This document shows, piece by piece, positions 1-64,000 of a DNA stretch of 64,000 nucleotides. The stretch spans positions 4,238,029 through 4,302,028 of the forward strand of contig NZ_CP007440.1 in the NCBI RefSeq assembly GCF_001579845.1, read 5' to 3'. The DNA is from Rhodoplanes sp. Z2-YC6860 (GTDB taxonomy: Bacteria > Pseudomonadota > Alphaproteobacteria > Rhizobiales > Xanthobacteraceae). Position 1 is the first letter of the stretch. The number at the start of each line of letters is the position of its first letter. Both the position numbers and the translations under genes were made by a program. The notes beneath the pieces were generated by a model. That model did not search any database, was not told the DNA's origin, and saw nothing but the letters and a program-made list of their open reading frames with translations.

Positions 1-366
1 TCGCTGAACGATCTGAAGGACAGCACGGACGCGCTCACGGATGCCGAAAAGGCGTCGCTCAATCCGCTCTACAGCGGCAAGGGTGCGCTCGCAGTCGGCT
101 ACTACAAGGCGGCGAACGGCTTCGAGGGTGTGGCGCAAGGACCGCCTGTCGGCGACAAAATCCCATTCCATGTGATGGTCAACGGCGGCGAGCATATCAA
201 GATCACGCCGGCCGGGCAGAAGCCAGCAGCGCCGACGTCGAACGACAACAGCAAGACGGTCACCGTCAATCAGACTTTCAACTTCAGCGGTTCACAGTCG
301 AAAAATCGGAGAAACCGCCGACAGATCGACCAGGGCTTCGGGCAGACGATGGCGTCGCTGTCGTGA
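1..366 (+). CDS. C-terminal end of a phage tail tape-measure-like protein (cut by window start)
   Basis: The frame is open from base 1, so only the last 121 residues are visible. The end contains VMVNGGEHIKITPAGQ followed by a polar N/Q/S-rich tail. A VNGGE or PGE patch of this kind near the C-terminus is a feature I associate with tail length tape-measure proteins, which set tail length and are threaded through the phage tail. The identification rests on that short segment and on the phage-like surroundings, so it is moderate. The stop codon overlaps the ATG of the next small gene (TGATG), which suggests translational coupling. Confidence 0.5.
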   Translation, partial: SLNDLKDSTDALTDAEKASLNPLYSGKGALAVGYYKAANGFEGVAQGPPVGDKIPFHVMVNGGEHIKITPAGQKPAAPTSNDNSKTVTVNQTFNFSGSQSKNRRNRRQIDQGFGQTMASLS

Positions 367-443
367 TGTGGGCTCAATTCTTCGCCGTGGCGGCGGCACT
401 GTCGCTGGCGTTTGGAATTGGTGCACTTGCGTTGAAGCGCTGA
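366..443 (+). CDS. Tiny single-pass membrane peptide (25 aa), coupled to the tail-like gene
   Basis: The ATG overlaps the preceding stop in TGATG. The 25-residue product starts MWAQFF, continues with about 18 hydrophobic residues rich in Ala and Leu, and ends with LKR, so it should span a membrane once with a basic end. I do not recognise it. Very small phage membrane peptides of this kind can be holin- or spanin-like, but nothing in the sequence proves that. Its last 15 bases are repeated at the end of the gene at 703-903. Confidence 0.4.
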   Translation: MWAQFFAVAAALSLAFGIGALALKR

Positions 444-483
444 ATTTATGGAAACACAAAGCCCCAGCGGTGAGCCCGGGGCT
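428..483 (+). repeat. Copy 1 of a duplicated gene end plus hairpin
   Basis: Seventeen bases covering the last codons and stop (428-444) are identical to 888-904. Both copies continue, after an extra 9 bases in this one, with ACACAAAGCCCC and a GC hairpin. The hairpin here (460-465 with 478-483) has a short stem and no T-run, so it looks like a decayed terminator. Confidence 0.6.
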
Positions 484-702
484 TCCCCCGCCGCAGCACG
501 CTGAGGGAGGCGGGAGCGCGTGCTGCAACAGGGATTGGATTTGGAACGTCGCCGCATAAGCAAGGTTTCACGAACCTGAAGAATTAGCGTCGTGTAAAAC
601 GACATCTGCGACTAGGCGTCGCTTGCGAAACAAAGCGTTGCCCGGCTCGTTTGCTCTACAGTGGTCGAAGGGGCGCGGAAACAAAAACAACGAGCGTTTC
701 CC

Positions 703-903
703 ATGAGTGAATGGACCAAAACAGCCGAATACTACGAGCGTTTGGCTCGCTTAGGGAATTCCGATCCGTACAGTCAGCGCGCGTTGCTCTGGTACGCGGA
801 GACATGTCGCTCAAGAGATGACTTTGGTGACCGGCACTCACACGAGGAGTCTGAGGTAGACCGGATACATCGAGAGCGCCGCGAACGTGCGTTGAAGCGC
901 TGA
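703..903 (+). CDS. Small hypothetical protein (66 aa)
   Basis: The ATG at 703 begins MSEWTKTAEYYERLARLGNS. The product is charged and probably helical, with no signal peptide or membrane segment, ending in an Arg-rich tail (RRERALKR). A GTG 42 bases upstream is in frame, but the ATG gives a compact soluble protein. I do not recognise the family. The last codons are shared with the tiny gene ending at 443, and a strong terminator follows directly. Confidence 0.5.
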   Translation: MSEWTKTAEYYERLARLGNSDPYSQRALLWYAETCRSRDDFGDRHSHEESEVDRIHRERRERALKR

Positions 904-936
904 AACACAAAGCCCCGCCGATGAGCGGGGCTTTTT
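888..936 (+). terminator. Rho-independent terminator, probably bidirectional (copy 2 of the repeat)
   Basis: A perfect 10-bp stem (909-918 with 925-934) closes a 6-base loop and runs into five Ts. It lies just after the stop at 903. It also lies downstream of the minus-strand gene that stops at 985, so it can end transcription from both sides. The left part, 888-916, is a near copy of 428-465. Confidence 0.8.
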
Positions 937-984
937 CATTTATTCGCTATGACGAGGGATCAAACTGCAGCAGCCTCACGACGC

Positions 985-2004
985 TCATACCGCCTCAGCA
1001 ACCGGTCGGTCTCGGCGGCGGTCTCCTCGTCGCTTTTTGGGCTCAACGGCCGGAGCGCCGGCCGCTCCATTTGCTCTTTGAGAATTTCCGCCATTCGGCG
1101 TCGGATCTCGTCCGAGGTCAGCTGTACCATTTTCGGCTCCTGGCGCGTTGAGAGAATCCTTAGCACGCACAGATAACGCCTGAAAGACGAATTCGCTGCC
1201 CTGGAACCTAGAAATTCTGCCCAGGGCGGCCACAATCGCCTCTTCCTCCGCGTCAGCTACCCGTACGCGGAGAAAGAGCGTTTCCGCCTCTTGCTGGTCT
1301 ATGACAAAAGAGTGTGAAGAATACGTTTCCGACAGCAGGCGTAGCGTATCTGCCCGCAAATTCTGGGATTTCAGGGACAGCCGTCGCCCATAATCTGTGC
1401 CGATCCTCATTGATCGCGCCCGCGCACCAACGTCTTCGGGATCGATTCGGGCAAATACAGGGGCGTACAGCTGCGCCACAAAGTCGCCAGCCGCCTTCGT
1501 GGCTGAGGCAAAAGACAGCTGGCCATTGTTCGCCTGGATGTACTCTTTGACCATTTCGAAGAACTTTTCGACGGCTCTGGCCTCCAGAGTGTTCAGCGAA
1601 TCTTGGATTGTCAGGCCTGACGAGAGGGCATCAAACTTATCGACCTTGCTCAATTGGATATCGAGCGGCCCCAACTCGCCGTACGGGGTGAACGCTAGTT
1701 CATGTGCTCCGACCGCGATGAGGGTGCCGGCGCTTTTGCATTTCCCCGCGACAATCACGGTGAAGTGCTCGTATTTCTCCTGAAAATAGCGAGTGATCTT
1801 GTAGGCGGCGTCTGGATTCCCACCATTGGTGGTCAAGAAAAGACGAGCCTTCTTCCTGCCGGACCGATGGGAGGCAATTGCTTCGATGCAGGTCAAACAG
1901 CGAGGCTGCTCGATGCTGCCGTTATAGACATAGACATCAGCGTCAATTTTCGCGGCTGCAGCTTGTGCGGCGGTCAGCGCTGCTTGCGGAATGGGCATGT
2001 ACAC
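985..2004 (-). CDS. SDH-type serine protease-like protein (ClpP/crotonase fold)
   Basis: The 339-residue product matches the SDH_sah family ('serine dehydrogenase proteinase'), soluble relatives of SppA and ClpP. Residues 58-67 (TTNGGNPDAA) form the glycine-rich strand-turn of that fold. Residues 85-100 contain KCKSAGTLIAVGA, where Ser91 is the expected nucleophile. FTPYGELGPLDIQ follows. A low-complexity, very basic tail covers roughly residues 290-339. There is no signal peptide, so it should act in the cytoplasm. It is alone on this strand with a terminator behind it. In an island such a protease could be a phage accessory or defence gene; that role is inferred only. An in-frame ATG two codons in is an alternative start. 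Confidence 0.75.
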   Translation of the reverse strand: MYMPIPQAALTAAQAAAAKIDADVYVYNGSIEQPRCLTCIEAIASHRSGRKKARLFLTTNGGNPDAAYKITRYFQEKYEHFTVIVAGKCKSAGTLIAVGAHELAFTPYGELGPLDIQLSKVDKFDALSSGLTIQDSLNTLEARAVEKFFEMVKEYIQANNGQLSFASATKAAGDFVAQLYAPVFARIDPEDVGARARSMRIGTDYGRRLSLKSQNLRADTLRLLSETYSSHSFVIDQQEAETLFLRVRVADAEEEAIVAALGRISRFQGSEFVFQALSVRAKDSLNAPGAENGTADLGRDPTPNGGNSQRANGAAGAPAVEPKKRRGDRRRDRPVAEAV

Positions 2005-2115
2005 AGAGTAGTTCCAAAGTCCGCCAGGGTCAACAAAAGAGGGTATTTGGGCACCGATCCAACCTGGGGTGATCCTCCTGGCTGGCCCGATCAGAGGCTA
2101 TATACATGGCGCTGA

Positions 2116-2734
2116 ATGACTGTGCATCCCTTCCTCCCCTGCCTCCCAACCCGCGTCAAAACCCCGCCCTCCGGCCCCGACTGGGATCCACGAGATCAAG
2201 TACGACGGCTTTCGGCTGATCGCGCGCCGCACGGCCGACGGCATCACCCTCACCACCAAGCAGGGCTCGGATTTCTCGGACCGCTATAGCCTGATCGTCG
2301 GCGCGATCGCCAAGCTCAAGGTCAACTCGATCTGCATCGACGGCGAGGCCATGTGCTTCACCGGCGCCGACCAGGATTTCGACAAGCTGTGGTCGCGCAA
2401 GCACGACGACGAGGTGCGGCTGTGCGCATTCGATCTGCTCGAGCTCAACGGCATCGATCTCCGCGGCCTTCCGCTGCTCGAGCGCAAGAAGCAGCTGTTC
2501 AAGGTCATCAGACGGTCGGTCGGAATAGAATTTGTCGAGCACCTGGCCGGCGACGGCCCCACGATCTTCGCCAAGGCCTGCGGGCTGGGCTACGAGGGCA
2601 TCGTCTCAAAGCGCGCCGATCGGCCGTATCAGTCCGGCGAAACCAGAATCTGGCTCAAGACGAAGAACCCGGCGCATCCGGCTATGCAGCGGGTCATGGA
2701 CGCATTTGAGAGCGAGCGCCGCCGTGCGCGATAG
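2116..2734 (+). pseudogene. Stand-alone ATP-dependent DNA ligase, broken by a one-base frameshift
   Basis: From the ATG at 2116 the frame reads MTVHPFLPCLPTRVKTPPSG and then PDW. One extra G in the GGG at 2183-2185 shifts the frame. Skipping it continues as IHEIKYDGFRL, the ligase motif I whose Lys is adenylated, and then through IDGEA, FDLLELNG, GYEGIVSKR and WLKTKNP to the stop at 2734. This is the full adenylation domain of the short LigD-like ligases common in Bradyrhizobium relatives. With the extra base no intact protein is made from the normal start. A real mutation and a sequencing error cannot be told apart here. Confidence 0.8.
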
Positions 2735-2752
2735 CCGGTCGCGGGATATCGG

Positions 2753-2780
2753 AAAAAAAGGCCGCCAACTGAGGCGGCCT
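2753..2780 (-). terminator. Terminator for the minus-strand gene 2779-2973
   Basis: An 8-bp perfect stem (2759-2766 with 2773-2780) is followed on the minus strand by seven Ts. The hairpin overlaps the stop codon of the small gene. It also sits just behind the ligase pseudogene on the other strand. Confidence 0.75.
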
Positions 2781-2973
2781 ACGCATCCACCTTCACGCGG
2801 AAAGCCATCACCAACGGCGTGGGTTCGCCGCTTCCCCGGTTGCGCACCAGCTCCGCAGTAACGTTGGCGGCAGCTTGCATTGCAGCGACGTCGTCCGGGT
2901 GCCATTCGGCAGGTTCGTCTGTCAGTACCAGTTCGTTGATTCCAAAGCGGTAGAGCGGCACGTCAGTCCCCAA
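2779..2973 (-). CDS. Small DUF6894-like protein (64 aa)
   Basis: The protein begins MGTDVPLYRFGINE and ends with PLVMAFRVKV. A short beta strand starting (M)P-x-Y-x-F, an acidic middle and an Ala-rich helix (residues 29-42) resemble the small DUF6894-type proteins found in many copies in rhizobia. No function is known to me. It has its own terminator overlapping the stop codon. Confidence 0.5.
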   Translation of the reverse strand: MGTDVPLYRFGINELVLTDEPAEWHPDDVAAMQAAANVTAELVRNRGSGEPTPLVMAFRVKVDA

Positions 2974-3021
2974 TTTTACGGGGTACGCATCTACCGCTAA
3001 ATCGGCCCATTCACGAGTGGG

Positions 3022-3219
3022 TTAGTGTTGGCAATCAGACGAACTAATCACGTCGGAACTCTGAGGGCGGGGCTTGTCTTCCATCTTCGCTTTCGCGCGG
3101 CATTCGTCGGCGCACTTTTGATAGTGAGCCTTGCGATTAGGATCGCGCGTCCGATCTGCCTGCGTCTGGAAATAACGGGCCGTGTCATGCCACGTGGGCT
3201 TACGCGGTGGTTTAAACAT
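3022..3219 (-). CDS. Small hypothetical protein (65 aa)
   Basis: The start at 3219 (MFKPPRKPTWHD) has GGAG about 9 bases upstream, which supports it over an ATG 30 bases earlier. The product is hydrophilic, with a likely helix containing two Cys (YQKCADECRAKA) and a Ser/Asp-rich tail. I do not recognise it. No partner gene is evident. Confidence 0.45.
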   Translation of the reverse strand: MFKPPRKPTWHDTARYFQTQADRTRDPNRKAHYQKCADECRAKAKMEDKPRPQSSDVISSSDCQH

Positions 3220-3383
3220 CGACACGTCTCCGGGCTGCCCCGCCGACAATGCGTCAAATTATAACTGGTTCCCGACATTGGCGGCTAGATCAAAAGGGGC
3301 CACTGCCTATCGAACCGGACCAGTATCCACTATTTCATTTGACATAGAAATCCACGTCGCCTGCCTGCTAACTTTTTCTGTAA

Positions 3384-3632
3384 ATGGGAAGGCCGCTTAA
3401 AAGCGCTGCTGAACTTGCGCAGTTGGTAAGGACAGAGCTTGGTCCGGATGTGGAGGTCGAGGCGATCTGGGTCTCGGCTGATCGCGAACTGGGATGGCGG
3501 GTGACATGCGTTGGGAAGCCGCTGACCACGCCTGGTTTCCAACACATCGCGGACAGGATCGCAGCGCGGCTTGCCAAGCAGTACGATCTTGCCGCCGACC
3601 CGACATGGCCGTGCTCCGGCCGCCGCCGCTAG
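3384..3632 (+). CDS. Small hypothetical protein (82 aa)
   Basis: It begins MGRPLKSAAELAQLVRTELG. The first half predicts a helix followed by beta strands (VEVEAIWVS, WRVTCVG), the second half a helix, ending CSGRRR. No family recognised. Its stop shares CTAG with the stop of the gene on the opposite strand at 3629, so the two genes are tail to tail and overlap by 4 bases. Confidence 0.45.
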   Translation: MGRPLKSAAELAQLVRTELGPDVEVEAIWVSADRELGWRVTCVGKPLTTPGFQHIADRIAARLAKQYDLAADPTWPCSGRRR

Positions 3633-3808
3633 TCCTTGGGCTTGTAGTCCGGCAGCCAGACGTCCGGCGGATCATCATTGGCCGACCGTGGCTCCCAGCG
3701 CCATTCGATGCATTTGACGCAGTTCACCTCGTTCAGGTTTTCCGCCACGTAGTGTGGGAAGTCGGAGCTTTTCCCGGAACGCCGCCGCCGAACGTGCTTG
3801 CCGATCAC
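3629..3808 (-). CDS. Small hypothetical protein (59 aa) with one CxxC
   Basis: A GTG at 3808 opens a frame reading VIGKHVRRRRSGKSSDF, then NEVNCVKCIEWRWEPR and ending DYKPKD. A stop lies just upstream, so the frame cannot extend. The CVKC pair and the W-rich strand suggest a small metal-binding or beta fold. Coding is plausible because the gene fits exactly between its neighbours and has a sensible amino acid mix, but no start signal is obvious. Not recognised. Confidence 0.35.
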   Translation of the reverse strand: MIGKHVRRRRSGKSSDFPHYVAENLNEVNCVKCIEWRWEPRSANDDPPDVWLPDYKPKD

Positions 3809-3818
3809 TGATTATGTT

Positions 3819-4085
3819 TTAGCCTTTGGGAAATCGAACGCCGGTCAGGCTTGGCATGGCCGGCTTCTCCAGCCAGTTCGGGCGAACATCGATGCGTCGG
3901 CTGCCGCACTGAGTGCATCGCATGCGTCGCTCGAACGACTTCACTGCCAGATGGCCAGGGAAATTGTCGAGGTTCTTAATCGCATGGTGCGAACAGTCGC
4001 TGCAGTGAACGTCAATCGATCGGACGCCGTTCTGCCGCATGTTGGCAAGGTCCATTGGTGGACCCGCCGAAATCTTTTGACGCAC
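3819..4085 (-). CDS. Small zinc-ribbon-like protein (88 aa)
   Basis: A GTG at 4085 has GGAG 8 bases upstream. The product contains MRQNGVRSIDVHCSDCSHHA and later RCTQCGSRRIDVRPNW, two CxxC pairs about 35 residues apart, as expected for a small zinc ribbon. Proteins with this MRxNGVRS...C..C...DvRPNW layout are frequent in Bradyrhizobium as unnamed small proteins. A nucleic-acid or metal-binding role is an inference. Confidence 0.55.
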   Translation of the reverse strand: MRQKISAGPPMDLANMRQNGVRSIDVHCSDCSHHAIKNLDNFPGHLAVKSFERRMRCTQCGSRRIDVRPNWLEKPAMPSLTGVRFPKG

Positions 4086-4143
4086 ACGACAACTCCACAG
4101 TTGTCCCCGATCGAGCCTGCCAAGCCCTGCATAACGATGTGTG

Positions 4144-4728
4144 CTATTTAACAGCGCGCAACAGCTCTTTTCCTGCCACTCGAATATGAACTTGACCGAT
4201 ATCTATCGACGCCGCATGCGGAGCGCATGCTACCAACCCTAACCGCTCAAGATTGATAAAGGAAACGATGACTTCATCGCCTGCTCGATTGAGCTTTTGA
4301 GCAATGGCCACGCCCGCATTTGGTACGGTCCCAATGGACCCTAGCGCATCCAGCACAAGAGCATCGAATGGGTCGAACTGTTTAACGATCTCAATGAAGG
4401 ATTTTCGGACACTGTGAGCCCGTCTCGGGTCGGTGGCTGCAGCGAGAAGTCTAGCCCATAATTCCTGAAGCGCTTCGCGGTCTTCATCTTGAGCGGCTGC
4501 AATTATCGCCAGCACGATCGAGGGCGACGCAGCTATTGGATCTGGCTTCAACCCTTTTTCTTTCGCCAAACGCTCAAAGCGCTTTTCCAATTCCAATAAA
4601 TTCAGTTTCCGCTTTTGGTGCAGCCAGTCACCACCAAATAGGCCGAAGACGTCGGCCGGAATATCCGCGAGAGCCTCGCGGGCGACCGCGGCCAATTCAC
4701 TCGTTAGCGATTTTTCCTTTTCGGCCAT
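4144..4728 (-). CDS. Abi-alpha-like (DUF4393) protein
   Basis: The 194-residue protein has an N-terminal amphipathic region with GLFGGDW, a long charged helix (residues 38-60) and the segment ELWARLLAAATDP then FIEIVKQFDPFDALVLDAL. That pattern (LW..LLa.a.D...r.sFi.I.kQ..p.da..L) is what I recall of the Abi_alpha/DUF4393 family, named for a link to abortive phage infection. The C-terminal part looks like a small winged-helix-like domain. ATG at 4728 is chosen; a GTG 15 bases upstream is possible, and neither has a clear ribosome site. It stands alone in the island. Confidence 0.6.
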   Translation of the reverse strand: MAEKEKSLTSELAAVAREALADIPADVFGLFGGDWLHQKRKLNLLELEKRFERLAKEKGLKPDPIAASPSIVLAIIAAAQDEDREALQELWARLLAAATDPRRAHSVRKSFIEIVKQFDPFDALVLDALGSIGTVPNAGVAIAQKLNRAGDEVIVSFINLERLGLVACAPHAASIDIGQVHIRVAGKELLRAVK

Positions 4729-4888
4729 CGACAACTGTAACACGGATAAGCCGAAAGCGTCCCCAGGAGGGGTTGCGCTCGACTCGCTGCGAGTGTGGAA
4801 TGTCCGTGGGTGTGATAGCCCGGACCAGTGATACGCCGCGGCCCTTGGCGGGGCCTGCCGTTCGATTGGCGTCGACGGCGGCGGCTAG

Positions 4889-4917
4889 AAAACTGGGGGA
4901 TTTTCTCCCCCGGTTTT
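4889..4917 (+). terminator. Strong hairpin, possible terminator or attenuator
   Basis: A 12-bp stem (4889-4900 with 4906-4917, one G-T pair) closes a 5-base loop. The arms are A4 then G5 and C5 then T4, so the descending arm itself ends in a T-run, as in a bidirectional terminator. No gene ends directly before it on the plus strand. Confidence 0.5.
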
Positions 4918-5033
4918 GACGGACGCGCTTGGCGGCGCGGCTCCGACCCGACCAGTATTGCCTAAGCGCCTCGCGCTCGGCAAGTGGCCGGGGGCGAGCG
5001 GCGCATGTCCAGGGCGAAAGCCTAAAGGCCGTC

Positions 5034-5118
5034 CGACCAGTCTCACTGGCTGGTTATCACCCCCCGGCTGCTCGGGCTGTCCCCGAGCTGGGCTGTGATA
5101 AGCCCCGATCCAGTGAGG
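5034..5118 (+). promoter_or_regulatory. Structured leader before the 5124 gene
   Basis: Three nested hairpins can be read: CCAGT-CTC-ACTGG (5037-5049), TTATCAC pairing with GTGATAA across about 35 bases, and inside it GCTCGGG-ctgtc-CCCGAGC. The structure ends 5 bases before the start codon and includes the GTGAGG ribosome site. It could control translation of the coupled pair downstream. No known riboswitch class was recognised. Confidence 0.35.
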
Positions 5119-5123
5119 CCACC

Positions 5124-5651
5124 ATGTCAGTCAGTAGTGCCACAATCATTCGATTCGATCAGTATCGCGCGGCGCCACCCGCCGTGATTTCCAAGGGCGG
5201 TCGACCCACCAACGATGAAACCGATCTAAATGAAAGATCGGTTGTCGATCCTGCGCTTCATCCCACGTTGGCGGTGCGGCCGGAACGCGAGCAGCGTAGA
5301 GCTCGTTGGCGGCGAGCTGAGGCGATCTACCGGTTCTATAACGAGCTCTGCGAGATATCAGCGCCGGCAAAGATCGCGTTTCAGGAAGGCGGGCTGCTTG
5401 ATGCGAAGCAATTCGCGCACTTCGCGGACGACGCAGTCGCGCTCTACGCACGGCGGGGGATCGCAGCGCGTGATCTTTTACTCACACCGGCGCCCACCAA
5501 GCGCGACCTGCTGCTAAAGCGTCAGATCCGCAAAGGCTTTGGATTTTTTCTGCGGGAGTACGGTCTCAGCGAGCAGGTAGACGCTCTTTTGATGGCTGAC
5601 CAGGAATGGCTCGTGACGCATCGCGGCCATCGCGAGCGGGTGTCGCAGTGA
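5124..5651 (+). CDS. Hypothetical island protein (175 aa)
   Basis: The ATG at 5124 has GTGAGG 6 bases upstream. The protein begins with a short strand, ATIIRFDQYRA, then a polar linker with GGRPTND, then a basic helical region from about residue 55 containing WRRAEAIYRFYNEL and a second helical half ending HRERVSQ. There is no signal peptide or membrane segment. The N-terminal I-I-x-F-D pattern also starts the next gene. I do not recognise the family. Its last bases overlap the next start in GTGA, so the two proteins are probably made together. Confidence 0.55.
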   Translation: MSVSSATIIRFDQYRAAPPAVISKGGRPTNDETDLNERSVVDPALHPTLAVRPEREQRRARWRRAEAIYRFYNELCEISAPAKIAFQEGGLLDAKQFAHFADDAVALYARRGIAARDLLLTPAPTKRDLLLKRQIRKGFGFFLREYGLSEQVDALLMADQEWLVTHRGHRERVSQ

Positions 5652-5884
5652 GCAACGTCATCGATTTTACAAGGGTTCAGAGAGCCCGTGAGGCTGCCCT
5701 GTACGCCCCGCCATCAGACCCGGAAGGTCTGTTCGATTACATCCGGCGACGTGTTGCAGAGCCTCCTGAAGGCTTTACGCCGGTGTTCTCGCGGGAGGGC
5801 GGCTTCTTTCTGATATCCACCAGCAGCATGAAGGGGATGCCTCCGGAGATGCTGGAGGAATTCATCGTGCTGGCGCTGCCGTAA
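5648..5884 (+). CDS. Small hypothetical protein (78 aa), translationally coupled
   Basis: The GTG start overlaps the previous stop (GTGA). The product begins VSNVIDFTRVQRAREA, then has an acidic/proline stretch, a strand pair (FTPVFSREGGFFLIS) and a C-terminal helix (PPEMLEEFIVLAL). Short rhizobial proteins beginning SNVI-x-F are common and mostly unnamed. Function unknown. Confidence 0.5.
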   Translation: MSNVIDFTRVQRAREAALYAPPSDPEGLFDYIRRRVAEPPEGFTPVFSREGGFFLISTSSMKGMPPEMLEEFIVLALP

Positions 5885-5977
5885 AGCCCAGCAAATCCAT
5901 TGCCCCGGGCGGTCGACAGGATCGCCCGGGTAGTCGATGATACCCACCTGGGGTTGAATGCCTTGGGGGTGGCATCG

Positions 5978-6229
5978 ATGAAGAAGGTCGTGATTTTAGG
6001 GTTGGTGATTGTTGGTTTGTTTGTGGTGGTGATCTTCGCCGCCGCCATTCAGCAGGCAGATGACGGGCGTCCACTTAGCGAGCGCGTCACAGCGGAATGC
6101 CGCAAGCAATTCCCTTACAGCGAACGAGAGGTCCAGAATTGTCTCGCGGGCTATATCGTCCGCATGGCGAGAGAGAAAGCGGAACGCGACAGTTCTAAGA
6201 TTGACGATGTGTATCGACGTACCCGCTAA
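5978..6229 (+). CDS. Small membrane-anchored protein (83 aa)
   Basis: The ATG at 5978 follows a GGGGGT ribosome site. Residues 4-22 (VVILGLVIVGLFVVVIFAA) form one hydrophobic helix, which could be a signal anchor. The rest is polar with two Cys (TAECRKQF and EVQNCLAGYI) that could form a disulphide outside the membrane. Not recognised. An upstream TTG in the same frame would bury the hydrophobic segment inside the protein and is less likely. Confidence 0.5.
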   Translation: MKKVVILGLVIVGLFVVVIFAAAIQQADDGRPLSERVTAECRKQFPYSEREVQNCLAGYIVRMAREKAERDSSKIDDVYRRTR

Positions 6230-6253
6230 TCATTCCGCCAGCTCTGCGACCTT

Positions 6254-6517
6254 TTAGGGCAGCACCGATACATTGTCAGCCCAACGGCACTGCGGGCCAT
6301 TCCAGTTGCGGCTGACGATTTGATCCGGCGTCAGCAGGCACGGGTAGCCTATCCGCTTCCAAGCGTAGAAACGACGGTGGTGAACAATGACGACCCGGGA
6401 AGCGTGGCCGGCGCGATGGGTGACATATCCTCGATTGCCACTGGCCGTGAGATCGGCGGCATTGGCATGGGTGCCGAGCAAAAGAGTTGCCGCAGTCAAG
6501 AATAGGCTAAGCCGCAT
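6254..6517 (-). CDS. Small secreted protein (87 aa)
   Basis: The start at 6517 gives a clear Sec signal peptide, MRLSLFLTAATLLLGTHANA, with AXA-type cleavage before AADL. An ATG 57 bases upstream would put polar residues before it, so 6517 is preferred; GGATGG lies about 10 bases upstream. The mature part is rich in His, Arg and Trp and has two Cys (YPCLLTPDQ and GPQCRWADN), so a single disulphide in the periplasm is likely. Function unknown. Confidence 0.5.
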   Translation of the reverse strand: MRLSLFLTAATLLLGTHANAADLTASGNRGYVTHRAGHASRVVIVHHRRFYAWKRIGYPCLLTPDQIVSRNWNGPQCRWADNVSVLP

Positions 6518-6579
6518 GAGCGCACGTCCATCCAAATCAGCCAGATAAATGCGGGACGCGATCATGTGTTCCATGCACC

Positions 6580-6628
6580 GGGGGGGGGGACCGCCAGACC
6601 CAGTTTTGGACCCAATGTTGGACCCAAC
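6580..6628. repeat. G10 run and TTGGACCCAA direct repeat near the att site
   Basis: Ten consecutive Gs (6580-6589) are followed by two copies of TTGGACCCAA (6606-6615 and 6618-6627). They lie about 150 bp before the tRNA fragment, where integrase arm sites could be. No gene covers them. Confidence 0.4.
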
Positions 6629-6767
6629 TTTAGAGTTAGGCGGACCTCAGCTTTCTGCCGGTTTTCTGCAATCGGCCAGGGCAGACCCGCTCAAAAGCCC
6701 CGGAAACGCTGGATTATATGACACCTGAAGAAACCAGAAAAAACCGGCTAGTACGGCGGGGTGCGAA

Positions 6768-6825
6768 CTTGAAAACCGGCAGAGGGGCAACTCTCTCGTG
6801 GGTTCGAATCCCACTCCATCCGCCA
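6768..6825 (+). other. 3' fragment of tRNA-Ser(TGA): probable attachment site
   Basis: The 58 bases run from the anticodon loop CTTGAAA (TGA at 6770-6772) through the 3' anticodon stem ACCGG, the long variable arm, the T-arm GTGGGTTCGAATCCCAC, the 3' acceptor strand TCCATCC, a discriminator G and CCA. The 5' half is missing: the five bases before the loop do not pair with ACCGG, and no GGATGGA acceptor strand lies upstream. This is therefore not a functional tRNA but the 3' copy left by site-specific integration. Confidence 0.85.
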
Positions 6826-7283
6826 GGCACACATTCTCAGACGGTTGTTATCGTTCGCGGAACCCGCGGTTACGCCCGGTTCTTCGGGGCATTGCTCGAG
6901 CCCTGTGTATTGCGAGCGTCGGCGAACAAAACTTGAGAGAGCCGCGGTCGAGTTGCGGCGTGCTGCAGCCGGTCTTGGGATGTCTCTTAGAGTCCTGCCA
7001 GTCTGTTCGCGATGCTTACGATCAGCGCGATGCTGCTGGCGAGCGCAAAAAGCATCGGGATGAAATGGGGAGATTGCCGGACTTTGTAGCTGAGATTTGT
7101 CATTCCAGGTCATTCCAAGCGAGCAGCACCAGAGCCAGCGAAGGTTAGAGTGCTGATCACTAACAAGTGGTTACTCGATGTCTGGCGCTTGCGGACTCGA
7201 TATTGCCCGCCCGCGCCCCAGAGTGGCCACGCATTCGCCCACAACACCGAGTCTCTACACACTCGATGAAGAGGAGCGACGGT
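6826..7283. other. Gene-free stretch after the island boundary
   Basis: No convincing gene, RNA or terminator was found in these 458 bases. Frames on the minus strand here and through the tRNA fragment read GVGFEPTRE and EWDSNPRE, the usual false ORFs opposite tRNA-Ser. Confidence 0.5.
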
Positions 7284-7481
7284 ATGGATGGAACGGCCCC
7301 GACGCGTCACTGCACGTTGTGCGGCAGGCACATGAAATTTGAAGGAGACGCCGAACTCGCCGGCACGGCTATCGTGCGTTTCGCGGACCCTGTGCCCAAC
7401 CAGGTCGTCAACCTTTTTTCCTGCGACTGCGGGCGCATCGAATCAATTGAACAGGAATTCGTGCGTTCATCACCCGGCTGA
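7284..7481 (+). CDS. Small Cys-rich protein (65 aa)
   Basis: The ATG at 7284 has GAGGAG about 8 bases upstream, which favours it over an ATG 18 bases earlier. The protein reads MDGTAPTRHCTLCGRHMKFE and later FSCDCGRIESIEQEF. The CxxCGR and CxCGR pairs could form a small metal site. No signal peptide. Not recognised. Confidence 0.5.
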   Translation: MDGTAPTRHCTLCGRHMKFEGDAELAGTAIVRFADPVPNQVVNLFSCDCGRIESIEQEFVRSSPG

Positions 7482-7513
7482 CGGCTTGGTGCCGGCGAAA
7501 GCCTGCATGGCGA

Positions 7514-8671
7514 TCAGCGGCCCCACAGCTTCTTGCTCGCGATTTCGGCACCCTGGACCATCGCGTCCATCTTGGCCCAGACGATGCTCGCGTGAACCTC
7601 ATCGGAGCCGGCAAAGCTGGCAAAGCCGCAGTCGGTGCCGGCGATCACGTTCTCCCGGCCCATGAATTCGGCAAAGCGCAGGATGCGTTGGGCGACCAGC
7701 TCGGGATGCTCGACCAGCACCGATGAATTGGTGATGACGCCGGGAATGAGCACCGTGTCCTTGGGAAGCTTGGCCTCTTTCCACACCGCCCATTCGTGCT
7801 CATGGCGCGGGTTCGACGCCTCGAACGAGAAGGCGCCGGCGCGGATTTGCATCAGGATGTCGATGATGTGCTTGACTTCGAGGTCGTGAATTCGCGGCCC
7901 CATGTTGATGCTGTAGCAGGTGTGGTAGCGGATCTTCTCGGTGGGAATGCCGCGCAGCGCGTGGTTCAGCGCCTCGACGCGCTTGCTTGCCCATTTGCGG
8001 ATGTCGTCGACCGACATTTTCGGGTCCATCAGGTAGTAGCTGACGAGCCGCGGATCGTCGACCTGCACCAGGAAACCTGCGTCGACGATCGTCTTGTATT
8101 CGACGTTCATCGCGTCGGCGATCGCGAGCAGGTATTCGTCGTTGCTGGCGTAGTATCTGTTTTCGTTCCAGTCCTCGATGTTGGCGGGCGAAATGCACGG
8201 CACGAACACCTCGGCGGCGTTGACACCCTTCAGCGCGCTCTTGAGCGTTTCGAGCTCGGCCTTCAATGCAGCCTGACCTTTGTAGGTCAGTGGCGAGGTG
8301 CAGGCCATCTGCACCTGCTTGGCACGCGGCGAGGCGCTTTCCTGCTGCTTGTAGTAGTCGGGAAAGCTGATGGCCTCGCGCGACGACAGCCAGGCGTTCG
8401 GGCGATGTCCGTGGGGCTCGAGACCGCCGAGCCGCTCGCGGATGTAGGTGACGAAGCTCGGCTTGCCGAACTCGCCGTCGTCGATGACGTCGAGGCCGGC
8501 GTCGACCTGTTGATGCACGATCTCGGTGACGGCTTCCTTGATGCGGGAGGCGAGCTTCGGCTCGTCAACCGGTTCGCCGCGCGCCTTGGCACGGACCATC
8601 TGCAGCAGATCGGCGGGGCGCGGCAGGCTGCCGGCGTGGGTGGTCAGGATACGATCGGTTGAACGACGCAT
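7514..8671 (-). CDS. MetE C-terminal-like zinc methyltransferase family protein (UROD/MetE superfamily)
   Basis: The 385-residue protein has the fold and zinc site of cobalamin-independent methionine synthase C-terminal domains but lacks the MetE N-terminal half. The expected ligands are present: His250 and Cys252 in YHTCYS, Glu284 in FSFEAS and Cys348 in GTDCGF. The N-terminus has TTHAGSLPRP and GLDVIDDGE, typical of the stand-alone branch, which also includes epoxyalkane:coenzyme M transferase. It is therefore likely to move a methyl or alkyl group to or from a thiol rather than make methionine. It lies 19 bases upstream of a TctC gene in one direction of transcription (TctC first), suggesting a shared substrate. 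The substrate is unknown. Confidence 0.75.
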   Translation of the reverse strand: MRRSTDRILTTHAGSLPRPADLLQMVRAKARGEPVDEPKLASRIKEAVTEIVHQQVDAGLDVIDDGEFGKPSFVTYIRERLGGLEPHGHRPNAWLSSREAISFPDYYKQQESASPRAKQVQMACTSPLTYKGQAALKAELETLKSALKGVNAAEVFVPCISPANIEDWNENRYYASNDEYLLAIADAMNVEYKTIVDAGFLVQVDDPRLVSYYLMDPKMSVDDIRKWASKRVEALNHALRGIPTEKIRYHTCYSINMGPRIHDLEVKHIIDILMQIRAGAFSFEASNPRHEHEWAVWKEAKLPKDTVLIPGVITNSSVLVEHPELVAQRILRFAEFMGRENVIAGTDCGFASFAGSDEVHASIVWAKMDAMVQGAEIASKKLWGR

Positions 8672-8690
8672 GAGACGGTGAATCCTTACT

Positions 8691-9662
8691 CTATTGGGCT
8701 TTGATATTGGCGGCTTTCACGATCGGCCACCACTTCTCGATCTCGGCTTTCTGGTAGGCCGCCAGTGCCTGCGGCGTCTGCTGCTCGCGCGGCGGAATGT
8801 CGAGGCCCTGGTCGGCGATGCGCTTTTGCGTTGCCGGATCGGCCAGCGTGTCGACCACCGCGGCATTCACCTTGGCGATGATGTCTCTCGGCGTGCCTTT
8901 GGGCATCCACAGGCCCCACCACAGCGAAATGTGGAAGTCGGGCAGGCCCGCTTCATCCACGGTCGGAATATCGGGTGCGCTGACGCTGCGCTGGCCCGCC
9001 GTGATGGCGTAGGCGCGTATAGCGCCGGCGCGCACCTGCGGCAGCGCCACCGTCACGGGAAACATCGAAAACTGGATCGTGTTGGCGAGGAGATCATTCA
9101 TCACCAGCGCGGCGCCGCGATAGGGGACGAGTTGGAACTTGGCGCCCGTAACGTTCTGCAGCAGCACGCCGCTGACATGCGACGGACTGCCGAGGCCCGA
9201 CATGCCGTAGCTGATCTTGGTCGGATCGGCCTTGATCCACGCAATCAGGTCCTTGAGACTCTTGGCCGGAACGGCATTGGGTGAAGCGATGATCTGCGGC
9301 GCGCTTGGCAGCAGCGAGACCGGCTCGAAGTCCTTCACCACGTCATATTGCAGGTCGTACATCGCCGCGTTGACGACGTGCGTGCTCCAGTCGCCCATGA
9401 CGATCGTGTAGCCATCGTGAGGTGCGCGCGCGCCGCGCGCGACTGCGATCGATCCCGCGGCGCCGGTGACGTTCTCGATGATGACGGGCTGCCCGAGCGA
9501 GACCTTCATCCGATCCGCCATGATCCGTGCGATCGTGTCGGAAGGGCCGCCAACCGCATATCCGACCAGCATCGTGATCGGCTGCGACGGATAGGTCTGT
9601 GCGTTGGCGCCACCGATGGCGCCGAAGATCGCGGCGGCCACCGCAAGGGACAGTTTCCTCAT
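8691..9662 (-). CDS. TctC/Bug-family periplasmic solute-binding protein 1
   Basis: Members of this family bind small carboxylates or related compounds in the periplasm for tripartite tricarboxylate-type transporters. Here a signal peptide (residues 1-21, ending GGANA) precedes the usual mature start, YPSQPITMLVGY. The family landmarks GGPSDTIAR, VIIENVTGA and DGYTIVMG follow, then the PYRGAA and PTVDEAGLPDF segments. The first binding loop has GYAVGG where most relatives have PYAAGG. Length (323 aa) is normal. It is the first gene of a two-gene unit with the MetE-like gene at 7514 and diverges from a second MetE-like gene at 9880. Confidence 0.85.
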   Translation of the reverse strand: MRKLSLAVAAAIFGAIGGANAQTYPSQPITMLVGYAVGGPSDTIARIMADRMKVSLGQPVIIENVTGAAGSIAVARGARAPHDGYTIVMGDWSTHVVNAAMYDLQYDVVKDFEPVSLLPSAPQIIASPNAVPAKSLKDLIAWIKADPTKISYGMSGLGSPSHVSGVLLQNVTGAKFQLVPYRGAALVMNDLLANTIQFSMFPVTVALPQVRAGAIRAYAITAGQRSVSAPDIPTVDEAGLPDFHISLWWGLWMPKGTPRDIIAKVNAAVVDTLADPATQKRIADQGLDIPPREQQTPQALAAYQKAEIEKWWPIVKAANIKAQ

Positions 9663-9879
9663 CGTCTATGTCCGGGCTGAAATTCGCGTTCGCCGTGTGT
9701 TGGCACTCGCGAAAGACAGCAACGCTGCCGTTGCGATGTGCCGGATTCGTATAGATGGAAAGCGCACGCGTCTCTAGTCGTTCGTTGATCGCGTCAGCTA
9801 TGCTTTGACACCAACAAGAACACGCGAACAGGGCTGGGCGAACGCCCACGTCAGTCAAGAGCAGGGTGGGCACGTTCCG

Positions 9880-10995
9880 ATGTCATCAGCCAATCGTATT
9901 CCGACCACGCACACCGGAAGCCTGGCGCGTCCGGCCGAGTTGCGCGACATGCTGCTCGCCAAATCGCGCGGCCAGCCGATCGCTCAGCAGGACTTCGATG
10001 ACGCCTGCCGCCGCTCGGTCCATGCGATCGTGCAGCGCCAATGCGAAATCGGGCTCGACATCGTCAACGATGGCGAGCAGTCGAAAATCGGCTTCGCGCA
10101 ATATGTCCATGAGCGGCTGAACGGCTTCGAAGGCGAGCCGGTCCGCCGGATCCTGAGCCTGGAATCCCGGCAATTCCCCAATGCGCCGGTCGGCTCGGTC
10201 TGGCAGCAGGCGTGCACCGGCCCGCTGTCATGGAAAAGCTTTGCCGCGGTTGAGCGCGACATCCGGAATTTGAAGGATGCCGTTGCGAGCCGCCCCGGCC
10301 AGGCTGCCTTCATGGCCTCGGTGTCGCCTGGCTCGTTCACCAACAACAATCCGAACCGTCACTACCCGAGCCGCAGCGCATATCTCGCGGCGGTTTGCGA
10401 CGTGATGCGCCGCGAATACGAGGCGATCGCGAGGGGCGGCTTCACATTGCAACTCGATTGTCCGGACCTCGCTCAACGCAGCTACAATTTTCCCGACATG
10501 CCTGTGGCGGAGTGGCGCAAGATCGTTGCCGAGAATATCGAGGGTCTGAATGCCGCGACCCGCAATATCCCGCGCGAGCGGCTTCGCGTTCACGTCTGCT
10601 GGGGCGCCAATGAAGGGCCCCACAACCACGACACCGAGCTGCACGAGATCATCGATCTGCTGCTGACGCTGCGCGTCTCGGCCATTTCGGTGGTCGGCGC
10701 CAATGGGCGGCATGAGCACGAATGGCGGGTCTGGCAGACGGTCAAGTTGCCAGAGACCCTCAAGATCATCACCGGTGTCATCGACTCGACGACCAATATC
10801 GTCGAGCACCCGCGCGTTGTGGCCGACCGGCTGGTGCGCATGGCGAAAATTCTTGGGCCGGAGAACGTGATCGCTGGCGTGGATTGCGGCTTCGGCGTGA
10901 ATGGCACGGCCGCGCCAAAGGTCGATCCGGATGTCGCATGGGTCAAGTTGCAGGCGCTCGTCGACGGCGCCGGCATCGCCAGCAAGGAGTTATGA
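9880..10995 (+). CDS. MetE C-terminal-like protein with an altered zinc site
   Basis: This 371-residue paralogue of the 7514 protein starts MSSANRIPTTHTGSLARPAE; the ATG at 9880 has AGGGTGG upstream. His238/Cys240 (VHVCWG) and Cys336 (GVDCGF) keep three ligand positions, but the position matching Glu284 of its neighbour is Val272 (AISVVGANGRHEHE). The zinc site could thus be His/Cys/Cys, as in the epoxyalkane:CoM transferase type, or use another residue. It is followed 67 bases later by a TctC gene in the same direction. Reaction and substrate are unknown. Confidence 0.7.
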   Translation: MSSANRIPTTHTGSLARPAELRDMLLAKSRGQPIAQQDFDDACRRSVHAIVQRQCEIGLDIVNDGEQSKIGFAQYVHERLNGFEGEPVRRILSLESRQFPNAPVGSVWQQACTGPLSWKSFAAVERDIRNLKDAVASRPGQAAFMASVSPGSFTNNNPNRHYPSRSAYLAAVCDVMRREYEAIARGGFTLQLDCPDLAQRSYNFPDMPVAEWRKIVAENIEGLNAATRNIPRERLRVHVCWGANEGPHNHDTELHEIIDLLLTLRVSAISVVGANGRHEHEWRVWQTVKLPETLKIITGVIDSTTNIVEHPRVVADRLVRMAKILGPENVIAGVDCGFGVNGTAAPKVDPDVAWVKLQALVDGAGIASKEL

Positions 10996-11062
10996 CGGCG
11001 TCAGATCACGGACCAACCGTGACGACAGTGAAAAATAAAATTTGATCGGGAGAGGAACGCTC

Positions 11063-12031
11063 ATGAAGACTTTCATGGCCAAGCTCACGGCCGGAATCGT
11101 GGCCGCAGCAGCAGTGATTCAGGCGACACCGCCGGCTCAGGCCTATCCAGATGGACCGGTCAGGCTGCTGGTCGGCTGGCCGGCCGGCGGACCGGTCGAT
11201 GTTGTAGCGCGGCTGGTGCAAGTCGAGCTGGGGCAGCGGCTCGGCGTGCCGGTGATCGTGGAGAACAGGCCCGGCGTGAGCGGCATGCTCGCGACCGATG
11301 TTCTGTTGAGTCAGCCGCCCGACGGCCAGACGCTGCTCCTCTGCACCCATTACGAAACCATGAATCCCGTGATGTACCGTTCGGCCAAATACAAGGTTTC
11401 CGATCTCGCCGGTGTGTCGCTTCTGGCACGCTACTACTTGGCGATGGCGGTGTCGGGCCAGTCCAAGTTTTCGAGCTTCAAAGACGTCATCGCGGCGGCC
11501 AAGGCGGATCCCGGCAAGCTGACCTATGGCACCACCGGACCCGGATCGTCACAGGATCTGCTGATGCGTCAGCTCGGCGATCTGACGGGGACGACAATGC
11601 AATCAGTTCCGTTTCGTGGTGCTGGACCGGCGCTGACTGAGGTCGTGGCGGGACGCCTCGACTTCTTTTTAAGCCCAACAGGGCCGGCCGTGCCGCTGGT
11701 TGAATCCAAGCAGATCAAGCTGCTGGCTGTGACCAGCCCCTCGCGTCTCGCCGTGGCGGGCGACGTCCCGACCTTCTCGGAGCTGGGCTATCCGCTCAAT
11801 CTCTATGGCTGGATCGGCATCTGCACGCGCAACGGTGTTCCCGCTACCGTGATCCAACAGCTCAACACCGCAATCACCACAGTCGCAAACACACAAGACT
11901 ACCGGGCGAAGATCGAGGCGACCGGACAGATTGCGGAAGCATCGTCCGCGGAGGAGTTGCAGAACGTGCTCGGGCAGATGTCGGGCGAGATTTCCGGGCT
12001 CGTCAAGAAATACGGCATCCGCGCCGAATGA
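11063..12031 (+). CDS. TctC/Bug solute-binding protein 2
   Basis: The ATG at 11063 has GGGAGAGG upstream. A signal peptide ending PPAQA is followed by YPDGPVRLLVGW, then AGGPVDVVAR, VIVENRPG and DGQTLLLC. The mature protein is full length (322 aa in all). It forms a plus-strand row with the MetE-like gene before it and a third TctC gene 71 bases behind, then another MetE-like gene, so the four are probably co-transcribed. Confidence 0.85.
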   Translation: MKTFMAKLTAGIVAAAAVIQATPPAQAYPDGPVRLLVGWPAGGPVDVVARLVQVELGQRLGVPVIVENRPGVSGMLATDVLLSQPPDGQTLLLCTHYETMNPVMYRSAKYKVSDLAGVSLLARYYLAMAVSGQSKFSSFKDVIAAAKADPGKLTYGTTGPGSSQDLLMRQLGDLTGTTMQSVPFRGAGPALTEVVAGRLDFFLSPTGPAVPLVESKQIKLLAVTSPSRLAVAGDVPTFSELGYPLNLYGWIGICTRNGVPATVIQQLNTAITTVANTQDYRAKIEATGQIAEASSAEELQNVLGQMSGEISGLVKKYGIRAE

Positions 12032-12102
12032 AAGCTGTCTCACGGCGGAAAGCGTGGATGAACAAGATGGCGTCTTCTTCGACCAATGCCGGGAGGATTT
12101 GC

Positions 12103-13080
12103 ATGTTTGGACGTACAATGGCGCTGACGCTTTGCCTGTCGATGGGTCTGGCGCTTGGAATGCCCTCCGTCCGGGCGCAGGACTATCCCACGCAGCCGGT
12201 ACATCTGATCGTGGCGTTTTCCGCTGGAGGTTCGGTCGACACCTTCGGCCGCATTATCGCGCAGAAGCTGGGTGAACTGTGGAGCCAGCAGGTGGTGGTG
12301 GAGAACCGCCCCGGCGGTCTGGGAAACATCGGCGCGGTGGCGGCCGCGCGCGCTCCTGCGGATGGGTACACCCTGCATATGGCGGCAAGCTCGGTCGCCC
12401 TCAACGCCACACTCGCACCCGTGCCCGATTTCGATCCGACGCGGGATTTCGAGCCTGTCATGCTGGCCGCGACGGCGCAGGACATCCTGATCGTGCCGAA
12501 GGACTCGCCGTTCAAGACAGCCAAAGAAGTGATCGCTTATGCCAAGGAAAACCCGCGCAAGCTGACCTATGGCACGCTCGGGCTGTCATCGAGCGGCAAC
12601 ATGGCCGTGGCGGTGTTCGCGCGCAGCAATGGCGGGCTCCGTATGAGGCAGGTGACCTATTCGCAAAGCTCGCAGCTTCAGACCGACGTGATTGCCGGCC
12701 GCGTCGATGTGTTCTTCCCAACGACGGGAGCCCACATCGGCAACGTCACGACCGGCCGCGTGCGTGCGCTGGGAGTCTCCGGACCGAGTCGGGCCGTCCA
12801 ATTGACCGATGTGCCGACTTTCAAGGAGCTCGGCATCACTTATCCCGACGCGACGAGCTGGTACGCGGTGTTCGCCCCGAAAGGGACGCCGCCGGCGATC
12901 GTCGCCAGGATCAACGGCGATCTGGAGAAAGTTCTCGCGCTCCCCGATGTCAAAGCGCTGATGGACAAGCTCGGCTTCGCTCCGATCGGCGGGCCGCCGG
13001 AGCGGCTTCGCTCGTTCCTGCGGAGCGAAATCGATGCCTGGGCCGATGTGGTCAAGGATCCGCTGTTTCAAGGCAAGTGA
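12103..13080 (+). CDS. TctC/Bug solute-binding protein 3
   Basis: The start at 12103 (MFGRTMALTLCLSMGLALG) has GGGAGG 6 bases upstream and gives a proper signal peptide cut after VRAQ-type residues before DYPTQPVHLIV. A longer in-frame reading from 12028 would overlap the previous gene and spoil the signal peptide. Landmarks: FSAGGSVDTFGR, VVVENRPGG, DGYTLHMA. Ends FQGK, 22 bases before the next gene. Confidence 0.85.
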   Translation: MFGRTMALTLCLSMGLALGMPSVRAQDYPTQPVHLIVAFSAGGSVDTFGRIIAQKLGELWSQQVVVENRPGGLGNIGAVAAARAPADGYTLHMAASSVALNATLAPVPDFDPTRDFEPVMLAATAQDILIVPKDSPFKTAKEVIAYAKENPRKLTYGTLGLSSSGNMAVAVFARSNGGLRMRQVTYSQSSQLQTDVIAGRVDVFFPTTGAHIGNVTTGRVRALGVSGPSRAVQLTDVPTFKELGITYPDATSWYAVFAPKGTPPAIVARINGDLEKVLALPDVKALMDKLGFAPIGGPPERLRSFLRSEIDAWADVVKDPLFQGK

Positions 13081-13101
13081 TACGGAAGGAATTTCACCGA
13101 T

Positions 13102-14148
13102 ATGGCTGAACGCCTGCTTCCCACGTCCGCGGTTGGTTCCTATCCGCAGCCCGACTGGCTCATCGATCGCACTGCGTTGTCCAAGCAGACGCCGCCCCGC
13201 ACCAAGGCGCAGGAGCTCTGGCGCGTCGATCCGCAATGGCTTGAACAAGCGCAGGACGATGCGACGCGGCTTGCGGTTTACGATCAGGAAAAAGCCGGGC
13301 TCGACATCGTCACTGACGGCGAGATCCGGCGCGTCAGCTATTCCAGCCGCTTTGCGAACGCGCTCGAGGGTATCGACCATGACAACCCCGGCAGCCGCGC
13401 GAGTCGTGGCGGCATTCCAGTCTCTGTGCCCCGCGTTGTCGGGCCGATCAGGCGAAGTCATCCGGTCGAGACGAGAGACGTGAAATTTCTTCGCGAATGC
13501 TCGACGCGCAAGATCAAAATCACGGTGCCCGGGCCGTTCACGATGGCGCAGCAGGCCCAGGACGATTTCTACAACGACGAGGAAGCGTTGGCTCTCGATT
13601 ACGCGGCGGCAGTCAACGACGAGATCAAGGACCTGTTTGCCGCCGGAGCAGACGTCGTTCAGATCGACGAGCCGTACATGCAGGCGCAGCCGGACAAGGC
13701 GCGGCGCTTTGGGGTGAGGGTGCTTGATCGCGCGGTTGCAGGCGTGTCCGGTGCGACTGCCGTGCATCTCTGCTTCGGCTACGCGCTGACCATGAAGACC
13801 AAGGCTCGCGTCTACGATTTCCTGACCGAACTGGAAGCCTCCGCGGTCCGACAAATTTCGATCGAGACTGCGCAGAGCGACTTGGAGCGCTCGACGCTCA
13901 AGCCGCTGACAAAAACAGTCATTCTTGGCGTTGTCGATCTGAACGATCCTGCGGTGGAGTCGCCCGAAGTCATCGCCAAAAGAATCCGCCGCACGCTGCC
14001 TTATGTGCCGGCCGAACGTATCGTGGTCGCTCCGGACTGTGGGATGAAATACCTGCCGAGACACATCGCGTTCGGCAAATTGCGGGCGATGGTCCAGGCC
14101 GCGGAGATCGTTCGAACCGAGCTGACCGGAGCGGCGGAAGGCCGTTGA
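13102..14148 (+). CDS. MetE C-terminal-like zinc methyltransferase family protein, third copy
   Basis: This 348-residue protein is from a different branch than the two at 7514 and 9880: it starts with TSAVGSYPQPDWLIDR, the classical MetE-C opening. It keeps all four zinc ligands: His222/Cys224 (VHLCFG), Glu255 (QISIETAQSD) and Cys313 (APDCGM). The substrate-side motif VVQIDEP is also present. It has no MetE N-terminal half and sits behind two TctC genes, so a catabolic demethylation or thiol transfer role seems more likely than methionine synthesis; that is inference. Confidence 0.75.
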   Translation: MAERLLPTSAVGSYPQPDWLIDRTALSKQTPPRTKAQELWRVDPQWLEQAQDDATRLAVYDQEKAGLDIVTDGEIRRVSYSSRFANALEGIDHDNPGSRASRGGIPVSVPRVVGPIRRSHPVETRDVKFLRECSTRKIKITVPGPFTMAQQAQDDFYNDEEALALDYAAAVNDEIKDLFAAGADVVQIDEPYMQAQPDKARRFGVRVLDRAVAGVSGATAVHLCFGYALTMKTKARVYDFLTELEASAVRQISIETAQSDLERSTLKPLTKTVILGVVDLNDPAVESPEVIAKRIRRTLPYVPAERIVVAPDCGMKYLPRHIAFGKLRAMVQAAEIVRTELTGAAEGR

Positions 14149-14154
14149 ACACCG

Positions 14155-15147
14155 TCAGGGCAGTTTCGTGCCGGCCCTGTTCAGGATCTCGCCGAACCGC
14201 TTGATCTCGGATTCGATGAATGCGCCGAACTCCTTCGACGGCGCGTAGTAGATGTCGGTGCCGGTCGGCTCGATCGTCTTCTTGTAGTCCGGGTCCTGCG
14301 CGACCCTTGCAAGAGCCTTTTCGAGGATGCCGACGATCTCCGGTGGCGTTTTCGCGGGCGCCAGAACGCCGTGCCATGCCGGCATCACGAAGCCCGGCAT
14401 GCCGGCTTCTTCCATGGTCGGAATGTCCGGCGCCCAGGCCGAGCGCGCGGCGCCGGTGCTGCCGAGAATCTTGATGCGGCCGGCCTGCAGCTGCGGCACA
14501 AGCGGCTGATAAGTGTAGAACAGCACCTGCACCTCGTTGCTCCCGAGATCGACGAGGGTCTGCGACGCGTTGGTGTAGGGGATGTGCGACATCTGCACGC
14601 CCGCCCGCCAGGCGAAATAGGCGCCGGCAAGATGGATCGAGGTGCCGAGGCCCGTCGATGCATAGTTGTATTTGCCGGGCGCGGCCTTGATGTGCTCGAT
14701 CACCTCGGCGATGTTCTTGCCCGGCAGCGCCTTGTTCACCGCCATGTAGAGCGGCTGATCGGTGACGCGGGCCACCGGAACGAAGTCTTTCAGTGTGTCG
14801 TAAGGAAGCTTCGGTTGCAGCGTCGGATTGATGGCGTGCTGGGTGACGCCGAACAGCAGCGTGTATCCGTCCGGCGCGGCCTTGGCCACAGCGTCGGTGC
14901 CGACGATCGCGCTGGTGCCCGGCCGGTTCTCGATGATGATGTTCTGGCCCAGAAATTCCGACAGCTTGGCCATCGTCTGCCGCGCCGTGATGTCGGCGCC
15001 GGAGCCGGCCGAGTAGGGCACGATCACGCGGATCGGACGACTGGGATAGGTTTCGCTGTGTGCAACGAGCGGCACGAGCGTTGCGAAGGTCAGCGCGATG
15101 GCCAGGGACAAGACCCAGGATAAGGCCGAGGACAGAGTCCGTCCCAT
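14155..15147 (-). CDS. TctC/Bug solute-binding protein 4
   Basis: The likely start is the ATG at 15147 (MGRTLSSALSWVLSLAIALT) or a GTG two codons earlier; GGGGAGG lies 10 or 4 bases upstream. The signal peptide ends VAHSE before TYPSRPIRVIVPY. Landmarks: AGSGADITAR, IIIENRPGTSA, DGYTLLFG. It converges with the MetE-like gene (stops 6 bases apart) and diverges from the small decarboxylase-like gene at 15255. Confidence 0.85.
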   Translation of the reverse strand: MGRTLSSALSWVLSLAIALTFATLVPLVAHSETYPSRPIRVIVPYSAGSGADITARQTMAKLSEFLGQNIIIENRPGTSAIVGTDAVAKAAPDGYTLLFGVTQHAINPTLQPKLPYDTLKDFVPVARVTDQPLYMAVNKALPGKNIAEVIEHIKAAPGKYNYASTGLGTSIHLAGAYFAWRAGVQMSHIPYTNASQTLVDLGSNEVQVLFYTYQPLVPQLQAGRIKILGSTGAARSAWAPDIPTMEEAGMPGFVMPAWHGVLAPAKTPPEIVGILEKALARVAQDPDYKKTIEPTGTDIYYAPSKEFGAFIESEIKRFGEILNRAGTKLP

Positions 15148-15254
15148 GCGCACAAATCCTCCCCGGAGATTTCGATTGGCAATCGAAATTGTTTGCTCGA
15201 TGGTATCGAGCAGAAATAACTCACGCAACCGCGCCGATGTCGGAGGACAATGCA

Positions 15255-15635
15255 ATGGCCAACGAAAGCTACGAAGCCGGGATGAAGGTTCGCCGGCGTG
15301 TGCTGGGCGATCCGTGGGTCGACCGCTCGTTGGCCAATCGCAACGATTTCAACGCCGAGATCCAGACGCAGATCACCAGCCACGTCTGGGGCGATATCTG
15401 GACGCGGCCGGCCATCGATCTGAAGACGCGGCGCTTCATGACGATTTCGATCATGATCGCGTTGCGCGCATGGGCGGAATTCCGCCTGCACGTGCGCACC
15501 GGACTTGCGACCGGCGATCTCACCAAGGATGAACTGAAAGAGATCATCCTGCAGGCGACAGTGTATTGCGGCGCACCTGCAGGCAATCACGCGGCCCATG
15601 AGGCCGAAGAGGCATTCAAAGAGATGGCGAAGTAG
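15255..15635 (+). CDS. Carboxymuconolactone decarboxylase family protein (PcaC-like)
   Basis: The ATG has a perfect GGAGGA 7 bases upstream. The 126-residue all-helical protein reads GMKVRRRVLGDPWVDRS near the start and then WTRPAIDLKTRRF, HVRTGLATGDLTKDELKEII and GAPAGNHAAHEA. These match 4-carboxymuconolactone decarboxylase, which acts in the protocatechuate branch of the beta-ketoadipate pathway, though distant members have other roles. It lacks the CxxC of the peroxidase-type (AhpD) relatives. No pca genes are beside it, so its true reaction may differ. Its location supports an aromatic or dicarboxylate catabolic theme. Confidence 0.8.
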   Translation: MANESYEAGMKVRRRVLGDPWVDRSLANRNDFNAEIQTQITSHVWGDIWTRPAIDLKTRRFMTISIMIALRAWAEFRLHVRTGLATGDLTKDELKEIILQATVYCGAPAGNHAAHEAEEAFKEMAK

Positions 15636-15649
15636 CGCCGTTCTCGGCG

Positions 15650-17368
15650 CTACTCGTTCAGCATCACGTTGACGATCGCGGTCCGGCCCGACTGGACGCA
15701 GGCATAGGCCTTTGCAATCGCGTCGCTCAGTGATGCTGGCTTATCGACGTGAATCCCGACGCCGCCGGTCCACTTTGCGAGCTCGGCGTAGTCGGGGTTT
15801 TCGATATGCACGCCGTAGTGCAGTTTTTCGCTCGCGGAGACGCCTTCCGGATACCAGCTGACGTGCGTGCGCCGCATGATCTCGTATTTGTTGTTGTTGA
15901 AGATGACGATCAGGATCGGAAGCTTCTGATCCTTGGAGAACGTGAGGCACGGCAGCACCGGGTTATAGAGGAACGAACCGTCGCCGATCAGCATCGTCAC
16001 CGGCCGTTCGCGGGCCGCCAGTTTGGCGCCGAGCGCGATGCTCAGTCCTTGGCCAAGCCCGCTTGGGATGCGGAAGAAGCTGTGCGGCTCATCCCATTCC
16101 AACAGGTCGCGAATGATCGGGCTGTGAACGATGGTCTCGTCGAGGAAGATCGTGTCTTTCGGCAGCGTGTCGTTCAGCGTGCGGCACAGCAGCGCCGTGG
16201 AGATGCTGTCGCCTTGCTTGGCCTTGTCCTGCGTCGCCTTGCGGCGAGCCATCAGCTTGCCGTGCTCGCCTTCCCAACGCTTGCGTCGCTCGGCGTTCTG
16301 CGCCGGTGTCGCGCCGGCTTTTTTCAGCGCAGCCGTCAGCAAACGCAACGACTGCTCGAGGTCGCCTTCGAGATAAACCTCGGCTTCCATGGTCTGATAG
16401 ACCATGTGGTCTTTGAGCGGATTTTCGCTCACCGAAACGATCGTTGCATTCGGCGGCGTGTTGCCCGGCGGGTACCACGGCACGCGGCTCTCGATCAGCA
16501 AAGCGAGGTCGGTTTCCTTGTGGACCGCCGCGATGTCGGTGCCCAGATGCAGCGGATGCGATTTCGGGAAATTGGCATAGGACGCGGCGCGCCCTTCAAG
16601 CACCGGGATGCCCATCAATTCGGTGAGCTCGATCAGCGCGGTCATCGCTCCGGGAGTGCGGCCGGCGCTTTCTGTGAAGATGACGGGGGATTTGGCCTTG
16701 GCGATCAGCGAGGCGACGCGTTCGACGTCTTCCGGCAGCGCCTGGGTCTTTGGCGGCTCCGGTGTGTCGCGTATTTTCTTCCGCGGGGTCCAGCCATGCA
16801 TCAACGTCTCGACGGGAGCGTTGAGATAGACAGGTCCGGTCGGAAGCCGCTTGGCCATCTCGCCGGCGCGGACCACGCTCTGATAAAGCGTCTCCGGACT
16901 CGGCACCTGGTTGGCCCATTTCACCACCGAGTCGATCAGCCGCTGCGGGCCGCCGACCACGCCGAGGTTGCGGTACCACTGGTTGCCCGGATCGAAGTCG
17001 GCGAGTTCGCCATAGCTCAGCGACTCGCCGGACATCACCAGCATCGGCACTTCATGGGAGCGCGCGCCCTGAAGCGCCATGGCGCCCTGCAGGAGGCCTG
17101 AGCCGGCATGCAGCAGCACCGCCTGCATCCGGCCGGTGACCTGCGTGTAGCCAACAGCGACGCCGACCGCGAGCGTCTCATGTCCGCAATCCATATAGGT
17201 GGGACCTTTGAGGCCGGTGGCGTTTTGCCGGGCCAGCGCCTCCCAGATCGGAGGCCATTCGGACCCCGGGGAGGAGATCACGTAGTCGACATGCAGATTG
17301 CGGAATGCCTCGAGGACAGCTTCGCCGCCGTCCTGCTGATTGGTCAATTTGGTTCGGTCACTGGACAC
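15650..17368 (-). CDS. ThDP-dependent enzyme, acetolactate synthase-like
   Basis: The GTG at 17368 has AAGGAGA 8 bases upstream; a longer reading from 17437 would run into the neighbouring gene. The 572-residue protein has the three-domain layout of the family. Residues 60-80 contain CGHETLAVGVAVGY with the catalytic Glu (Glu64), and residues 462-496 contain the ThDP/metal motif GDGSF...NNNKYE. The second-domain segment is less conserved than in true acetolactate synthases and no small regulatory subunit follows, so a 2-keto acid or acyl decarboxylase/lyase in a catabolic route is likely. Stop 16 bases from the convergent PcaC-like gene. Confidence 0.8.
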   Translation of the reverse strand: MSSDRTKLTNQQDGGEAVLEAFRNLHVDYVISSPGSEWPPIWEALARQNATGLKGPTYMDCGHETLAVGVAVGYTQVTGRMQAVLLHAGSGLLQGAMALQGARSHEVPMLVMSGESLSYGELADFDPGNQWYRNLGVVGGPQRLIDSVVKWANQVPSPETLYQSVVRAGEMAKRLPTGPVYLNAPVETLMHGWTPRKKIRDTPEPPKTQALPEDVERVASLIAKAKSPVIFTESAGRTPGAMTALIELTELMGIPVLEGRAASYANFPKSHPLHLGTDIAAVHKETDLALLIESRVPWYPPGNTPPNATIVSVSENPLKDHMVYQTMEAEVYLEGDLEQSLRLLTAALKKAGATPAQNAERRKRWEGEHGKLMARRKATQDKAKQGDSISTALLCRTLNDTLPKDTIFLDETIVHSPIIRDLLEWDEPHSFFRIPSGLGQGLSIALGAKLAARERPVTMLIGDGSFLYNPVLPCLTFSKDQKLPILIVIFNNNKYEIMRRTHVSWYPEGVSASEKLHYGVHIENPDYAELAKWTGGVGIHVDKPASLSDAIAKAYACVQSGRTAIVNVMLNE

Positions 17369-17394
17369 GTTTGGTCTCCTTATTCGCCAACACT

Positions 17395-18363
17395 CTAGTC
17401 CATCTTGATGTTGGCGGCCTTGATGATCGCGCCCCATTTTTCGCTATCGGTGTGGATCAGTCTTGCCAGCGCTTCGGGGCCGAACTGGCCCGCGGTTGCG
17501 CCCTGCTGCCTCAGCCGCGCCTGATAGCCCGGATCGTTCTGCACGGCGGAAAGCGCGTCGCGCAGCCGTTTGACGTTTTCGGGCGGCGTCTTCGACGACA
17601 CCACTAGGCCATGCCAGCCTTCGGCTTCAACCGTCGGATAGCCGGCTTCGCCGATGGTCGGCGTATCCGGCAAAGCCGGTGAGCGCTGGGGCGCCGCGAC
17701 GCCGATGGCAATCACCTTGCCGGCGCGAACCTGAGGCGCAACCGATGCGGCATCGCCGAACAAGCCGTCGATCTGGCCGCCGATCAGCATCGGCATGCTT
17801 TCGCTGGTGCTGCGGAACGGCACATGCACGAGCTTGATACCAGCCTCGCGCTGCAACAGCTCGGAACCAAGATGTGACACCGTGCCGATGCCCGCGGAGC
17901 CGATCGTCACCTTGGCGGGGTTCGCCTTCGCATAAGCAATGAACTCCGCCATCGTCTTCACGCCAAGCGTCGGCCGCACCACCAGCGTCTGTGCCGAGCG
18001 CCACACCGTGCCGATCGGCACGAAGTCGCGTTCGGCGACGTAAGAGACCTTCTTGCTCCAGGGAATAATGGTGAGCGGTGCGATGCCGCCGAGCAACATG
18101 GTGTGGCCGTCGAGTTCGCCGGCCAGGAACGCTTCGGTGCCGTTCAATCCGCCGCCGCCGCCGCGGTTCTCGATGACGACCGGCTTGCCGAGTTCGCGGC
18201 TCAGACCGTCTACCACCAGCCGCGCGCCGGTGTCGCTCGGGCCGCCCGCCGCGTACGGCACGATGATGCGCACGGCGTGCGAGGGAAACTCCTCGGCCAC
18301 CGCTGCCGGAACGACGGCCGCAAGCGCGATCGCGACAATGAAGGCCGGTACGATCCAACGCAT
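17395..18363 (-). CDS. TctC/Bug solute-binding protein 5 (tandem copy A)
   Basis: The start at 18363 (MRWIVPAFIVAIALAAVVPA) gives a signal peptide ending AAVAE before EFPSHAVRIIVPY. Landmarks: AAGGPSDTGARL, VVIENRGGGGGLNGTEA, DGHTMLLGG and FRSTSESMPMLIGGQIDGLF. The C-terminus KWGAIIKAANIKMD nearly matches that of the next gene upstream. It lies 26 bases ahead of the ThDP enzyme gene, making a three-gene unit with copy B. Confidence 0.85.
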   Translation of the reverse strand: MRWIVPAFIVAIALAAVVPAAVAEEFPSHAVRIIVPYAAGGPSDTGARLVVDGLSRELGKPVVIENRGGGGGLNGTEAFLAGELDGHTMLLGGIAPLTIIPWSKKVSYVAERDFVPIGTVWRSAQTLVVRPTLGVKTMAEFIAYAKANPAKVTIGSAGIGTVSHLGSELLQREAGIKLVHVPFRSTSESMPMLIGGQIDGLFGDAASVAPQVRAGKVIAIGVAAPQRSPALPDTPTIGEAGYPTVEAEGWHGLVVSSKTPPENVKRLRDALSAVQNDPGYQARLRQQGATAGQFGPEALARLIHTDSEKWGAIIKAANIKMD

Positions 18364-18377
18364 GGTGACGCCCGCCT

Positions 18378-19346
18378 TTATTCCGGCTTGATACCGGCGG
18401 CCTTGATGATCGCGCCCCACTTGGCGGTGTCATTTTTGATGAGCTTGGCGAGAGCTTCCGGCCCGGGCTCGCCGGCACTGGCGCCCTGCTTGGCGAGCTT
18501 GGCCTGGTAGTCCGGATCCTTCTGCGCTGTCACCATCGCGCTTTGCAGTCGCTCGATGATCGGCTTGGGAGTCTTCGAGGAGACCACGAAGCTGAACCAG
18601 CTTTCCGACTCGACGGTGGGAAATCCTGCCTCGGCCATGGTCGGTACGTCGGGCAGCGCGCGGCCCCGATGCGGGCCGGCGACGGCGAGTGCGACGATGT
18701 GCCCGGAATTCACCTGCGGCGCGATCGTCGGGCCGTCGCCAAACAGCGCGTCGATCTGTCCGCCGATGAGCTGGGGCATGCTCTCGCTGGTGCTGCGAAA
18801 CGGGATATGGAGCACCTCGATCTTCGCCTCGCGCTTGAGCACCTCGATGGCGAGGTGGGTGACGGCGCCGACGCCGGCCGATCCGATGGTGAGCTTGTTC
18901 GGGTTGGCCTTGGCATAGGCGACGAACTCGGCAACCGTCTTGATGCCGAGCGAGGGACGCACCGCAAGCACCTGTGCGGAGCGCCACACCGTGGAGAGAG
19001 GGACCACGTCTTTCTCGACGTCGTAGCTCACCGGCTTGAACGCCGGGATGATGGTCAGCGGCCCGATGCCTCCCATCAGGATGGTGTATCCGTCCGCTTC
19101 CGCCTTGAAATAGGCCTCCGTGGCGTTGAGCCCGCCGCCGCCGCCGCGGTTCTCGATCACGACCGGCTTGCCCAGCACCTGGCTCAGCGGTTCGGCGGCA
19201 AGTCGTGCCCCGGTGTCGCTCGGGCCGCCCGCCGCATAGGGCACCACGACGCGAACGGTGCGCGACGGGTAGTCGTCGGCCAGTACAGCGCTCAAACTTG
19301 AAGCAAGCGCGCCGGCCGCCAGCGCTATGGTGGCGATCCACTTCAT
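18378..19346 (-). CDS. TctC/Bug solute-binding protein 6 (tandem copy B)
   Basis: The ATG at 19346 has GGGAGG 5 bases upstream. It has the same length (322 aa) as copy A and long identical blocks: PYAAGGPSDTGARL, PVVIENRGGGGGLN, FRSTSESMP and IGGQID. It is the first gene of the unit copy B - copy A - ThDP enzyme. Differences cluster in the signal peptide and in loops after residue 215, which could tune ligand choice. Confidence 0.85.
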   Translation of the reverse strand: MKWIATIALAAGALASSLSAVLADDYPSRTVRVVVPYAAGGPSDTGARLAAEPLSQVLGKPVVIENRGGGGGLNATEAYFKAEADGYTILMGGIGPLTIIPAFKPVSYDVEKDVVPLSTVWRSAQVLAVRPSLGIKTVAEFVAYAKANPNKLTIGSAGVGAVTHLAIEVLKREAKIEVLHIPFRSTSESMPQLIGGQIDALFGDGPTIAPQVNSGHIVALAVAGPHRGRALPDVPTMAEAGFPTVESESWFSFVVSSKTPKPIIERLQSAMVTAQKDPDYQAKLAKQGASAGEPGPEALAKLIKNDTAKWGAIIKAAGIKPE

Positions 19347-19545
19347 GCAAATCCTCCCGCCGTGCAGGTTCTAAGTGCCTGCGTCGTTCTTTTGGTGCGT
19401 CATACTCAGCGTTCGGTCTAGCACCCCTGGGGCGAATGCAACATTGCCAAATTGTCATGGCTCTGACCCATTGCGGATTCGTCATGATCTGTGCGAACTG
19501 CGTTAAACTGCCGCGCCAAAAGAAAATATCGGGAGATGTCAGGCC

Positions 19546-20529
19546 GTGATCGTCGATGCCCACGCACACTATGTTCCACCCGAATTTCTCGACGAGGTCG
19601 CGTCCGGTCGCCGCAAGTTTCCGTCGGTGAAGCTTTCCGTCGAGAACGGCGGCTATCGCTTCGCTTTCGCGAACAACGACGCGAAGCGGCCGGTGCCGCC
19701 GGGCATGGCCGACACCGACAAGCGCAAGAAGTGGCTTGCCGAGCACGGCATCGACAAGCAGGTCGTTGGCGGCTGGCTCGATGTGTTCGGCTACGACGTG
19801 CCGGCGGACGAAGGCGCCGACTGGAGCCGCTATTTCAACGAGCATCTGCTCAAGGGCGTGAAGTCGCATCCATTTCTGGTGCCACTTGCGACGGTGCCGA
19901 TGCAGTCCGGCAAGCATGCCGCCAAGGTTCTGGAAGAGGCGCTCGATGCCGGATTTCCTGGCGCGATGATCGGCACGCAGCCCAAGGGCGCGACCGGTGT
20001 GCTCGACGATCCTGACCTCGAGCCGTTCTGGGACGCAGCTTCACGGCGCAAGGCGACGCTGTTCGTGCATCCGACCTTCGGTGCGCCGGACGAGCGATTG
20101 AAGGCTTATGGACTGGTGAGCGCGGTCGGCCGTGTGACCGACACCACCATCGCCATCGCGCGACTGCTGTATTCCGGGCATCTGACGCGCTACCCGGGCG
20201 TCAATCTCGTGATCTCGCACGGCGGTGCGGCGTTGCCGATGGTGCTCGGCCGCTTGCGCCGTAGCTTCGCGACGGCGCCGGCACAGAACAAGGATCCGAT
20301 GGAAGGGTTCAAGCGGCTCTACTTCGACACCATCGTCTATGACGTGGCGACCTTGCGCTTCGTCTGCGAGCAGGCCGGAGCCGACAAGGTGCTGATGGGC
20401 ACCGATGCGCCATTCACGATCGCCGAGCCCGAGCCCGTGAAGTTTGTCGATGCGGCGAAGTTCAACGCGCAGGAGCGAGCCGCGATCATGGGCGGCACGG
20501 CGGCGAAGCTGTTCAACATCGGAGCCTAG
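19546..20529 (+). CDS. Metal-dependent amidohydrolase (ACMSD-like, Amidohydro_2)
   Basis: The GTG start has GGGAG about 10 bases upstream. His6 and His8 (VDAHAHYVPPEF) are the first metal ligands; FVHPTFG, ISHGGAALP and LMGTDAPF supply the later His and Asp. The layout is that of 2-amino-3-carboxymuconate-6-semialdehyde decarboxylase and related decarboxylases/hydrolases such as gamma-resorcylate decarboxylase (Amidohydro_2). These catalyse metal-assisted C-C bond cleavage on aromatic-derived acids. It is two bases from the molybdenum enzyme gene, so the two are certainly one transcript. Confidence 0.8.
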   Translation: MIVDAHAHYVPPEFLDEVASGRRKFPSVKLSVENGGYRFAFANNDAKRPVPPGMADTDKRKKWLAEHGIDKQVVGGWLDVFGYDVPADEGADWSRYFNEHLLKGVKSHPFLVPLATVPMQSGKHAAKVLEEALDAGFPGAMIGTQPKGATGVLDDPDLEPFWDAASRRKATLFVHPTFGAPDERLKAYGLVSAVGRVTDTTIAIARLLYSGHLTRYPGVNLVISHGGAALPMVLGRLRRSFATAPAQNKDPMEGFKRLYFDTIVYDVATLRFVCEQAGADKVLMGTDAPFTIAEPEPVKFVDAAKFNAQERAAIMGGTAAKLFNIGA

Positions 20530-20531
20530 CT

Positions 20532-22952
20532 GTGTCCGAGCAGGCCATGGGAACGGGCATCGGCCAGCCAGTGCGGCGCCGGGAGGATTTGCGCCTCATC
20601 ACCGGCAAAGGGCGCTACACCGACGATCTCAATCTGTCCGGGCAAGCCTATGCGGCGATGCTGCGCTCGCCGCATGCTCATGCGGTGATCCGTTCGATCG
20701 ACACGACGGCCGCGCGCGCGGTGCGTGGCGTCATCGCTGTGCTCACCGGCAAGGACTGGATCGCTGACGGCATGAAGGCCGTGCCGAACAAGACATTCTC
20801 CTGGCATCCCGCGGAGATGCCGTTGATCAACAGCGACGGCACGGCGCCCTACAACGCGCCGGATTTCCCGCTGCCTTACGACAAGGCGCGCTTCGTCGGT
20901 GAGCCGCTGGTGATGGTGGTCGCCGAGACGGTTGCCGCCGCCAAGGATGGCGCCGAGCAGGTCGTCATCGATTTCGAACCGCTGCCATGTGTCACCTACG
21001 CACCGGATGCGGCCAAGAAGGAGTCGCCGGTTCTTTATGACGAGCACGGCTCCAACATCTGTATCGACGCCAAGGTCGGCGATGGCGAGGCGACGGCGGA
21101 AGCCTTCGCACGCGCCAAGCATGTCGCTCGGATCAGGACCTGGGTGCCGCGCATCGCCGGCTCGCCGATGGAGCCGCGCGCCGCGATCGGAGAATACGAC
21201 AAGGCAACCAACCGCTACACGATCCACACCTGCAACGGCTCGACGCGCCGTCTGCACAAGGACCTGGCGTTGACCCTCGACGTGCAGGATGACGACCTGA
21301 GGCTGGTGATCCGCGATGTGGGCGGCAATTTCGGAACGCGCGGGGCGATCTTCGCCGAGCAGTCGCTGGTGGCCTGGGCCGCCCGCAAAATCGGCCGCCC
21401 GGTGAAATGGACCTCCGACCGCAGCGAAGCGTTGCTCAGCGATTACCAGGGCCGCGACCTCGCCGTGGACGCGGAGCTTGCGCTCGACGAGGACGGCCGG
21501 TTTCTCGCGATGCGCGGCGACAACATCGGCAATCTCGGCGCCCACAGCGGCAACTACTCGATGGTCCAGAAGGGCGTCGAGATCATGTCGAGCATCTACC
21601 GGGTGCCGGCCGCGCATTTCCGCGCGCGCTGCGTGCTGAGCAACACGGCGCCGACGCGCCCGTACCGCAGCGCCGGCCGCCCCGAGGTGATGTATGTCAT
21701 GGAGCGGCTGATCGACATTGCCGCCCGGCAGTTTGGTTTCGATCGCGTCAAGCTCCGGCGGCATAACCTGCTGAAGTCGAAGGAACTGCCCTACAAGAAT
21801 CCGTTCGGTATGCTCTACGACAGCGGCGACTACCATCAGGCGATGGACAAGGCACTGGAGCTTGCCGACTGGAAGGGCTTCGCCAAACGCAAGGCCAAGG
21901 CGCGCCGGGAAGGGCGCTACCGCGGCATCGGCATCTCCAACTATGTGGACACCGCAACCGGCATTCCGCGCGAGCGGGCCGAACTTACCGTGCTAGCGGA
22001 TGGCAGCGTCGATGTCGTCATCGGCACGGTTTCAAACGGCCAGGGTCACGAGACGAGCTTCGCGCAGCTTCTGAACGAGTGGCTCGGTGTGCCCATCGAC
22101 AAGGTGCGCCTGATCACCGGCGACACCGACGTCGTCAAGGTCGGCGGGGGCACGCATTCCGGCCGCGGCATGCGGCTCGGCAGTATCGTGATCTGGAAGT
22201 CTTCGCTCGCGATCATCGAGAAGGCCAGGCAGGTGGCGGCACTGCTGCTGCAGGCGAAATCCGATGATCTCGAATTTCATGACGGGCGTTTCACCGCGAC
22301 GGGCCGCGGCGGCTCGGTCACGCTCGGCGAGGTCGCAACCGCGATGGCCGAACGCACCGATCTGCCGGCGTCATTGCGCGGCGCGTTGAAAGCCGAGTGC
22401 GACGAGACCGTCAACGACGCGAGTTTTCCTTACGGGTGTCACGTCTGCGAGGTCGAGATCGACGGCGACACGGGCACCTGGCGGATCGTGCAGCACACCG
22501 GCGTGGATGACGTCGGCCGCGCCGTCAACCCGCTGATCATCCATGGTCAGACCCACGGCGGCATGGCGCAAGGCATCGGCCAGGCGTTGCTGGAGCAATG
22601 CTTCTATGACGCGGGCACCGGCCAGCTTTTGTCCGGCACTTTCATGGACTACGCGATGCCGCGCGCCCACGCGTTGCCGTCGTTCACCACCGAGATCACC
22701 GAAGTGCCCTCGACGACGCATCCGCTGGGCTTCCGGCCGGCCGGCGAGGGCGGCACCACGCCGGCCCTGGGCGTCGTGGTCAATGCCATCGTCGACGCCC
22801 TGTCGGAGTTCGGAGTCGACCACATCGAGATGCCGGTGACGCCGGAGCGCATCTGGCGCGCGATGCACGGCAAGCCTCAGCTCTCCCGCATGTCGCCTGA
22901 TGAGATCGAGTCCGGAGACTACGGCACGTGTCAGGATCGCGCGCATCATTGA
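20532..22952 (+). CDS. Molybdenum hydroxylase large (molybdopterin-binding) subunit, CoxL/XdhB-like
   Basis: The 806-residue protein begins with GIGQPVRRREDLRLITGKGR, the usual opening of aerobic CO dehydrogenase/aldehyde oxidase large subunits. MoCo-binding segments VGGNFGTRG, RPYRSAGRPE and GGGTHSGRGMRLGS are present. The catalytic Glu is expected at Glu739 in RPAGEGGTTPALG. It does not have the CO dehydrogenase VAYRCSFR-type active-site loop (here APTRPYRSAGR), so CO is not the substrate. The usual 2Fe-2S and FAD subunits are not encoded anywhere in the window. It starts with GTG directly behind the amidohydrolase gene. Confidence 0.85.
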   Translation: MSEQAMGTGIGQPVRRREDLRLITGKGRYTDDLNLSGQAYAAMLRSPHAHAVIRSIDTTAARAVRGVIAVLTGKDWIADGMKAVPNKTFSWHPAEMPLINSDGTAPYNAPDFPLPYDKARFVGEPLVMVVAETVAAAKDGAEQVVIDFEPLPCVTYAPDAAKKESPVLYDEHGSNICIDAKVGDGEATAEAFARAKHVARIRTWVPRIAGSPMEPRAAIGEYDKATNRYTIHTCNGSTRRLHKDLALTLDVQDDDLRLVIRDVGGNFGTRGAIFAEQSLVAWAARKIGRPVKWTSDRSEALLSDYQGRDLAVDAELALDEDGRFLAMRGDNIGNLGAHSGNYSMVQKGVEIMSSIYRVPAAHFRARCVLSNTAPTRPYRSAGRPEVMYVMERLIDIAARQFGFDRVKLRRHNLLKSKELPYKNPFGMLYDSGDYHQAMDKALELADWKGFAKRKAKARREGRYRGIGISNYVDTATGIPRERAELTVLADGSVDVVIGTVSNGQGHETSFAQLLNEWLGVPIDKVRLITGDTDVVKVGGGTHSGRGMRLGSIVIWKSSLAIIEKARQVAALLLQAKSDDLEFHDGRFTATGRGGSVTLGEVATAMAERTDLPASLRGALKAECDETVNDASFPYGCHVCEVEIDGDTGTWRIVQHTGVDDVGRAVNPLIIHGQTHGGMAQGIGQALLEQCFYDAGTGQLLSGTFMDYAMPRAHALPSFTTEITEVPSTTHPLGFRPAGEGGTTPALGVVVNAIVDALSEFGVDHIEMPVTPERIWRAMHGKPQLSRMSPDEIESGDYGTCQDRAHH

Positions 22953-22992
22953 GCGGCCGGCTGCACATTACTGGACGGAAACGGCGTGTTTC

Positions 22993-23005
22993 GGCACAAA
23001 GTGCC
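22993..23005. promoter_or_regulatory. Small palindrome before the cupin gene
   Basis: GGCAC-AAA-GTGCC forms a perfect 5-bp inverted repeat between the molybdenum enzyme gene and the cupin gene. It could be an operator half-site pair or a small hairpin; no T-run follows. Confidence 0.25.
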
Positions 23006-23036
23006 ACGCGTTAAGAAAACTGGGAGGACTGTCGAA

Positions 23037-23513
23037 ATGAGTTTGAAGCCGCGTCGCGTGGTCACGGGTCATGACGCCTCCGGACGTGCGGTGGTGAAGA
23101 TCGACGAGATTGCCAAGAACATTTCGTCGCGGCGCCAGGGTGTCGCCTCCACGGTGGTCTGGTCGACCGACACGTTCCCCGTCAACAACGATGGCGACGA
23201 GGACGCAGGTCAACGCAAGCTCGGCACCACCCTGGAGAATGGCACCGTATTCCGCGTGGTACGCTATGAGCCCGGTGTCGTGCCGCGCCGCCATCGCACG
23301 GATTCGGTCGACTATGCCGTGGTGATCTCCGGCGAGATCGATATGGAACTCGATGGCGAGACCGTGACGCTCAAGGCCGGTGATGTGCTGGTGCAGCGAG
23401 GCACTGTGCACAACTGGGTCAACCGCAGCAACGATGTCGCCATTGTCGCCTTTGTCCTGGTCGCCGCGAAGCCTGTGACGGCCGCTGGCAAGGTGCTGCA
23501 TGCGGAAGGCTGA
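23037..23513 (+). CDS. Cupin-domain protein (158 aa)
   Basis: GGGAGG lies about 9 bases before the ATG. The single cupin barrel is seen in RYEPGVVPRRHRTDSVDYAV, VISGEIDMELDGETV, LKAGDVLVQRGTVHNWVN. The first motif has R-R-H-R where classical cupins have two His, and the second motif keeps one His (TVHNW), so metal binding may be weak. Such proteins often act in catabolic operons as small dioxygenase- or isomerase-like enzymes or sensors. It is 5 bases before the alpha/beta hydrolase gene and so in the same transcript. Confidence 0.75.
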   Translation: MSLKPRRVVTGHDASGRAVVKIDEIAKNISSRRQGVASTVVWSTDTFPVNNDGDEDAGQRKLGTTLENGTVFRVVRYEPGVVPRRHRTDSVDYAVVISGEIDMELDGETVTLKAGDVLVQRGTVHNWVNRSNDVAIVAFVLVAAKPVTAAGKVLHAEG

Positions 23514-23518
23514 GCAAA

Positions 23519-24367
23519 ATGTCTGAAGCCAAGGTTGGTAACGTCGTCATTTTCTATGAGGTCATCGGCAATGCGGGCCCGTGGATCGCGCTGACGCCAG
23601 GCAGCCGCCGTTCGTATGACGAGCTGGTGCCGCTATCGAAAATGCTGGCGCAGCACGGCTATCGCGTGCTGTTGCACGACCGGCGCAACTGCGGCCGCTC
23701 CGAAGTTGGGATCGAGGCGCGCGGCTCCGAGCACGAGATATGGGCTGATGACCTCTATGAACTGGCGAAGCAGCTCAATGCGCTGCCGCTGTACGTCGGC
23801 GGATCGTCCGCCGGCGCGCGCCTCGCGCTGTTGTTCGCCTTGCGCCACCCTGACGCCGTCAAGGGAATGCTGCTGTGGCGCGTCACCGGCGGACAGCACG
23901 CGGCGCAGAAGCTTGCGCATCAGTATTACGGTTCGTTTGCCGAGATGGCCAAGGCCGGCGGAATGGCGGCGGTTTGCGCGTCGGATCATTTTGCCGCCTG
24001 CATCAAGGCGCGGCCGTCCAACCGGGAGCGGCTGATGGCGATGAAACCGGAGGATTTCATCGCCATCATGGACATCTGGCGCAAGAATTTTCTCGCCGCT
24101 GCCGACCTGCCAGTGGTGGGCGCCACGGAAGCGCAACTTCGCGCCCTGAAGATTCCCGCCTGCATCATCGCCGGCAACGACCAGGTGCACACGCCGCAGA
24201 CCGCCCGCAAGGCCGCGAGTCTGATCGGCAACAGCGAATTCCACGATGACGTGGTGGTGAAGAGGCTCGACAACGACCTCCTGAAGGAATGGGACCAGCA
24301 GGAGTGGAAGTCCAAGGAAGGACGGCTCGCTGAGATCTTCAGCGCGTTCCTCAAACGCGTCGACTGA
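23519..24367 (+). CDS. Alpha/beta hydrolase (282 aa)
   Basis: The nucleophile elbow is GGSSAGARLAL (Ser about residue 99), and the oxyanion side has TPGSRRSYDE. The acid is probably the Asp in IAGNDQVHTP. The final catalytic His is not clearly placed; HDDVVV near residue 240 is a candidate. The usual HGG is replaced by TPG. No signal peptide. Gene order amidohydrolase - molybdenum enzyme - cupin - hydrolase suggests hydrolysis of a ring-cleavage or ester intermediate; inferred. Confidence 0.75.
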   Translation: MSEAKVGNVVIFYEVIGNAGPWIALTPGSRRSYDELVPLSKMLAQHGYRVLLHDRRNCGRSEVGIEARGSEHEIWADDLYELAKQLNALPLYVGGSSAGARLALLFALRHPDAVKGMLLWRVTGGQHAAQKLAHQYYGSFAEMAKAGGMAAVCASDHFAACIKARPSNRERLMAMKPEDFIAIMDIWRKNFLAAADLPVVGATEAQLRALKIPACIIAGNDQVHTPQTARKAASLIGNSEFHDDVVVKRLDNDLLKEWDQQEWKSKEGRLAEIFSAFLKRVD

Positions 24368-24414
24368 GACCGCGAGGCCAATGGCGTCGAGCCACAACAG
24401 GCGAGGGCGTGCCG

Positions 24415-25431
24415 TCAGTTGGGTGCGATGCCCGCCGCCTTGACCGCCTCACCGATCCGCTCGACCTCGCTTCGGAAGAATGCCGTTGTCTGTGCGACAT
24501 CGCGGTTGTCGGGAAGGTAGCCGTCGCGCTGCATCACGCTGGCGACCGCGGGGAGTTTCAATGTCTCGCGGATTGCGCCGTTGAGCGTCTCGACGATGGG
24601 CTTGGGCGTCTTGCCTTGCGCAAAGAACAGACCCCAGGAGCCCATCGGCTCGAAACCGGGAACCATGTCCTTGAGCAGCGGGACATCGGGAAATGCCGGA
24701 AATGGCTTGTTCCCGGTAAAGGCCAGCGCCTTCACACGCCCCTCCTTGATCAGGCCAATGACCGAAGGCGGCGAAACAAACATCAGATCGATGCTGCCGC
24801 TCAAGAGTGCGGTCATCACCTCCGAAGCGCCTTTGTAGGGCACGTGTTGCATCTTGATGCCGGCTTTGACGCTGAACATCTCCGTCACAAGATGCAGGCC
24901 ATTGCCGACGCCGGGCGAGCCGTAGAGCAGGCGGTCTTTCTTGGCACGCTGAATGAGGTCCGGCGCCGATTGGATCGGCGACTTTGCGTCCACCAGCAGC
25001 AACGACCCGTCCAGAATGCCGATGGTGGCGATGGGCTGGAGATCAGCGAAGGTGTCGTAACCCAGGTTTTTGTACAGGAACGGCGTCGAGCCGATGGACG
25101 AGCTAGAATACAGCAGCGTCGTCCCGTCCGGGTCCGATTGAGCGACGGCGCGTGCCGCAATGGTGCCGTTGGCGCCCAGCCGGTTCTCGACATAGAACGG
25201 CTGTCCGAGTGCGGTCGCCAGCTGGCTCGAAACCGTGCGCGACTGAATGTCCGGGCCGCTGCCCGCAGCGAAGCCGACAACCACCCGGACCGGACGAGAT
25301 GGATAATCGTCCCCTATCGCAAGTCCTGGCCAAACGACCAAGGCTATGCCGGCGATGAGGACCCATTGACGGAGCCCCACGCTCACCTCCGCCAGTGACC
25401 GTCGATATCGGCCGCGACTGAGCAAAGCCAT
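24415..25431 (-). CDS. TctC/Bug solute-binding protein 7, coupled to the haem/propeller gene
   Basis: The ATG at 25431 overlaps the stop of the upstream gene (TGATG). The N-terminus is long: MALLSRGRYRRSLAEVSVGL precedes the hydrophobic core (VLIAGIALVVWPGLAIG), and the mature start is DDYPSRPVRVVV. Landmarks: AAGSGPDIQSR, FYVENRLGANGT, DGTTLLYSS, PYKGASEVMTALL. This is the most divergent of the seven paralogues in the ligand-loop region (SSSSIGSTPFLY). Confidence 0.8.
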   Translation of the reverse strand: MALLSRGRYRRSLAEVSVGLRQWVLIAGIALVVWPGLAIGDDYPSRPVRVVVGFAAGSGPDIQSRTVSSQLATALGQPFYVENRLGANGTIAARAVAQSDPDGTTLLYSSSSIGSTPFLYKNLGYDTFADLQPIATIGILDGSLLLVDAKSPIQSAPDLIQRAKKDRLLYGSPGVGNGLHLVTEMFSVKAGIKMQHVPYKGASEVMTALLSGSIDLMFVSPPSVIGLIKEGRVKALAFTGNKPFPAFPDVPLLKDMVPGFEPMGSWGLFFAQGKTPKPIVETLNGAIRETLKLPAVASVMQRDGYLPDNRDVAQTTAFFRSEVERIGEAVKAAGIAPN

Positions 25432-27098
25432 CAATCCAACGGCTCGAGCTTCACCACCTGCGCGGCATGATCGTTGCCGACCCAGACCGCGACCTGTGGT
25501 GTCCGGTCGTCGACGAACACGCGTCGGAAGTTGCTGTAGCGTGGCAGCGGATAGTTCACCCATTCGCCGGTTTTGGGATTGAGCCGGCCGAGGCGATCGG
25601 AGGACTCGTTGACCTCCCAGACGGTGCCGAAGCGATCGGCGACCACGTCATAGGGTGACTCCCATTCGAGCGGCTTCTTCCACTCGGTGATCTTCTCGGT
25701 CTTGGGATCGAACATCGCGACGCCGTTGCTCCCGAACTCGGCGAACCACAGCCGGTTTTCGCTGTCGACGCGTCCGCGACGCGCGCGCGAGAACGGCGTC
25801 GGCGTTGGATAGAACGCCATGGCGCCGGTCTTGGCGTCGATCTTGCCGATGCCGCCGTTGCCGAATTCGAGGATGTAGGCGTTGTTCTGCTGATCGGCAT
25901 AGATGCCGTAGATGCCGATCGGTCGGCCGTTCGACGGGATCTTGAACGAGCCGAGGTTCTCGTACTTGCCGGTCTCGGGATCGAGCTTCATCACCTGCGA
26001 GCGGTCCGAGTTCTTCACCCAGACCTTGCCGTCGGCCTTCATGCCGGCGACCGAAAAGTGCGACTGCTGGGTCGCGTCGGTCTGCCATTCCTTCGGCACA
26101 GGATAGACACGGAACTGCTCGGTCTTCCGATCGAAGCGGGCCATGCCGCCCTGGTACATCATGCCGACCCAGATATAGCCGTTGTGATCGACCTCGAGAT
26201 CGAGCGTGCCCTTGGGGTGGTCGGGCTTCAGCACCGGGATCGGATAGTCGGTGACCTTGCCGGTCTTGGGATCGAGCTTGGACAAGAACTGCTCGCCGAA
26301 ATGCGAGTACCAGATGCCGCCGTCGGCATCGACGATCACGTCGTGAGGCTGGATTTCTTTTCGCGGCAGATCGTATTCGGTGATGATGACGCGAGTGGCA
26401 CGGCCCTTGGCGCGCGGGGTGAGTTTCAGCTCAAAGCCATGCTGGGGCTTGGCCGAAAGGTTGAGTGCGGCGAGATAGGTCGAGAAGGCCTGCGCCATCG
26501 CCGGGTTCACGGCCGGGCGCCGGTGCTCGCCATTGAGGCGTTGTGGCTGCATGTCGGAGGCGCCGGGATAGTAACCCCCCATGCGCTCGAACACCGCCAT
26601 GAATTCTTCGCTGGTGTGTTTGGATTCGAAGATGCGCTGCACGCTGTGGCAGTCCGTGCAGTTCAGCAGGCCGCGCTTGAGCTCGTCCGGCCCCGGCGCG
26701 CTGGTCAGCCATTCGGAGTTGGTGAGCTCCGCGGTCGTCACCGGCGCGGGTTTGAGCTTGAGATCGGCCTTGGCGGGCTGGCTTGCGGTGAGGGTCGCTG
26801 CGCCGGAGCCGTCGAGCGCATAGCCTGCGGCGCGGATTCCGATTTGATATTGCCCGGGTTCGAGCCGTCCGGCCGGAAATGCGTATTCGCCTTTGTCGTT
26901 GCTGACGACCGTCACCGTGATGGTCGAGCCTTGCTTCTTGGCGCTGACCAAGACGCCTTCCATCGGCCCGTCGCGATCGGAGGTCACGACGCCGGCAAGT
27001 GTTGCGGGATTCGATTGGGCCAGCGCGCCGCCAGTCGAGATCAATGGCATGGCCAGCGCCGCCACGGCAGACAGCACGGCGATCTTATACGTTGGCAT
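25431..27098 (-). CDS. Secreted haem-binding beta-propeller protein (virginiamycin B lyase-like with CxxCH)
   Basis: GGAGGAG lies 5 bases before the ATG at 27098. The 555-residue protein has a signal peptide (1-28), a carboxypeptidase-regulatory-like beta domain (about 32-115, with GVVTSDRDGPMEGVLVS), a single cytochrome c haem motif CTDCH (147-151) in a helical segment to about 225, and a Vgb-type beta propeller (about 235-555) with repeated IWYSHFGEQFLSKLD and LWFAEFGSNGVAMFD blades. Similar proteins are annotated as virginiamycin B lyase or carboxypeptidase-regulatory-like; some are thought to oxidise or cleave organic substrates in the periplasm. It is translationally coupled to a TctC receptor, so both may handle one substrate. 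Confidence 0.75.
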   Translation of the reverse strand: MPTYKIAVLSAVAALAMPLISTGGALAQSNPATLAGVVTSDRDGPMEGVLVSAKKQGSTITVTVVSNDKGEYAFPAGRLEPGQYQIGIRAAGYALDGSGAATLTASQPAKADLKLKPAPVTTAELTNSEWLTSAPGPDELKRGLLNCTDCHSVQRIFESKHTSEEFMAVFERMGGYYPGASDMQPQRLNGEHRRPAVNPAMAQAFSTYLAALNLSAKPQHGFELKLTPRAKGRATRVIITEYDLPRKEIQPHDVIVDADGGIWYSHFGEQFLSKLDPKTGKVTDYPIPVLKPDHPKGTLDLEVDHNGYIWVGMMYQGGMARFDRKTEQFRVYPVPKEWQTDATQQSHFSVAGMKADGKVWVKNSDRSQVMKLDPETGKYENLGSFKIPSNGRPIGIYGIYADQQNNAYILEFGNGGIGKIDAKTGAMAFYPTPTPFSRARRGRVDSENRLWFAEFGSNGVAMFDPKTEKITEWKKPLEWESPYDVVADRFGTVWEVNESSDRLGRLNPKTGEWVNYPLPRYSNFRRVFVDDRTPQVAVWVGNDHAAQVVKLEPLD

Positions 27099-27443
27099 CA
27101 AACTCCTCCCAGGGATGGCGTTTTGTTCTTGTGGCTGCCCCCACTTGTGTGTGGACAGTTCGAGGCTACGCCATCCTGCGGTCGCTGATAAAGACCGCAA
27201 TCCGCAAATCAGATCACCGTCCGTGATGCCAAGCTCCGGCCGCGATTTTGGAAATACATGCCGGGTCCTTGAGCCGGAATCACCGTGTCTTTTCAATCCG
27301 ACTGCTGGCCGTTGGATCTTGTCCGGACAAGCGGGCGGCGTCGGGGGCTCAATCGAGACTGGTGCACAGCAAGCGGAGTTGCGATAAACCGGCTCCGGGA
27401 GGCAGGCGGCCATCACGATTCTGGGACTTAAAGGACCTTGGAA
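27099..27443. other. Divergent intergenic region
   Basis: These 345 bases separate two divergent genes and must hold both promoters. Frames crossing it show no family resemblance. I see no clear terminator, repeat or recognisable operator. Confidence 0.4.
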
Positions 27444-27881
27444 ATGCGTTTTTGGAAGATTCTTGCGCTTGCGCTCATAGTCGCCCTTGCCGGAAGCTCA
27501 ATCGCAGCCGATGCGAAGACCAAGCGCACGAAGACCGCTGCGGTCTCGAAGGCGGGCGTAAACGAGAAGTTCCGCAAGGCCCTCGATCGACTCGACCCGC
27601 AGACCCGCCTGGAGCAGATCTGCGATCTCGAGGCGATGAACCGCATCAAGAAGGATCAGAAATTCTCACCCGACCGCGCGCAGGGGGCGGCCAGCGCCGA
27701 TCCCAAGACCGACGGCCACAAACTCACTGCGACAGGCGGCGCCTTCCGGAGCAAAGGTGACTGGTACGAGTTGTCGTTTGTTTGCGAGGCGACCCCCGAC
27801 CACATGAAGGTCCTGTCGTTCGAATATCAGACCGGCAAGTCCATCCCGAAGGCGAAGTGGGAAGAATACGGTCTGTTCTAA
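27444..27881 (+). CDS. DUF930 family secreted protein (145 aa)
   Basis: AAGGA precedes the ATG at 27444 (MRFWKILALALIVALAGSSI, signal peptide to about residue 22). The segment LDRLDPQTRLEQICDLEAM and the Lys-rich linker before FRSKGDWYELSFVCEATPDH match the DUF930 pattern of rhizobial periplasmic proteins. Two Cys (QICDLE and FVCEAT) probably form a disulphide. Function is unknown in the literature I recall. A 22-base gap separates it from the next cupin gene. Confidence 0.75.
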   Translation: MRFWKILALALIVALAGSSIAADAKTKRTKTAAVSKAGVNEKFRKALDRLDPQTRLEQICDLEAMNRIKKDQKFSPDRAQGAASADPKTDGHKLTATGGAFRSKGDWYELSFVCEATPDHMKVLSFEYQTGKSIPKAKWEEYGLF

Positions 27882-27903
27882 GACAGCGGGAAGTGACACG
27901 CCG

Positions 27904-28401
27904 ATGACACATGCACACGATCATAGCCATCACGACGACCGCTGGAAGCATGACGGCGTCCGGGTGATTCCCGGCAACCAGCTCGACCCCAACGTGCCGT
28001 CGACGCCGGGTATGGATCGCAAGGCCGCGATCAACTTCGCCCGCGCTGGTGCCCAAAAGCTCTGGGCCGGCACGGTAACGATCAAGCCCGATGCCAAGAC
28101 CGGTGCGCATCATCACGGGCATCTCGAAAGCATCATCTATGTGGTGCGCGGCAAGGCACGGATGCGTTGGGGCGAGCGGTTGCAGTTCACCGCGGAGGCG
28201 GGGCCTGGCGATTTCATCTTCGTGCCGCCCTATGTGCCGCATCAGGAGATCAACGCCAGTCCTGACCAGGTGCTGGAATGTGTGCTGGTGCGAAGCGACG
28301 GTGAGGCGATCGCGATCAATCTCGACATCGAACCTGTCGAAAAGCCCGAGACGGTGCCCTGGGTGGATCCGGTTCACCCCGACCCCTCGAACAAAAAATA
28401 G
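27904..28401 (+). CDS. Cupin protein with His-rich N-terminus (165 aa)
   Basis: It opens MTHAHDHSHHDDRWKHDG, a His/Asp run that can bind metal. The cupin motifs are complete: GAHHHGHLESIIYVVRGKAR and GDFIFVPPYVPHQE, giving the usual three His and Glu. It is thus a better metal-site candidate than the cupin at 23037. Uncharacterised homologues are common in Bradyrhizobium-like genomes. Probably co-transcribed with the DUF930 gene. Confidence 0.75.
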   Translation: MTHAHDHSHHDDRWKHDGVRVIPGNQLDPNVPSTPGMDRKAAINFARAGAQKLWAGTVTIKPDAKTGAHHHGHLESIIYVVRGKARMRWGERLQFTAEAGPGDFIFVPPYVPHQEINASPDQVLECVLVRSDGEAIAINLDIEPVEKPETVPWVDPVHPDPSNKK

Positions 28402-28488
28402 AGGCTGCAAAAAACTGCCAAGCTTGGGGAGGTTCGCGTTCGGAGGGTTCTTTCAATGCCCTTTTATCCACCATAGGAATTGAATTCG

Positions 28489-29022
28489 ATGGACCTCAAC
28501 GCAATCTCCGTGGGCGCAAATCCGCCGCACGACATCAACGTGATCATCGAAGTGCCGATCGGCGGGGAGCCCATCAAATACGAACTGCACAAGCCGTCGG
28601 GCATACTCTTCGTCGACCGGTTTCTGTACACCTCGATGCGCTATCCCGGAAATTACGGCTTCATCCCGCACACACTGTCGGATGACGGCGATCCATGCGA
28701 TGTGCTGGTGGTCAACACACGAGCAATCACACCGGGCGCGATGATGAGCGTGCGGCCGGTTGGGGTGCTGTTCATGGAGGACGAGGCCGGCGGTGATGAG
28801 AAGATCATCGCGGTGCCGTCGTCGAAGCTTACCAAACGCTACGACAGCGTGAAATCCTATTCCGATCTGCCGGATATCACGATCAAGCAGGTCCAGCATT
28901 TCTTCGAGCACTACAAGGATCTCGAAGACGGCAAATGGGTCAAGGTCCTGCGTTGGGGCGGCATTGAGGATGCGCACCGGCTGATCCTCGAAGGCGTGAA
29001 ACGGGCCAAGGAAGCGAAATAG
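28489..29022 (+). CDS. ppa: Inorganic pyrophosphatase
   Basis: The 177-residue family I enzyme hydrolyses pyrophosphate to two phosphates in the cytoplasm and so drives biosynthetic reactions. The signature [10 protein letters not shown] (three metal-binding Asp) is present, as are KYELHKPSG with the active-site Lys, [10 protein letters not shown] and KSYSDLPD. An in-frame TTG nine bases earlier is a less likely start. Full length for the bacterial hexameric form. Confidence 0.95.
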
Positions 29023-29065
29023 ATTCGGCATTGCGCCATCGCGTCCGACGTGGCCCCATGCGGCG

Positions 29066-29668
29066 ATGATCGATCGGCCGCCGCAATTCTTCGAAGGCAC
29101 CGGAATGCCGGACCCGGGCTGGTGGGAGGCGCTATGGCCCGACCCAGCCGGCGTTCTCGCTTCCGTCGGCATGAAGACCGGCATTACGGTGATCGATTTG
29201 TGCGCGGGGGACGGCTGGTTCACGGCTCAGATCGCAAAACTCGCGGCGCGCGTAATAGCGGTCGATATCGATCCGAAGCTCCTGGAAGCATCGCGTCAGC
29301 GGCTGAGTGAATTGGGTGTGACGAACTGCGAGATGGTTGCAGGCGACGCCTGGCGATTGCCGGCCATGGTGCGCGAGCCGGTCGATTTCGTTTTTCTGGC
29401 CAACGTGTTTCATGGCGTGCCGGACCGTCCGAAGCTTGTCGCAGCGGTGCGCAGCGTGCTCAAGCCGCACGGCTTGCTGGCCATCGTGAACTGGCATCCG
29501 CGGCCGCGTGAGGAAACCCGTGTGCTGGGCGAGCCGCGCGGGCCCAAGACCGAGCTGCGGATGTCCACGGACGCAACGATCCGCGACGGCGAGGCCGGCG
29601 GGCTTTCGCTGGTGCGCGTGGCCGAGCTTCCGCCCTATCATTACGGGGCCGTGTTTCAGCGCGAGTGA
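29066..29668 (+). CDS. Class I SAM-dependent methyltransferase (200 aa)
   Basis: Motif I is VIDLCAGDGWFTAQI, followed by VIAVDIDPKLLEASR (motif with the acidic residue for the ribose), GDAWRLPAM and VFLANVFHGVPD. The fold is that of small-molecule methyltransferases. The target is unknown. It lies 43 bases behind ppa and 6 bases before the phosphorylase-like gene. Confidence 0.75.
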   Translation: MIDRPPQFFEGTGMPDPGWWEALWPDPAGVLASVGMKTGITVIDLCAGDGWFTAQIAKLAARVIAVDIDPKLLEASRQRLSELGVTNCEMVAGDAWRLPAMVREPVDFVFLANVFHGVPDRPKLVAAVRSVLKPHGLLAIVNWHPRPREETRVLGEPRGPKTELRMSTDATIRDGEAGGLSLVRVAELPPYHYGAVFQRE

Positions 29669-29674
29669 GGCGGT

Positions 29675-30460
29675 GTGGCTCCGATCAGCGACAACAAGAA
29701 CTATCAGGCGCCATCGGTGTTTCAACCGAGTGCGCTGCTGCGCGAGGCGCGCCGGCAGAAAAACCTGCCGGCTGTCGACGTGCCGCCGGTCTGCATTCTC
29801 GATCCCGACGGCGACATCGTGCGCAGGCTGCGCCGGGAAGGGCGCTCGCAGCCATTTCCGGCCTGGGCCTGCTATCACACCGCGCTCGACAGCTTCGAGC
29901 TCGCGGGCGAGACGGCAGGGATCGTAGGCTGCGCGGTCGGCGCGTCGTTCGCCGTGCTGATCGCCGAAGAACTGTTTACATCCGGCTGCAAGCTTTTGCT
30001 CAGCCTGACATCGGCAGGCCAGATCGAGGTCTTGGGCACGCCGCCGTATTTCGTCGTGATCGACCGTGCCTTGCGCGACGAGGGGACGAGCGATCACTAC
30101 GCACCGCCCGCCGAGTTTGCCCATGCGGACAAAGCTCTGATTACGACGGCATCGGCGGCGCTTGCCGAGAGTGGCATGCAGACCTTCGTCGGCGCGACCT
30201 GGACCACCGATGCGCCGTTCCGCGAAACCCGTGAGGCCATCAACTGGGCGCGCACACGCGGCACGGTGGCGGTGGAGATGGAGGCCGCCGCGCTCTACAC
30301 CTTCGCCGCGGTCAAGAAAGCGCGCGTGCTCTGCCTTGCCCACGTTACCAATGCAATGGCTCAGGCCGGCCAGGACTTCGAGAAGGGAGCGGCCGACGGC
30401 ACGGACGACGCTTTAACGGTTCTGGCGGCGGTCGCCGCGAAGCTTCGCTCCGGCCTCTGA
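29675..30460 (+). CDS. Nucleoside phosphorylase family protein (PNP_UDP_1)
   Basis: The 261-residue protein starts at a GTG 6 bases after the methyltransferase. It shows GTVAVEMEAAALYTFA, the PNP/uridine phosphorylase signature with the nucleoside-binding Met-Glu. LTSAGQIEV occupies the phosphate/ribose region, and TDAPFRET resembles uridine phosphorylase. It probably cleaves a nucleoside or a related N-glycoside in the cytoplasm; the base preference cannot be read from the sequence. Confidence 0.75.
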   Translation: MAPISDNKNYQAPSVFQPSALLREARRQKNLPAVDVPPVCILDPDGDIVRRLRREGRSQPFPAWACYHTALDSFELAGETAGIVGCAVGASFAVLIAEELFTSGCKLLLSLTSAGQIEVLGTPPYFVVIDRALRDEGTSDHYAPPAEFAHADKALITTASAALAESGMQTFVGATWTTDAPFRETREAINWARTRGTVAVEMEAAALYTFAAVKKARVLCLAHVTNAMAQAGQDFEKGAADGTDDALTVLAAVAAKLRSGL

Positions 30461-30609
30461 CGTCTGTCTCGCACTGCGGTACAATTCTACGGTTGTCGCT
30501 CCGGACCGGCCATTCGCTCCGGACATCCTTGCCGGATATCACCCCGAGACCTAAGCTTCGGGTTCCGCGCTCGCATTTCATCGCGCGGTGACAACATTGG
30601 GAGAGGTCC

Positions 30610-30846
30610 ATGAAAACCTTGGTTCTCGCCGCCGCGCTTTCGCTGGTGGCCACCAGCGCATTTGCGACATGCAAGAGCGACGCTGCCGACAAAAAGCTCG
30701 CTGGCGCGGCGCTGAAGAGCTTCATGACGAAGTGCGAGAAAGACGCCCAGACGGCGTGTGACGCCGACTCGGCAAAGCAGAAGCTTGCCGGCGCGGCCAA
30801 GACCAGCCACACGAAGAAATGCGTGACGGACGCCGTCGGCAACTGA
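30610..30846 (+). CDS. PsiF-like repeat protein (78 aa, secreted)
   Basis: GGGAGAGG lies upstream of the ATG. After a signal peptide (MKTLVLAAALSLVATSAFA) come two copies of a Cys-containing unit, KLAGAALKSFMTKCEKDA and KLAGAAKTSHTKKCVTDA, which is the PsiF repeat. PsiF was found as phosphate-starvation inducible in E. coli; its biochemical role is unknown. Four Cys, two per repeat, could make two disulphides in the periplasm. Confidence 0.75.
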   Translation: MKTLVLAAALSLVATSAFATCKSDAADKKLAGAALKSFMTKCEKDAQTACDADSAKQKLAGAAKTSHTKKCVTDAVGN

Positions 30847-30881
30847 CGTCGTCGTTTCGGTCGCGGACAGCAGCTGACGGG

Positions 30882-30907
30882 AGCCCCGGCCGCGTGCCGG
30901 GGCTTTT
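30882..30907 (+). terminator. Rho-independent terminator after the PsiF-like gene
   Basis: A perfect 9-bp GC stem (30882-30890 with 30896-30904) and 5-base loop are followed by a short T-run. Confidence 0.75.
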
Positions 30908-31029
30908 GCTTCTGCAATGAGCGGTTTTGGCGCGGTCTCGAGGTCTGGGCGGTGCGGCTGGTTTGCCATATTGTTGGACCGAAACACGCAGCATTCTGCG
31001 ACAGCGACAACCCTTAGGTGCGGAATACG

Positions 31030-32610
31030 ATGGCGGACGACGTTTTCCAGGACGACAAGATCTTCATCGGCAAAAGCGGAAAGCCGGAATATCTGGCGCT
31101 CAAATTCGGCAATCGCCACGGGCTCGTGACCGGCGCGACCGGCACCGGCAAAACGGTGTCGCTTCAGGTGATGGCTGAGGGCTTTGCCCGTGCCGGCGTC
31201 CCGGTGTTTGCCGCCGACATCAAGGGCGACCTGTCCGGAATCGCGGCCGCTGGCGAGGCCAAGGATTTCCTGGTGAAGCGAGCGAGCGATCTCGGCTTCA
31301 AGTACCAGCCCGACGAATTCTCGGTGATATTCTGGGATCTGTTCGGCGAACAAGGCCATCCGATCCGCACCACCATCATGGAGATGGGGCCGCTGCTGCT
31401 GTCGCGGATGCTCAATCTCAATGACGTGCAGGAGGGCCTGATCAACATCGCCTTCAAGTACGCCGACGACGATCCGCAGCTCGGCCAGGCCGATTCCAAC
31501 GGCCTCGTTGACCTCAAGGACCTCCGCGAGCTCCTGAACTACCTGAGCAAGAACTCCAAGGACATCAGCGCTCGATACGGCAACGTCGCCCAGGCCACCG
31601 TGGGCTCGGTGCAACGCGCATTGCTGATCCTCGAGAACCAGGGCGGCGCCAAGTTCTTCGGCGAGCCTGCGCTCGACATCAACGATCTGATGAAGAAGGA
31701 CCGCGACGGCCGCGGCTACATCAACATTCTCGCGGCCGACAAGCTGATGGAGAATCCGCAGCTCTACGCCACCTTCCTGCTGTGGCTGTTGTCCGAGCTG
31801 TTCGAGAAGCTTCCCGAAGTGGGCGATCTCGACAAGCCGAAGCTCGTGTTCTTCTTCGACGAGGCGCACCTTCTGTTTAACGATGCGCCGCCGGCACTCC
31901 TCACCAAGATCGAGCAGGTAGTGCGGCTCATTCGGTCCAAGGGTGTCGGCGTGTTCTTTGTCACGCAGAACCCGCTCGATGTTCCCGACAAGGTGCTGGC
32001 CCAGTTGGGCAACCGCATCCAGCACGCGCTGCGCGCCTTCACGCCGCGCGACCAGAAGGCGGTGCGGGCCGCGGCCGACACCTTCCGCCCGAACCCCAAG
32101 CTCGACACCGCGCAAGTCATCACCGAGCTGGGCAAGGGCGAGGCGCTGGTGTCATTCCTGGAGGGCAACGGCACGCCATCGATCGTCGAGCGCACCATGA
32201 TCGCGCCGCCGGCGGCGCGGATCGGGCCGGTGACCCCCGAAGAGCGCAAGGCGGTGATTGCGCAGAGTCCGGTCCGGGGCCGATACGATCAAGCCATCGA
32301 TCCCGAATCCGCCTACGAGATCCTTCAACGCCGGGTGCAAGAGCCCGCGGGCGACACGCCGTCCGGCGGTTCCGCCGCTGGCGGGCCGCCAGCCGACGCG
32401 CCACAACCAGGCTCCGGCCGTGGTTGGGGGGACGTGGTGGGCGGCGTGCTCGGCAGCGTCCTGGGCGGAAGCGGCAGCTCGCGCGGGCGCATGACGACAG
32501 GCGAGGTCGTGGTACGGCAGGTGGCCCGCTCGGTCGCCTCGCAGGTTGGCACCCAGGTCGGCAGAGCGTTGATCCGCGGTGTGCTCGGGAGCCTTACCGG
32601 CCGCCGTTAG
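31030..32610 (+). CDS. HerA/YjgR-like ATPase (DUF853)
   Basis: The 526-residue protein has Walker A GATGTGKT at residues 35-42 and Walker B LVFFFDEAHLLF near 280, with VFFVTQNPLDVPD as the sensor-like segment. This is the DUF853/YjgR branch of HerA-FtsK type ATPases. A Gly/Pro-rich linker (about 435-470) leads to a short C-terminal helix with VARSVASQVGTQVGRAL. Its E. coli relative has no settled role; NurA-type partner genes are absent here. ATG at 31030 is used; a GTG 12 bases upstream is possible. Confidence 0.85.
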   Translation: MADDVFQDDKIFIGKSGKPEYLALKFGNRHGLVTGATGTGKTVSLQVMAEGFARAGVPVFAADIKGDLSGIAAAGEAKDFLVKRASDLGFKYQPDEFSVIFWDLFGEQGHPIRTTIMEMGPLLLSRMLNLNDVQEGLINIAFKYADDDPQLGQADSNGLVDLKDLRELLNYLSKNSKDISARYGNVAQATVGSVQRALLILENQGGAKFFGEPALDINDLMKKDRDGRGYINILAADKLMENPQLYATFLLWLLSELFEKLPEVGDLDKPKLVFFFDEAHLLFNDAPPALLTKIEQVVRLIRSKGVGVFFVTQNPLDVPDKVLAQLGNRIQHALRAFTPRDQKAVRAAADTFRPNPKLDTAQVITELGKGEALVSFLEGNGTPSIVERTMIAPPAARIGPVTPEERKAVIAQSPVRGRYDQAIDPESAYEILQRRVQEPAGDTPSGGSAAGGPPADAPQPGSGRGWGDVVGGVLGSVLGGSGSSRGRMTTGEVVVRQVARSVASQVGTQVGRALIRGVLGSLTGRR

Positions 32611-34007
32611 ACCGGCCCGCTCGGGCTGCGAGTTTCCTGATGCGCGGCGCGTCGCCTTGCCGCCGCTTCGCTGATAAGGCTGGCCCAGAAGCGCAGATCG
32701 GGGTCGTCGGGGAAGGCATTGCAATAATGGGCCACCCCGCCTTCGCCATTTGCGAGCAGCCGGGAGGCCGCTGCGATCTGCTCGTTCGCTGCTGCGCGCC
32801 GTCGTGAAGCTTCGACAGGCTCGGTCAGGGCGGTGGCGAATGGGCCTGCTTGGTCGCCCAGGCTGCGCACGAAATTTGCCGCCGCACTGTCACCCGCTCC
32901 TGGACATGGCTCGCGCGTCCTGGGTGGCTCATCCATCATCGCCCGCAGCAACTCGTTCGATACCCGCGACCAGCGCGCAGGCTCAAATTCCGCACGCGCA
33001 AAACGGCGTGCCTCCTCGCCGAGGCGGCAGCGCAAGCCCGTATCGTGGGCAAGCCGCTCGATCGCGTCCGAATACCCTTGCTCGGTCGTCACCACGAGTC
33101 CGGTGCGCTCATTCTCGACGAGATCGCGCAAGCCGCCATGGGGGAAAACCACCGGCGGCACGCCGACCCACATCGCCTCCTGCAGAGCCTTTTCGCTGGT
33201 GGCGTAGGTGTCGTCCGCCAGCGGGTAGCCAAAGATGTCAAACTTCTCCAACGCCTCGCGAATGTTTTCGATCACTCCGCGAATAGCGACGCGATCGGCC
33301 ATACCAAGCGCCGAGAAACGAGACCGCAGGTGGGCTTCGCCGCCTCCGCCACCGCACACGACGAACCGGATCTCCGGAGCACGGATCGCCGCGCTCATCT
33401 CCGCAAAACGCGGATGCATCTTGGTCTCGTTGACGACACCGATGTAGCCAACACAGATGCCGTCATGTTGGCGAGGCACAAAGCCGTCCAGTCGGCTCAT
33501 ATCCGCAACACCTGGAACGTAATGGATGGGAATGTCGTGTTGCCTCGCGTGTCGCGCGCCGGCGCTTCCAAGAGTCCGTCTTGACGTCACAACCAGCCGG
33601 TCTCCGAAGAGCACGACATCTTCGGTCAAAACCTGAGGCGCGTGGATTCCCAAGACATGAGACCAGACCACCACGCGCGCCGGTGGGAACGCGAGCGTGC
33701 GCAGCAAGGTAGCCATAGCGGGATGATTCCAGAAATGGATCTGGACGATATCCGTCTCTTCGATGAGCCGCGTGAGCGCGTCGCGCTCGGGCCGAATGAC
33801 CAATTCGACGCCGAGTTTCCGCGCGGCCACCAGCATGTGCAAGGATACCGGCACGTCCAGGATGACGACGGCATGCCGGTTCGCGGTGCCAACGACGCGC
33901 TCCTGGGCGACGAATGCGAGCAGCGAACGCTCCGGACCACCGCCGATGAAGCGGGGGATAATATGGAGTATCTTCAGCGCGGTCCCAGATTGCATTTGCG
34001 CGTTCAA
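32607..34007 (-). CDS. Family 4-type glycosyltransferase (466 aa)
   Basis: The GT-B fold is indicated by ILHIIPRFIGGGPERSLLAF at the start (nucleotide-sugar side GGG loop), IDVIWSH-like VVWSHVLG, and the C-terminal donor site FGYPLADDTYATSEKALQEA with VVFPHGGLRDLV. The last 110 residues are an unusual extension rich in Ala/Arg with AHYCNAFPDDPDLRFW. It is the last gene of the minus-strand operon; its start overlaps the previous stop by 4 bases and its stop overlaps the HerA-like gene's stop. Sugar donor and acceptor are unknown. Confidence 0.8.
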   Translation of the reverse strand: MNAQMQSGTALKILHIIPRFIGGGPERSLLAFVAQERVVGTANRHAVVILDVPVSLHMLVAARKLGVELVIRPERDALTRLIEETDIVQIHFWNHPAMATLLRTLAFPPARVVVWSHVLGIHAPQVLTEDVVLFGDRLVVTSRRTLGSAGARHARQHDIPIHYVPGVADMSRLDGFVPRQHDGICVGYIGVVNETKMHPRFAEMSAAIRAPEIRFVVCGGGGGEAHLRSRFSALGMADRVAIRGVIENIREALEKFDIFGYPLADDTYATSEKALQEAMWVGVPPVVFPHGGLRDLVENERTGLVVTTEQGYSDAIERLAHDTGLRCRLGEEARRFARAEFEPARWSRVSNELLRAMMDEPPRTREPCPGAGDSAAANFVRSLGDQAGPFATALTEPVEASRRRAAANEQIAAASRLLANGEGGVAHYCNAFPDDPDLRFWASLISEAAARRRAAHQETRSPSGPV

Positions 34008-34693
34008 GGCGCGCCCCGCCGCCGGCGGTCGATGTAACGACGCGCCACCTGCAACAGCTCACGGCGGTAGGTCGCAACGTCGGTTGAAAGGCTGGTGTGG
34101 CGCACCCCCTTCAGCAGCACGGTCTCGTCCAATACGTCGAGCCGCACCGCCGACTGCACGAGCCGCACGAACCAATCGCTGTCGGCTCCGACGGTGAGGG
34201 TCTCATCGAATGGACCGACCGTCTCGAAGCATGAGCGGCGCACCATGAGCCCGCCTGGTGTATACGCGGCCTCGACGCGTCCGAGACGCGAGGCCTGCTG
34301 CGGCGTTGCCTTATCCGACGCGACGAGCGTGCGGCGCAATTGGCCGATCACCGCACCGCAAGACGGTTCCGCGGCGAGATGCTCCAGGCGCGCCGCAAGC
34401 GCACCTGCCGTCCAGCAATCGTCTGCGTCGCAGAATGCAATGATCTCGCCGGCTACTGCGCGAATGCCTTGATTGCGCGCGGCGCCAAGCCCACGGCCCT
34501 CCTGCGCAATCACACGTACACTGGCAAAAGTGCGGGCAAAGGCGGCACTGCCGTCCTCGGAGCCACCGTCGACGACGACAATGTCGCTTGGCGGCGGGTT
34601 TTGATGGCTCACGCTCTCGATGGCGGCGGCAAGCGTACGTGCGCCGTTCCGCACGGGTATCACGATGCCAACCGAGAGATCACTCGCTTTCAT
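34004..34693 (-). CDS. Family 2 glycosyltransferase (229 aa)
   Basis: The GT-A core is clear: SVGIVIPVRNGARTLAAAIE, DIVVVDGGSEDGSA, RGLGAARNQGI and IAFCDADDCW with the DxD metal motif. The start at 34693 puts the first strand at residue 5, as usual; an ATG 24 bases upstream is possible. The ADSDWFVRL segment is the usual acceptor-side motif. Overlaps the next gene by 4 bases (ATGA). Confidence 0.8.
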   Translation of the reverse strand: MKASDLSVGIVIPVRNGARTLAAAIESVSHQNPPPSDIVVVDGGSEDGSAAFARTFASVRVIAQEGRGLGAARNQGIRAVAGEIIAFCDADDCWTAGALAARLEHLAAEPSCGAVIGQLRRTLVASDKATPQQASRLGRVEAAYTPGGLMVRRSCFETVGPFDETLTVGADSDWFVRLVQSAVRLDVLDETVLLKGVRHTSLSTDVATYRRELLQVARRYIDRRRRGAP

Positions 34694-34726
34694 ATTTCCG
34701 TCCCAAGAGGCCGGCAATGCCGCACA

Positions 34727-35866
34727 TCAGTCGCTCCCCATAGGAGTGGCGGCGGGTTGAACGGAAATCTCGGTGTGTCGCGGCGGTTGATTATGATTGC
34801 TCGCGCGACGCAGCGCATCCATTAGATCGCGAAGCGGTTCCATTGGCGCGCCCGCGGCACAGAAATGCTCAAGTGCCGCGAGTGACTCATGCGGTTCACG
34901 GAAAGGCGCCAGGTGATGGCGCAAGCGCCGATCCGCTGACCAATGCTTCGCGGCGGCAAAGTGGGCAGAGCGCGCAAGTCGCCGGACCAGGCTGGGTTCA
35001 CGATACGAGGCCATCAACTCGAACAGCATCTGCCAACGTTCGAGCCGGCCATCGTCGACGCAACGATCCGCTTCGACGCCCAACGGCGACGACCCCACCG
35101 GCGTCAGCGTCCCGATATCGCCCGCAAAGTGGGTGTGAGTGGAGTCAGGTCCGAACCCTATGTTCGCGACCATATTCACAGAAGGTACAACCGATAAGCC
35201 GCCCAACAATGCTTTCTTTATCTCCCAATCCGTATCCCAAGCTGATGATTTATATTTTATGGTGAGTTCCTGCAGCATCAGGAAATTGTCGAGTACGATG
35301 GGCTGGACCGCGGAAGTCGCGGCGGTGCGCATGATATCGTCGGGCGTGCCCGGCATCGTCACGTTACGCTGCCAAGCACGTCGCCACGTCGCCCAACCCC
35401 AAGCACTGGCGCGGTGAAGAAGGCAGTGACCATCACCCGACTGGGTCCAACGGCCAAGGTGATTCCGGCCAGACACGTGCATCACTCGAGGCTCGTCGCG
35501 ATAGCGATCGAGCATTTGTGCGCACCAGGGAAAGAAAGAAGGGTCAGGGACGACGTCGTCTTCAAGCACAATCGCCTCGGAGATGTGCTCGAATGCCCAG
35601 GTGAGCCCGGTCCTGATGCGCGGATCACAACCGAGGTTGGTCTCCGCAAAATGACGAATGACACGGCATGAACCGTCCAGGCGTTCGACAATCTTGCGTG
35701 CGGCGATGCACCGCGGAATGTCTTCCGGGTGGTCGGGGCGCGGCCCGTCGGCGATGGCCAACACGAGTTGCGGCCGGACGCGGCAGAGAATGTCTACGAC
35801 GCGGGCAAGCGATGCCGGGCGATTGAACAGGAAAAGCACGACCGGAACAGCGTCGGCGGCCGTCAT
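34727..35866 (-). CDS. GT-A glycosyltransferase-like protein (HlpA/GNT-I-like, 379 aa)
   Basis: The N-terminus reads VPVVLFLFNRPASLARVVD and EAIVLEDDVVPDPSFF, the LEDD metal site seen in proteins annotated 'glycosyltransferase' or 'hemolytic protein HlpA-like'. WGWATWRRAWQ is the second conserved block of that group, and the C-terminal third is helical. It probably adds a sugar to a surface glycan. It lies 33 bases before the GT2 gene in the same operon. Confidence 0.7.
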   Translation of the reverse strand: MTAADAVPVVLFLFNRPASLARVVDILCRVRPQLVLAIADGPRPDHPEDIPRCIAARKIVERLDGSCRVIRHFAETNLGCDPRIRTGLTWAFEHISEAIVLEDDVVPDPSFFPWCAQMLDRYRDEPRVMHVSGRNHLGRWTQSGDGHCLLHRASAWGWATWRRAWQRNVTMPGTPDDIMRTAATSAVQPIVLDNFLMLQELTIKYKSSAWDTDWEIKKALLGGLSVVPSVNMVANIGFGPDSTHTHFAGDIGTLTPVGSSPLGVEADRCVDDGRLERWQMLFELMASYREPSLVRRLARSAHFAAAKHWSADRRLRHHLAPFREPHESLAALEHFCAAGAPMEPLRDLMDALRRASNHNQPPRHTEISVQPAATPMGSD

Positions 35867-35902
35867 CGTGTTGCACCCCAGACTAAAGGAGATGCGTCGC
35901 GT

Positions 35903-36685
35903 TCATCGGTTGCGTGAAACGAACGCAAGATCATGGTCGAGCCCGCCGGTCAGGTGTACCAGAAAATTCGCATCGAGCACCTCACGAAATCGCTTGAGAT
36001 CTTCCCAGCGCTCTCGCGCGCCCGTATTTGGCGGCGGCGCGCCCCATTTGGCCGTTCGCCGATGGTGCGGCCAAAGGCAATTCCATGAAGAGGGCAGGAA
36101 CTGGGCGAGCCCCCTTGTCTGCAACTCGAAGCTCAGCATCGCCTGTTCGAACTGCAGGCCCCAAGGGTGGCCGCGCTGGGTCTCGATGTGCTGCGCGACA
36201 AGACCACGGAAGAGCGTGCCGTGGATTTGCGGGGCGCAGATGAACATCCCGCCGTTGATGACGCTTTCAGAGTCGAGCGCAAAGCCACCAAGCGCATGGT
36301 ACTCGCGTGCAGTTGGCACCATGCCGTTGACGACCTGAAACCTCCGGCGGTCTTCGCGGGTTGGCTGGCACCACTCGTCCACCACGCCGATCTTTGTGCC
36401 GAGATCAAGCGTGTGGAATGGCGGTGCCTTCGAGCTTATCAGGACATCGACGTCCAGCACCATCACTCGGTCATAGCTGCGGACCCGTTCGTGAAACGGA
36501 ACACGCAGCGGCTCGAAGTTGATCACTGGCTCGCCTGCGTCTCCTGGTCCGGCGAGATAATCGTCGAACACTACGAGATCGTATCCGTGCCGCGCAACAT
36601 ATCGCTCCACGGACGGTCTGAAGATCGCGGCGTATGCCGATTGATGGTTTTCGCCGATCGCGACTGTTGCAATAGCACATTTCAT
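35903..36685 (-). CDS. Glycosyltransferase-like protein with DVD motif (260 aa)
   Basis: MKCAIATVAIGENHQSAYAA starts the first nucleotide-binding strand. YDRVMVLDVDVLISSKAP carries a DxD motif of the GT8/GT34-like type, and INGGMFIC with the later HLTGGLDHD complete the pattern. Exact family is uncertain. It sits 10 bases behind the HprK-related kinase gene, so the kinase and this enzyme are made from one message. Confidence 0.65.
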   Translation of the reverse strand: MKCAIATVAIGENHQSAYAAIFRPSVERYVARHGYDLVVFDDYLAGPGDAGEPVINFEPLRVPFHERVRSYDRVMVLDVDVLISSKAPPFHTLDLGTKIGVVDEWCQPTREDRRRFQVVNGMVPTAREYHALGGFALDSESVINGGMFICAPQIHGTLFRGLVAQHIETQRGHPWGLQFEQAMLSFELQTRGLAQFLPSSWNCLWPHHRRTAKWGAPPPNTGARERWEDLKRFREVLDANFLVHLTGGLDHDLAFVSRNR

Positions 36686-36695
36686 TGTCGAAAAC

Positions 36696-37718
36696 TCAGG
36701 ATGCGTTGCGCCGCTCGGTTCCCTTCAGGCCCGCGGCCTGCGTGATGATCGCACGCACTGCCGGCTCAAGCGCCTCGAATGCCCAGCTTACCGGCAGCCG
36801 GTATGCGGGGAGCCGACGCGCAAGCGCCGCGACCGATGCCAGCCACATTGCCGGCGGGCTGGTGCGGCAGACCACAGGCGCAGCCGTCGACCCGAGCGAA
36901 GCCAGGATCTCCGCAGGCTTTAAGCGCTGCGGTTCCGGATGACCGGTGATGGGTGGCGCAAGCACGATCATGGCCACGATCGGCGCCGATCGCATGACCT
37001 TCAGCCGAGGCTGGACCGCAAATACAGCCTTGTGTTTGGGAGTAACGCCGAGCACCGGCCACGAATTCGCGCCAAGCGCCAAGGCACTATCGTTATTCAG
37101 CTTCGCAGTGGCGAAAAGGCAGTGGACGGTGGGGGTGGCGCTATCATTTCCACCATCCGCTTCGACCAGGACAAGGTCGTCGCCGAGAAAACCGGCGCCG
37201 GCCATTGCGCAGGCGAGCACGGTCGTAGATTTGCCAAAGCCGCTGCCGCCCACAATCAGCGCCGCTGCGCCATCGTAGGCAACGGCGCCCGCATGCAGGA
37301 CCTGCGTTCGCGGACCGCCGAGCCAGGCTGCGAGCGCGTAGGACCCGGGATGAGCACGAAAATCTCCCGCCGCAAGCGCATCACGTCCGGCGCGCAGCTC
37401 GATCCCCAAGTCCGGACGGTAGGACTCCAAACTTGGGGGATCATTCTGCACAACGGCAAATCCGCCGCCGCGGATCCGGTAGGCACCGGTGCTCCCAAAC
37501 GCGTGCGGGCGCCACGCGTCATTCTCCTCGACTATCGTCCAGCGTATGTGTCTTCCGCCAATGGGGGGACTTACCGCGAGGTGCGCGACTGCCGGCATGA
37601 TCGCCGCGAGCGCGTATTCGCTCGTCGCCTCGATGCGAAGGTTCCGGCCGGCAACCGAAACGGTTACGCCGAGGCTAGGCCTCACTGTCGGAAGCTGGCC
37701 GTGGCCAGCCGGTCGCAT
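36696..37718 (-). CDS. HprK-related kinase A
   Basis: The 340-residue protein has the P-loop VGGSGFGKSTT (about 156-166) preceded by LHAGAVAYDGAAALI and followed by GDDLVLVE (180-186), the HPr kinase pattern of P-loop plus Asp-Asp. It lacks the N-terminal sensor domain and C-terminal HPr-contact region of true HprK. NCBI names such proteins 'HprK-related kinase A' and links them to a PqqD-like partner, here the preceding gene. The target could be a small protein, sugar or peptide; unknown. The ATG at 37718 overlaps the partner by 44 bases; a GTG at 37685 would overlap by 11. Confidence 0.75.
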   Translation of the reverse strand: MRPAGHGQLPTVRPSLGVTVSVAGRNLRIEATSEYALAAIMPAVAHLAVSPPIGGRHIRWTIVEENDAWRPHAFGSTGAYRIRGGGFAVVQNDPPSLESYRPDLGIELRAGRDALAAGDFRAHPGSYALAAWLGGPRTQVLHAGAVAYDGAAALIVGGSGFGKSTTVLACAMAGAGFLGDDLVLVEADGGNDSATPTVHCLFATAKLNNDSALALGANSWPVLGVTPKHKAVFAVQPRLKVMRSAPIVAMIVLAPPITGHPEPQRLKPAEILASLGSTAAPVVCRTSPPAMWLASVAALARRLPAYRLPVSWAFEALEPAVRAIITQAAGLKGTERRNAS

Positions 37719-38097
37719 CGACTTCGTGGATCGGATCCATCGCGATGATCTTCGCGATATCGTCGTACCGTTCGAGCAGCGGTGGCGTGAATTGCGACGG
37801 CCAAGGTGATGGTGGGGCGTCAGTCCGTCGTTCTTCGTTCGCCGGAACGAGAATCTCGGCTGTGCGAAGGTCATTGAGGAATGTCCGCGTGGCGGCGCCT
37901 GCGTCCGAGCCGAAGCGGGAAGCGACCGTCTCGCACAGTTCCTCTAGCTGGGCCCCACCAACCAAATGGCTCCAAACAACAGAGGCAAAACCCGCGAGAA
38001 GAAGTATATGTCCTGTTTCCGCATCGAACAGAATGGTTTCGTTTTCGATGGTTTCGTGCGGAAATCTCGAGGAGTTAACGACAAGGCATTCTTGCAT
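37675..38097 (-). CDS. PqqD-like peptide chaperone (HPr-rel-A system type)
   Basis: The 140-residue protein holds one PqqD/winged-helix domain: ENETILFDAETGHILLLAG, then VVWSHLVGGAQLEELCETVA and FLNDLRTAEILV. PqqD-type domains bind leader peptides in RiPP pathways. No radical-SAM, cyclase or transporter gene is beside it, only the HprK-related kinase, glycosyltransferases and the divergent nucleotidyltransferase. It is the first gene of the operon and follows a good promoter. No precursor peptide was found nearby. Confidence 0.7.
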   Translation of the reverse strand: MQECLVVNSSRFPHETIENETILFDAETGHILLLAGFASVVWSHLVGGAQLEELCETVASRFGSDAGAATRTFLNDLRTAEILVPANEERRTDAPPSPWPSQFTPPLLERYDDIAKIIAMDPIHEVDATGWPRPASDSEA

Positions 38098-38205
38098 TGT
38101 TGTTCTTGATCTCGTCCTGATCGGGCGGCACAAGAGGTCCGGCTGACCTCGCGGCGCAAAGTCCGCAGAATGCTTCTTCCTGCAAAATGCCTTAGCCTAG
38201 ACTTC

Positions 38206-38241
38206 TCAGAATAATTGTAGCCAACCCACCTTTCGAGTCAA
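38206..38241 (-). promoter_or_regulatory. Sigma-70-like promoter of the PqqD-HprK-glycosyltransferase operon
   Basis: On the minus strand TTGACT (38241-38236) and TACAAT (38219-38214) are 16 bases apart, close to consensus for the housekeeping sigma factor. Transcription would start near 38206, leaving a leader of about 110 bases before the PqqD-like gene. Confidence 0.5.
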
Positions 38242-38315
38242 TCGCGCGAGCGCAGCGTATATTCTAGGCACGGGTCTTGCGCTCTTCGCGAGACCACAAA
38301 AGAGTCAGGATCCAG

Positions 38316-40007
38316 ATGTTGTCGCCGGGAGAAACGTTGATGCTTACGGCTGCGCTCAACCCCGACCCCAACATCGCTGCCCGCAGCTGGCGAGAGTGGG
38401 CGGCGGCCATGCCTTTGGAAGACGTTACCTCGCCGGAGATGAGATTGCTCCCGGCGGTGCACGCTAATCTCGCCAAACTCGTACCCACGCTCGATCTGCC
38501 GAAGAAGATTCATGGCCTGGCTAGAATGACCTTCGCCAAATCGTGGCATCTGGTGTTTCGCAGCTCCGGGATCATCGCAGAATTGAGCAGGTTTTGTCCG
38601 GTCCTGCTGGTTAAGGGGCTCGGTATGCTCGTCAGGTTCGACGCCTGGTCGTCGCGGCCTATGGCAGACATCGACATCCATGTCCCTCCTTCGGCGCTTG
38701 GTGGCGCTCTCGATATTCTCGCACAGTCCGGGTGGAAGCCTTGCCACGGTATGACCTTCGAGTCGCTCAAACATCGGAGCTCGTTGCGTCGAGAGAGTTG
38801 GAATTTCGACAAGGGCCACGGAAACCTTGACCTCCATTGGCGGTTGTCGGCGGCCGACATGGATGGCACACTCGAGTCTCAAATGTGGCAGACCGCCGAG
38901 CCGGTTGAGTTTGCCGGTCAAAAGCTGCTGCTTCAAAGTCCCGAATATGCTTTTGTCACCTCGCTGCACCACGGCTTCTTGCGAGGTCACCGTTCAGACC
39001 TCCTGCAAACCGTCGTTGACGCCGCGTGGTTGCTGCCCCACTGCAATGACGACGTGCTGTTGCGTCTGATCCGCAAGGCTGACCTATCGAAGCAGGCCGC
39101 GGACTTAACGGAGTATCTCCGCGTGGTTGGCGCCCCCTGCAAAATCCCGACTTCGACGAGAGGAGGCGAGGAGGGGCGTCAAACGCGACCGTCCCACAGG
39201 CCGCTTCCTACCGAGACGGCGCTGCTGCATCGGCCATCGCTCTATCGTCTCTGGAATGCGCTGGGCCGTCGATCGAGGATCGAGCACGTCCTTCTCAAAT
39301 GGATGGGGCCCTTCTCGAAGCCTCTGAATCCGCGGCCGCCCCGGTCGGAATATGATTTACGCGACTGTGCGATGATCGACGAGATCGCCGGACCCGGGTG
39401 GTCCTGGCCCGAACCGGACCACTCCTGCTTCTGGACAGACCGCATCGATGCGCGATTGCTCATCCCGCTGAGCAGCCTCGATGATCATCTCATTATTCTG
39501 TCCTTACAGGACCGCGTGAGCGCGAATGCCCAGATTGATATTTTCGCCAACGGCGTCTTCATCACCCGCAAGCACCTCGGGGCTCGCCTTGCTTCCGCCG
39601 CTTGCTGTCTGATGGTTCCGCGACGCTTGCTTTTCGGGCCTTGGGTCGAGATCTCGTTGCGGCCGAGGCCATATCTTGGAGCGTCTGAGGATCGCTCCAC
39701 CGCTTTGAGCGCACCGGCTCGTCGGTTGCGCGTCCTGAATCTGCAGAACCTCACAGACTTTTTTAGCGGGCACGAAGTGCCGCAGCCTTATGTGCGGATC
39801 CTCAAGGGCGAGCAGCCTTACGTCAGCAAGTTCGCGCGCATCGAGGCCAAGATAAAGAATTCTCCGTTAAAGGGATCCAGCGAACTGCCTGCCAAGTTCG
39901 ACCCGCTGAAATACATATTTTCCTACCCGGACCTCTTCGAGCATGAAGTCGACCCTTACGAGCATTTTCTAATGTTCGGTCGTCATGAAAATCGAGCCTA
40001 TTACTAG
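38316..40007 (+). CDS. Nucleotidyltransferase-family protein with C-terminal glycan-associated domains (563 aa)
   Basis: Residues 97-123 contain LLVKGLGMLVRFDA and RPMADIDIHVP, the NTP_transf_5 pattern (KG-x-x-L...DxDhhV). This is the nucleotidyltransferase-like family found with HprK-related kinase A and PqqD proteins. A middle part (about 350-480) reads WSWPEPDHSCFWTDR and is beta-rich, resembling glycan-linked beta domains. The last 40 residues (FDPLKYIFSYPDLFEHEVDP) match the 'YPDV' repeat often attached to glycosyltransferases. It is divergent from the operon, with 218 bases between. Start: ATG at 38316 or one 24 bases later with GGGAG. Confidence 0.7.
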   Translation: MLSPGETLMLTAALNPDPNIAARSWREWAAAMPLEDVTSPEMRLLPAVHANLAKLVPTLDLPKKIHGLARMTFAKSWHLVFRSSGIIAELSRFCPVLLVKGLGMLVRFDAWSSRPMADIDIHVPPSALGGALDILAQSGWKPCHGMTFESLKHRSSLRRESWNFDKGHGNLDLHWRLSAADMDGTLESQMWQTAEPVEFAGQKLLLQSPEYAFVTSLHHGFLRGHRSDLLQTVVDAAWLLPHCNDDVLLRLIRKADLSKQAADLTEYLRVVGAPCKIPTSTRGGEEGRQTRPSHRPLPTETALLHRPSLYRLWNALGRRSRIEHVLLKWMGPFSKPLNPRPPRSEYDLRDCAMIDEIAGPGWSWPEPDHSCFWTDRIDARLLIPLSSLDDHLIILSLQDRVSANAQIDIFANGVFITRKHLGARLASAACCLMVPRRLLFGPWVEISLRPRPYLGASEDRSTALSAPARRLRVLNLQNLTDFFSGHEVPQPYVRILKGEQPYVSKFARIEAKIKNSPLKGSSELPAKFDPLKYIFSYPDLFEHEVDPYEHFLMFGRHENRAYY

Positions 40008-40104
40008 GCCGCTGACGATGGCGCGTCGTTGATCGACTTTGTTGTCGGCCTGAGCGAGTGGCGGGGTCCGGTTGAGCGGGGCGCGTGCTCTGCAATCACG
40101 ACCG

Positions 40105-40977
40105 TCAGCCGGCGGTGCGGCGGAACTCCGAAGGCGTCACGCCAAGAACCCTGCGGAAGGCTCTCGAAAGCTGAATGCTGCTATTGAATCCGGTCTGCGC
40201 CGCGACGTCGGCGATCGAATGCTTCCGCCCGGTCAGCATCTCCTTGGCACGTTCAACGCGCCGGTGAATCATGAATTGGTGCGGCGGTACGCCAACCGCC
40301 TGCTTGAACGAGCGGATAAAATGAAACCGCGTCAGGTCGACGAGCTTGGCGAGCTCGGCAATCGTGGTCTTCTCGTCCAGATGGCTTTCCATGTAGTCGA
40401 TGACGAGCTTGATCTGACTGGTCGAAAGACCGGCGCCGTCCGGTGAACGCCGCTCTGCACCGGACGCGATCCGAATGAGATCGAAGGATAGAAGTTCCAC
40501 CACAGTCTCGGCATAGCCGGCGATGTCATGAGCCGGATCGGTCAGAATCGTGTGCAGCCGCAACATGGACCAGCGCAGCATCTGGTCTTCGAATTCGATG
40601 TGTGGCGGCAGCTGGGTGAGATCGACGGAAGAGATGCCCTCGTCGGGCGGGCTGAAGCCGATCGACATGATGGTCGCGGGTTTTTCGATCTTGCACCAGC
40701 CTGCAATATCGCAATCGCCCGGACTGAAGGTGAGTTTGTTGCGGAGATCTTTCAGGGTGCTGCGTCGTGCTTCGGGCGACACGGTTTCGCCGTCGGTACG
40801 GTAAAGGTCCAGCAAGCTGACATGACTTGTCGAAGGCGGCAGGCGAAATGCGAACTCGGCGCGAGCCGGAATTCGCACATATTCGGCGGTGAAGCCCGGC
40901 CATGACCGGCGCTTGAGTTCGGAAACATCAATTGGCGTGCCGGTCGGACGCCGCGTACGTTCGATTTGCCCGCTCAT
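40105..40977 (-). CDS. AraC-family transcriptional regulator (290 aa)
   Basis: The C-terminal 100 residues hold the two helix-turn-helix motifs: TTIAELAKLVDLTRFHFIRS and HSIADVAAQTGFNSSIQLSR, ending FRRVLGVTPSEFRRTAG. The N-terminal part is a cupin-like sensing domain without a clear family. It is transcribed away from the AT-richer gap before the integrase. Its target is unknown; the nearest genes are the surface-glycan locus and the integrase. Confidence 0.9.
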   Translation of the reverse strand: MSGQIERTRRPTGTPIDVSELKRRSWPGFTAEYVRIPARAEFAFRLPPSTSHVSLLDLYRTDGETVSPEARRSTLKDLRNKLTFSPGDCDIAGWCKIEKPATIMSIGFSPPDEGISSVDLTQLPPHIEFEDQMLRWSMLRLHTILTDPAHDIAGYAETVVELLSFDLIRIASGAERRSPDGAGLSTSQIKLVIDYMESHLDEKTTIAELAKLVDLTRFHFIRSFKQAVGVPPHQFMIHRRVERAKEMLTGRKHSIADVAAQTGFNSSIQLSRAFRRVLGVTPSEFRRTAG

Positions 40978-41361
40978 GTTTCAAGTTTTTGACCGGCCCA
41001 CATGGGTGCCGCTCAATGCATTTTATTTTATAGTTCAGCACGTACACGTGCCTGTTTTGTAACATCGGGGAGATTGAACGAAAGGCGCCGGCCAATCAAC
41101 GAGGGAGCGGCAGACCGGCGTCAACTCATGGCAGCCCTGCAAACCGCTCAGAAAGCTGCACGAAATTAAATTTTGCTAATCTGGGGGCCATGCAATTGCG
41201 GCCGCGAAGCGAAATATGTGATACTAAGTGCGGCGCAGAGTCACATATTGCTGATGTTTGTCCATTTCTAAGTCACGAACTACTATTTCAATATACTTGC
41301 TGGCTGTGGATTGATTGACGCGCGGTTGTCCGCTGTTTGGCTTTCGTTAATAGTTTTTTCC
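40978..41361. other. AT-richer intergenic region before the integrase, with an inverted repeat
   Basis: No gene was found in these 384 bases. ATATGTGA (41214-41221) and TCACATAT (41241-41248) form an exact 8-bp inverted repeat with a 19-base spacer. Composition is more AT-rich than the neighbours, as often seen at recombination sites or in transferred DNA. No tRNA is adjacent. Confidence 0.5.
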
Positions 41362-42546
41362 ATGCCACGCGCTCTCCTGTCCGCCGCGTTTGTGAAGTCA
41401 GCCGTGTGTCCCGACGGCTTGAAGAAAGTCGATTTCTTCGACAGCGAGCAACGGGGATTCATGCTCGAAGTCCGGCGTTCCGGCGGCAAGACCTACTATC
41501 AGCGCTACACCGACGAGCGCGGCCGCGAGCGCCAATTCAAGATCGGGCCCGCCGATGTGCTCTCACTCACGATGGCGCGCCGCAAGGCGCGCACAGCGGC
41601 AGCCGAGGCTCTGGTCGGCTCCGATCCGCAGGAGCGCCGCGCCGAGATGCGCACCATCCCGACTCTCGCCGAGTTGGTCCGGGACCGCTACTTGCCGCAT
41701 GTGAAAAGCTACAAACGGAGTTGGTGTACGGACGAGACCGTGCTGCGGATCCATATCCTTCCGGCGCTCGGATTTCAGTATGTCGATCTCGTGCGCGCCG
41801 AACCGATCGCGGCGCTTGTCGAGCGCATGCGTGAGAAGGGCTACGCCACCGGCACGACCAATCGTGTGGTGATCGTGCTGCGCCACATTTTCAATCTGGC
41901 CCGCAAATGGCGCGTGCCGGGTGTCGGCGAAAATCCGACAGCGGGCATCAACCTCGCACCGGACGTCAAGCGCGAGCGATTCCTGTCGCTGGAAGAAGCG
42001 CAGCACCTGATCGCATCCATCGAGCAGGACGAGAATCAAGTCGCAGCCAAAGCCATCATGCTGCTGCTTCTGACCGGAGCGCGGCGTAACGAAATCACCC
42101 ACGCGCGCTGGGACTATCTCGATTGGGAAAAGCGGACCTTGCTGGTGCCGCTGGCGAAGTCCGGAAAGCCCAGGTCGATCGCGCTCAACGCCGCGGCGAT
42201 CGAGCTGCTGCGATCCATTCCACGCCTCGATCTCAATCCGTACATCCTGCCGTCGCCGCTAACCGGCGAGCCGTCGCCGTCGCTGTTCTTTCCATGGCAA
42301 CGCATCAGAACGCGCGCGGGCTTGCCCGATCTCAGGCTGCACGACCTGCGGCATTCGTTTGCAAGCTTCCTGGTGAACAAGGGCGTATCGCTCTATGTCG
42401 TGCAAGGGCTCCTGGGGCACGCCCACACCAAATACACCCAGCGCTACGCCCATCTCACGCCAGACACCTTGCGTGATGCCGCCGAAACGGTCGCCAGTGT
42501 GATCGCGGGCGCCGGCGCGCCGACGCAGGGCGCGAGCTCGATCTAA
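41362..42546 (+). CDS. Tyrosine recombinase / phage-type integrase (394 aa)
   Basis: All catalytic residues are visible: Arg241 in LTGARRNEI, Lys266, His327 and Arg330 in LHDLRHSFAS, His353 in LLGHAH and Tyr362 in TQRYAHL. The N-terminus has the arm-binding domain of P4/CP4-type integrases (KVDFFDSEQRGFMLEVRR). The gene is complete. The ATG at 41362 lacks a good ribosome site; upstream alternatives are no better. No companion phage genes lie beside it, so it is probably the relic or left end of a small element. Confidence 0.9.
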   Translation: MPRALLSAAFVKSAVCPDGLKKVDFFDSEQRGFMLEVRRSGGKTYYQRYTDERGRERQFKIGPADVLSLTMARRKARTAAAEALVGSDPQERRAEMRTIPTLAELVRDRYLPHVKSYKRSWCTDETVLRIHILPALGFQYVDLVRAEPIAALVERMREKGYATGTTNRVVIVLRHIFNLARKWRVPGVGENPTAGINLAPDVKRERFLSLEEAQHLIASIEQDENQVAAKAIMLLLLTGARRNEITHARWDYLDWEKRTLLVPLAKSGKPRSIALNAAAIELLRSIPRLDLNPYILPSPLTGEPSPSLFFPWQRIRTRAGLPDLRLHDLRHSFASFLVNKGVSLYVVQGLLGHAHTKYTQRYAHLTPDTLRDAAETVASVIAGAGAPTQGASSI

Positions 42547-42891
42547 GCACCATTCACAGACTCAGATAGCACCCGCCAGCGGCAGTTCCGCTCGGCGGGT
42601 TTTCGCATTGGCGCGCCGTGAATCAGCGGCGCTCAGAGCATAGATGAGCGTTGAGTGATGCCGACCTAGGCCATACCGAGTAGGCGAATGCGGACGGCGA
42701 GCGCTGCTTGAGAGGCATAACGTTCGGCAGCACCGGTATGCCGACGGACATTTCATTGTCTGGCGCGAAACCGACCTAGAACGCACCTAGAGCGCCATTC
42801 TTGAATATCTCGACATGAGCGGCGGCGAGAATTTTTCTGCAAGACTGCTTCGGAACTTGGGGCAGCCTGCACCGGCAGATTTGCAGAGTAC
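42547..42891. other. Region between the integrase and the truncated porin
   Basis: After the terminator at 42571 nothing gene-like is seen. The last 30 bases (ending GCAGATTTGCAGAG) partly resemble the ADL...QYVK coding junction found in complete porin genes, but the signal-peptide sequence is absent. Confidence 0.45.
42571..42603 (+). terminator. Terminator after the integrase gene
   Basis: A GC stem (42572-42582 with 42588-42599, one bulged C) with a 5-base loop is followed by four Ts, 25 bases after the integrase stop. Confidence 0.65.
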
Positions 42892-44355
42892 GTGAAGGTT
42901 TGCTCCCTGTATGGCGCTGGGTTCTACTACATCCCCGGCACCGATATCTGCATGAAGATCGGTGGCTACGTTCGCTACCAGCTGAACAACGGCACGGCGT
43001 CGATCACCGCTGGCCCGTTCGCGGGCGGCAACACGATCAACAACCGCCTGGGAACCCAGGACGGCATCGCGCAGCGCGTTCGCGCCATCGCGACGTTCGA
43101 CACCCGCCAGCAGACCGCGTACGGCACCCTGCGCACCTACCTGTTGATGGGCTTCACCCAGGACAGCAACGCCAACGCCGGCCTCGTGTCGGGCGCGGGC
43201 TCGAACACGCCGGTCTACATGACCCGCGCGTTCATCCAGATCGCGGGCTTCACCTTCGGCAAGGCGACGTCGTTCTTCGACTTCGTCTCGTCCGCGGCGG
43301 TGGCCTACAACGCCGGCTACACCTACTCGCCGGACACTGGTGATCCGGGCCAGCTCGTCGGTTCGTACACCGCGCAGTTCGGCAACGGTCTGTCGGCAAC
43401 GGTCGGCATCGAGCAGAGCCGGCGCAACAACACCATCAACTGGAACGGGACAACCGCTGGCGCGACGCTCTTCGGCGCTCTCGGTGGTGCTGACAACCTC
43501 TCGCCGGCCATCGCGCAGGCGAGCAACATGCCGGACATCGTCGGCAACATCCGTATCGACCAGGCCTGGGGCTCGGCGCAGATCTCTGCGGCGGCGCACC
43601 AGGTTGGCGCGGGCTACTATGGCATCGCCCCGGGTGGCGGCGTCGGTGGCACCGGTCTCTTCGAGGGCAACGGTCATCCGGACGACAAGTGGGGCTGGGC
43701 GGTCAGCGGCGGTCTGCGTTTGAACGCGCCGATGTTCGGACCTGGCGACTACTTCCAGGGCGCGGTGGTCTACTCTGAAGGCGCGACGCGGTATGCCTCG
43801 TTCACGCCGACGGGTGGTGGCGCTCTGGCGTACTGGAGCGGCGCCAGCGTCGGCTTCGGTCATTCCGACGACGCCTACGTCGCCGGCAATGCGCCGGGCA
43901 CCGCTGTCTTCGGCACGGGTGCCAACGCTACCAGCAACAACGACATCCAGCTGACGACGGCCTGGAGCGTGTTCGCGTCGTTCGAACACTTCTGGACCCC
44001 GGCTCTGCGCACGTCGCTGTACGGTTCGTACGTCGACTTCTCGTACAACGGCACCGCCAAGTCGCAGTTCTGCGCCTTCGCAACGGCCTCAGTCGGTCAG
44101 GGTGCTGGCGGTCCGGGCTGCAACCCGAACTGGTCGGCCTGGAACATCGGCTCCCGTTCGCAGTGGAACATCACCAAGGACCTCTACGTCGGTGTCGACG
44201 TGATGTACAGCAAGCTCAACACGGCGACGCTCGGCGTGAACACCCTCACTCTGCCGGCCGGTGTTGTCACCGGCAAGGGTGCTGGCGTCTACACGATCGG
44301 CGACCAGGACGTGGTCTCCACGACGTGGCGTGTCCACCGCGACATCGTTCCGTAA
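42892..44355 (+). pseudogene. Rhizobial outer-membrane porin (Porin_2) lacking its signal-peptide end
   Basis: The frame reads VKVCSLYGAGFYYIPGTDIC, the fixed start of mature rhizobial porins, then KIGGYVRYQ and the beta-barrel body to WRVHRDIVP. In complete members about 35 residues (signal peptide plus ADLPVKAKPVQY) come before this. Here the upstream frame has no signal peptide and no start with a ribosome site; the only usable start is the GTG at 42892, which would give a protein without an export signal. The 487-residue barrel itself is intact, so the loss is recent or the 5' end was replaced. A perfect terminator follows. It lies just behind the integrase. Confidence 0.65.
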
Positions 44356-44390
44356 TCGTGATGACCGCGCATCTTGATGCGTAAAGCTCT

Positions 44391-44429
44391 GGCCCCCGGC
44401 GGCTTCGGCCGCCGGGGGCCTTGTTTTTT
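44391..44429 (+). terminator. Strong rho-independent terminator of the porin gene
   Basis: A 13-bp perfect GC stem (44391-44420) with a TTCG tetraloop region is followed by TTGTTTTTT. One of the best terminators in the window, as expected for a highly expressed porin. Confidence 0.85.
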
Positions 44430-44461
44430 GTAGTGTGTGGTTGTTCGAAAGCGAGTTCGAT

Positions 44462-44827
44462 ATGGGTTTGGTCGTCGCAACTTCGCACAGCCGGCAGCGT
44501 CGCGATCTCGCACATGACTTGCGCGTCGAGCGGGTGACTTTCGCGGCCAAGGTACGGACAGCGCGCGCCATTCTGAGCCTGAGCCAGGAGCAGTTCGCCC
44601 GGCACATCGGCTTGACGCAGAAGTCCGTGCATCGAATCGAGCAGGGCGCCGTGGACGCGAGGCTCGACACGATCCTCAGAATCCAGCGCTTCTGGCTCCG
44701 CCAGGGCATTGCCTTCGAGGATTTCGGGGACGGCGGCTTCCGCCTGATCGTGGGCAGCGACGTGTTGCTCCGGAGCCATGACGCGGCGCATGCGCCCGAA
44801 TCTGAGCAACCCCCGAAAGTCGATTAA
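44462..44827 (+). CDS. XRE-family helix-turn-helix regulator (121 aa)
   Basis: The HTH is LSLSQEQFARHIGLTQKSVH (about residues 38-57) followed by RIEQGAVDARLDTIL. Then comes FWLRQGIAFEDFGDGGFRLI, a short C-terminal segment typical of regulators that sense little and bind DNA as dimers. ATG at 44462. It stands alone between the porin and the TPR-glycosyltransferase; the target is unknown. Confidence 0.8.
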   Translation: MGLVVATSHSRQRRDLAHDLRVERVTFAAKVRTARAILSLSQEQFARHIGLTQKSVHRIEQGAVDARLDTILRIQRFWLRQGIAFEDFGDGGFRLIVGSDVLLRSHDAAHAPESEQPPKVD

Positions 44828-44963
44828 TGGCTTTTGGCTTGGGCGCCCGCGTGCGGCGTCAGGTGGTGCTTGCGCACGGACCCATTAGGCCGGATCCAGA
44901 TATATCCGCCTGGCGCCTTCCGCTTCCCCGTTCCGACCCCGCAAAGCGAACCGTTGTGCCGCT

Positions 44964-46515
44964 TCAGGGTGCATTCAAATCACGAGCCACAGCTGCAAGG
45001 ACGTCTGTCCAATCGCCGTCTTTGGTCTGACGATACAGCCGCGCTGACGGATACCAGGGGCTCTCGGTCGTTTCACGGAGCCAGCGGAAGTCGGGGTGGA
45101 ACGGCAAGAGAATCCAAACGGGCTTACCCATCGCGCCAGCCAGATGTGCGACGGACGTATCGACCGAAATAACTAGATCAAGCTGTTTGATGATCGAGGC
45201 TGTATCGTTGAAGGATGCGAGCTGATCGGACAGGTCCGTTATGGCCGCGGTCCTTTCGAGATATTCGCGATCATCAACTTTGATATCCTTTTGGATCGCG
45301 TACCAATTTGCATCGCGATGCGAAATCAAAGAGGCAAACTCATTCAATTTGATGCTGCGGTGAACATTGACCGAGCTTCCGGACCACACCACGCCGATTT
45401 TTTTTCACCTCTCGCGAGGTGCGAAATTGCTCCGCCCAACGCGGGGCCGTCATGCTGTCGTCGCTGAGGTAGGGGCTTTCACGAGGTATCGTGTTAACGG
45501 TTGTCTTGAAAGCCAGCGGAAGACTGATCAAAGGACAGTGGACGTCAAACGGCGGCAATGCGTCGCCTTGAGCGATCACATGGCAGCTCCATCCCTGGGA
45601 CTTGAATAGCGAAACCAGCGGCGCCTGCACCTCGAAAGTGATTGCCGCGCCGGTATCCGTCAGCAGCTTGACGTAACGCGAGAATTGTATGGTGTCGCCC
45701 AGGCCTTGTTCGGCGTGAATGAGCAGGCGTTTTTCCCGAATATCAAAATCGTTAAGCCAAAGCGGCTGCGTGAAGTTTCGATTGATGGACCTCGAGTTGC
45801 GAGCCTTCCAGCGCCATTCGTTCAGTTGCCAGCCTTCTTCGTAGTCGCCGAGCGCAAGCTTCACAAATGCCTTGTTCAAATGCGCTTCCGCAGATTGGCT
45901 GTTGATTTCAAGCGCTTTGTCGAAACACTTGAGAGCCTCGGCGTCGCGATTGAGTGCAAAGAAAACGACACCGCGACCGAGCCATGCATCTTCAATGTCG
46001 GGTTTGATGGATAGCGCTTTGTCAAAGGCGGCAAGGGCTTCGTCATGGCGAAGCAGTCTTGATAGGCAATTGCCTTTGCTGCTCATCGCAGCTGCAAATC
46101 CCGGATCGTATGTTATTGCCTTATCAAAATCCTCGATTGCATCGGAATAGCGGTTTAATAGCTCGAAAAGCACCGTTCCGCGATTGTGCCACGTCACTGG
46201 ATTTTTGGGGTTGATGGTCAAGGCGCGGGTAAACCAATCCAAAGCTTCGGTTGGTCGGTTCAGGGATTTAAGGATCAACCCGTAATTGCTCAGAGTCTGA
46301 TCGTTCTGTTTATTCAGGGCCAATGCGCGTTTGATATATTTTTCCGCTTCAACAAAGCGGTTCTGGATCATCATAATGATCGAGCTGAGATTGAGGGCGT
46401 TGAAATCGGGCGGTTGTTTCCGGTTGATCTGCGCCAATATTCGTTCGGCTTCCGGAAGGTTGTCTGCCATGAACGCGTCGACCGCGCGCCGAAATTTCTT
46501 CTCTGTTGGGTGCAT
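44964..46515 (-). pseudogene. TPR-glycosyltransferase (GT9-like C-terminus), frameshifted at an A8 tract
   Basis: The first frame (46515-45340) gives about 7 TPR units (for example AWLGRGVVFFALNRDAEAL) and then a GT-B part with LLIHAEQGLGDTIQFSRYV and PRWAEQFRTSREVKK. At the minus-strand A8 (45405-45398) the frame ends in unrelated sequence. The following frame continues exactly as IGVVWSGSSVNVHRS and VISVDTSVAHLAGAMGKPVW, the donor-side half of the domain. Removing one A restores a protein of about 517 residues. It could be a mutation, phase variation or a sequencing error. Such proteins modify surface sugars or proteins. Confidence 0.75.
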
Positions 46516-46580
46516 TATGCGGGGTATCCCGAATATGGACCGGTCTCGTAGCAGCAGCTCATTCGGCAGCCACCAGTGTG

Positions 46581-47522
46581 TCAGGCGGCGCCCGCCCGCT
46601 GCGAAATTCTCATTTCGCAGGCGGCGATGAATTTGGCGATCCGGCCGATCAATTCGTCGCCGGCAAGAATTGGCGCATGGCCCTGGTCAGGGACAGTCAT
46701 CACCTCCATCGCCGGATGCCGCGTGCGCATGGCCGTCACGGTTTCCTCCGACAAGAGGTCGGAGTTCGCGCCGCGCAGCACCATCAAGGGAAGGCGGCCG
46801 AGCGCATCGAACTCCGTCCACAGCGGCGGAATCGGCCGGTTGAAATCAATCCCGGTGAGTGTCTTTGCGAGTTGGGTGTCATAGGTGGCGTCGAGGCCGC
46901 GCTTGCCCGTCTTGAAGGTGCGCCGCGCAAACGCCAGCCATTCGTCGTCGGAGAGCCTCGTGAACTGCTGGCCGAAAAGCCGGCGCAGGATGTCAGCGCC
47001 TTCCTCGAAGCTCCGCGGCCGCGGCAATTTCCCGACATAGCTTTTGATGCGCACCAGGCCGCTGGATTCGATCACCGGGCCGATGTCGTTGAGGACGGCG
47101 GCCGCGATCGCGACGGGCCGCGCGCTCGCGAGCAGCATGGTGAGAATGCCGCCACGCGACGTGCCAACGAACACAGCGGGTGGGATTCCGAGCGCGGTCA
47201 GAACGCTCAACACGTCGCCAAGCTCGGTGGCGAGGCTGTAGTTCTGCGGGTTCTTGTCGTACTCAGACAGGCCTCGCCCGCGGTAGTCGAGCGCGTAGAC
47301 GCGCCGCGGGGTTTCTGCGCTGGCGGCCAGGGCACGCGCGAGATCGTCGAAGTCCGCTGCCGTGCGTGCGAGACCTGGAAGACAGACCACCGGCGTTCCC
47401 GGCGCGAGCCGCGGCCCATAGATGCGCACGTGCAGCTTCAGTCCGTCGGACGCGATCACATAGGTGCTCTCGCCGCTGTCGTGTCGGGTGTCCGTTGCAA
47501 TCGCAATGCTGGATTCGGCCAC
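46581..47522 (-). CDS. Alpha/beta hydrolase (313 aa)
   Basis: The triad is readable: Ser in FVGTSRGGILT, Asp in LRGANSDLLSEET and His in VPDQGHAPIL, with YRGRGLSEYD and the oxyanion LPGLART. The sequence is near the HsaD/dehalogenase-like esterase branch. Substrate unknown. It ends 65 bases from the TPR-glycosyltransferase start and is the last gene before the transglycosylase. Confidence 0.8.
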   Translation of the reverse strand: MAESSIAIATDTRHDSGESTYVIASDGLKLHVRIYGPRLAPGTPVVCLPGLARTAADFDDLARALAASAETPRRVYALDYRGRGLSEYDKNPQNYSLATELGDVLSVLTALGIPPAVFVGTSRGGILTMLLASARPVAIAAAVLNDIGPVIESSGLVRIKSYVGKLPRPRSFEEGADILRRLFGQQFTRLSDDEWLAFARRTFKTGKRGLDATYDTQLAKTLTGIDFNRPIPPLWTEFDALGRLPLMVLRGANSDLLSEETVTAMRTRHPAMEVMTVPDQGHAPILAGDELIGRIAKFIAACEMRISQRAGAA

Positions 47523-47608
47523 GTTGGAAACCTTGATCTGATGTCGGAACCTGTGCGGCGCAGATTAGCCCAGGCCGGTTCGTGGCGGCATGGTTATTTG
47601 ATCTGAAA

Positions 47609-47636
47609 GGCCAGGGCTTGAGGGCCAGGGCTTGAA
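47609..47636. repeat. Tandem 14-bp repeat
   Basis: GGCCAGGGCTTGAG (47609-47622) is followed at once by GGCCAGGGCTTGAA (47623-47636) and a partial third unit (GGTCAGGA). It lies just after the transglycosylase stop on the minus strand and has no coding role. Confidence 0.7.
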
Positions 47637-47651
47637 GGTCAGGACTCGGCT

Positions 47652-50150
47652 TTAGTTCTCAGCGCCGCCGCGTCTGAGATCGGCCTCGATAGCGAGCCGT
47701 CCGCTGCCCCCGAAACGCACCCGATAGACCTGCATGTTCTCCATGACGCGCTGCACGTAGTTGCGCGTTTCCGAGAACGGGATGCGCTCGACCCAGTCGA
47801 TGGGATCGATCTTGGGATCGCGTGGATCGCCATATTTGGCGACCCATTCCTTCACCCGGCCGCGGCCGGCGTTGTAGCCGGCGAAGGTCATGATGTAGGA
47901 GCCGCGGTAGTCCTTGATCAGATCGCCGAGTTCGGCGGCGCCGAATTGCACGTTGTAGGGCTGGTCGCTCAGGAGCCGCTTCTGATCATAGGAAGCGCCG
48001 AACTTTCCGGCGATGTACTTGCCGGCCGCAGGCGTCACCTGCATCAGGCCATAGGCGCTGGCACTGGAGACGGTCTTCGGATTGAACCAGCTTTCCTGCC
48101 GGGTGATCGCATAGACGATCGAAGGCTCCACCGGCGGGCCGATCGGCTTGTAGTCCGGGACGCCCAGCGTCGGGAACGCAGCCTGATCGAGCGGCACACC
48201 GCGGGCCAGCGCAAGCTTGCCGACCAGGAGCATGCCGCGGGCGTCGCGGTATTTCGCGGTCAGTTCCGAGAGCAGCACCAGCGTGCCGAGGTCGTTCGAC
48301 TTGTCGCCGGAGTCCGCCATCATCGCCCAGGCGAGATCGCGAGCATCGACGGTGTAGAGGAGTTCCGCGGCGCGCACGATGTCGGATTGCATCGCCCTGG
48401 TGCGTTCTGAGCCGGACAGCGACGGGTAGGGGTTCAGCGTCAGCTCGCCCAGGCCGGCCTTGGCGCGGGCGAGCTGTCCGTAATAGGCCGTGGGATAGCG
48501 CGCAGCCTCCTGGTAGTGCCGCCGCGCCTCCTGCGTGCGACCCATCGCCTCGGCGGCCCGGCCGCTCCAATAGGCGCCGCGCGCCAGCGAGATCGGGTTC
48601 TCGTTGTTCTCGGAAATCTTCAGAAAATGCGAGTAGGCGGTCTGCGGATCGTGCAGATAGCGCAGCGCGATCCAGCCCGCCATGAAGTGGTGTTCGGCGC
48701 GATAATTCGGGCTCTCCGGCTCGGTCGCGTTGCTCGCCACAAGATAAGCGTTCTGCACGTCGCCAGCATCGAGAAGCTTGCGCGCCAGCACGCGGCGTTC
48801 CATCCACCACTCATCGAGATCGTGGCTCTCGTTCAGCGGCTTGGGAATGGTCTTGATCAACGCGACCGCCTCAGCGAGCTGATCGGCACGGCGGTGCATC
48901 TGGATGCGGGAGAACTTGTAGCCGATATCGTTGCGAGCGTCCGCCGGCACGGCATCGAGCGCGGCCTTGGCGTTGCCCTTTCCGAGCTGGGCAATGCGCG
49001 CCTTCGCAATCAGCACCTCGTTGCCGCCCAGCCGCTGTGCGGCCCGCAGGCCTCCTTCGGTATCGTCTTTTTCGTACAGCCTGCGATCCATCCGCGCCTT
49101 GTGGTCGGTGCGCGTCAGCATGTCGCCGAAGGATTCGTAGACCTTGGTTTCCACGTCCTGCGAAAAGCCGTCATTGCGCCAGGCGTCGCGGATCAGGGCC
49201 TCGGCGTTCTTGCGATCGCCGCGCGACAGCAGAGCGCGCGCATAGGCGAACTTGCCTTTGGCCGACAGCGGCGGCCACTGACGGAAATAGGACTCGACGC
49301 TCGCCGCATCCGGACGGTCCTGGAAGGCGGTGGCCTCGGCCTTCCTCCGCAGCGTGACGATGCTGGGCCAGTTCGAGTTGGCGCTGATGAAAGCCACGTA
49401 GCGCGGGAAGTCGGAGCTCGAATCGTCGCTGCGCAGGATGACCCACTCGAGCAGTTTCTTGGCAACCGGATCGGAAATGAGCTTCTTGGCTTCGCTCGCT
49501 TCGGATTGCTTGCTGTTGCGTACGAGCTCGATGCCGCGCTTCAGCTGTGCGACATCGAGGGCGGCCGCCGTAACGATTGTGTTGGCCGCAGGCGGCATAG
49601 CGCTGGTTTGGCCGAGCGACGAACTCGCCGTGGTCGCGGGCGCGGCGGACTTGTCGGAGCCGGAAAACAGTTGCGTGAAAGATTTGAATGGCGAGGGGAG
49701 CACTGACGCACTCGGCGCGTCGGTGGCTTGCTCCGCGGGAGCAGAGACGGCCGGCGCAGTCTCGAACGGAGGCGCGGCGGCTGGGGCCGCCAGAGCCGCC
49801 GACCGCATGGCCGGCGTCCCCGGCCGCGGTCGCGGCAGAGGCACATCCTTGATGGCCAGTGTCGGCTTCGCCGCGGGTTTGGCTGCGCTGCTTTGAGCCT
49901 TGGCCGCCTTTTTCGATTTGGCCTCGCTCGTCGACTTGTGCGCGTTCTTGGTTTTGTCGCTCGTGCCTTTGGTGTTTGCCGACTTGGCCTTGGTAGACTT
50001 GGTGCTGGCGGACTTGGCGCTGGCAGACTTGGCGCTCGCTTGAGTCTGCTGGCTGCTGGAGGAGGGCGCGGCGATGGCCGGCAGGCTCAGAGCGAGGGCG
50101 CCCGCTACAGCGAACGGCCAGATCCTGGTTGGACGGATTCGTGTGACCAA
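47652..50150 (-). CDS. Soluble lytic transglycosylase (SLT domain, Slt70-like, 832 aa)
   Basis: The best start is TTG at 50150 with GAGGAA 8 bases upstream; it gives a signal peptide (VTRIRPTRIWPFAVAGALAL...). A 60-residue Lys/Ser/Ala-rich spacer follows, then the long helical superhelix and, near the C-terminus (about 680-790), the catalytic domain with ITRQESWFNPKTVSSASAYG (catalytic Glu) and GLMQVTP. It cleaves peptidoglycan to 1,6-anhydro products in the periplasm. The last residues include NVQRVMENMQVYRVRF, the usual C-terminal end. It is divergent from dapA with 364 bases between. Confidence 0.9.
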   Translation of the reverse strand: MVTRIRPTRIWPFAVAGALALSLPAIAAPSSSSQQTQASAKSASAKSASTKSTKAKSANTKGTSDKTKNAHKSTSEAKSKKAAKAQSSAAKPAAKPTLAIKDVPLPRPRPGTPAMRSAALAAPAAAPPFETAPAVSAPAEQATDAPSASVLPSPFKSFTQLFSGSDKSAAPATTASSSLGQTSAMPPAANTIVTAAALDVAQLKRGIELVRNSKQSEASEAKKLISDPVAKKLLEWVILRSDDSSSDFPRYVAFISANSNWPSIVTLRRKAEATAFQDRPDAASVESYFRQWPPLSAKGKFAYARALLSRGDRKNAEALIRDAWRNDGFSQDVETKVYESFGDMLTRTDHKARMDRRLYEKDDTEGGLRAAQRLGGNEVLIAKARIAQLGKGNAKAALDAVPADARNDIGYKFSRIQMHRRADQLAEAVALIKTIPKPLNESHDLDEWWMERRVLARKLLDAGDVQNAYLVASNATEPESPNYRAEHHFMAGWIALRYLHDPQTAYSHFLKISENNENPISLARGAYWSGRAAEAMGRTQEARRHYQEAARYPTAYYGQLARAKAGLGELTLNPYPSLSGSERTRAMQSDIVRAAELLYTVDARDLAWAMMADSGDKSNDLGTLVLLSELTAKYRDARGMLLVGKLALARGVPLDQAAFPTLGVPDYKPIGPPVEPSIVYAITRQESWFNPKTVSSASAYGLMQVTPAAGKYIAGKFGASYDQKRLLSDQPYNVQFGAAELGDLIKDYRGSYIMTFAGYNAGRGRVKEWVAKYGDPRDPKIDPIDWVERIPFSETRNYVQRVMENMQVYRVRFGGSGRLAIEADLRRGGAEN

Positions 50151-50514
50151 CGGCTTATTCCTCGTCTGGCGCGAATCGCCGATTGCAAACCACAGATTGC
50201 TATTGCATTGAAAAAATTGAAGAAAGCAAAAAAACGGCAAACGGGACAACAGTTGGGCAGTGCTACAATTTGTCCGCAGCTGCAACGGCTTGGCATCCCG
50301 AATCTGAATCCAGGATGAATGGCCACCCGGGCCAAGTTCCATCGCCACAATGGTAAAATCGGCAGCTTTTCGGCTTCGTTGGAAACGTCAACAGGCGCGG
50401 CTCCGTTGCGCGCCATTGACCTTACATCACGCGGACCAAGCGGGTATTTCCTGTTATCTTAGCGTCACGCGGTCGGCCGTCGGGGCCGCCCCAATCAGTG
50501 GATCGAGGACTGCC
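50151..50514. other. Divergent region between the transglycosylase and dapA
   Basis: No gene seen in 364 bases. It must contain both promoters; an A-rich patch near 50200-50240 and GGGACA...TACAAT near 50240-50270 are possible elements, too weak to call. Confidence 0.35.
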
Positions 50515-51405
50515 ATGGCTGCCAAGACGAGATTTCGGGGATCTTTCACCGCGCTCGTCACACCGTTCAAAAACGGTGCGGTCGATGAAAAGGCGTTCCG
50601 CGAACTGGTCGAGTGGCAGATCGCCGAAGGCACCAACGGCCTTGTTCCGGTGGGCACCACCGGCGAAAGTCCGACGCTGTCTCACAAGGAACACGAGCAG
50701 GTCGTCGAGTGGTGCGTGGACCAGGCCAAGGGCCGGGTGCCAGTGGTTGCGGGCGCGGGCTCGAACTCGACCGCCGAGGCGGTCAGCCTGTCGAAGCATG
50801 CCGAGAAGGCCGGCGCCGATGCCGTGCTGATCGTGACGCCGTACTACAACAAGCCGACCCAGGAAGGGCTCTATCAGCACTTCAAGGCGATCAACGACGC
50901 GATCGGCATTCCGATCATCATGTACAACATTCCGGCGCGCTCGATCGTCGACATCAACGTCGACACCATGAAGCGGCTTTACGAACTCAAGAACGTTGCC
51001 GGCGTGAAGGACGCCACCGCCAACATGGCGCGCGTCTCGCAGCAGCGCGCCACGATGGGCGAGGACTTCAACCAGCTCTCCGGCGAAGACATCACGGCGC
51101 TGGGCTTCAACGCCCATGGCGGACACGGCTGCATCTCGGTGACGTCGAATGTCGCGCCGAGGCTCTGCTCGGAATTCCAGGCCGCCTGCCAGAAGGGCGA
51201 TTATGCAACGGCGCTCAAGCTGCAGGACAAGCTCGCGCCGCTGCATCAGAACCTGTTCGTCGAGACGAGCCCCGCGCCGATCAAGTACGCCATGTCGCTG
51301 ATCGGCAAGTGCGAGAATTCGGTGCGGCTGCCGATGGTGCCGGCCTCGGAGAAGGCTCAGGCCGCGGTGCGCGAAGCGATGGTGCATGCGGGCTTGATTA
51401 ACTGA
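50515..51405 (+). CDS. dapA: 4-hydroxy-tetrahydrodipicolinate synthase
   Basis: The 296-residue enzyme condenses pyruvate with aspartate semialdehyde, the first step of the lysine/diaminopimelate branch. Family markers: [26 protein letters not shown] (GTTGE), [15 protein letters not shown] (the catalytic Tyr), AGVKDATAN (the Schiff-base Lys) and the C-terminal NVAP. GAGGA precedes the ATG. The gene has its own terminator. Full length. Confidence 0.95.
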
Positions 51406-51433
51406 GTTTGGCAAGCCGTTGCGATGAGGTGAG

Positions 51434-51464
51434 AGCCGGGCTGAGAAGCCCGGCTTTTCATTTT
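51434..51464 (+). terminator. Terminator after dapA
   Basis: A 9-bp perfect stem (51434-51442 with 51447-51455) with a 4-base loop is followed by TTTCATTTT. Confidence 0.8.
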
Positions 51465-51537
51465 GACGGGCCGACACCCCTTCCGGCGGGCCGGACCGAG
51501 ACGCTACGATGCATGCTCAGCCCGAGGGAGGCATGCC

Positions 51538-52674
51538 ATGAAACGGCTTCGGATCGCGACAGCAGCTGTCGTCGCTTTGCTTGCAAGCGCCGCCGCGTCA
51601 GCCGACGAGCCGCTGGTGCTGGCGCGCGACGGCTTCATGTATGTCGGCGGCAAGACCATGCAGTCCGAAGGACGCGAATACATCTACGGCCAGATGTATG
51701 TCGAGATCCGTATTCCGGCGAAGCAGACGCATCCTTATCCGATCATCATGGTGCACGGCGGCTCGATGTCGGGCACCAACTACACCGGCACGCCGGACGG
51801 CCGCGAGGGCTGGGCGCAATACTTCGTGCGCCAGGGCTATGCGGTCTACGTGGTCGATCAGCCCGGCCGCGGCCGCTCGGGCTTTCTCACCGTCGCGACC
51901 GGGGTGATGCAGAACTCCGCGCGCAACAATTCAGCCTCCCGCTTCGTCTCGCAGGAGAAGTTCAAGCTCTGGCCTCAGGCTGTGCTGCACACGCAGTGGC
52001 CCGGCAACGGGGAGGCAGACGATCCGGCGACGTTGCAGCTTGCCATGAGCCAGTTGCCGGCGATCAAGGACTTCGACAAGCAGCAGCCGCTGGTGCGCGA
52101 TGCGCTGATCGCGCTCATCGATAAGATCGGGCCATCGATCCTGATGACCCACTCGCAGGGTGGCGCCTTCGGCTGGCCGGTCGCGGATGCGCGGCCCGAC
52201 AAGGTCAAGGCGATCCTGGCGATCGAGCCCAACGGCCCGCCCGGCCGCGAGTTGAGCTTCATCGGCGCGCCGGATTATTTCAAGGAAGGCAAGCTCGCGC
52301 TGGCCTACGGCATCACCTCGGTACCGCTCACCTATGCGCCGCCGCTCGCGGACCCTGCCGAACTGAAATTCGTCAAAGAGGACAAGCCCGACGGGCCAGG
52401 GCTCGCCACCTGCTGGAAGCAGGCCGAGCCGGCGCGACAACTGCCCAATCTGCAGAAGATGCCGGTCATGGTGCTGACGTCGGAGGCCTCGTATCACGCG
52501 CCCTATGACCACTGCACCGTGAAGTTCTTGCAGCAGGCGGGCCTCAAGCCGAGCTTCATTAAACTCGTGGACCTCGGCATCAAAGGCAACAGCCACGTCA
52601 TGATGCTGGAAAAGAACAATATGCAGATCGCCGCCGTGATCGCGGACTGGCTGGACAAAACATTGAAGGAATAG
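51538..52674 (+). CDS. Secreted alpha/beta hydrolase (378 aa)
   Basis: GAGGGAGG lies before the ATG at 51538. A signal peptide (MKRLRIATAAVVALLASAAA, cut after SADE-type) leads to a large hydrolase: VHGGSMSGTNYTG, DQPGRGRSGF, and the nucleophile in THSQGGAFGW (Ser). The acid lies near VMVLTSEASYHAPYDH, and a late His is in GNSHVMMLEKN. It is one of a group of periplasmic esterase-like proteins without a defined substrate. It lies between dapA and smpB but has its own ribosome site. Confidence 0.8.
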   Translation: MKRLRIATAAVVALLASAAASADEPLVLARDGFMYVGGKTMQSEGREYIYGQMYVEIRIPAKQTHPYPIIMVHGGSMSGTNYTGTPDGREGWAQYFVRQGYAVYVVDQPGRGRSGFLTVATGVMQNSARNNSASRFVSQEKFKLWPQAVLHTQWPGNGEADDPATLQLAMSQLPAIKDFDKQQPLVRDALIALIDKIGPSILMTHSQGGAFGWPVADARPDKVKAILAIEPNGPPGRELSFIGAPDYFKEGKLALAYGITSVPLTYAPPLADPAELKFVKEDKPDGPGLATCWKQAEPARQLPNLQKMPVMVLTSEASYHAPYDHCTVKFLQQAGLKPSFIKLVDLGIKGNSHVMMLEKNNMQIAAVIADWLDKTLKE

Positions 52675-52739
52675 GCGGCGGTCATTGACCCGGACGGCCG
52701 CATTTGGTCGATTGCGGCCAAACGCCTATATCAACGCCG

Positions 52740-53213
52740 ATGGCCGCAAAACCCGAATCCAAATCCAAGCTCGTGTCCGAGAATCGCAAGGCGCGGTTCA
52801 ACTATGCGATCGACGAAGTCTTCGAGGCCGGCGTGGTGCTGACCGGCAGCGAGGTCAAATCGCTGCGCTCGGGCAAGGCCAGCATCGCCGAAGCCTACGC
52901 GGCGACCCGGGACGGCGAGTTGTGGCTGATCAATTCCAATATCACCGAATACAAGCAGGCCGGCCAGTTCAACCATTCGCAGAAACGGCCGCGCAAGCTC
53001 CTGTTGCACAAGCGGCAGATCAACAAGCTGATGGGCGCGATCGACCGTGAGGGCATGACGGTCGTGCCGCTCAAGATCTATTTCAACGACAAGGGCCGCG
53101 CCAAGGTCGAGATCGCTCTCGCCAAGGGCAAGAAGCTGCACGACAAGCGCGAGACCGAGAAGAAGCGCGATTGGTCGCGCGAACGGGGCAGGCTGTTGCG
53201 AGACAAGGGATAG
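52740..53213 (+). CDS. smpB: SsrA-binding protein
   Basis: The 157-residue protein binds tmRNA and rescues stalled ribosomes. Markers: [40 protein letters not shown], and the basic tail [23 protein letters not shown] at 52740 chosen over an in-frame GTG 36 bases upstream because it starts with the usual MAAKPES. The gene is 10 bases before the DJ-1 type gene. Confidence 0.95.
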
Positions 53214-53222
53214 GAGCAGGTC

Positions 53223-53918
53223 ATGGCTGAACGGCTGATTGGCATGCTGATCTTCCCAAGGCTCACCCAGCTCGACATGACCGGGCCGTATGAGGTGCTG
53301 GCGCGGGTGCCGAACACCAAGGTGCATCTCGTGGCGAAGAGTCTCGCGCCGGTGAGGACCGACCGCGGCATGGAGATCGTGCCAACCATCACGCTCGACG
53401 ATTGCCCGCAGCTCGATCTGATCATGGTGCCGGGCGGGCCCGGCCAGCAGGACTTGATGGAAGACCACACGGTCCTCGAGTTCCTGCAGAAGCAGGCGCG
53501 CGGCGCCAGATACGTCACCTCGGTCTGCACGGGCTCGCTGGTTCTTGGCGCTGCGGGCTTGCTGAAAGGCAAGCGCGCCACCTGCCACTGGGCCGCAATC
53601 GACCATCTGAAGCTTCTTGGCGCTATTCCGGTGAGCGAGCGCGTGGTGATCGACGGCAATGTCATTACCGGCGCGGGTGTGGCCTCAGGCATCGATTTCG
53701 CGCTCAGGGTTGCGGCCGTGCTCGAAGGCGAAGAGGTCGCGCGGCAGATCCAACTTCAGATCGAGTACGATCCGGCTCCGCCGTTCAACTCGGGCTCGCC
53801 GAAGACCGCGCCTGCGGAGATCACCGCGCTGCTGCGCAACCGCCTCGCCACGCTGAATGAACAGCGCCGCGAGGTCGCGGCCCGCGTCGGCAAGAAGCTC
53901 GGTGTGCCGCAAGCGTAA
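53223..53918 (+). CDS. DJ-1/PfpI family protein (231 aa, isonitrile hydratase-like)
   Basis: The conserved Cys is in TSVCTGSLVLGAAGLL with the preceding Glu/Asp and VPGGPGQQDL. ATCHWAAIDHL follows. The pattern is that of the InhA/isonitrile hydratase and AraC N-terminal type rather than proteases. No HTH is present. Function in this organism unknown. Confidence 0.8.
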   Translation: MAERLIGMLIFPRLTQLDMTGPYEVLARVPNTKVHLVAKSLAPVRTDRGMEIVPTITLDDCPQLDLIMVPGGPGQQDLMEDHTVLEFLQKQARGARYVTSVCTGSLVLGAAGLLKGKRATCHWAAIDHLKLLGAIPVSERVVIDGNVITGAGVASGIDFALRVAAVLEGEEVARQIQLQIEYDPAPPFNSGSPKTAPAEITALLRNRLATLNEQRREVAARVGKKLGVPQA

Positions 53919-53935
53919 CGAACGGGGAGCAGCCG

Positions 53936-54322
53936 ATGCCCATTCCGACCAAGCTCGATCACCGCGTGATCCATGTCTCTGACTGGGATCGCTCCAACGC
54001 GTTCTATCGCGACGTGATGGGCGCTGAATTGGTGCAGCGACCGGTCGGCTGGGCCTATCGGTTTGGCGACAAGCAGCTCAACGTCCATGGTCTCGGTGTG
54101 AAACCCGCCGAAGTGGCGCGGCTGCCGGTGCAGCCCGGCAACAGCGATCTCTGCTTTGAATGGGATGGACCGATCGACGACGCGGTCGCTCATCTGAAGC
54201 GGCACAACATTGCGGTCGAGGCCGGCCCGATGAAGCGTTTCGGCGCCAAAGGCGAGGGGACCAGCGTGTACTTCCGCGATCCCGACGGTTCGCTGATGGA
54301 ATTCATGTCGTACCGGCGCTGA
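53936..54322 (+). CDS. VOC/glyoxalase-type protein (128 aa)
   Basis: Two beta-alpha-beta-beta-beta halves: KLDHRVIHVSDWDRSNAFYR and SVYFRDPDGSLMEFMSYR, with metal ligands His9 and the Glu of MEF. Members are dioxygenases, isomerases or resistance proteins. It lies 17 bases behind the DJ-1-like gene. Confidence 0.75.
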   Translation: MPIPTKLDHRVIHVSDWDRSNAFYRDVMGAELVQRPVGWAYRFGDKQLNVHGLGVKPAEVARLPVQPGNSDLCFEWDGPIDDAVAHLKRHNIAVEAGPMKRFGAKGEGTSVYFRDPDGSLMEFMSYRR

Positions 54323-54331
54323 GGCGAGACC

Positions 54332-54805
54332 ATGGGGCGGCTGACGGGAGCGTGGATCGCCGTGGGTCTGGTGCTGTGGCCGGTGGCTGCGAGCGCAGAC
54401 GTGGTCTGGACGGTGTCGAAGAAAGACGGCCGCTCTTACCTCTCCGGCATGCCGAACGAGGCTGAAGTCGATAACGAGTTCTGGGCCCGTTGCCGCGCCG
54501 ACGGCGCGATCGACGTGGGTGCCGCGGCTGAGAGCCATGTCGGCAAGGGTGGCGGCGAGGCCGTGACGCTCAGATTTGCGAGTGGATTGAAACGCGCGAC
54601 GCTGACCGGCGTGTCGCGGCATAGCGAGGACTTCGAGATGACCGGCGGCGTGGAGCTGCGCGCCACGGTGTCGCGAGACCATCCGGTGTTCGCGGTGCTG
54701 GGCAATGGCAGCAAGGTTGCGGTTTCGGGGCCAATCAAGCCACTGACCTGGCCGACCAAAGGCCTAAAGACTAAGATCGCGGCCTTTCTGAAGGCCTGCC
54801 GATAG
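54332..54805 (+). CDS. Secreted hypothetical protein (157 aa)
   Basis: A signal peptide ends at ASA (LVLWPVAASADVVW). The mature part has WTVSKKDGRSYLSGMP, two Cys (ARCRAD and LKACR, likely disulphide) and beta-rich segments. Not recognised. Only 9 bases separate it from the VOC gene. Confidence 0.6.
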   Translation: MGRLTGAWIAVGLVLWPVAASADVVWTVSKKDGRSYLSGMPNEAEVDNEFWARCRADGAIDVGAAAESHVGKGGGEAVTLRFASGLKRATLTGVSRHSEDFEMTGGVELRATVSRDHPVFAVLGNGSKVAVSGPIKPLTWPTKGLKTKIAAFLKACR

Positions 54806-54815
54806 CGGAAGCGCG

Positions 54816-55469
54816 TTAGCCGTCGAGATGCCTGCGGACCGCGGCGAACACGGCGCGGAACATCTTCGGCGTCAACACCCCGGTGTTCGTGTTGTAGCGC
54901 GAGCAGTGATAGCTGCTGAACAGTGAGATATTGCCGAGTACGGCCGTACCGCCGTGGCTGAAGGGCGCTGCGGCCCGCTTGCCGTCCAGGGCTTTGACGG
55001 CGCTCTCATGTGCAATGCGGCCCAGCGCCACGATCGCCTTGAGCTTTCGCATCTCGGCGATGGTCGGTTTGAGAAAGTCGCGGCAGGTGTTGATCTCGGC
55101 CGGAGTCGGCTTGTTCTCCGGCGGCACGCATCGCACCGCGTTGGTGATCCGCGCGTCGACGAGTTCGAGACTGTCGTCGGGGCGAGCCTCGAAGGTGCCA
55201 CGGGCGAAGCCGTACTCCTTCAGCGTGGCATACAGCAGATCGCCGGCGTAATCACCCGTGAACGGCCGTCCGGTGCGGTTGGCGCCCCGAAGGCCCGGCG
55301 CAAGCCCGACGATCAGAAGCCGCGCGTTGGCGGAGCCAAACGACGGCACGGGCGCGTTGAACCAATCGGGTTCGCGCGCCCGCCAGGTTTCACGAAAGGC
55401 GACGAGTCTCGGACAGTGCGGGCAATCGTGGCCGGCTTTCGACGTCGGGCCGGCCATGACTGCCATCAA
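54816..55469 (-). CDS. Family 5 uracil-DNA glycosylase (UdgB-like)
   Basis: The 217-residue repair enzyme removes uracil from DNA. CPHCPRLVAFRE carries Cys for the iron-sulphur site. GLAPGLRGANRTGRPFTGD is the family 5 active-site motif A, and SYHCSRYNTNTGVLTP the motif B region. Two or three N-terminal Met are possible starts. It faces the DUF88/NYN gene in the same direction 33 bases away. Confidence 0.85.
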   Translation of the reverse strand: MMAVMAGPTSKAGHDCPHCPRLVAFRETWRAREPDWFNAPVPSFGSANARLLIVGLAPGLRGANRTGRPFTGDYAGDLLYATLKEYGFARGTFEARPDDSLELVDARITNAVRCVPPENKPTPAEINTCRDFLKPTIAEMRKLKAIVALGRIAHESAVKALDGKRAAAPFSHGGTAVLGNISLFSSYHCSRYNTNTGVLTPKMFRAVFAAVRRHLDG

Positions 55470-55502
55470 GCCTGTGAGGACCGCGGGACGGCTCGCGTAC
55501 GT

Positions 55503-56162
55503 TTAGTCTTCGAAGTCGTCCGCGGCGCCGACCGGCGCGCGCTGCGGCCCGGGGGCGCGTTGCAGGAACTGCGGCGTATGCTGCTGCGCTCCGCCACGCG
55601 GCTCGCGCGGTTCCCGAGCCGGACGTTCCGAGGGGTCGCGGCCGACCTTCGACTGCAGCTCTGCAATGTCCAGGAACACGTCGGCCTGGCGTCGGAGTTC
55701 GTCGGCGACCATCGGGGGCTGAGTCGAAATTGTCGACACAACCGTAACGCGCACGCCGCGGCGCTGCACCGACTCGACCAGCGAGCGGAAGTCGCCGTCG
55801 CCGGAGAACAGGACCATGTGATCGATGTGCGGCGCGAGCTCCATCGCGTCGACCGCAAGCTCGATGTCCATGCTGCCCTTCACCTTGCGGCGGCCGGTGC
55901 TCTGGTCTACGAACTCTTTGGTTGCTTTCGTGACTACTGTGTAGCCGTTATAATCCAGCCAATCGATCAGGGGGCGGATCGAGGAATACTCCTGATCCTC
56001 GATCACAGCGGTGTAGTAGAACGCGCGCAGGAGATTGCCGCGCGATTGGAACTCACGGAGCAGCCGCTTATAATCAACATCGAATCCCAGCGATTTAGCG
56101 GTTGCGTAGAGGTTGGCGCCGTCGATGAACAGCGCAATTTTCTCGACCTGTGCAGACATCAT
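55503..56162 (-). CDS. NYN-domain ribonuclease-like protein (LabA/DUF88, 219 aa)
   Basis: The PIN-like NYN core has ALFIDGANLYATAKSLG (first Asp), KGSMDIELAVDAM and LFSGDGDFRSLVE (acidic metal residues), as in LabA/DUF88 proteins, which are probably RNases. The last 50 residues are Pro/Arg-rich and disordered. It is divergent from rpoZ with a 300-base gap. Confidence 0.8.
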   Translation of the reverse strand: MMSAQVEKIALFIDGANLYATAKSLGFDVDYKRLLREFQSRGNLLRAFYYTAVIEDQEYSSIRPLIDWLDYNGYTVVTKATKEFVDQSTGRRKVKGSMDIELAVDAMELAPHIDHMVLFSGDGDFRSLVESVQRRGVRVTVVSTISTQPPMVADELRRQADVFLDIAELQSKVGRDPSERPAREPREPRGGAQQHTPQFLQRAPGPQRAPVGAADDFED

Positions 56163-56462
56163 TCCTCGCGAAAGTCATTCCTCCGCCTTGTGGGCGGTGC
56201 CCGGTGGTGGAGCCGGGTGGTTGATTTTGACCGTGGTAATTGGAATCGACCAGCAAATTGCCGCGCAAATGCGGGCGTTGTCGTCCCAATGTCACAATCT
56301 GCTCTGAAATTAAAGTCGGTATGCCAGTTATAGGGTGTCGTGTCACCTGACAAAACTATCGAATGGGGTTCCGACAAGCCCTCGGCCTTGCGCTTTTAGT
56401 CGCAGGACGCTAGGTACCAGCCAATATTTCACGACAACGTTACGTTGCAGGAGCAGAGCCGC
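56163..56462. other. Divergent region between the NYN gene and rpoZ
   Basis: No gene. It must hold promoters for rpoZ and for the NYN gene; a CTGAAA...TTATAG pair near 56303-56332 is only a weak candidate. Confidence 0.35.
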
Positions 56463-56861
56463 ATGGCCCGTGTGACCGTTGAAGACTGCATCGACAAGGT
56501 TCCGAACCGCTTTGATCTGGTGTTGTTGGCCAGCCATCGCGCTCGGATGATCTCGTCCGGTTCGCAGATCACCGTCGATCGCGATAACGACAAGAATCCC
56601 GTGGTGTCGCTGCGCGAGATCGCCGAGACCACGGTGTCGCCGGAAGACCTCCAGGAAGATCTGATCCACTCGCTGCAGAAGTACGTCGAGGTGGACGAGC
56701 CAGAGTCCGACAGCGTGCCGCTGATCGCGGGCTCGGGCGGCTCGGTCGATGCCGACGATACCGAGGTTGCGGTCGAGCACATGAGCGAGGAAGAGCTGCT
56801 CAAGGGTCTGGAAGGGCTCACCCCTCCGGAAGAGCAGCCGGAGCCGGACGACGCGGAATAA
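56463..56861 (+). CDS. rpoZ: RNA polymerase omega subunit
   Basis: The 132-residue omega subunit assists RNA polymerase assembly and ppGpp binding. [20 protein letters not shown] and HRARMISSG are standard; the acidic C-terminal half is typical of alphaproteobacteria. The next gene is rsh, which makes ppGpp, a conserved arrangement. Confidence 0.95.
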
Positions 56862-56888
56862 CGCGTCCGCACCCTGGCGGATATCGTG

Positions 56889-56922
56889 ATGGCCCGGCCG
56901 ACCGCCGGGCCATTTGCTTTTT
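56889..56922 (+). terminator. Terminator after rpoZ
   Basis: A perfect 10-bp stem (56889-56898 with 56904-56913), 5-base loop, then TGCTTTTT. rsh is therefore at least partly transcribed from its own promoter. Confidence 0.8.
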
Positions 56923-57187
56923 GTGAACCCGTTCCGATGCTTGGCCTTGCGAGGGTGTGGAAGCCTCGTGATATCCTTAAATGAGACAGAGGCCGCCGGG
57001 CTCGTTTTGCGACAATGAGGTTCCAAAGCAGCCGGCGGCCGCGGCTGCTGGACCTATGGCGCAATCGAAGACCGATCTGCCGCGGATGCAAAGCCCAGCG
57101 AGGGTCCGGCCCTTGCTCGAGCGAAGCACGAATGTCGTTGGACAAGCCATTGTTGAACCTGAAAAAAAGAAAAAACCCGCCGCGATC

Positions 57188-59386
57188 ATGCGGCAGTATG
57201 ACCTGATCGAACGGGTCCGCCGTTACAACCCCAACACCGACGAGGCGCTGCTCAACCGCGCCTACGTCTACGCCATGAAGGCCCATGGCGAGCAGAAGCG
57301 CGCCTCCGGCGACCCGTACTTCACCCATCCGCTGGAAGTCGCGGCGATTCTGACCGATCTCAAGCTCGACGATGCCACGATCGCGGCGGCGCTCCTGCAC
57401 GACACCATTGAGGACACGCCAACCACCCGGGCCGAGATCGACCAGGTGTTCGGCCCGGACATCGGCCATCTGGTCGAGGGGCTGACCAAGCTGAAAAAGC
57501 TCGACCTCGTCTCCCGCGAGGCCAAGCAGGCCGAGAATCTTCGCAAGCTCTTGCTGGCCATCGCCGACGACGTGCGGGTGCTGCTGGTCAAGCTCGCCGA
57601 CCGCCTGCACAACATGCGCACGTTGGAGTACATGCCGGCGGAGGGCCGCGCGCGCATCGCTCAGGAGACGCTCGATATCTATGCGCCGCTTGCCGGCCGC
57701 ATGGGCATGCACCATCTCCGCGAGGAGCTGGAGGATCTGTCGTTCCGTCAGCTCTATCCCGAGGCCAACAACCTCGTGCGCGAGCGGCTCGATGCGTTGG
57801 CGGCCCGGCAGAGCCATCTCATCGCCGAGATCGAGCAGCAGCTCACCCGCAAGCTCGTGGATTCGGGCACCGAAGCGGTCGTCACCGGCCGGCGCAAGCG
57901 GCCTTACTCGATCTGGCGCAAGATGGAGCGCAAGTCGGTCGGCTTCGAACAGCTCTCCGACATTTTCGGATTCCGCGTCATCGTCAAGACGCTGCGTGAA
58001 TGCTACCGCGCGCTCGGCATCGTCCACACCACCTGGCCGATGGTGCCAGGCCGCTTCAAGGACTACATCTCGACGCCCAAGCAGAACGATTACCGCTCGC
58101 TGCACACCACGGTGATCGGGCCCGGCAAGCAGCGCGTCGAACTGCAGATCCGCACCCAGGAGATGCACGAGATCGCCGAATACGGCATCGCGGCGCATGC
58201 GCTCTACAAGGACAGCAAGGATTCGCCGTCGGACATGCTGTCGCGCGAATCCAATGCTTATGCCTGGCTGCGCCGCACCATCGAATTGCTGGCCGAAGGT
58301 TCGAACCCCGAGGAATTCCTTGAGCACACCAAGCTCGAGCTGTTCCACGACCAGGTGTTCTGCTTCACGCCCAAGGGCAAGCTGATCGCGCTGCCGCGCA
58401 AGGCCACGCCGATCGATTTCGCCTATGCGGTTCACACAGACGTCGGCAATCATGCGGTCGGCTGCAAGATCAACGGCAAGATCGCGCCGCTGGTCTCCGA
58501 ACTCAACAACGGCGACGAGGTCGACATCATCACGTCGCCGGCGCAGGAGGCGCCGCCGTCGGCCTGGGAATCCCTCGTGGTCACCGGCAAGGCGCGGCTT
58601 GCGATCCGCCGGGCCACGCGCAACGCGGTGCGCGTGCAATACGCCGAACTCGGCCGGCGCATCGTCGAGCGGCTCTGCCAGCGCGCCAAGCGCGAATATT
58701 CGGACGAGAAGCTGACCGGCGCGCTGCCTCGGCTCGCGCGCGCCAGCATCGACGACGTGTTCGTTGCGGTCGGGCGCGGCGAGATGCGGCCGTCGGACGT
58801 CGCTCGCGCCATGTATCCCGACTACAAAGAGGAGCGGATTTCGCCGGTGCCGCCGCCGAAATCCGAGGCCGGGTGGTTCGGCCTCAAGAAGGGCAAGGCG
58901 GTTCAGTTCAAGGTGCCCGAGGCCGATCAGGCGTCTTCGATCCCGATCCGTGGCATCAATTCCGATCTGCCGGTTCGCTTTGCGCCGAATGGGGGCGCGG
59001 TCCCGGGAGACCGCATCGTCGGCATTCTGACGCCGGGCGAGGGGATCACAATCTATCCCATCCAGTCGCCGACACTGAAGGACTTCGAGGACGCGCCGGA
59101 GCGCTGGCTCGACGTGCGCTGGGACATGGACGAACGCAGCCCGCAGCGCTTTCCCGCCAGGATCGCCATTCAATCGCTCAACGAGCCCGGCACGCTGGCG
59201 CAGATCGCCACCGTGATCGCCGAGAACGACGGCAACATCGACAACCTCAGCATGAAACGGCACTCGCCGGACTTCACCGACTGCACCATCGATCTCGAGG
59301 TCTACGACCTCAAGCATCTCAACGCCATCATCTCGCAGCTTCGCGCCAAGAAGGTTGTCGCGGCAGCCGAGCGGATGATGGGGTGA
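57188..59386 (+). CDS. rsh: Bifunctional (p)ppGpp synthetase/hydrolase
   Basis: The protein controls the stringent response. From the ATG at 57188 it starts MRQYDLIERVRRYNPNTDEA as in other rhizobia. The hydrolase domain has FTHPLEV and LLHDTIEDT (His71-Asp72). The synthetase has FRVIVKTL and KDYISTPKQNDYRSLHTTV, followed by the TGS domain (FCFTPKGKLIALPRKATPID) and the C-terminal ACT (IAIQSLNEPGTLAQIATVIA). 732 residues, complete. The frame stays open upstream to an ATG at 56981, adding about 69 residues without family support. Confidence 0.9.
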   Translation: MRQYDLIERVRRYNPNTDEALLNRAYVYAMKAHGEQKRASGDPYFTHPLEVAAILTDLKLDDATIAAALLHDTIEDTPTTRAEIDQVFGPDIGHLVEGLTKLKKLDLVSREAKQAENLRKLLLAIADDVRVLLVKLADRLHNMRTLEYMPAEGRARIAQETLDIYAPLAGRMGMHHLREELEDLSFRQLYPEANNLVRERLDALAARQSHLIAEIEQQLTRKLVDSGTEAVVTGRRKRPYSIWRKMERKSVGFEQLSDIFGFRVIVKTLRECYRALGIVHTTWPMVPGRFKDYISTPKQNDYRSLHTTVIGPGKQRVELQIRTQEMHEIAEYGIAAHALYKDSKDSPSDMLSRESNAYAWLRRTIELLAEGSNPEEFLEHTKLELFHDQVFCFTPKGKLIALPRKATPIDFAYAVHTDVGNHAVGCKINGKIAPLVSELNNGDEVDIITSPAQEAPPSAWESLVVTGKARLAIRRATRNAVRVQYAELGRRIVERLCQRAKREYSDEKLTGALPRLARASIDDVFVAVGRGEMRPSDVARAMYPDYKEERISPVPPPKSEAGWFGLKKGKAVQFKVPEADQASSIPIRGINSDLPVRFAPNGGAVPGDRIVGILTPGEGITIYPIQSPTLKDFEDAPERWLDVRWDMDERSPQRFPARIAIQSLNEPGTLAQIATVIAENDGNIDNLSMKRHSPDFTDCTIDLEVYDLKHLNAIISQLRAKKVVAAAERMMG

Positions 59387-59424
59387 CGCAACTCGTGATT
59401 TTCACCTAGCAACAGGACACCAAC

Positions 59425-60186
59425 GTGCCCGCGGCCTTGCCCCTCCGCCTCGGCGTCAACATCGATCACGTCGCCACCATCCGCAACGCGCGCGGCGGGC
59501 GGCATCCCGACCCGGTGCGCGCCGCGATGCTGGCGATCGAGGCAGGCGCCGATGGCATCACGGCGCACCTGCGCGAAGACCGCCGTCACATCACCGACGA
59601 CGATATTGCGCGGCTGAAGGCCGGTCTGACCAAGCCGCTCAATCTCGAGATGGCCGCGACCGACGAGATGGTCGGGATCGCGGTGCGAACGCGCCCGCAC
59701 GCGGCGTGCCTGGTCCCTGAGCGTCGCGCCGAGCGCACCACGGAAGGCGGCCTCGATGTGGCGGGACAGCGTGCGGAACTCAAGCCGCGGATCGCCAGGC
59801 TCCGCGAGGCGGGCATCCGGGTGTCGCTGTTCATAGCCCCGGAGCCCATTCAGATCGAGGCTGCGGTGGCGCTTGGCGCCCCGGTCATCGAAATCCACAC
59901 CGGCGCCTGGTGCCATGCGCTGCTCGACGGCGACAAAGCTGCTGCCGAACGCGAATGGCAGCGCATCCGCACAGGCGCCACGCTCGCCCGGGGCCTCGGC
60001 CTCGAAGTGCATGCCGGCCACGGCCTCGACTATGCCAGCGCCGAACTGATCTCGGCGCTGCCGGAGATTTTCGAGCTCAACATCGGCCATTTCCTGATCG
60101 GCGAGGCGGTGTTCACCGGGCTCGCACAGACCGTCCAGGCCATGCGCGCCGCGATGGATCGCGGCCGCGCCAGGCTGGCTGGATGA
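59425..60186 (+). CDS. pdxJ: Pyridoxine 5'-phosphate synthase
   Basis: The 253-residue TIM barrel forms pyridoxine 5'-phosphate from 3-amino-1-hydroxyacetone phosphate and deoxyxylulose 5-phosphate. [33 protein letters not shown] (catalytic His), [12 protein letters not shown] (catalytic Glu) and [23 protein letters not shown] are clear. GTG start, 38 bases behind rsh. Confidence 0.95.
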
Positions 60187-60216
60187 CCGCCACTGGATGA
60201 TCGCCATGGGCATTTC

Positions 60217-60627
60217 ATGATTCTCGGCCTGGGTTCCGACATTTCCGACGTCCGCCGTGTCGCCAAGGTCATCGAGAAGCACGGTGATCGCTTCTTGACC
60301 CGCGTGTTCACCGACACCGAGCGCGCCCGTGCCGATCGCCGGAAAAACCGGGCCGAGACCTACGCCAAGCGTTTTGCCGCGAAGGAGGCCTGCGCCAAGG
60401 CGCTCGGCACCGGCATTCGCGATGGCGTGTGGTGGCGCGACATGGGCGTGGTCAACATGCCGTCGGGCCGGCCGACCATGAAACTCACGGGCGGGGCGCT
60501 CAAGCGGCTCCAGGCGATCACGCCGGCCGGCCACGAGGCCCAGATCGACCTCACCATCAGCGACGAGGGACCTATGGCGGTGGCCTTCGTCATCATCTCG
60601 GCGGTGCCCGCCGTGCCGAAACCATAA
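60217..60627 (+). CDS. acpS: Holo-acyl-carrier-protein synthase
   Basis: The 136-residue enzyme moves the phosphopantetheine arm from CoA to [17 protein letters not shown] holds the first metal Asp; the [16 protein letters not shown] block holds the catalytic Glu/Lys. The protein is complete. It is 30 bases behind pdxJ, and probably shares its transcript. Confidence 0.95.
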
Positions 60628-60860
60628 GTTCCGCGACGCGACTCAGTGAGGCGGGCGCATGGTATAAATATCCCGTGATGGGGTGTGGTTAGGGCGTGCG
60701 CCGCCGTTCACCGAGGGCAACCGTCGGGCCGGGTTAAATTCCTGAAACAATGGATGAAATTTAATCCGCCACGTGCCCATGGGGCGCTGGTCCGGTTCAT
60801 TGCGCATGAATGGGGCAGCCGCTAAAAGGCTGCGGGGCACTAGCCAGGGACGTGAGGCGG

Positions 60861-61616
60861 ATGAGTGTGACCAGCGGCACCAAGCGCAAAGAAGGCGGCC
60901 TCGGCGAATTCATCCGGCTGCTCGTTCATGCCGGCATCATCGCGCTGGTCATCCGGACATTCTTTTTTCAGCCGTTCAACATTCCGTCCGGCTCGATGAA
61001 AGCGACGCTGCTGGTCGGCGACTATCTGTTCGTCTCGAAATACTCCTACGGCTACAGCCACTATTCACTGCCGCTGTCACCGAATCTGTTCTCCGGCCGC
61101 ATCGGAGCTTTCAGCAAGCCATCGCGCGGCGATGTCGTGGTGTTCCGTCTGCCCAAGGATGACAGCACCGATTACATCAAGCGGGTGATCGGCCTGCCGG
61201 GCGACAAGATCCAGATGATCGACGGCGTGCTGCACATCAACGGACAGCCGGTGCAACGCGAGCGCGTCGACGACTTCATCGATGAGGAAGAGGGGCGCCG
61301 TCCCGTGCGCGTGCGCCGCTGGAAGGAGACGCTGCCGAACGGCGTGAGCTACACGACGCTCGACCTGCCGTACAATCTTCAGTCGGACAACACCGAGGTC
61401 TACGAGGTGCCGCCTGACAACTACTTCATGATGGGCGACAACCGGCACAACTCGACCGACAGCCGCTTTCCGCAGGTCGGCTACGTGCCGTTCGAGAACA
61501 TCGTCGGCCGCGCCCAACTGATCTTCTTCTCGGTCTACGAGGGCGAGCGTGCCTGGGAGATCTGGCGCTGGCCGTTCTCGGTACGATGGGGCCGGTTGTT
61601 CACGTTGGTGCGATGA
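60861..61616 (+). CDS. lepB: Signal peptidase I
   Basis: The 251-residue membrane protein removes signal peptides. A single N-terminal anchor (LLVHAGIIALVIRTFFF) precedes the nucleophile Ser45 (NIPSGSMKATL) and Lys107 (DYIKRVIGLPGD). FMMGDNRHNSTDSR is box E. ATG at 60861 has GTGAGG upstream. Its stop overlaps the rnc start by 4 bases (ATGA). Confidence 0.95.
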   Translation: MSVTSGTKRKEGGLGEFIRLLVHAGIIALVIRTFFFQPFNIPSGSMKATLLVGDYLFVSKYSYGYSHYSLPLSPNLFSGRIGAFSKPSRGDVVVFRLPKDDSTDYIKRVIGLPGDKIQMIDGVLHINGQPVQRERVDDFIDEEEGRRPVRVRRWKETLPNGVSYTTLDLPYNLQSDNTEVYEVPPDNYFMMGDNRHNSTDSRFPQVGYVPFENIVGRAQLIFFSVYEGERAWEIWRWPFSVRWGRLFTLVR

Positions 61617-62530
61617 GCAGGCGAGGGGCGAAGTCAGACAACGCATCCAAAACGGCGCAACGCGACAGCGAACGCGCCGCATCGACGACGTCGGTTACCA
61701 AGTCCGCGGACAGCAAAGCCGCGCAAGCAAAAGCCGCTGAGACCAAAGCTGAGAGCAAGTCCGCGGAAGACACGCCTGCGGACGTCAAACTCGTCCGGCG
61801 CAAACGAACAAACCGCGGGCTGCGACAGCGATCGGAATCGGCGTCTGCGCTGGAAAAGACCATCGAATATCGCTTCAAGGACCGCGACCTGCTTGAGCGT
61901 TCGTTGACGCATATTTCCGCGATGGCCGGAGGCAGCCGTGCCAATTCCTATCAGCGGCTGGAATTCCTCGGCGACCATGTGCTGGGGCTGATCATCTCGG
62001 ACATGCTGTTTCAGTCCTTCGTCAAGGCCGACGAAGGCGAACTGTCGCGGCGGCTCGCCGATCTCGTCCGCCGCGAGACCTGCGCGGATGTGGCGCGCGA
62101 GATGCAACTTGGTGAGGCGATCCGGCTCGGCGCTTCGGAGGCCAATGCCGGAGGCCGCACCCGCACCGCGATTCTGGCCGACGTCTGCGAGGCGGTGATC
62201 GGCGCGGTCTATCTCGACGGCGGGTTTCCCGCTTCGGTGAAACTCGTCGAGAAATTCTGGGGCGAGCGGATGCGCGTGCCGGCAAAGCCGCTGCGCGATC
62301 CCAAGACCATGCTGCAGGAATGGGCGCAGGCGCGCAGCCTGCCGACGCCGGCCTACAAGGAGGTCGAGCGCACTGGGCCGCACCACAGCCCGGTGTTTCG
62401 GATTTCGGTGACTCTGCCGGACCGCGAACCGGCCGAAGGCATTGGCCGATCCAAGCGCTCGGCCGAGCAGGCCGCGGCGGAAGCGCTGCTCAAGCTCGTC
62501 GGCGTACTGACGGATCGTCCCAATGCCTGA
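61613..62530 (+). CDS. rnc: Ribonuclease III with an extended Ala/Lys/Ser-rich N-terminus
   Basis: From residue about 85 the protein is a normal RNase III: QRLEFLGDHVLG (metal Glu/Asp at 117-121), DVCEAVIGAVYLDGG and the dsRNA-binding domain (LQEWAQARSLPTPAY to AAAEALLKLVG). Residues 1-78 are low-complexity with many SKAA/KAE repeats and carry no fold; this is longer than the usual alpha-proteobacterial extension. The ATG at 61613 sits in the lepB stop (ATGA). It cuts double-stranded RNA in rRNA and mRNA processing. Confidence 0.95.
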   Translation: MSRRGAKSDNASKTAQRDSERAASTTSVTKSADSKAAQAKAAETKAESKSAEDTPADVKLVRRKRTNRGLRQRSESASALEKTIEYRFKDRDLLERSLTHISAMAGGSRANSYQRLEFLGDHVLGLIISDMLFQSFVKADEGELSRRLADLVRRETCADVAREMQLGEAIRLGASEANAGGRTRTAILADVCEAVIGAVYLDGGFPASVKLVEKFWGERMRVPAKPLRDPKTMLQEWAQARSLPTPAYKEVERTGPHHSPVFRISVTLPDREPAEGIGRSKRSAEQAAAEALLKLVGVLTDRPNA

Positions 62531-63458
62531 GCATACCGAGAGCGCGGTCCAAGACACGAACCAGCCCACCCGCTGCGGTTTCGTCGCGTTGATCGGCGCG
62601 CCGAACGCCGGAAAATCGACGCTGACCAACGCGCTGGTCGGCAGCAAGGTCGCGATCGTTTCCCCCAAGGTGCAGACCACCCGCACGCTGGTGCGGGGCA
62701 TCGCCATGGAAGGGCCGGCGCAACTCATCTTCATCGACACGCCGGGGATCTTTTCGCCACGGCGCCGGCTTGATCGGGCCATGGTGACGACCGCTTGGAC
62801 CGGCGCGCACGACGCCGACGTTGTCGCGGTGCTGATCGATGCCAAGAAAGGCCTCGACGACGAGGCCGAAGGGATCATCGGGAAGCTCGACGAAGTGCGG
62901 CAGCCGAAGGTTCTGATCCTCAACAAGGTCGACCTTGTCGACAAGGAGAAGCTGCTGGGTCTCGCGCAAGCGCTCAATACGAAGGCCAGGTTCGACACGA
63001 CCTTCATGATCTCCGCGCTGAGCGGCGACGGCGTCGCCGACGTGCGCAAATGGCTCGCCGGGCATGTGCCCGAAGGCCCGTGGCACTATCCCGAGGACGA
63101 GGTTTCGGATGCGCCCGTGCGCATGCTCGCCGCCGAGATCACCCGCGAAAAGCTTTATCTCAAGCTCCATCAGGAACTGCCGTATCAGTCGACGGTCGAA
63201 ACCGAGACCTGGACCGAACGCAAGGACGGCTCAGTGCGGATCGAGCAGACCATTTTCGTGGAGCGTGAGAGCCAGCGGAAGATCGTGCTCGGCAAGGGCG
63301 GCCAGACCATCAAGGCGATCGGCGAGGCGGCGCGGCGCGAACTCGCCGAGATCATCGAGCAGCCGGTCCATCTGTTCCTGTTCGTCAAGGTGCGCGAGGA
63401 CTGGGGCAACGATCCAGAGCGCTACCGGCAGATGGGTCTGGAATTTCCCAAGGAATGA
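62523..63458 (+). CDS. era: GTPase Era
   Basis: The 311-residue GTPase assists 30S assembly near the 16S 3' end. GAPNAGKS (G1, residues 25-32), IDTPGIF (G3) and LNKVDLVD (G4) are seen, plus the KH domain with IVLGKGGQTIKAIGE. It overlaps the end of rnc by 8 bases. Confidence 0.97.
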   Translation: MPEHTESAVQDTNQPTRCGFVALIGAPNAGKSTLTNALVGSKVAIVSPKVQTTRTLVRGIAMEGPAQLIFIDTPGIFSPRRRLDRAMVTTAWTGAHDADVVAVLIDAKKGLDDEAEGIIGKLDEVRQPKVLILNKVDLVDKEKLLGLAQALNTKARFDTTFMISALSGDGVADVRKWLAGHVPEGPWHYPEDEVSDAPVRMLAAEITREKLYLKLHQELPYQSTVETETWTERKDGSVRIEQTIFVERESQRKIVLGKGGQTIKAIGEAARRELAEIIEQPVHLFLFVKVREDWGNDPERYRQMGLEFPKE

Positions 63459-63460
63459 GT

Positions 63461-64000
63461 ATGGCGCTCCGCACCGCAGCCGCCGCATTGCTTCTGCTGT
63501 GCGCAGTGGGTGCGGGATGGGCGCAGGACGGCGGCCGCCAAGCGCTGCAGACCAATGAGGCCGATATCGGCGGGTTGCGGCCAGCGGGATCGCTTGCGAC
63601 GGCCGACATCGCCGCGGTGTTCTCTTACGTGCTGAACGCCCTTCCGGAGCGGGTGAACGTCCTGCCCACGGAGAACTACTACTACGTGCGTTTCGTGCGC
63701 GACGGCGTGCGCTATGTCGGCAACATCCGGCTGGCCGCGGCGGACCGCGACCAGGGCAAGGTGAACTTCTCGTATAGCGAAGAGCCCACCGATTGGAACA
63801 GCGAGCCTGAAGAGCGCCACGAGGCTTTCGGCTCCGACAAGGGCGTCTCTGTCGAGAAGCTTTCGCCGCTTGAGTATCGTGTGTCGCGCGCCGGCAAGAG
63901 CGTCACCTTCGCCCTTAACGATTTGTCGAAGGTGAAGCCGCCCGCAGGACTTCTTGCAGCTGATGAGAAATTCTTAGGGCCGGTGTTCGACGAATCCGGC
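63461..64000 (+). CDS. Secreted hypothetical protein (cut by window end)
   Basis: The ATG lies 2 bases after the era stop. The frame stays open to the last base, giving 180 residues so far. A signal peptide (MALRTAAAALLLLCAVGAGW, cut before AQDGG) precedes a beta-rich part with PTENYYYVRFVRDGVRYVGN and KVNFSYSEEP. I do not recognise it. In most relatives recO follows era, so this is an inserted or local gene. Confidence 0.6.
   Translation, partial: MALRTAAAALLLLCAVGAGWAQDGGRQALQTNEADIGGLRPAGSLATADIAAVFSYVLNALPERVNVLPTENYYYVRFVRDGVRYVGNIRLAAADRDQGKVNFSYSEEPTDWNSEPEERHEAFGSDKGVSVEKLSPLEYRVSRAGKSVTFALNDLSKVKPPAGLLAADEKFLGPVFDESG

Follow-up and report, generated by a model that had tools for sequence, protein, structure and literature searches.

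A PqqD-domain protein with a conserved leader-like tail in a candidate module for phosphate-linked glycosylation

Organization of the locus

What might a PqqD-like protein, an HprK-like kinase and an NTP_transf_5 protein act upon when their genes lie together among glycosyltransferase genes? We examined this question for a locus of Rhodoplanes sp. Z2-YC6860 contained in a 64,000-nucleotide stretch of DNA (hereafter the window). At one end of the locus, an accessory glycosyltransferase of the GT4 type (32607..34007, minus strand) scores above the Pfam cut-offs with PF13692 (64.6 bits) and PF00534 (63.9 bits). Beside it lies a GT2 glycosyltransferase (34004..34717, minus strand; PF00535, 95.7 bits, above the Pfam cut-off) of a subfamily that accompanies the module elsewhere; it scores 250 bits against an HMM of the GT2 proteins from module loci, a set that included the window protein itself. 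The next two genes encode unassigned proteins, one of 379 aa (34727..35866, minus strand) with BLAST relatives at 5 other loci, and one of 260 aa (35903..36685, minus strand) with an aspartate-rich stretch (DVDVLI) and BLAST relatives at loci L095 and L098. No Pfam or NCBIfam family was matched by either of them at E 0.01, and their glycosyltransferase label is a guess made by eye only. An earlier sequence-only reading had described a set of PqqD, kinase, NTP_transf_5 and glycosyltransferase proteins; its PqqD, NTP_transf_5, GT2 and GT4 members pass Pfam, while two of its four "glycosyltransferases" match no family.

The start sites of the three remaining genes were revised by reading the sequence. 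The kinase (329 aa; 36696..37685, minus strand) most likely starts at the GTG at 37685, which would overlap the stop of the PqqD gene; its longest ORF begins at 37874. For the PqqD/RRE-domain protein (140 aa; 37675..38097, minus strand) we propose an ATG start in place of the TTG at 38133 that opens the longest ORF, and likewise an ATG for the NTP_transf_5 protein (563 aa, with a long C-terminal extension; 38316..40007, plus strand), the ORF of which runs from a TTG at 38277. With the proposed ATG starts at 38097 and 38316, direct reading of the sequence leaves about 218 bp (38098..38315) between these two divergent genes. No ABC transporter was found with Pfam among the 20 window ORFs scanned.

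The same genome holds related gene groups. Kinase, PqqD and NTP_transf_5 genes occur together again at locus L014, whose NTP_transf_5 protein is 46% identical to that of the window over an alignment spanning nearly the entire length, and at L015 a PqqD gene stands beside a kinase-GT2 fusion. Because the gene set recurs at these two loci and in many other genomes (see below), it is more than a chance arrangement.

Family assignment of the three core proteins

Two of the three families named in the sequence-only reading were borne out by HMM comparison: the PqqD protein reaches 35.2 bits with PF05402 (gathering cut-off 23.4) and the NTP_transf_5 protein 67.3 bits with PF14907 (gathering cut-off 31.2). 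The more specific HprK-rel-A and PqqD_rel_X assignments failed. Indeed, the kinase ORF scores 25.4 bits with TIGR04352 (HprK_rel_A; cut-off 200) and the PqqD protein 24.2 bits with TIGR04353 (PqqD_rel_X; cut-off 35), and three central relatives of the kinase obtain 29.9–37.0 bits with the former model. The HPr-rel-A system, which likewise places an HprK-like kinase beside a PqqD-like protein, was rejected on these scores.

The kinase ORF also falls short of PF07475 (17.8 bits, cut-off 33.3), and when the shorter proposed start is used, no Pfam family is matched at E 0.001. The P-loop, the catalytic His and the Asp pair of the HPr kinase superfamily are preserved in an alignment of 47 relatives, in which H131, G149, G151, K152 and D170 are invariant and D169 and S153 are conserved in at least 90% of the sequences; moreover, a profile of this alignment recovers solved HPr kinases with E-values down to 3e-7 (1jb1). 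Judged from its sequence, the protein is an HprK-like kinase with a weak family-model match. Lasso-peptide kinases are described with an H-K-D-D motif (PMC9266682), and we infer that the His, Lys and two Asp residues of the module kinase occupy the same four positions.

The PqqD protein ends in a conserved tail

The PqqD protein carries a 30-residue C-terminal tail (residues 103–132, FTPPLLERYDDIAKIIAMDPIHEVDATGWP; 37702..37791, minus strand) with the consensus FxxPxLExY(T/D)DMxDLLLLDP(I/V)H(E/D)VDExGWP. This element had gone unmentioned in the sequence-only reading. All 8 invariant columns of an alignment of 74 proteins lie inside the tail, and its mean information is 3.15 bits as compared to 1.91 bits for the PqqD domain, which Pfam recognizes in 72 of the 74 proteins. 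A motif resembling [FYW]xxPxL is present in 61 of the 74 tails; some alphaproteobacteria show a degenerate version of FxxPxL, and it is absent from L182–L184. Two types of tail can be distinguished, in which the same leader-like half is followed either by the DPIHEVDExGWP block or, in type 2, by a DPPLPAAPR block; the second block is replaced in 6 genomes. Two further tailed PqqD paralogs are encoded in the Rhodoplanes genome. The tail is the only conserved peptide-like element found in the gene set.

To which known proteins is this RRE domain related? A profile of the 74 tailed proteins matches the lasso-peptide RRE TbiB1 (5v1u; E 3.4e-18, profile positions 11–91) and TfuB1 (6jx3; E 3.3e-9), so that, by profile comparison, the nearest solved structures are those of lasso-peptide B1 proteins. 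In four central members, none of the NCBIfam lasso chaperone models reaches its cut-off, the best score being 59.8 against 80.

Recurrence across genomes

A genome scan based on the tail only, with two search patterns neither of which includes the GWP part, gave 349 confirmed places, from which 80 loci were kept; among the first tail matches, 26 of 27 had the full tail. Since the loci were found by means of the tail, its conservation among them is partly built in. In 79 of the 80 loci the tail and a PqqD domain form part of one protein, as detected with an HMM built from 77 of these same loci; in the remaining one (L120) the tail lies in a short frame lacking this domain. At L076 and L089 the protein continues beyond the tail, and in the former a single chain comprises the tailed PqqD, a second PqqD-like stretch and the kinase.

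Co-conservation had been set beforehand as the first of the results on which the earlier proposal would stand or fall, and the genes do travel together: a kinase is encoded at 70, an NTP_transf_5 protein at 65 and a GT2 enzyme at 69 of the 80 loci, with all three at 58, the loci having been picked by their tail and the HMMs built from them. When only the 56 loci with 6 kb or more of downstream sequence are counted, the respective numbers are 52, 49 and 51. Compact sets of the PqqD, kinase, GT2 and NTP_transf_5 genes occur, for example, at the Parvibaculum locus L116 and the Desulfuromonas locus L109. Kinase and GT2 are fused in 13 of the 80 loci, in several phyla, as well as in the L015 paralog. 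Two loci depart from the pattern: L067 and L105 encode a tailed PqqD with no kinase, NTP_transf_5 or GT2 gene within 8 kb (7–10 kb downstream examined).

A search starting from the kinase provides a partial control for this tail-based choice, its query having been derived from kinases beside tailed PqqDs and at most 5 candidates being scored per genome. All 12 of the kinases that reached 160 bits, spread over 11 other genomes, had a tailed PqqD nearby, although 4 of these kinases (L182–L185) lie in genomes that the tail profile had already found. Nine of the tails are full (type 1), one is a variant and two are shortened (type 2). Among the 17 kinases below 100 bits, 4 had a PqqD match reaching 40 bits, in each case to an untailed protein. 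Finally, PqqD and kinase distances are correlated over 45 loci (Mantel r 0.70, with 0 of 2000 permutations as high), a value to which shared ancestry contributes. On this sequence evidence the module is widespread over many bacterial phyla.

The neighbourhoods could also be read in a more ordinary way, as exopolysaccharide loci in which a nutrient-sensing HprK/PqqD pair merely rides along. Genes for GT2, GT4 and ABC proteins do adjoin the module, as do some epimerase genes, and on a Crinalium plasmid copy the RefSeq names are generic only, as such a reading would have it. Coincidence, on the other hand, hardly explains either the co-conservation over so many phyla or the kinase-GT2 fusions, and we consider this account very improbable.

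Search for a precursor peptide

If the module modifies a peptide, where is its precursor? The sequence-only reading had reported no precursor gene, and this holds: a survey of 874 small ORFs, located for the most part outside called genes (80 loci plus the window), revealed no family that was matched at three or more other loci, although a precursor dissimilar to its relatives would escape such a survey. At L152, a type-2 cluster, the genes are closely spaced and no small precursor is evident. A tail profile run against 12 genomes gave 21 matches, 20 of them on PqqD frames and the remaining one weak (E 0.012) and lacking the domain; leaders too unlike the tail escape such a profile. With the PqqD domain on nearly all tail frames in both surveys, a free-standing tail peptide was rejected. 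As for lasso enzymes, Pfam assigned none of the 20 window ORFs scanned to an asparagine-synthase-like cyclase or a leader peptidase, and neither enzyme is, at the other loci, among the 25 listed of 57 families (63 of 202 neighbour proteins). In the absence of cyclase, peptidase and precursor from these results, the identification of the locus as a lasso cluster was rejected.

Could the tail itself serve as substrate? In that case the PqqD protein would be a self-contained precursor that carries its own recognition element, with the FxxPxL half serving as leader and the DPIHEVDExGWP or, in type 2, DPPLPAAPR end receiving a phosphate, a sugar cap or another modification in place. The confinement of all invariant columns to the tail, the pairing of one leader-like half with two different C-terminal blocks, the near-exclusive occurrence of tail matches on PqqD frames, the lack of a free precursor among the small ORFs and the single-chain arrangement at L076 all speak for it. 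However, none of the invariant tail positions of the 74 sequences is a Ser, Thr or Tyr (S or T occupies position 112 in 50 sequences, and Y occupies position 111 in 41), and there is therefore no universal hydroxyl for an HprK-type kinase; in addition, no peptidase was seen among the neighbour families listed, and the second block is swapped in 6 genomes. We regard this substrate role of the tail as possible but rather unlikely. If true, it would imply a peptide-primed, phosphate-linked glycan system in many bacterial phyla and perhaps in archaea.

Alternatively, the module could modify an unlinked peptide or protein encoded elsewhere in the genome, the tail being an intramolecular placeholder for the leader of that target. 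The lasso-type character of the closest solved RRE is consistent with this, as is a lasso-type cluster of the same genome (L016) that includes a kinase, an NTP_transf_5 protein and a separate ORF that resembles a precursor and has Ser as its last residue. Against it, the tail-profile search in 12 genomes revealed no convincing second carrier of the tail, and we find this alternative doubtful, clearly more so than modification of the tail.

A proposed scaffold for phosphate-linked glycosylation

The core of the module, as read from the sequences, is a tail joined to an RRE, together with a kinase, an NTP_transf_5 protein and a GT2 subfamily that travel along. The explanation we favour, in which our confidence is evenly balanced, is that a lasso-B1-type RRE protein with its own leader-like tail scaffolds phosphate-linked glycosylation; the probable function of the module is the attachment of sugars to a phosphorylated target. 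The tail may dock on the RRE, or on the kinase or GT2 enzyme. The kinase would act first, phosphorylating a hydroxyl of the acceptor, for which the boldest proposal is the tail itself; the NTP_transf_5 protein would then set a first hexose on the phosphate, GT2 enzymes (here also the GT4 enzyme) would lengthen the sugar, and an ABC transporter, encoded at many of the tail-bearing loci, would export the product where present.

The lasso tailoring set composed of B1 (RRE), a kinase (PadeK/ThcoK/PsmK) and PsmN is the closest parallel. A lasso-B1-type RRE, an HprK-like kinase that has the His, the Lys and the Asp pair, and a nucleotidyltransferase-type protein are common to both. The leader-like FxxPxL of the module tail recalls the YxxPxL that lasso leaders carry at -17 to -12 (PMC10368454). 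Against the scaffold explanation, BsfA was still phosphorylated after alanine changes in this motif (PMC10368454). PMC9266682 reports for PsmN a hexose on the PsmK-phosphorylated serine, which may be added by PsmN or by an enzyme of the host; by analogy with this PsmK/PsmN precedent, the phosphorylation and sugar addition on a peptide-guided substrate suggested by the sequence-only reading would fit. Unlike in the lasso set, the leader-like segment of the module is joined to the RRE and has no conserved C-terminal Ser, the window locus shows no cyclase among the proteins scanned and no precursor was found, and a GT2 subfamily is usually close by or fused to the kinase.

Comparison with other systems

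In the libraries searched, none of the models for specific systems is passed by the module. An anti-phage defence function was rejected, PADLOC returning 0 families for 7 proteins (4 from the window), as was the reading as a phage-borne set, since viral contigs gave 89 pattern stretches of which 0 were confirmed. Neither the tail nor the module was found described in the open-access literature searched, and four tail peptide strings had no occurrence in the open-access texts. A solved module could reveal a bacterial route of phosphate-linked glycosylation, with the tail as a marker making it easy to find in genomes.

Looser resemblances concern two further systems. The SynChlorMet cassette (ScmC/ScmD), which has radical SAM genes, shows weak PqqD similarity and an ScmC similarity in 1 of 3 central kinases, all module scores being far under the cut-offs of its models. 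Mycofactocin biosynthesis also uses an RRE protein, and MftF (TIGR03965) is the best NCBIfam match of the window GT2 (84.1 bits, cut-off 280); unlike that system, the module includes a kinase, and no radical SAM family occurs among the 20 window ORFs scanned. Finally, the RRE-Finder study (PMC7470986) lists RRE-glycosyltransferase fusions in possible new RiPP clusters; an RRE is linked to a glycosyltransferase in those cases as in the module, but there by direct fusion.

Gene content of the window module and its relatives in the same genome

The genome is a single contig of 8.19 Mb, and the window that contains the module spans positions 4,238,029–4,302,028. Start codons were assigned by direct reading of the sequence. 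On the minus strand, the PqqD gene (37675–38097) is followed by an HprK-like kinase gene (36696–37685) and, in the same run, by genes for two unassigned proteins, a GT2 and a GT4; the NTP_transf_5 gene (38316–40007) is divergent from PqqD. The sequence-only reading had placed a PqqD-like protein, an HprK-related kinase and an NTP_transf_5 protein among four glycosyltransferase-type proteins. PqqD, NTP_transf_5, GT2 and GT4 pass their Pfam cut-offs, so that these assignments hold, while the kinase falls below the cut-offs of both Pfam and HprK_rel_A, PqqD is under that of PqqD_rel_X, and the other two presumed glycosyltransferases stay unassigned. No cyclase was found among the window ORFs scanned.

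Two further copies occur in the same genome. At locus L014, PqqD, kinase, GT2 and NTP_transf_5 are consecutive, with GT4 and GT2 genes ahead of them; at locus L015, PqqD and a kinase-GT2 fusion lie about 7 kb apart, and more GT2s, a DegT-type aminotransferase and a GMC oxidoreductase are also present. The NTP_transf_5 proteins of the window and L014 (7062–8810) share 46% identity and carry about 300 additional C-terminal residues, which have no Pfam match and end in the motif FDPxxYxxxYxDLxxxExDPYEHxxxxGxxENR. The other two PqqDs are only 31% and 23% identical to that of the window; despite this, all three have in common DPIH, a subsequent V and a terminal GWP, within a 30-residue tail C-terminal to the PqqD domain.

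Distribution and conservation of the PqqD tail

Of 297 genomes of the order, 20 contained matches to a profile of these three PqqDs, 27 in all with the three starters counted; the tail is full in 26 and shortened in L045. GTDB species genomes were then scanned with an alignment of six tails alone, yielding 482 pattern stretches, of which 349 were confirmed and 80 loci kept. Their labels, many belonging to metagenome bins and maybe misassigned, comprise Alpha-, Beta- and Deltaproteobacteria, Nitrospirota, Bacteroidetes, cyanobacteria, Chloroflexi, Acidobacteria, Planctomycetes, Verrucomicrobia, Clostridia, Actinobacteria and one Woesearchaeota record. The PqqD domain was matched in 79 of the 80 tail frames by an HMM made from 77 of them; the exception (L120, 1541–1837), a short frame with a stop upstream, may be a broken gene. 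As an independent check, Pfam PqqD matched 72 of 74 tailed proteins, 71 of these from the 80 loci.

In the 74 proteins, all invariant columns (D113, D121, P122, H124, V126, G130, W131 and P132) fall within the tail, and none is Ser, Thr or Tyr. Mean information is 3.15 bits in the tail, 1.91 in the domain and 0.81 in the linker, the tail value being inflated by search bias, although GWP was absent from both search patterns. A second, shortened type of tail (L152:8102–8557, L153:7149–7556, L045 and L156–L158) retains the leader-like half and ends in LALDPPLPAAPR or nearly so; it occurs in six genomes of two families, namely G472, G568, G688, G690 and G644 (5 of the 10 searched in that family) and G145. 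In two contigs of one planctomycete bin (L076, 2–1675; L089, 4084–4890) a second PqqD-like stretch lies beyond the tail, and in L076 a single chain joins tail, second stretch and kinase.

Co-occurrence with kinase, nucleotidyltransferase and glycosyltransferase

ORF clustering at 83 loci (the 80, L014, L015 and the window) gave GT2 (69 loci), tailed PqqD (69), NTP_transf_5 (63) and kinase (56) as the largest families, followed by mixed-type ABC transporters (35) and GT4 (20). With HMMs built from clusters of those same loci, a kinase was found within 8 kb at 70 of the 80 loci, NTP_transf_5 at 65, GT2 at 69 and all three at 58; co-conservation of the set is thus borne out, in loci chosen by the tail. 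Many of the misses are at contig ends; where at least 6 kb follow downstream (n = 56), the counts are 52, 49 and 51, respectively. Kinase and GT2 are fused in 13 of the 80 loci, besides L015. Pfam assignments for 63 of 202 other neighbours included ABC_tran (12), ABC_membrane (11) and Glycos_transf_1 (9), among the 25 of 57 families listed. Four loci with Chloroflexi-type labels (L061, L067, L072 and L105) combine tailed PqqD with ABC transporter genes and lack at least one of the three partners. RefSeq names on a Crinalium plasmid are limited to PqqD family protein (tailed), nucleotidyltransferase family protein and HPr kinase.

The reverse search started from the kinase, using alignment A9 on 385 class and 398 phylum genomes, with at most five candidates scored per genome; it is only partly independent, since A9 derives from tailed loci and L182–L185 lie in genomes already found by the three-PqqD profile. 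In 11 other genomes, twelve kinases scored 160 bits or more: a type-1 tail lies near nine (L127, L128, L129, L147 and L181–L185), the variant DIVHDTDDAGWP near L132, and the end ...LALDPPLPAAPR near L130 and L131 (completed as L153 and L152). The three copies of the own genome are tailed as well. Of 17 kinases below 100 bits, four (L135, L138, L143 and L144) have a PqqD match of at least 40 bits, none of the four tailed; the others have a match of at most 26 bits or none.

Search for a precursor and role of the tail

Precursor candidates were sought among 874 ORFs of 25–115 aa, mostly outside called genes, around the 80 loci and in the window. No family emerged: similarity extended to two other loci at most, and there it seemed to reflect composition. 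The window module likewise yielded no such ORF, in agreement with the initial failure to find a precursor gene. Of the 21 matches to the tail profile in 12 genomes, 20 lie on PqqD frames; the remaining one lies elsewhere and is weak (E 0.012). The lack of any found precursor would be accounted for if the tail itself were the substrate, as would the occurrence of two kinds of end after the same leader-like half. The absence of an invariant Ser, Thr or Tyr in the tail speaks against this reading, which we regard as rather unlikely. There is, in our estimate, an even chance that the tail is a docking or leader-mimic segment, which would explain why it is invariant although it offers no hydroxyl acceptor, and why its second block could be replaced in type 2.

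Lasso-peptide systems offer a comparison for the module. Against solved structures, the tailed-PqqD profile matched the lasso peptide-recognition domain (RRE) of TbiB1 (5v1u, E 3.4e-18), 9x90_B, TfuB1 (6jx3) and 9x8z_B, over the PqqD domain and not the tail; a fifth match, tektin-3 (E 4e-4), was taken as chance. In lasso leaders, YxxPxL occupies −17 to −12, and alanine changes to this motif in BsfA did not stop phosphorylation (PMC10368454). PadeK and relatives phosphorylate the C-terminal Ser of the lasso precursor; hexoses on the phospho-Ser have been connected with PsmN, though a host enzyme may add them instead (PMC9266682). Of the 74 tails, 61 have an [FYW]xxPxL-like motif at most 22 residues ahead of DP(I/V)H; it is absent from those of L182–L184. 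The module kinases retain the His, Lys and Asp pair; unlike the PadeK-type target, however, the tail has no invariant hydroxyl residue. The own genome also contains a lasso-like locus (L016, 6094–10951; C1:6140000–6158000) with Asn_synthase, untailed PqqD, HprK-like kinase, NTP_transf_5 and a 57-aa precursor-like ORF (8395–8568, minus strand) bearing WERPAL and a C-terminal Ser; the window module yielded no such ORF, and no cyclase was among its scanned ORFs.

At the sequence level, we demonstrated the joining of tail and RRE, the co-occurrence, the conserved kinase residues and the kinase-GT2 fusions. In the proposed pathway, the RRE would bring the acceptor and the kinase would act first; NTP_transf_5 would then put a sugar on the phosphate, which GT2 would extend. 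PqqD and kinase distances are correlated (Mantel r 0.70, 45 loci), a correlation that shared ancestry could partly produce.

Flanking features

No tRNA was found in the window. A phage-type integrase (41311–42546) and an AraC regulator (40105–40977) adjoin the cluster, and this stretch is possibly mobile. At 30610–30843, a small secreted-looking repeat protein of about 77 aa contains Cys and is perhaps PsiF-like.
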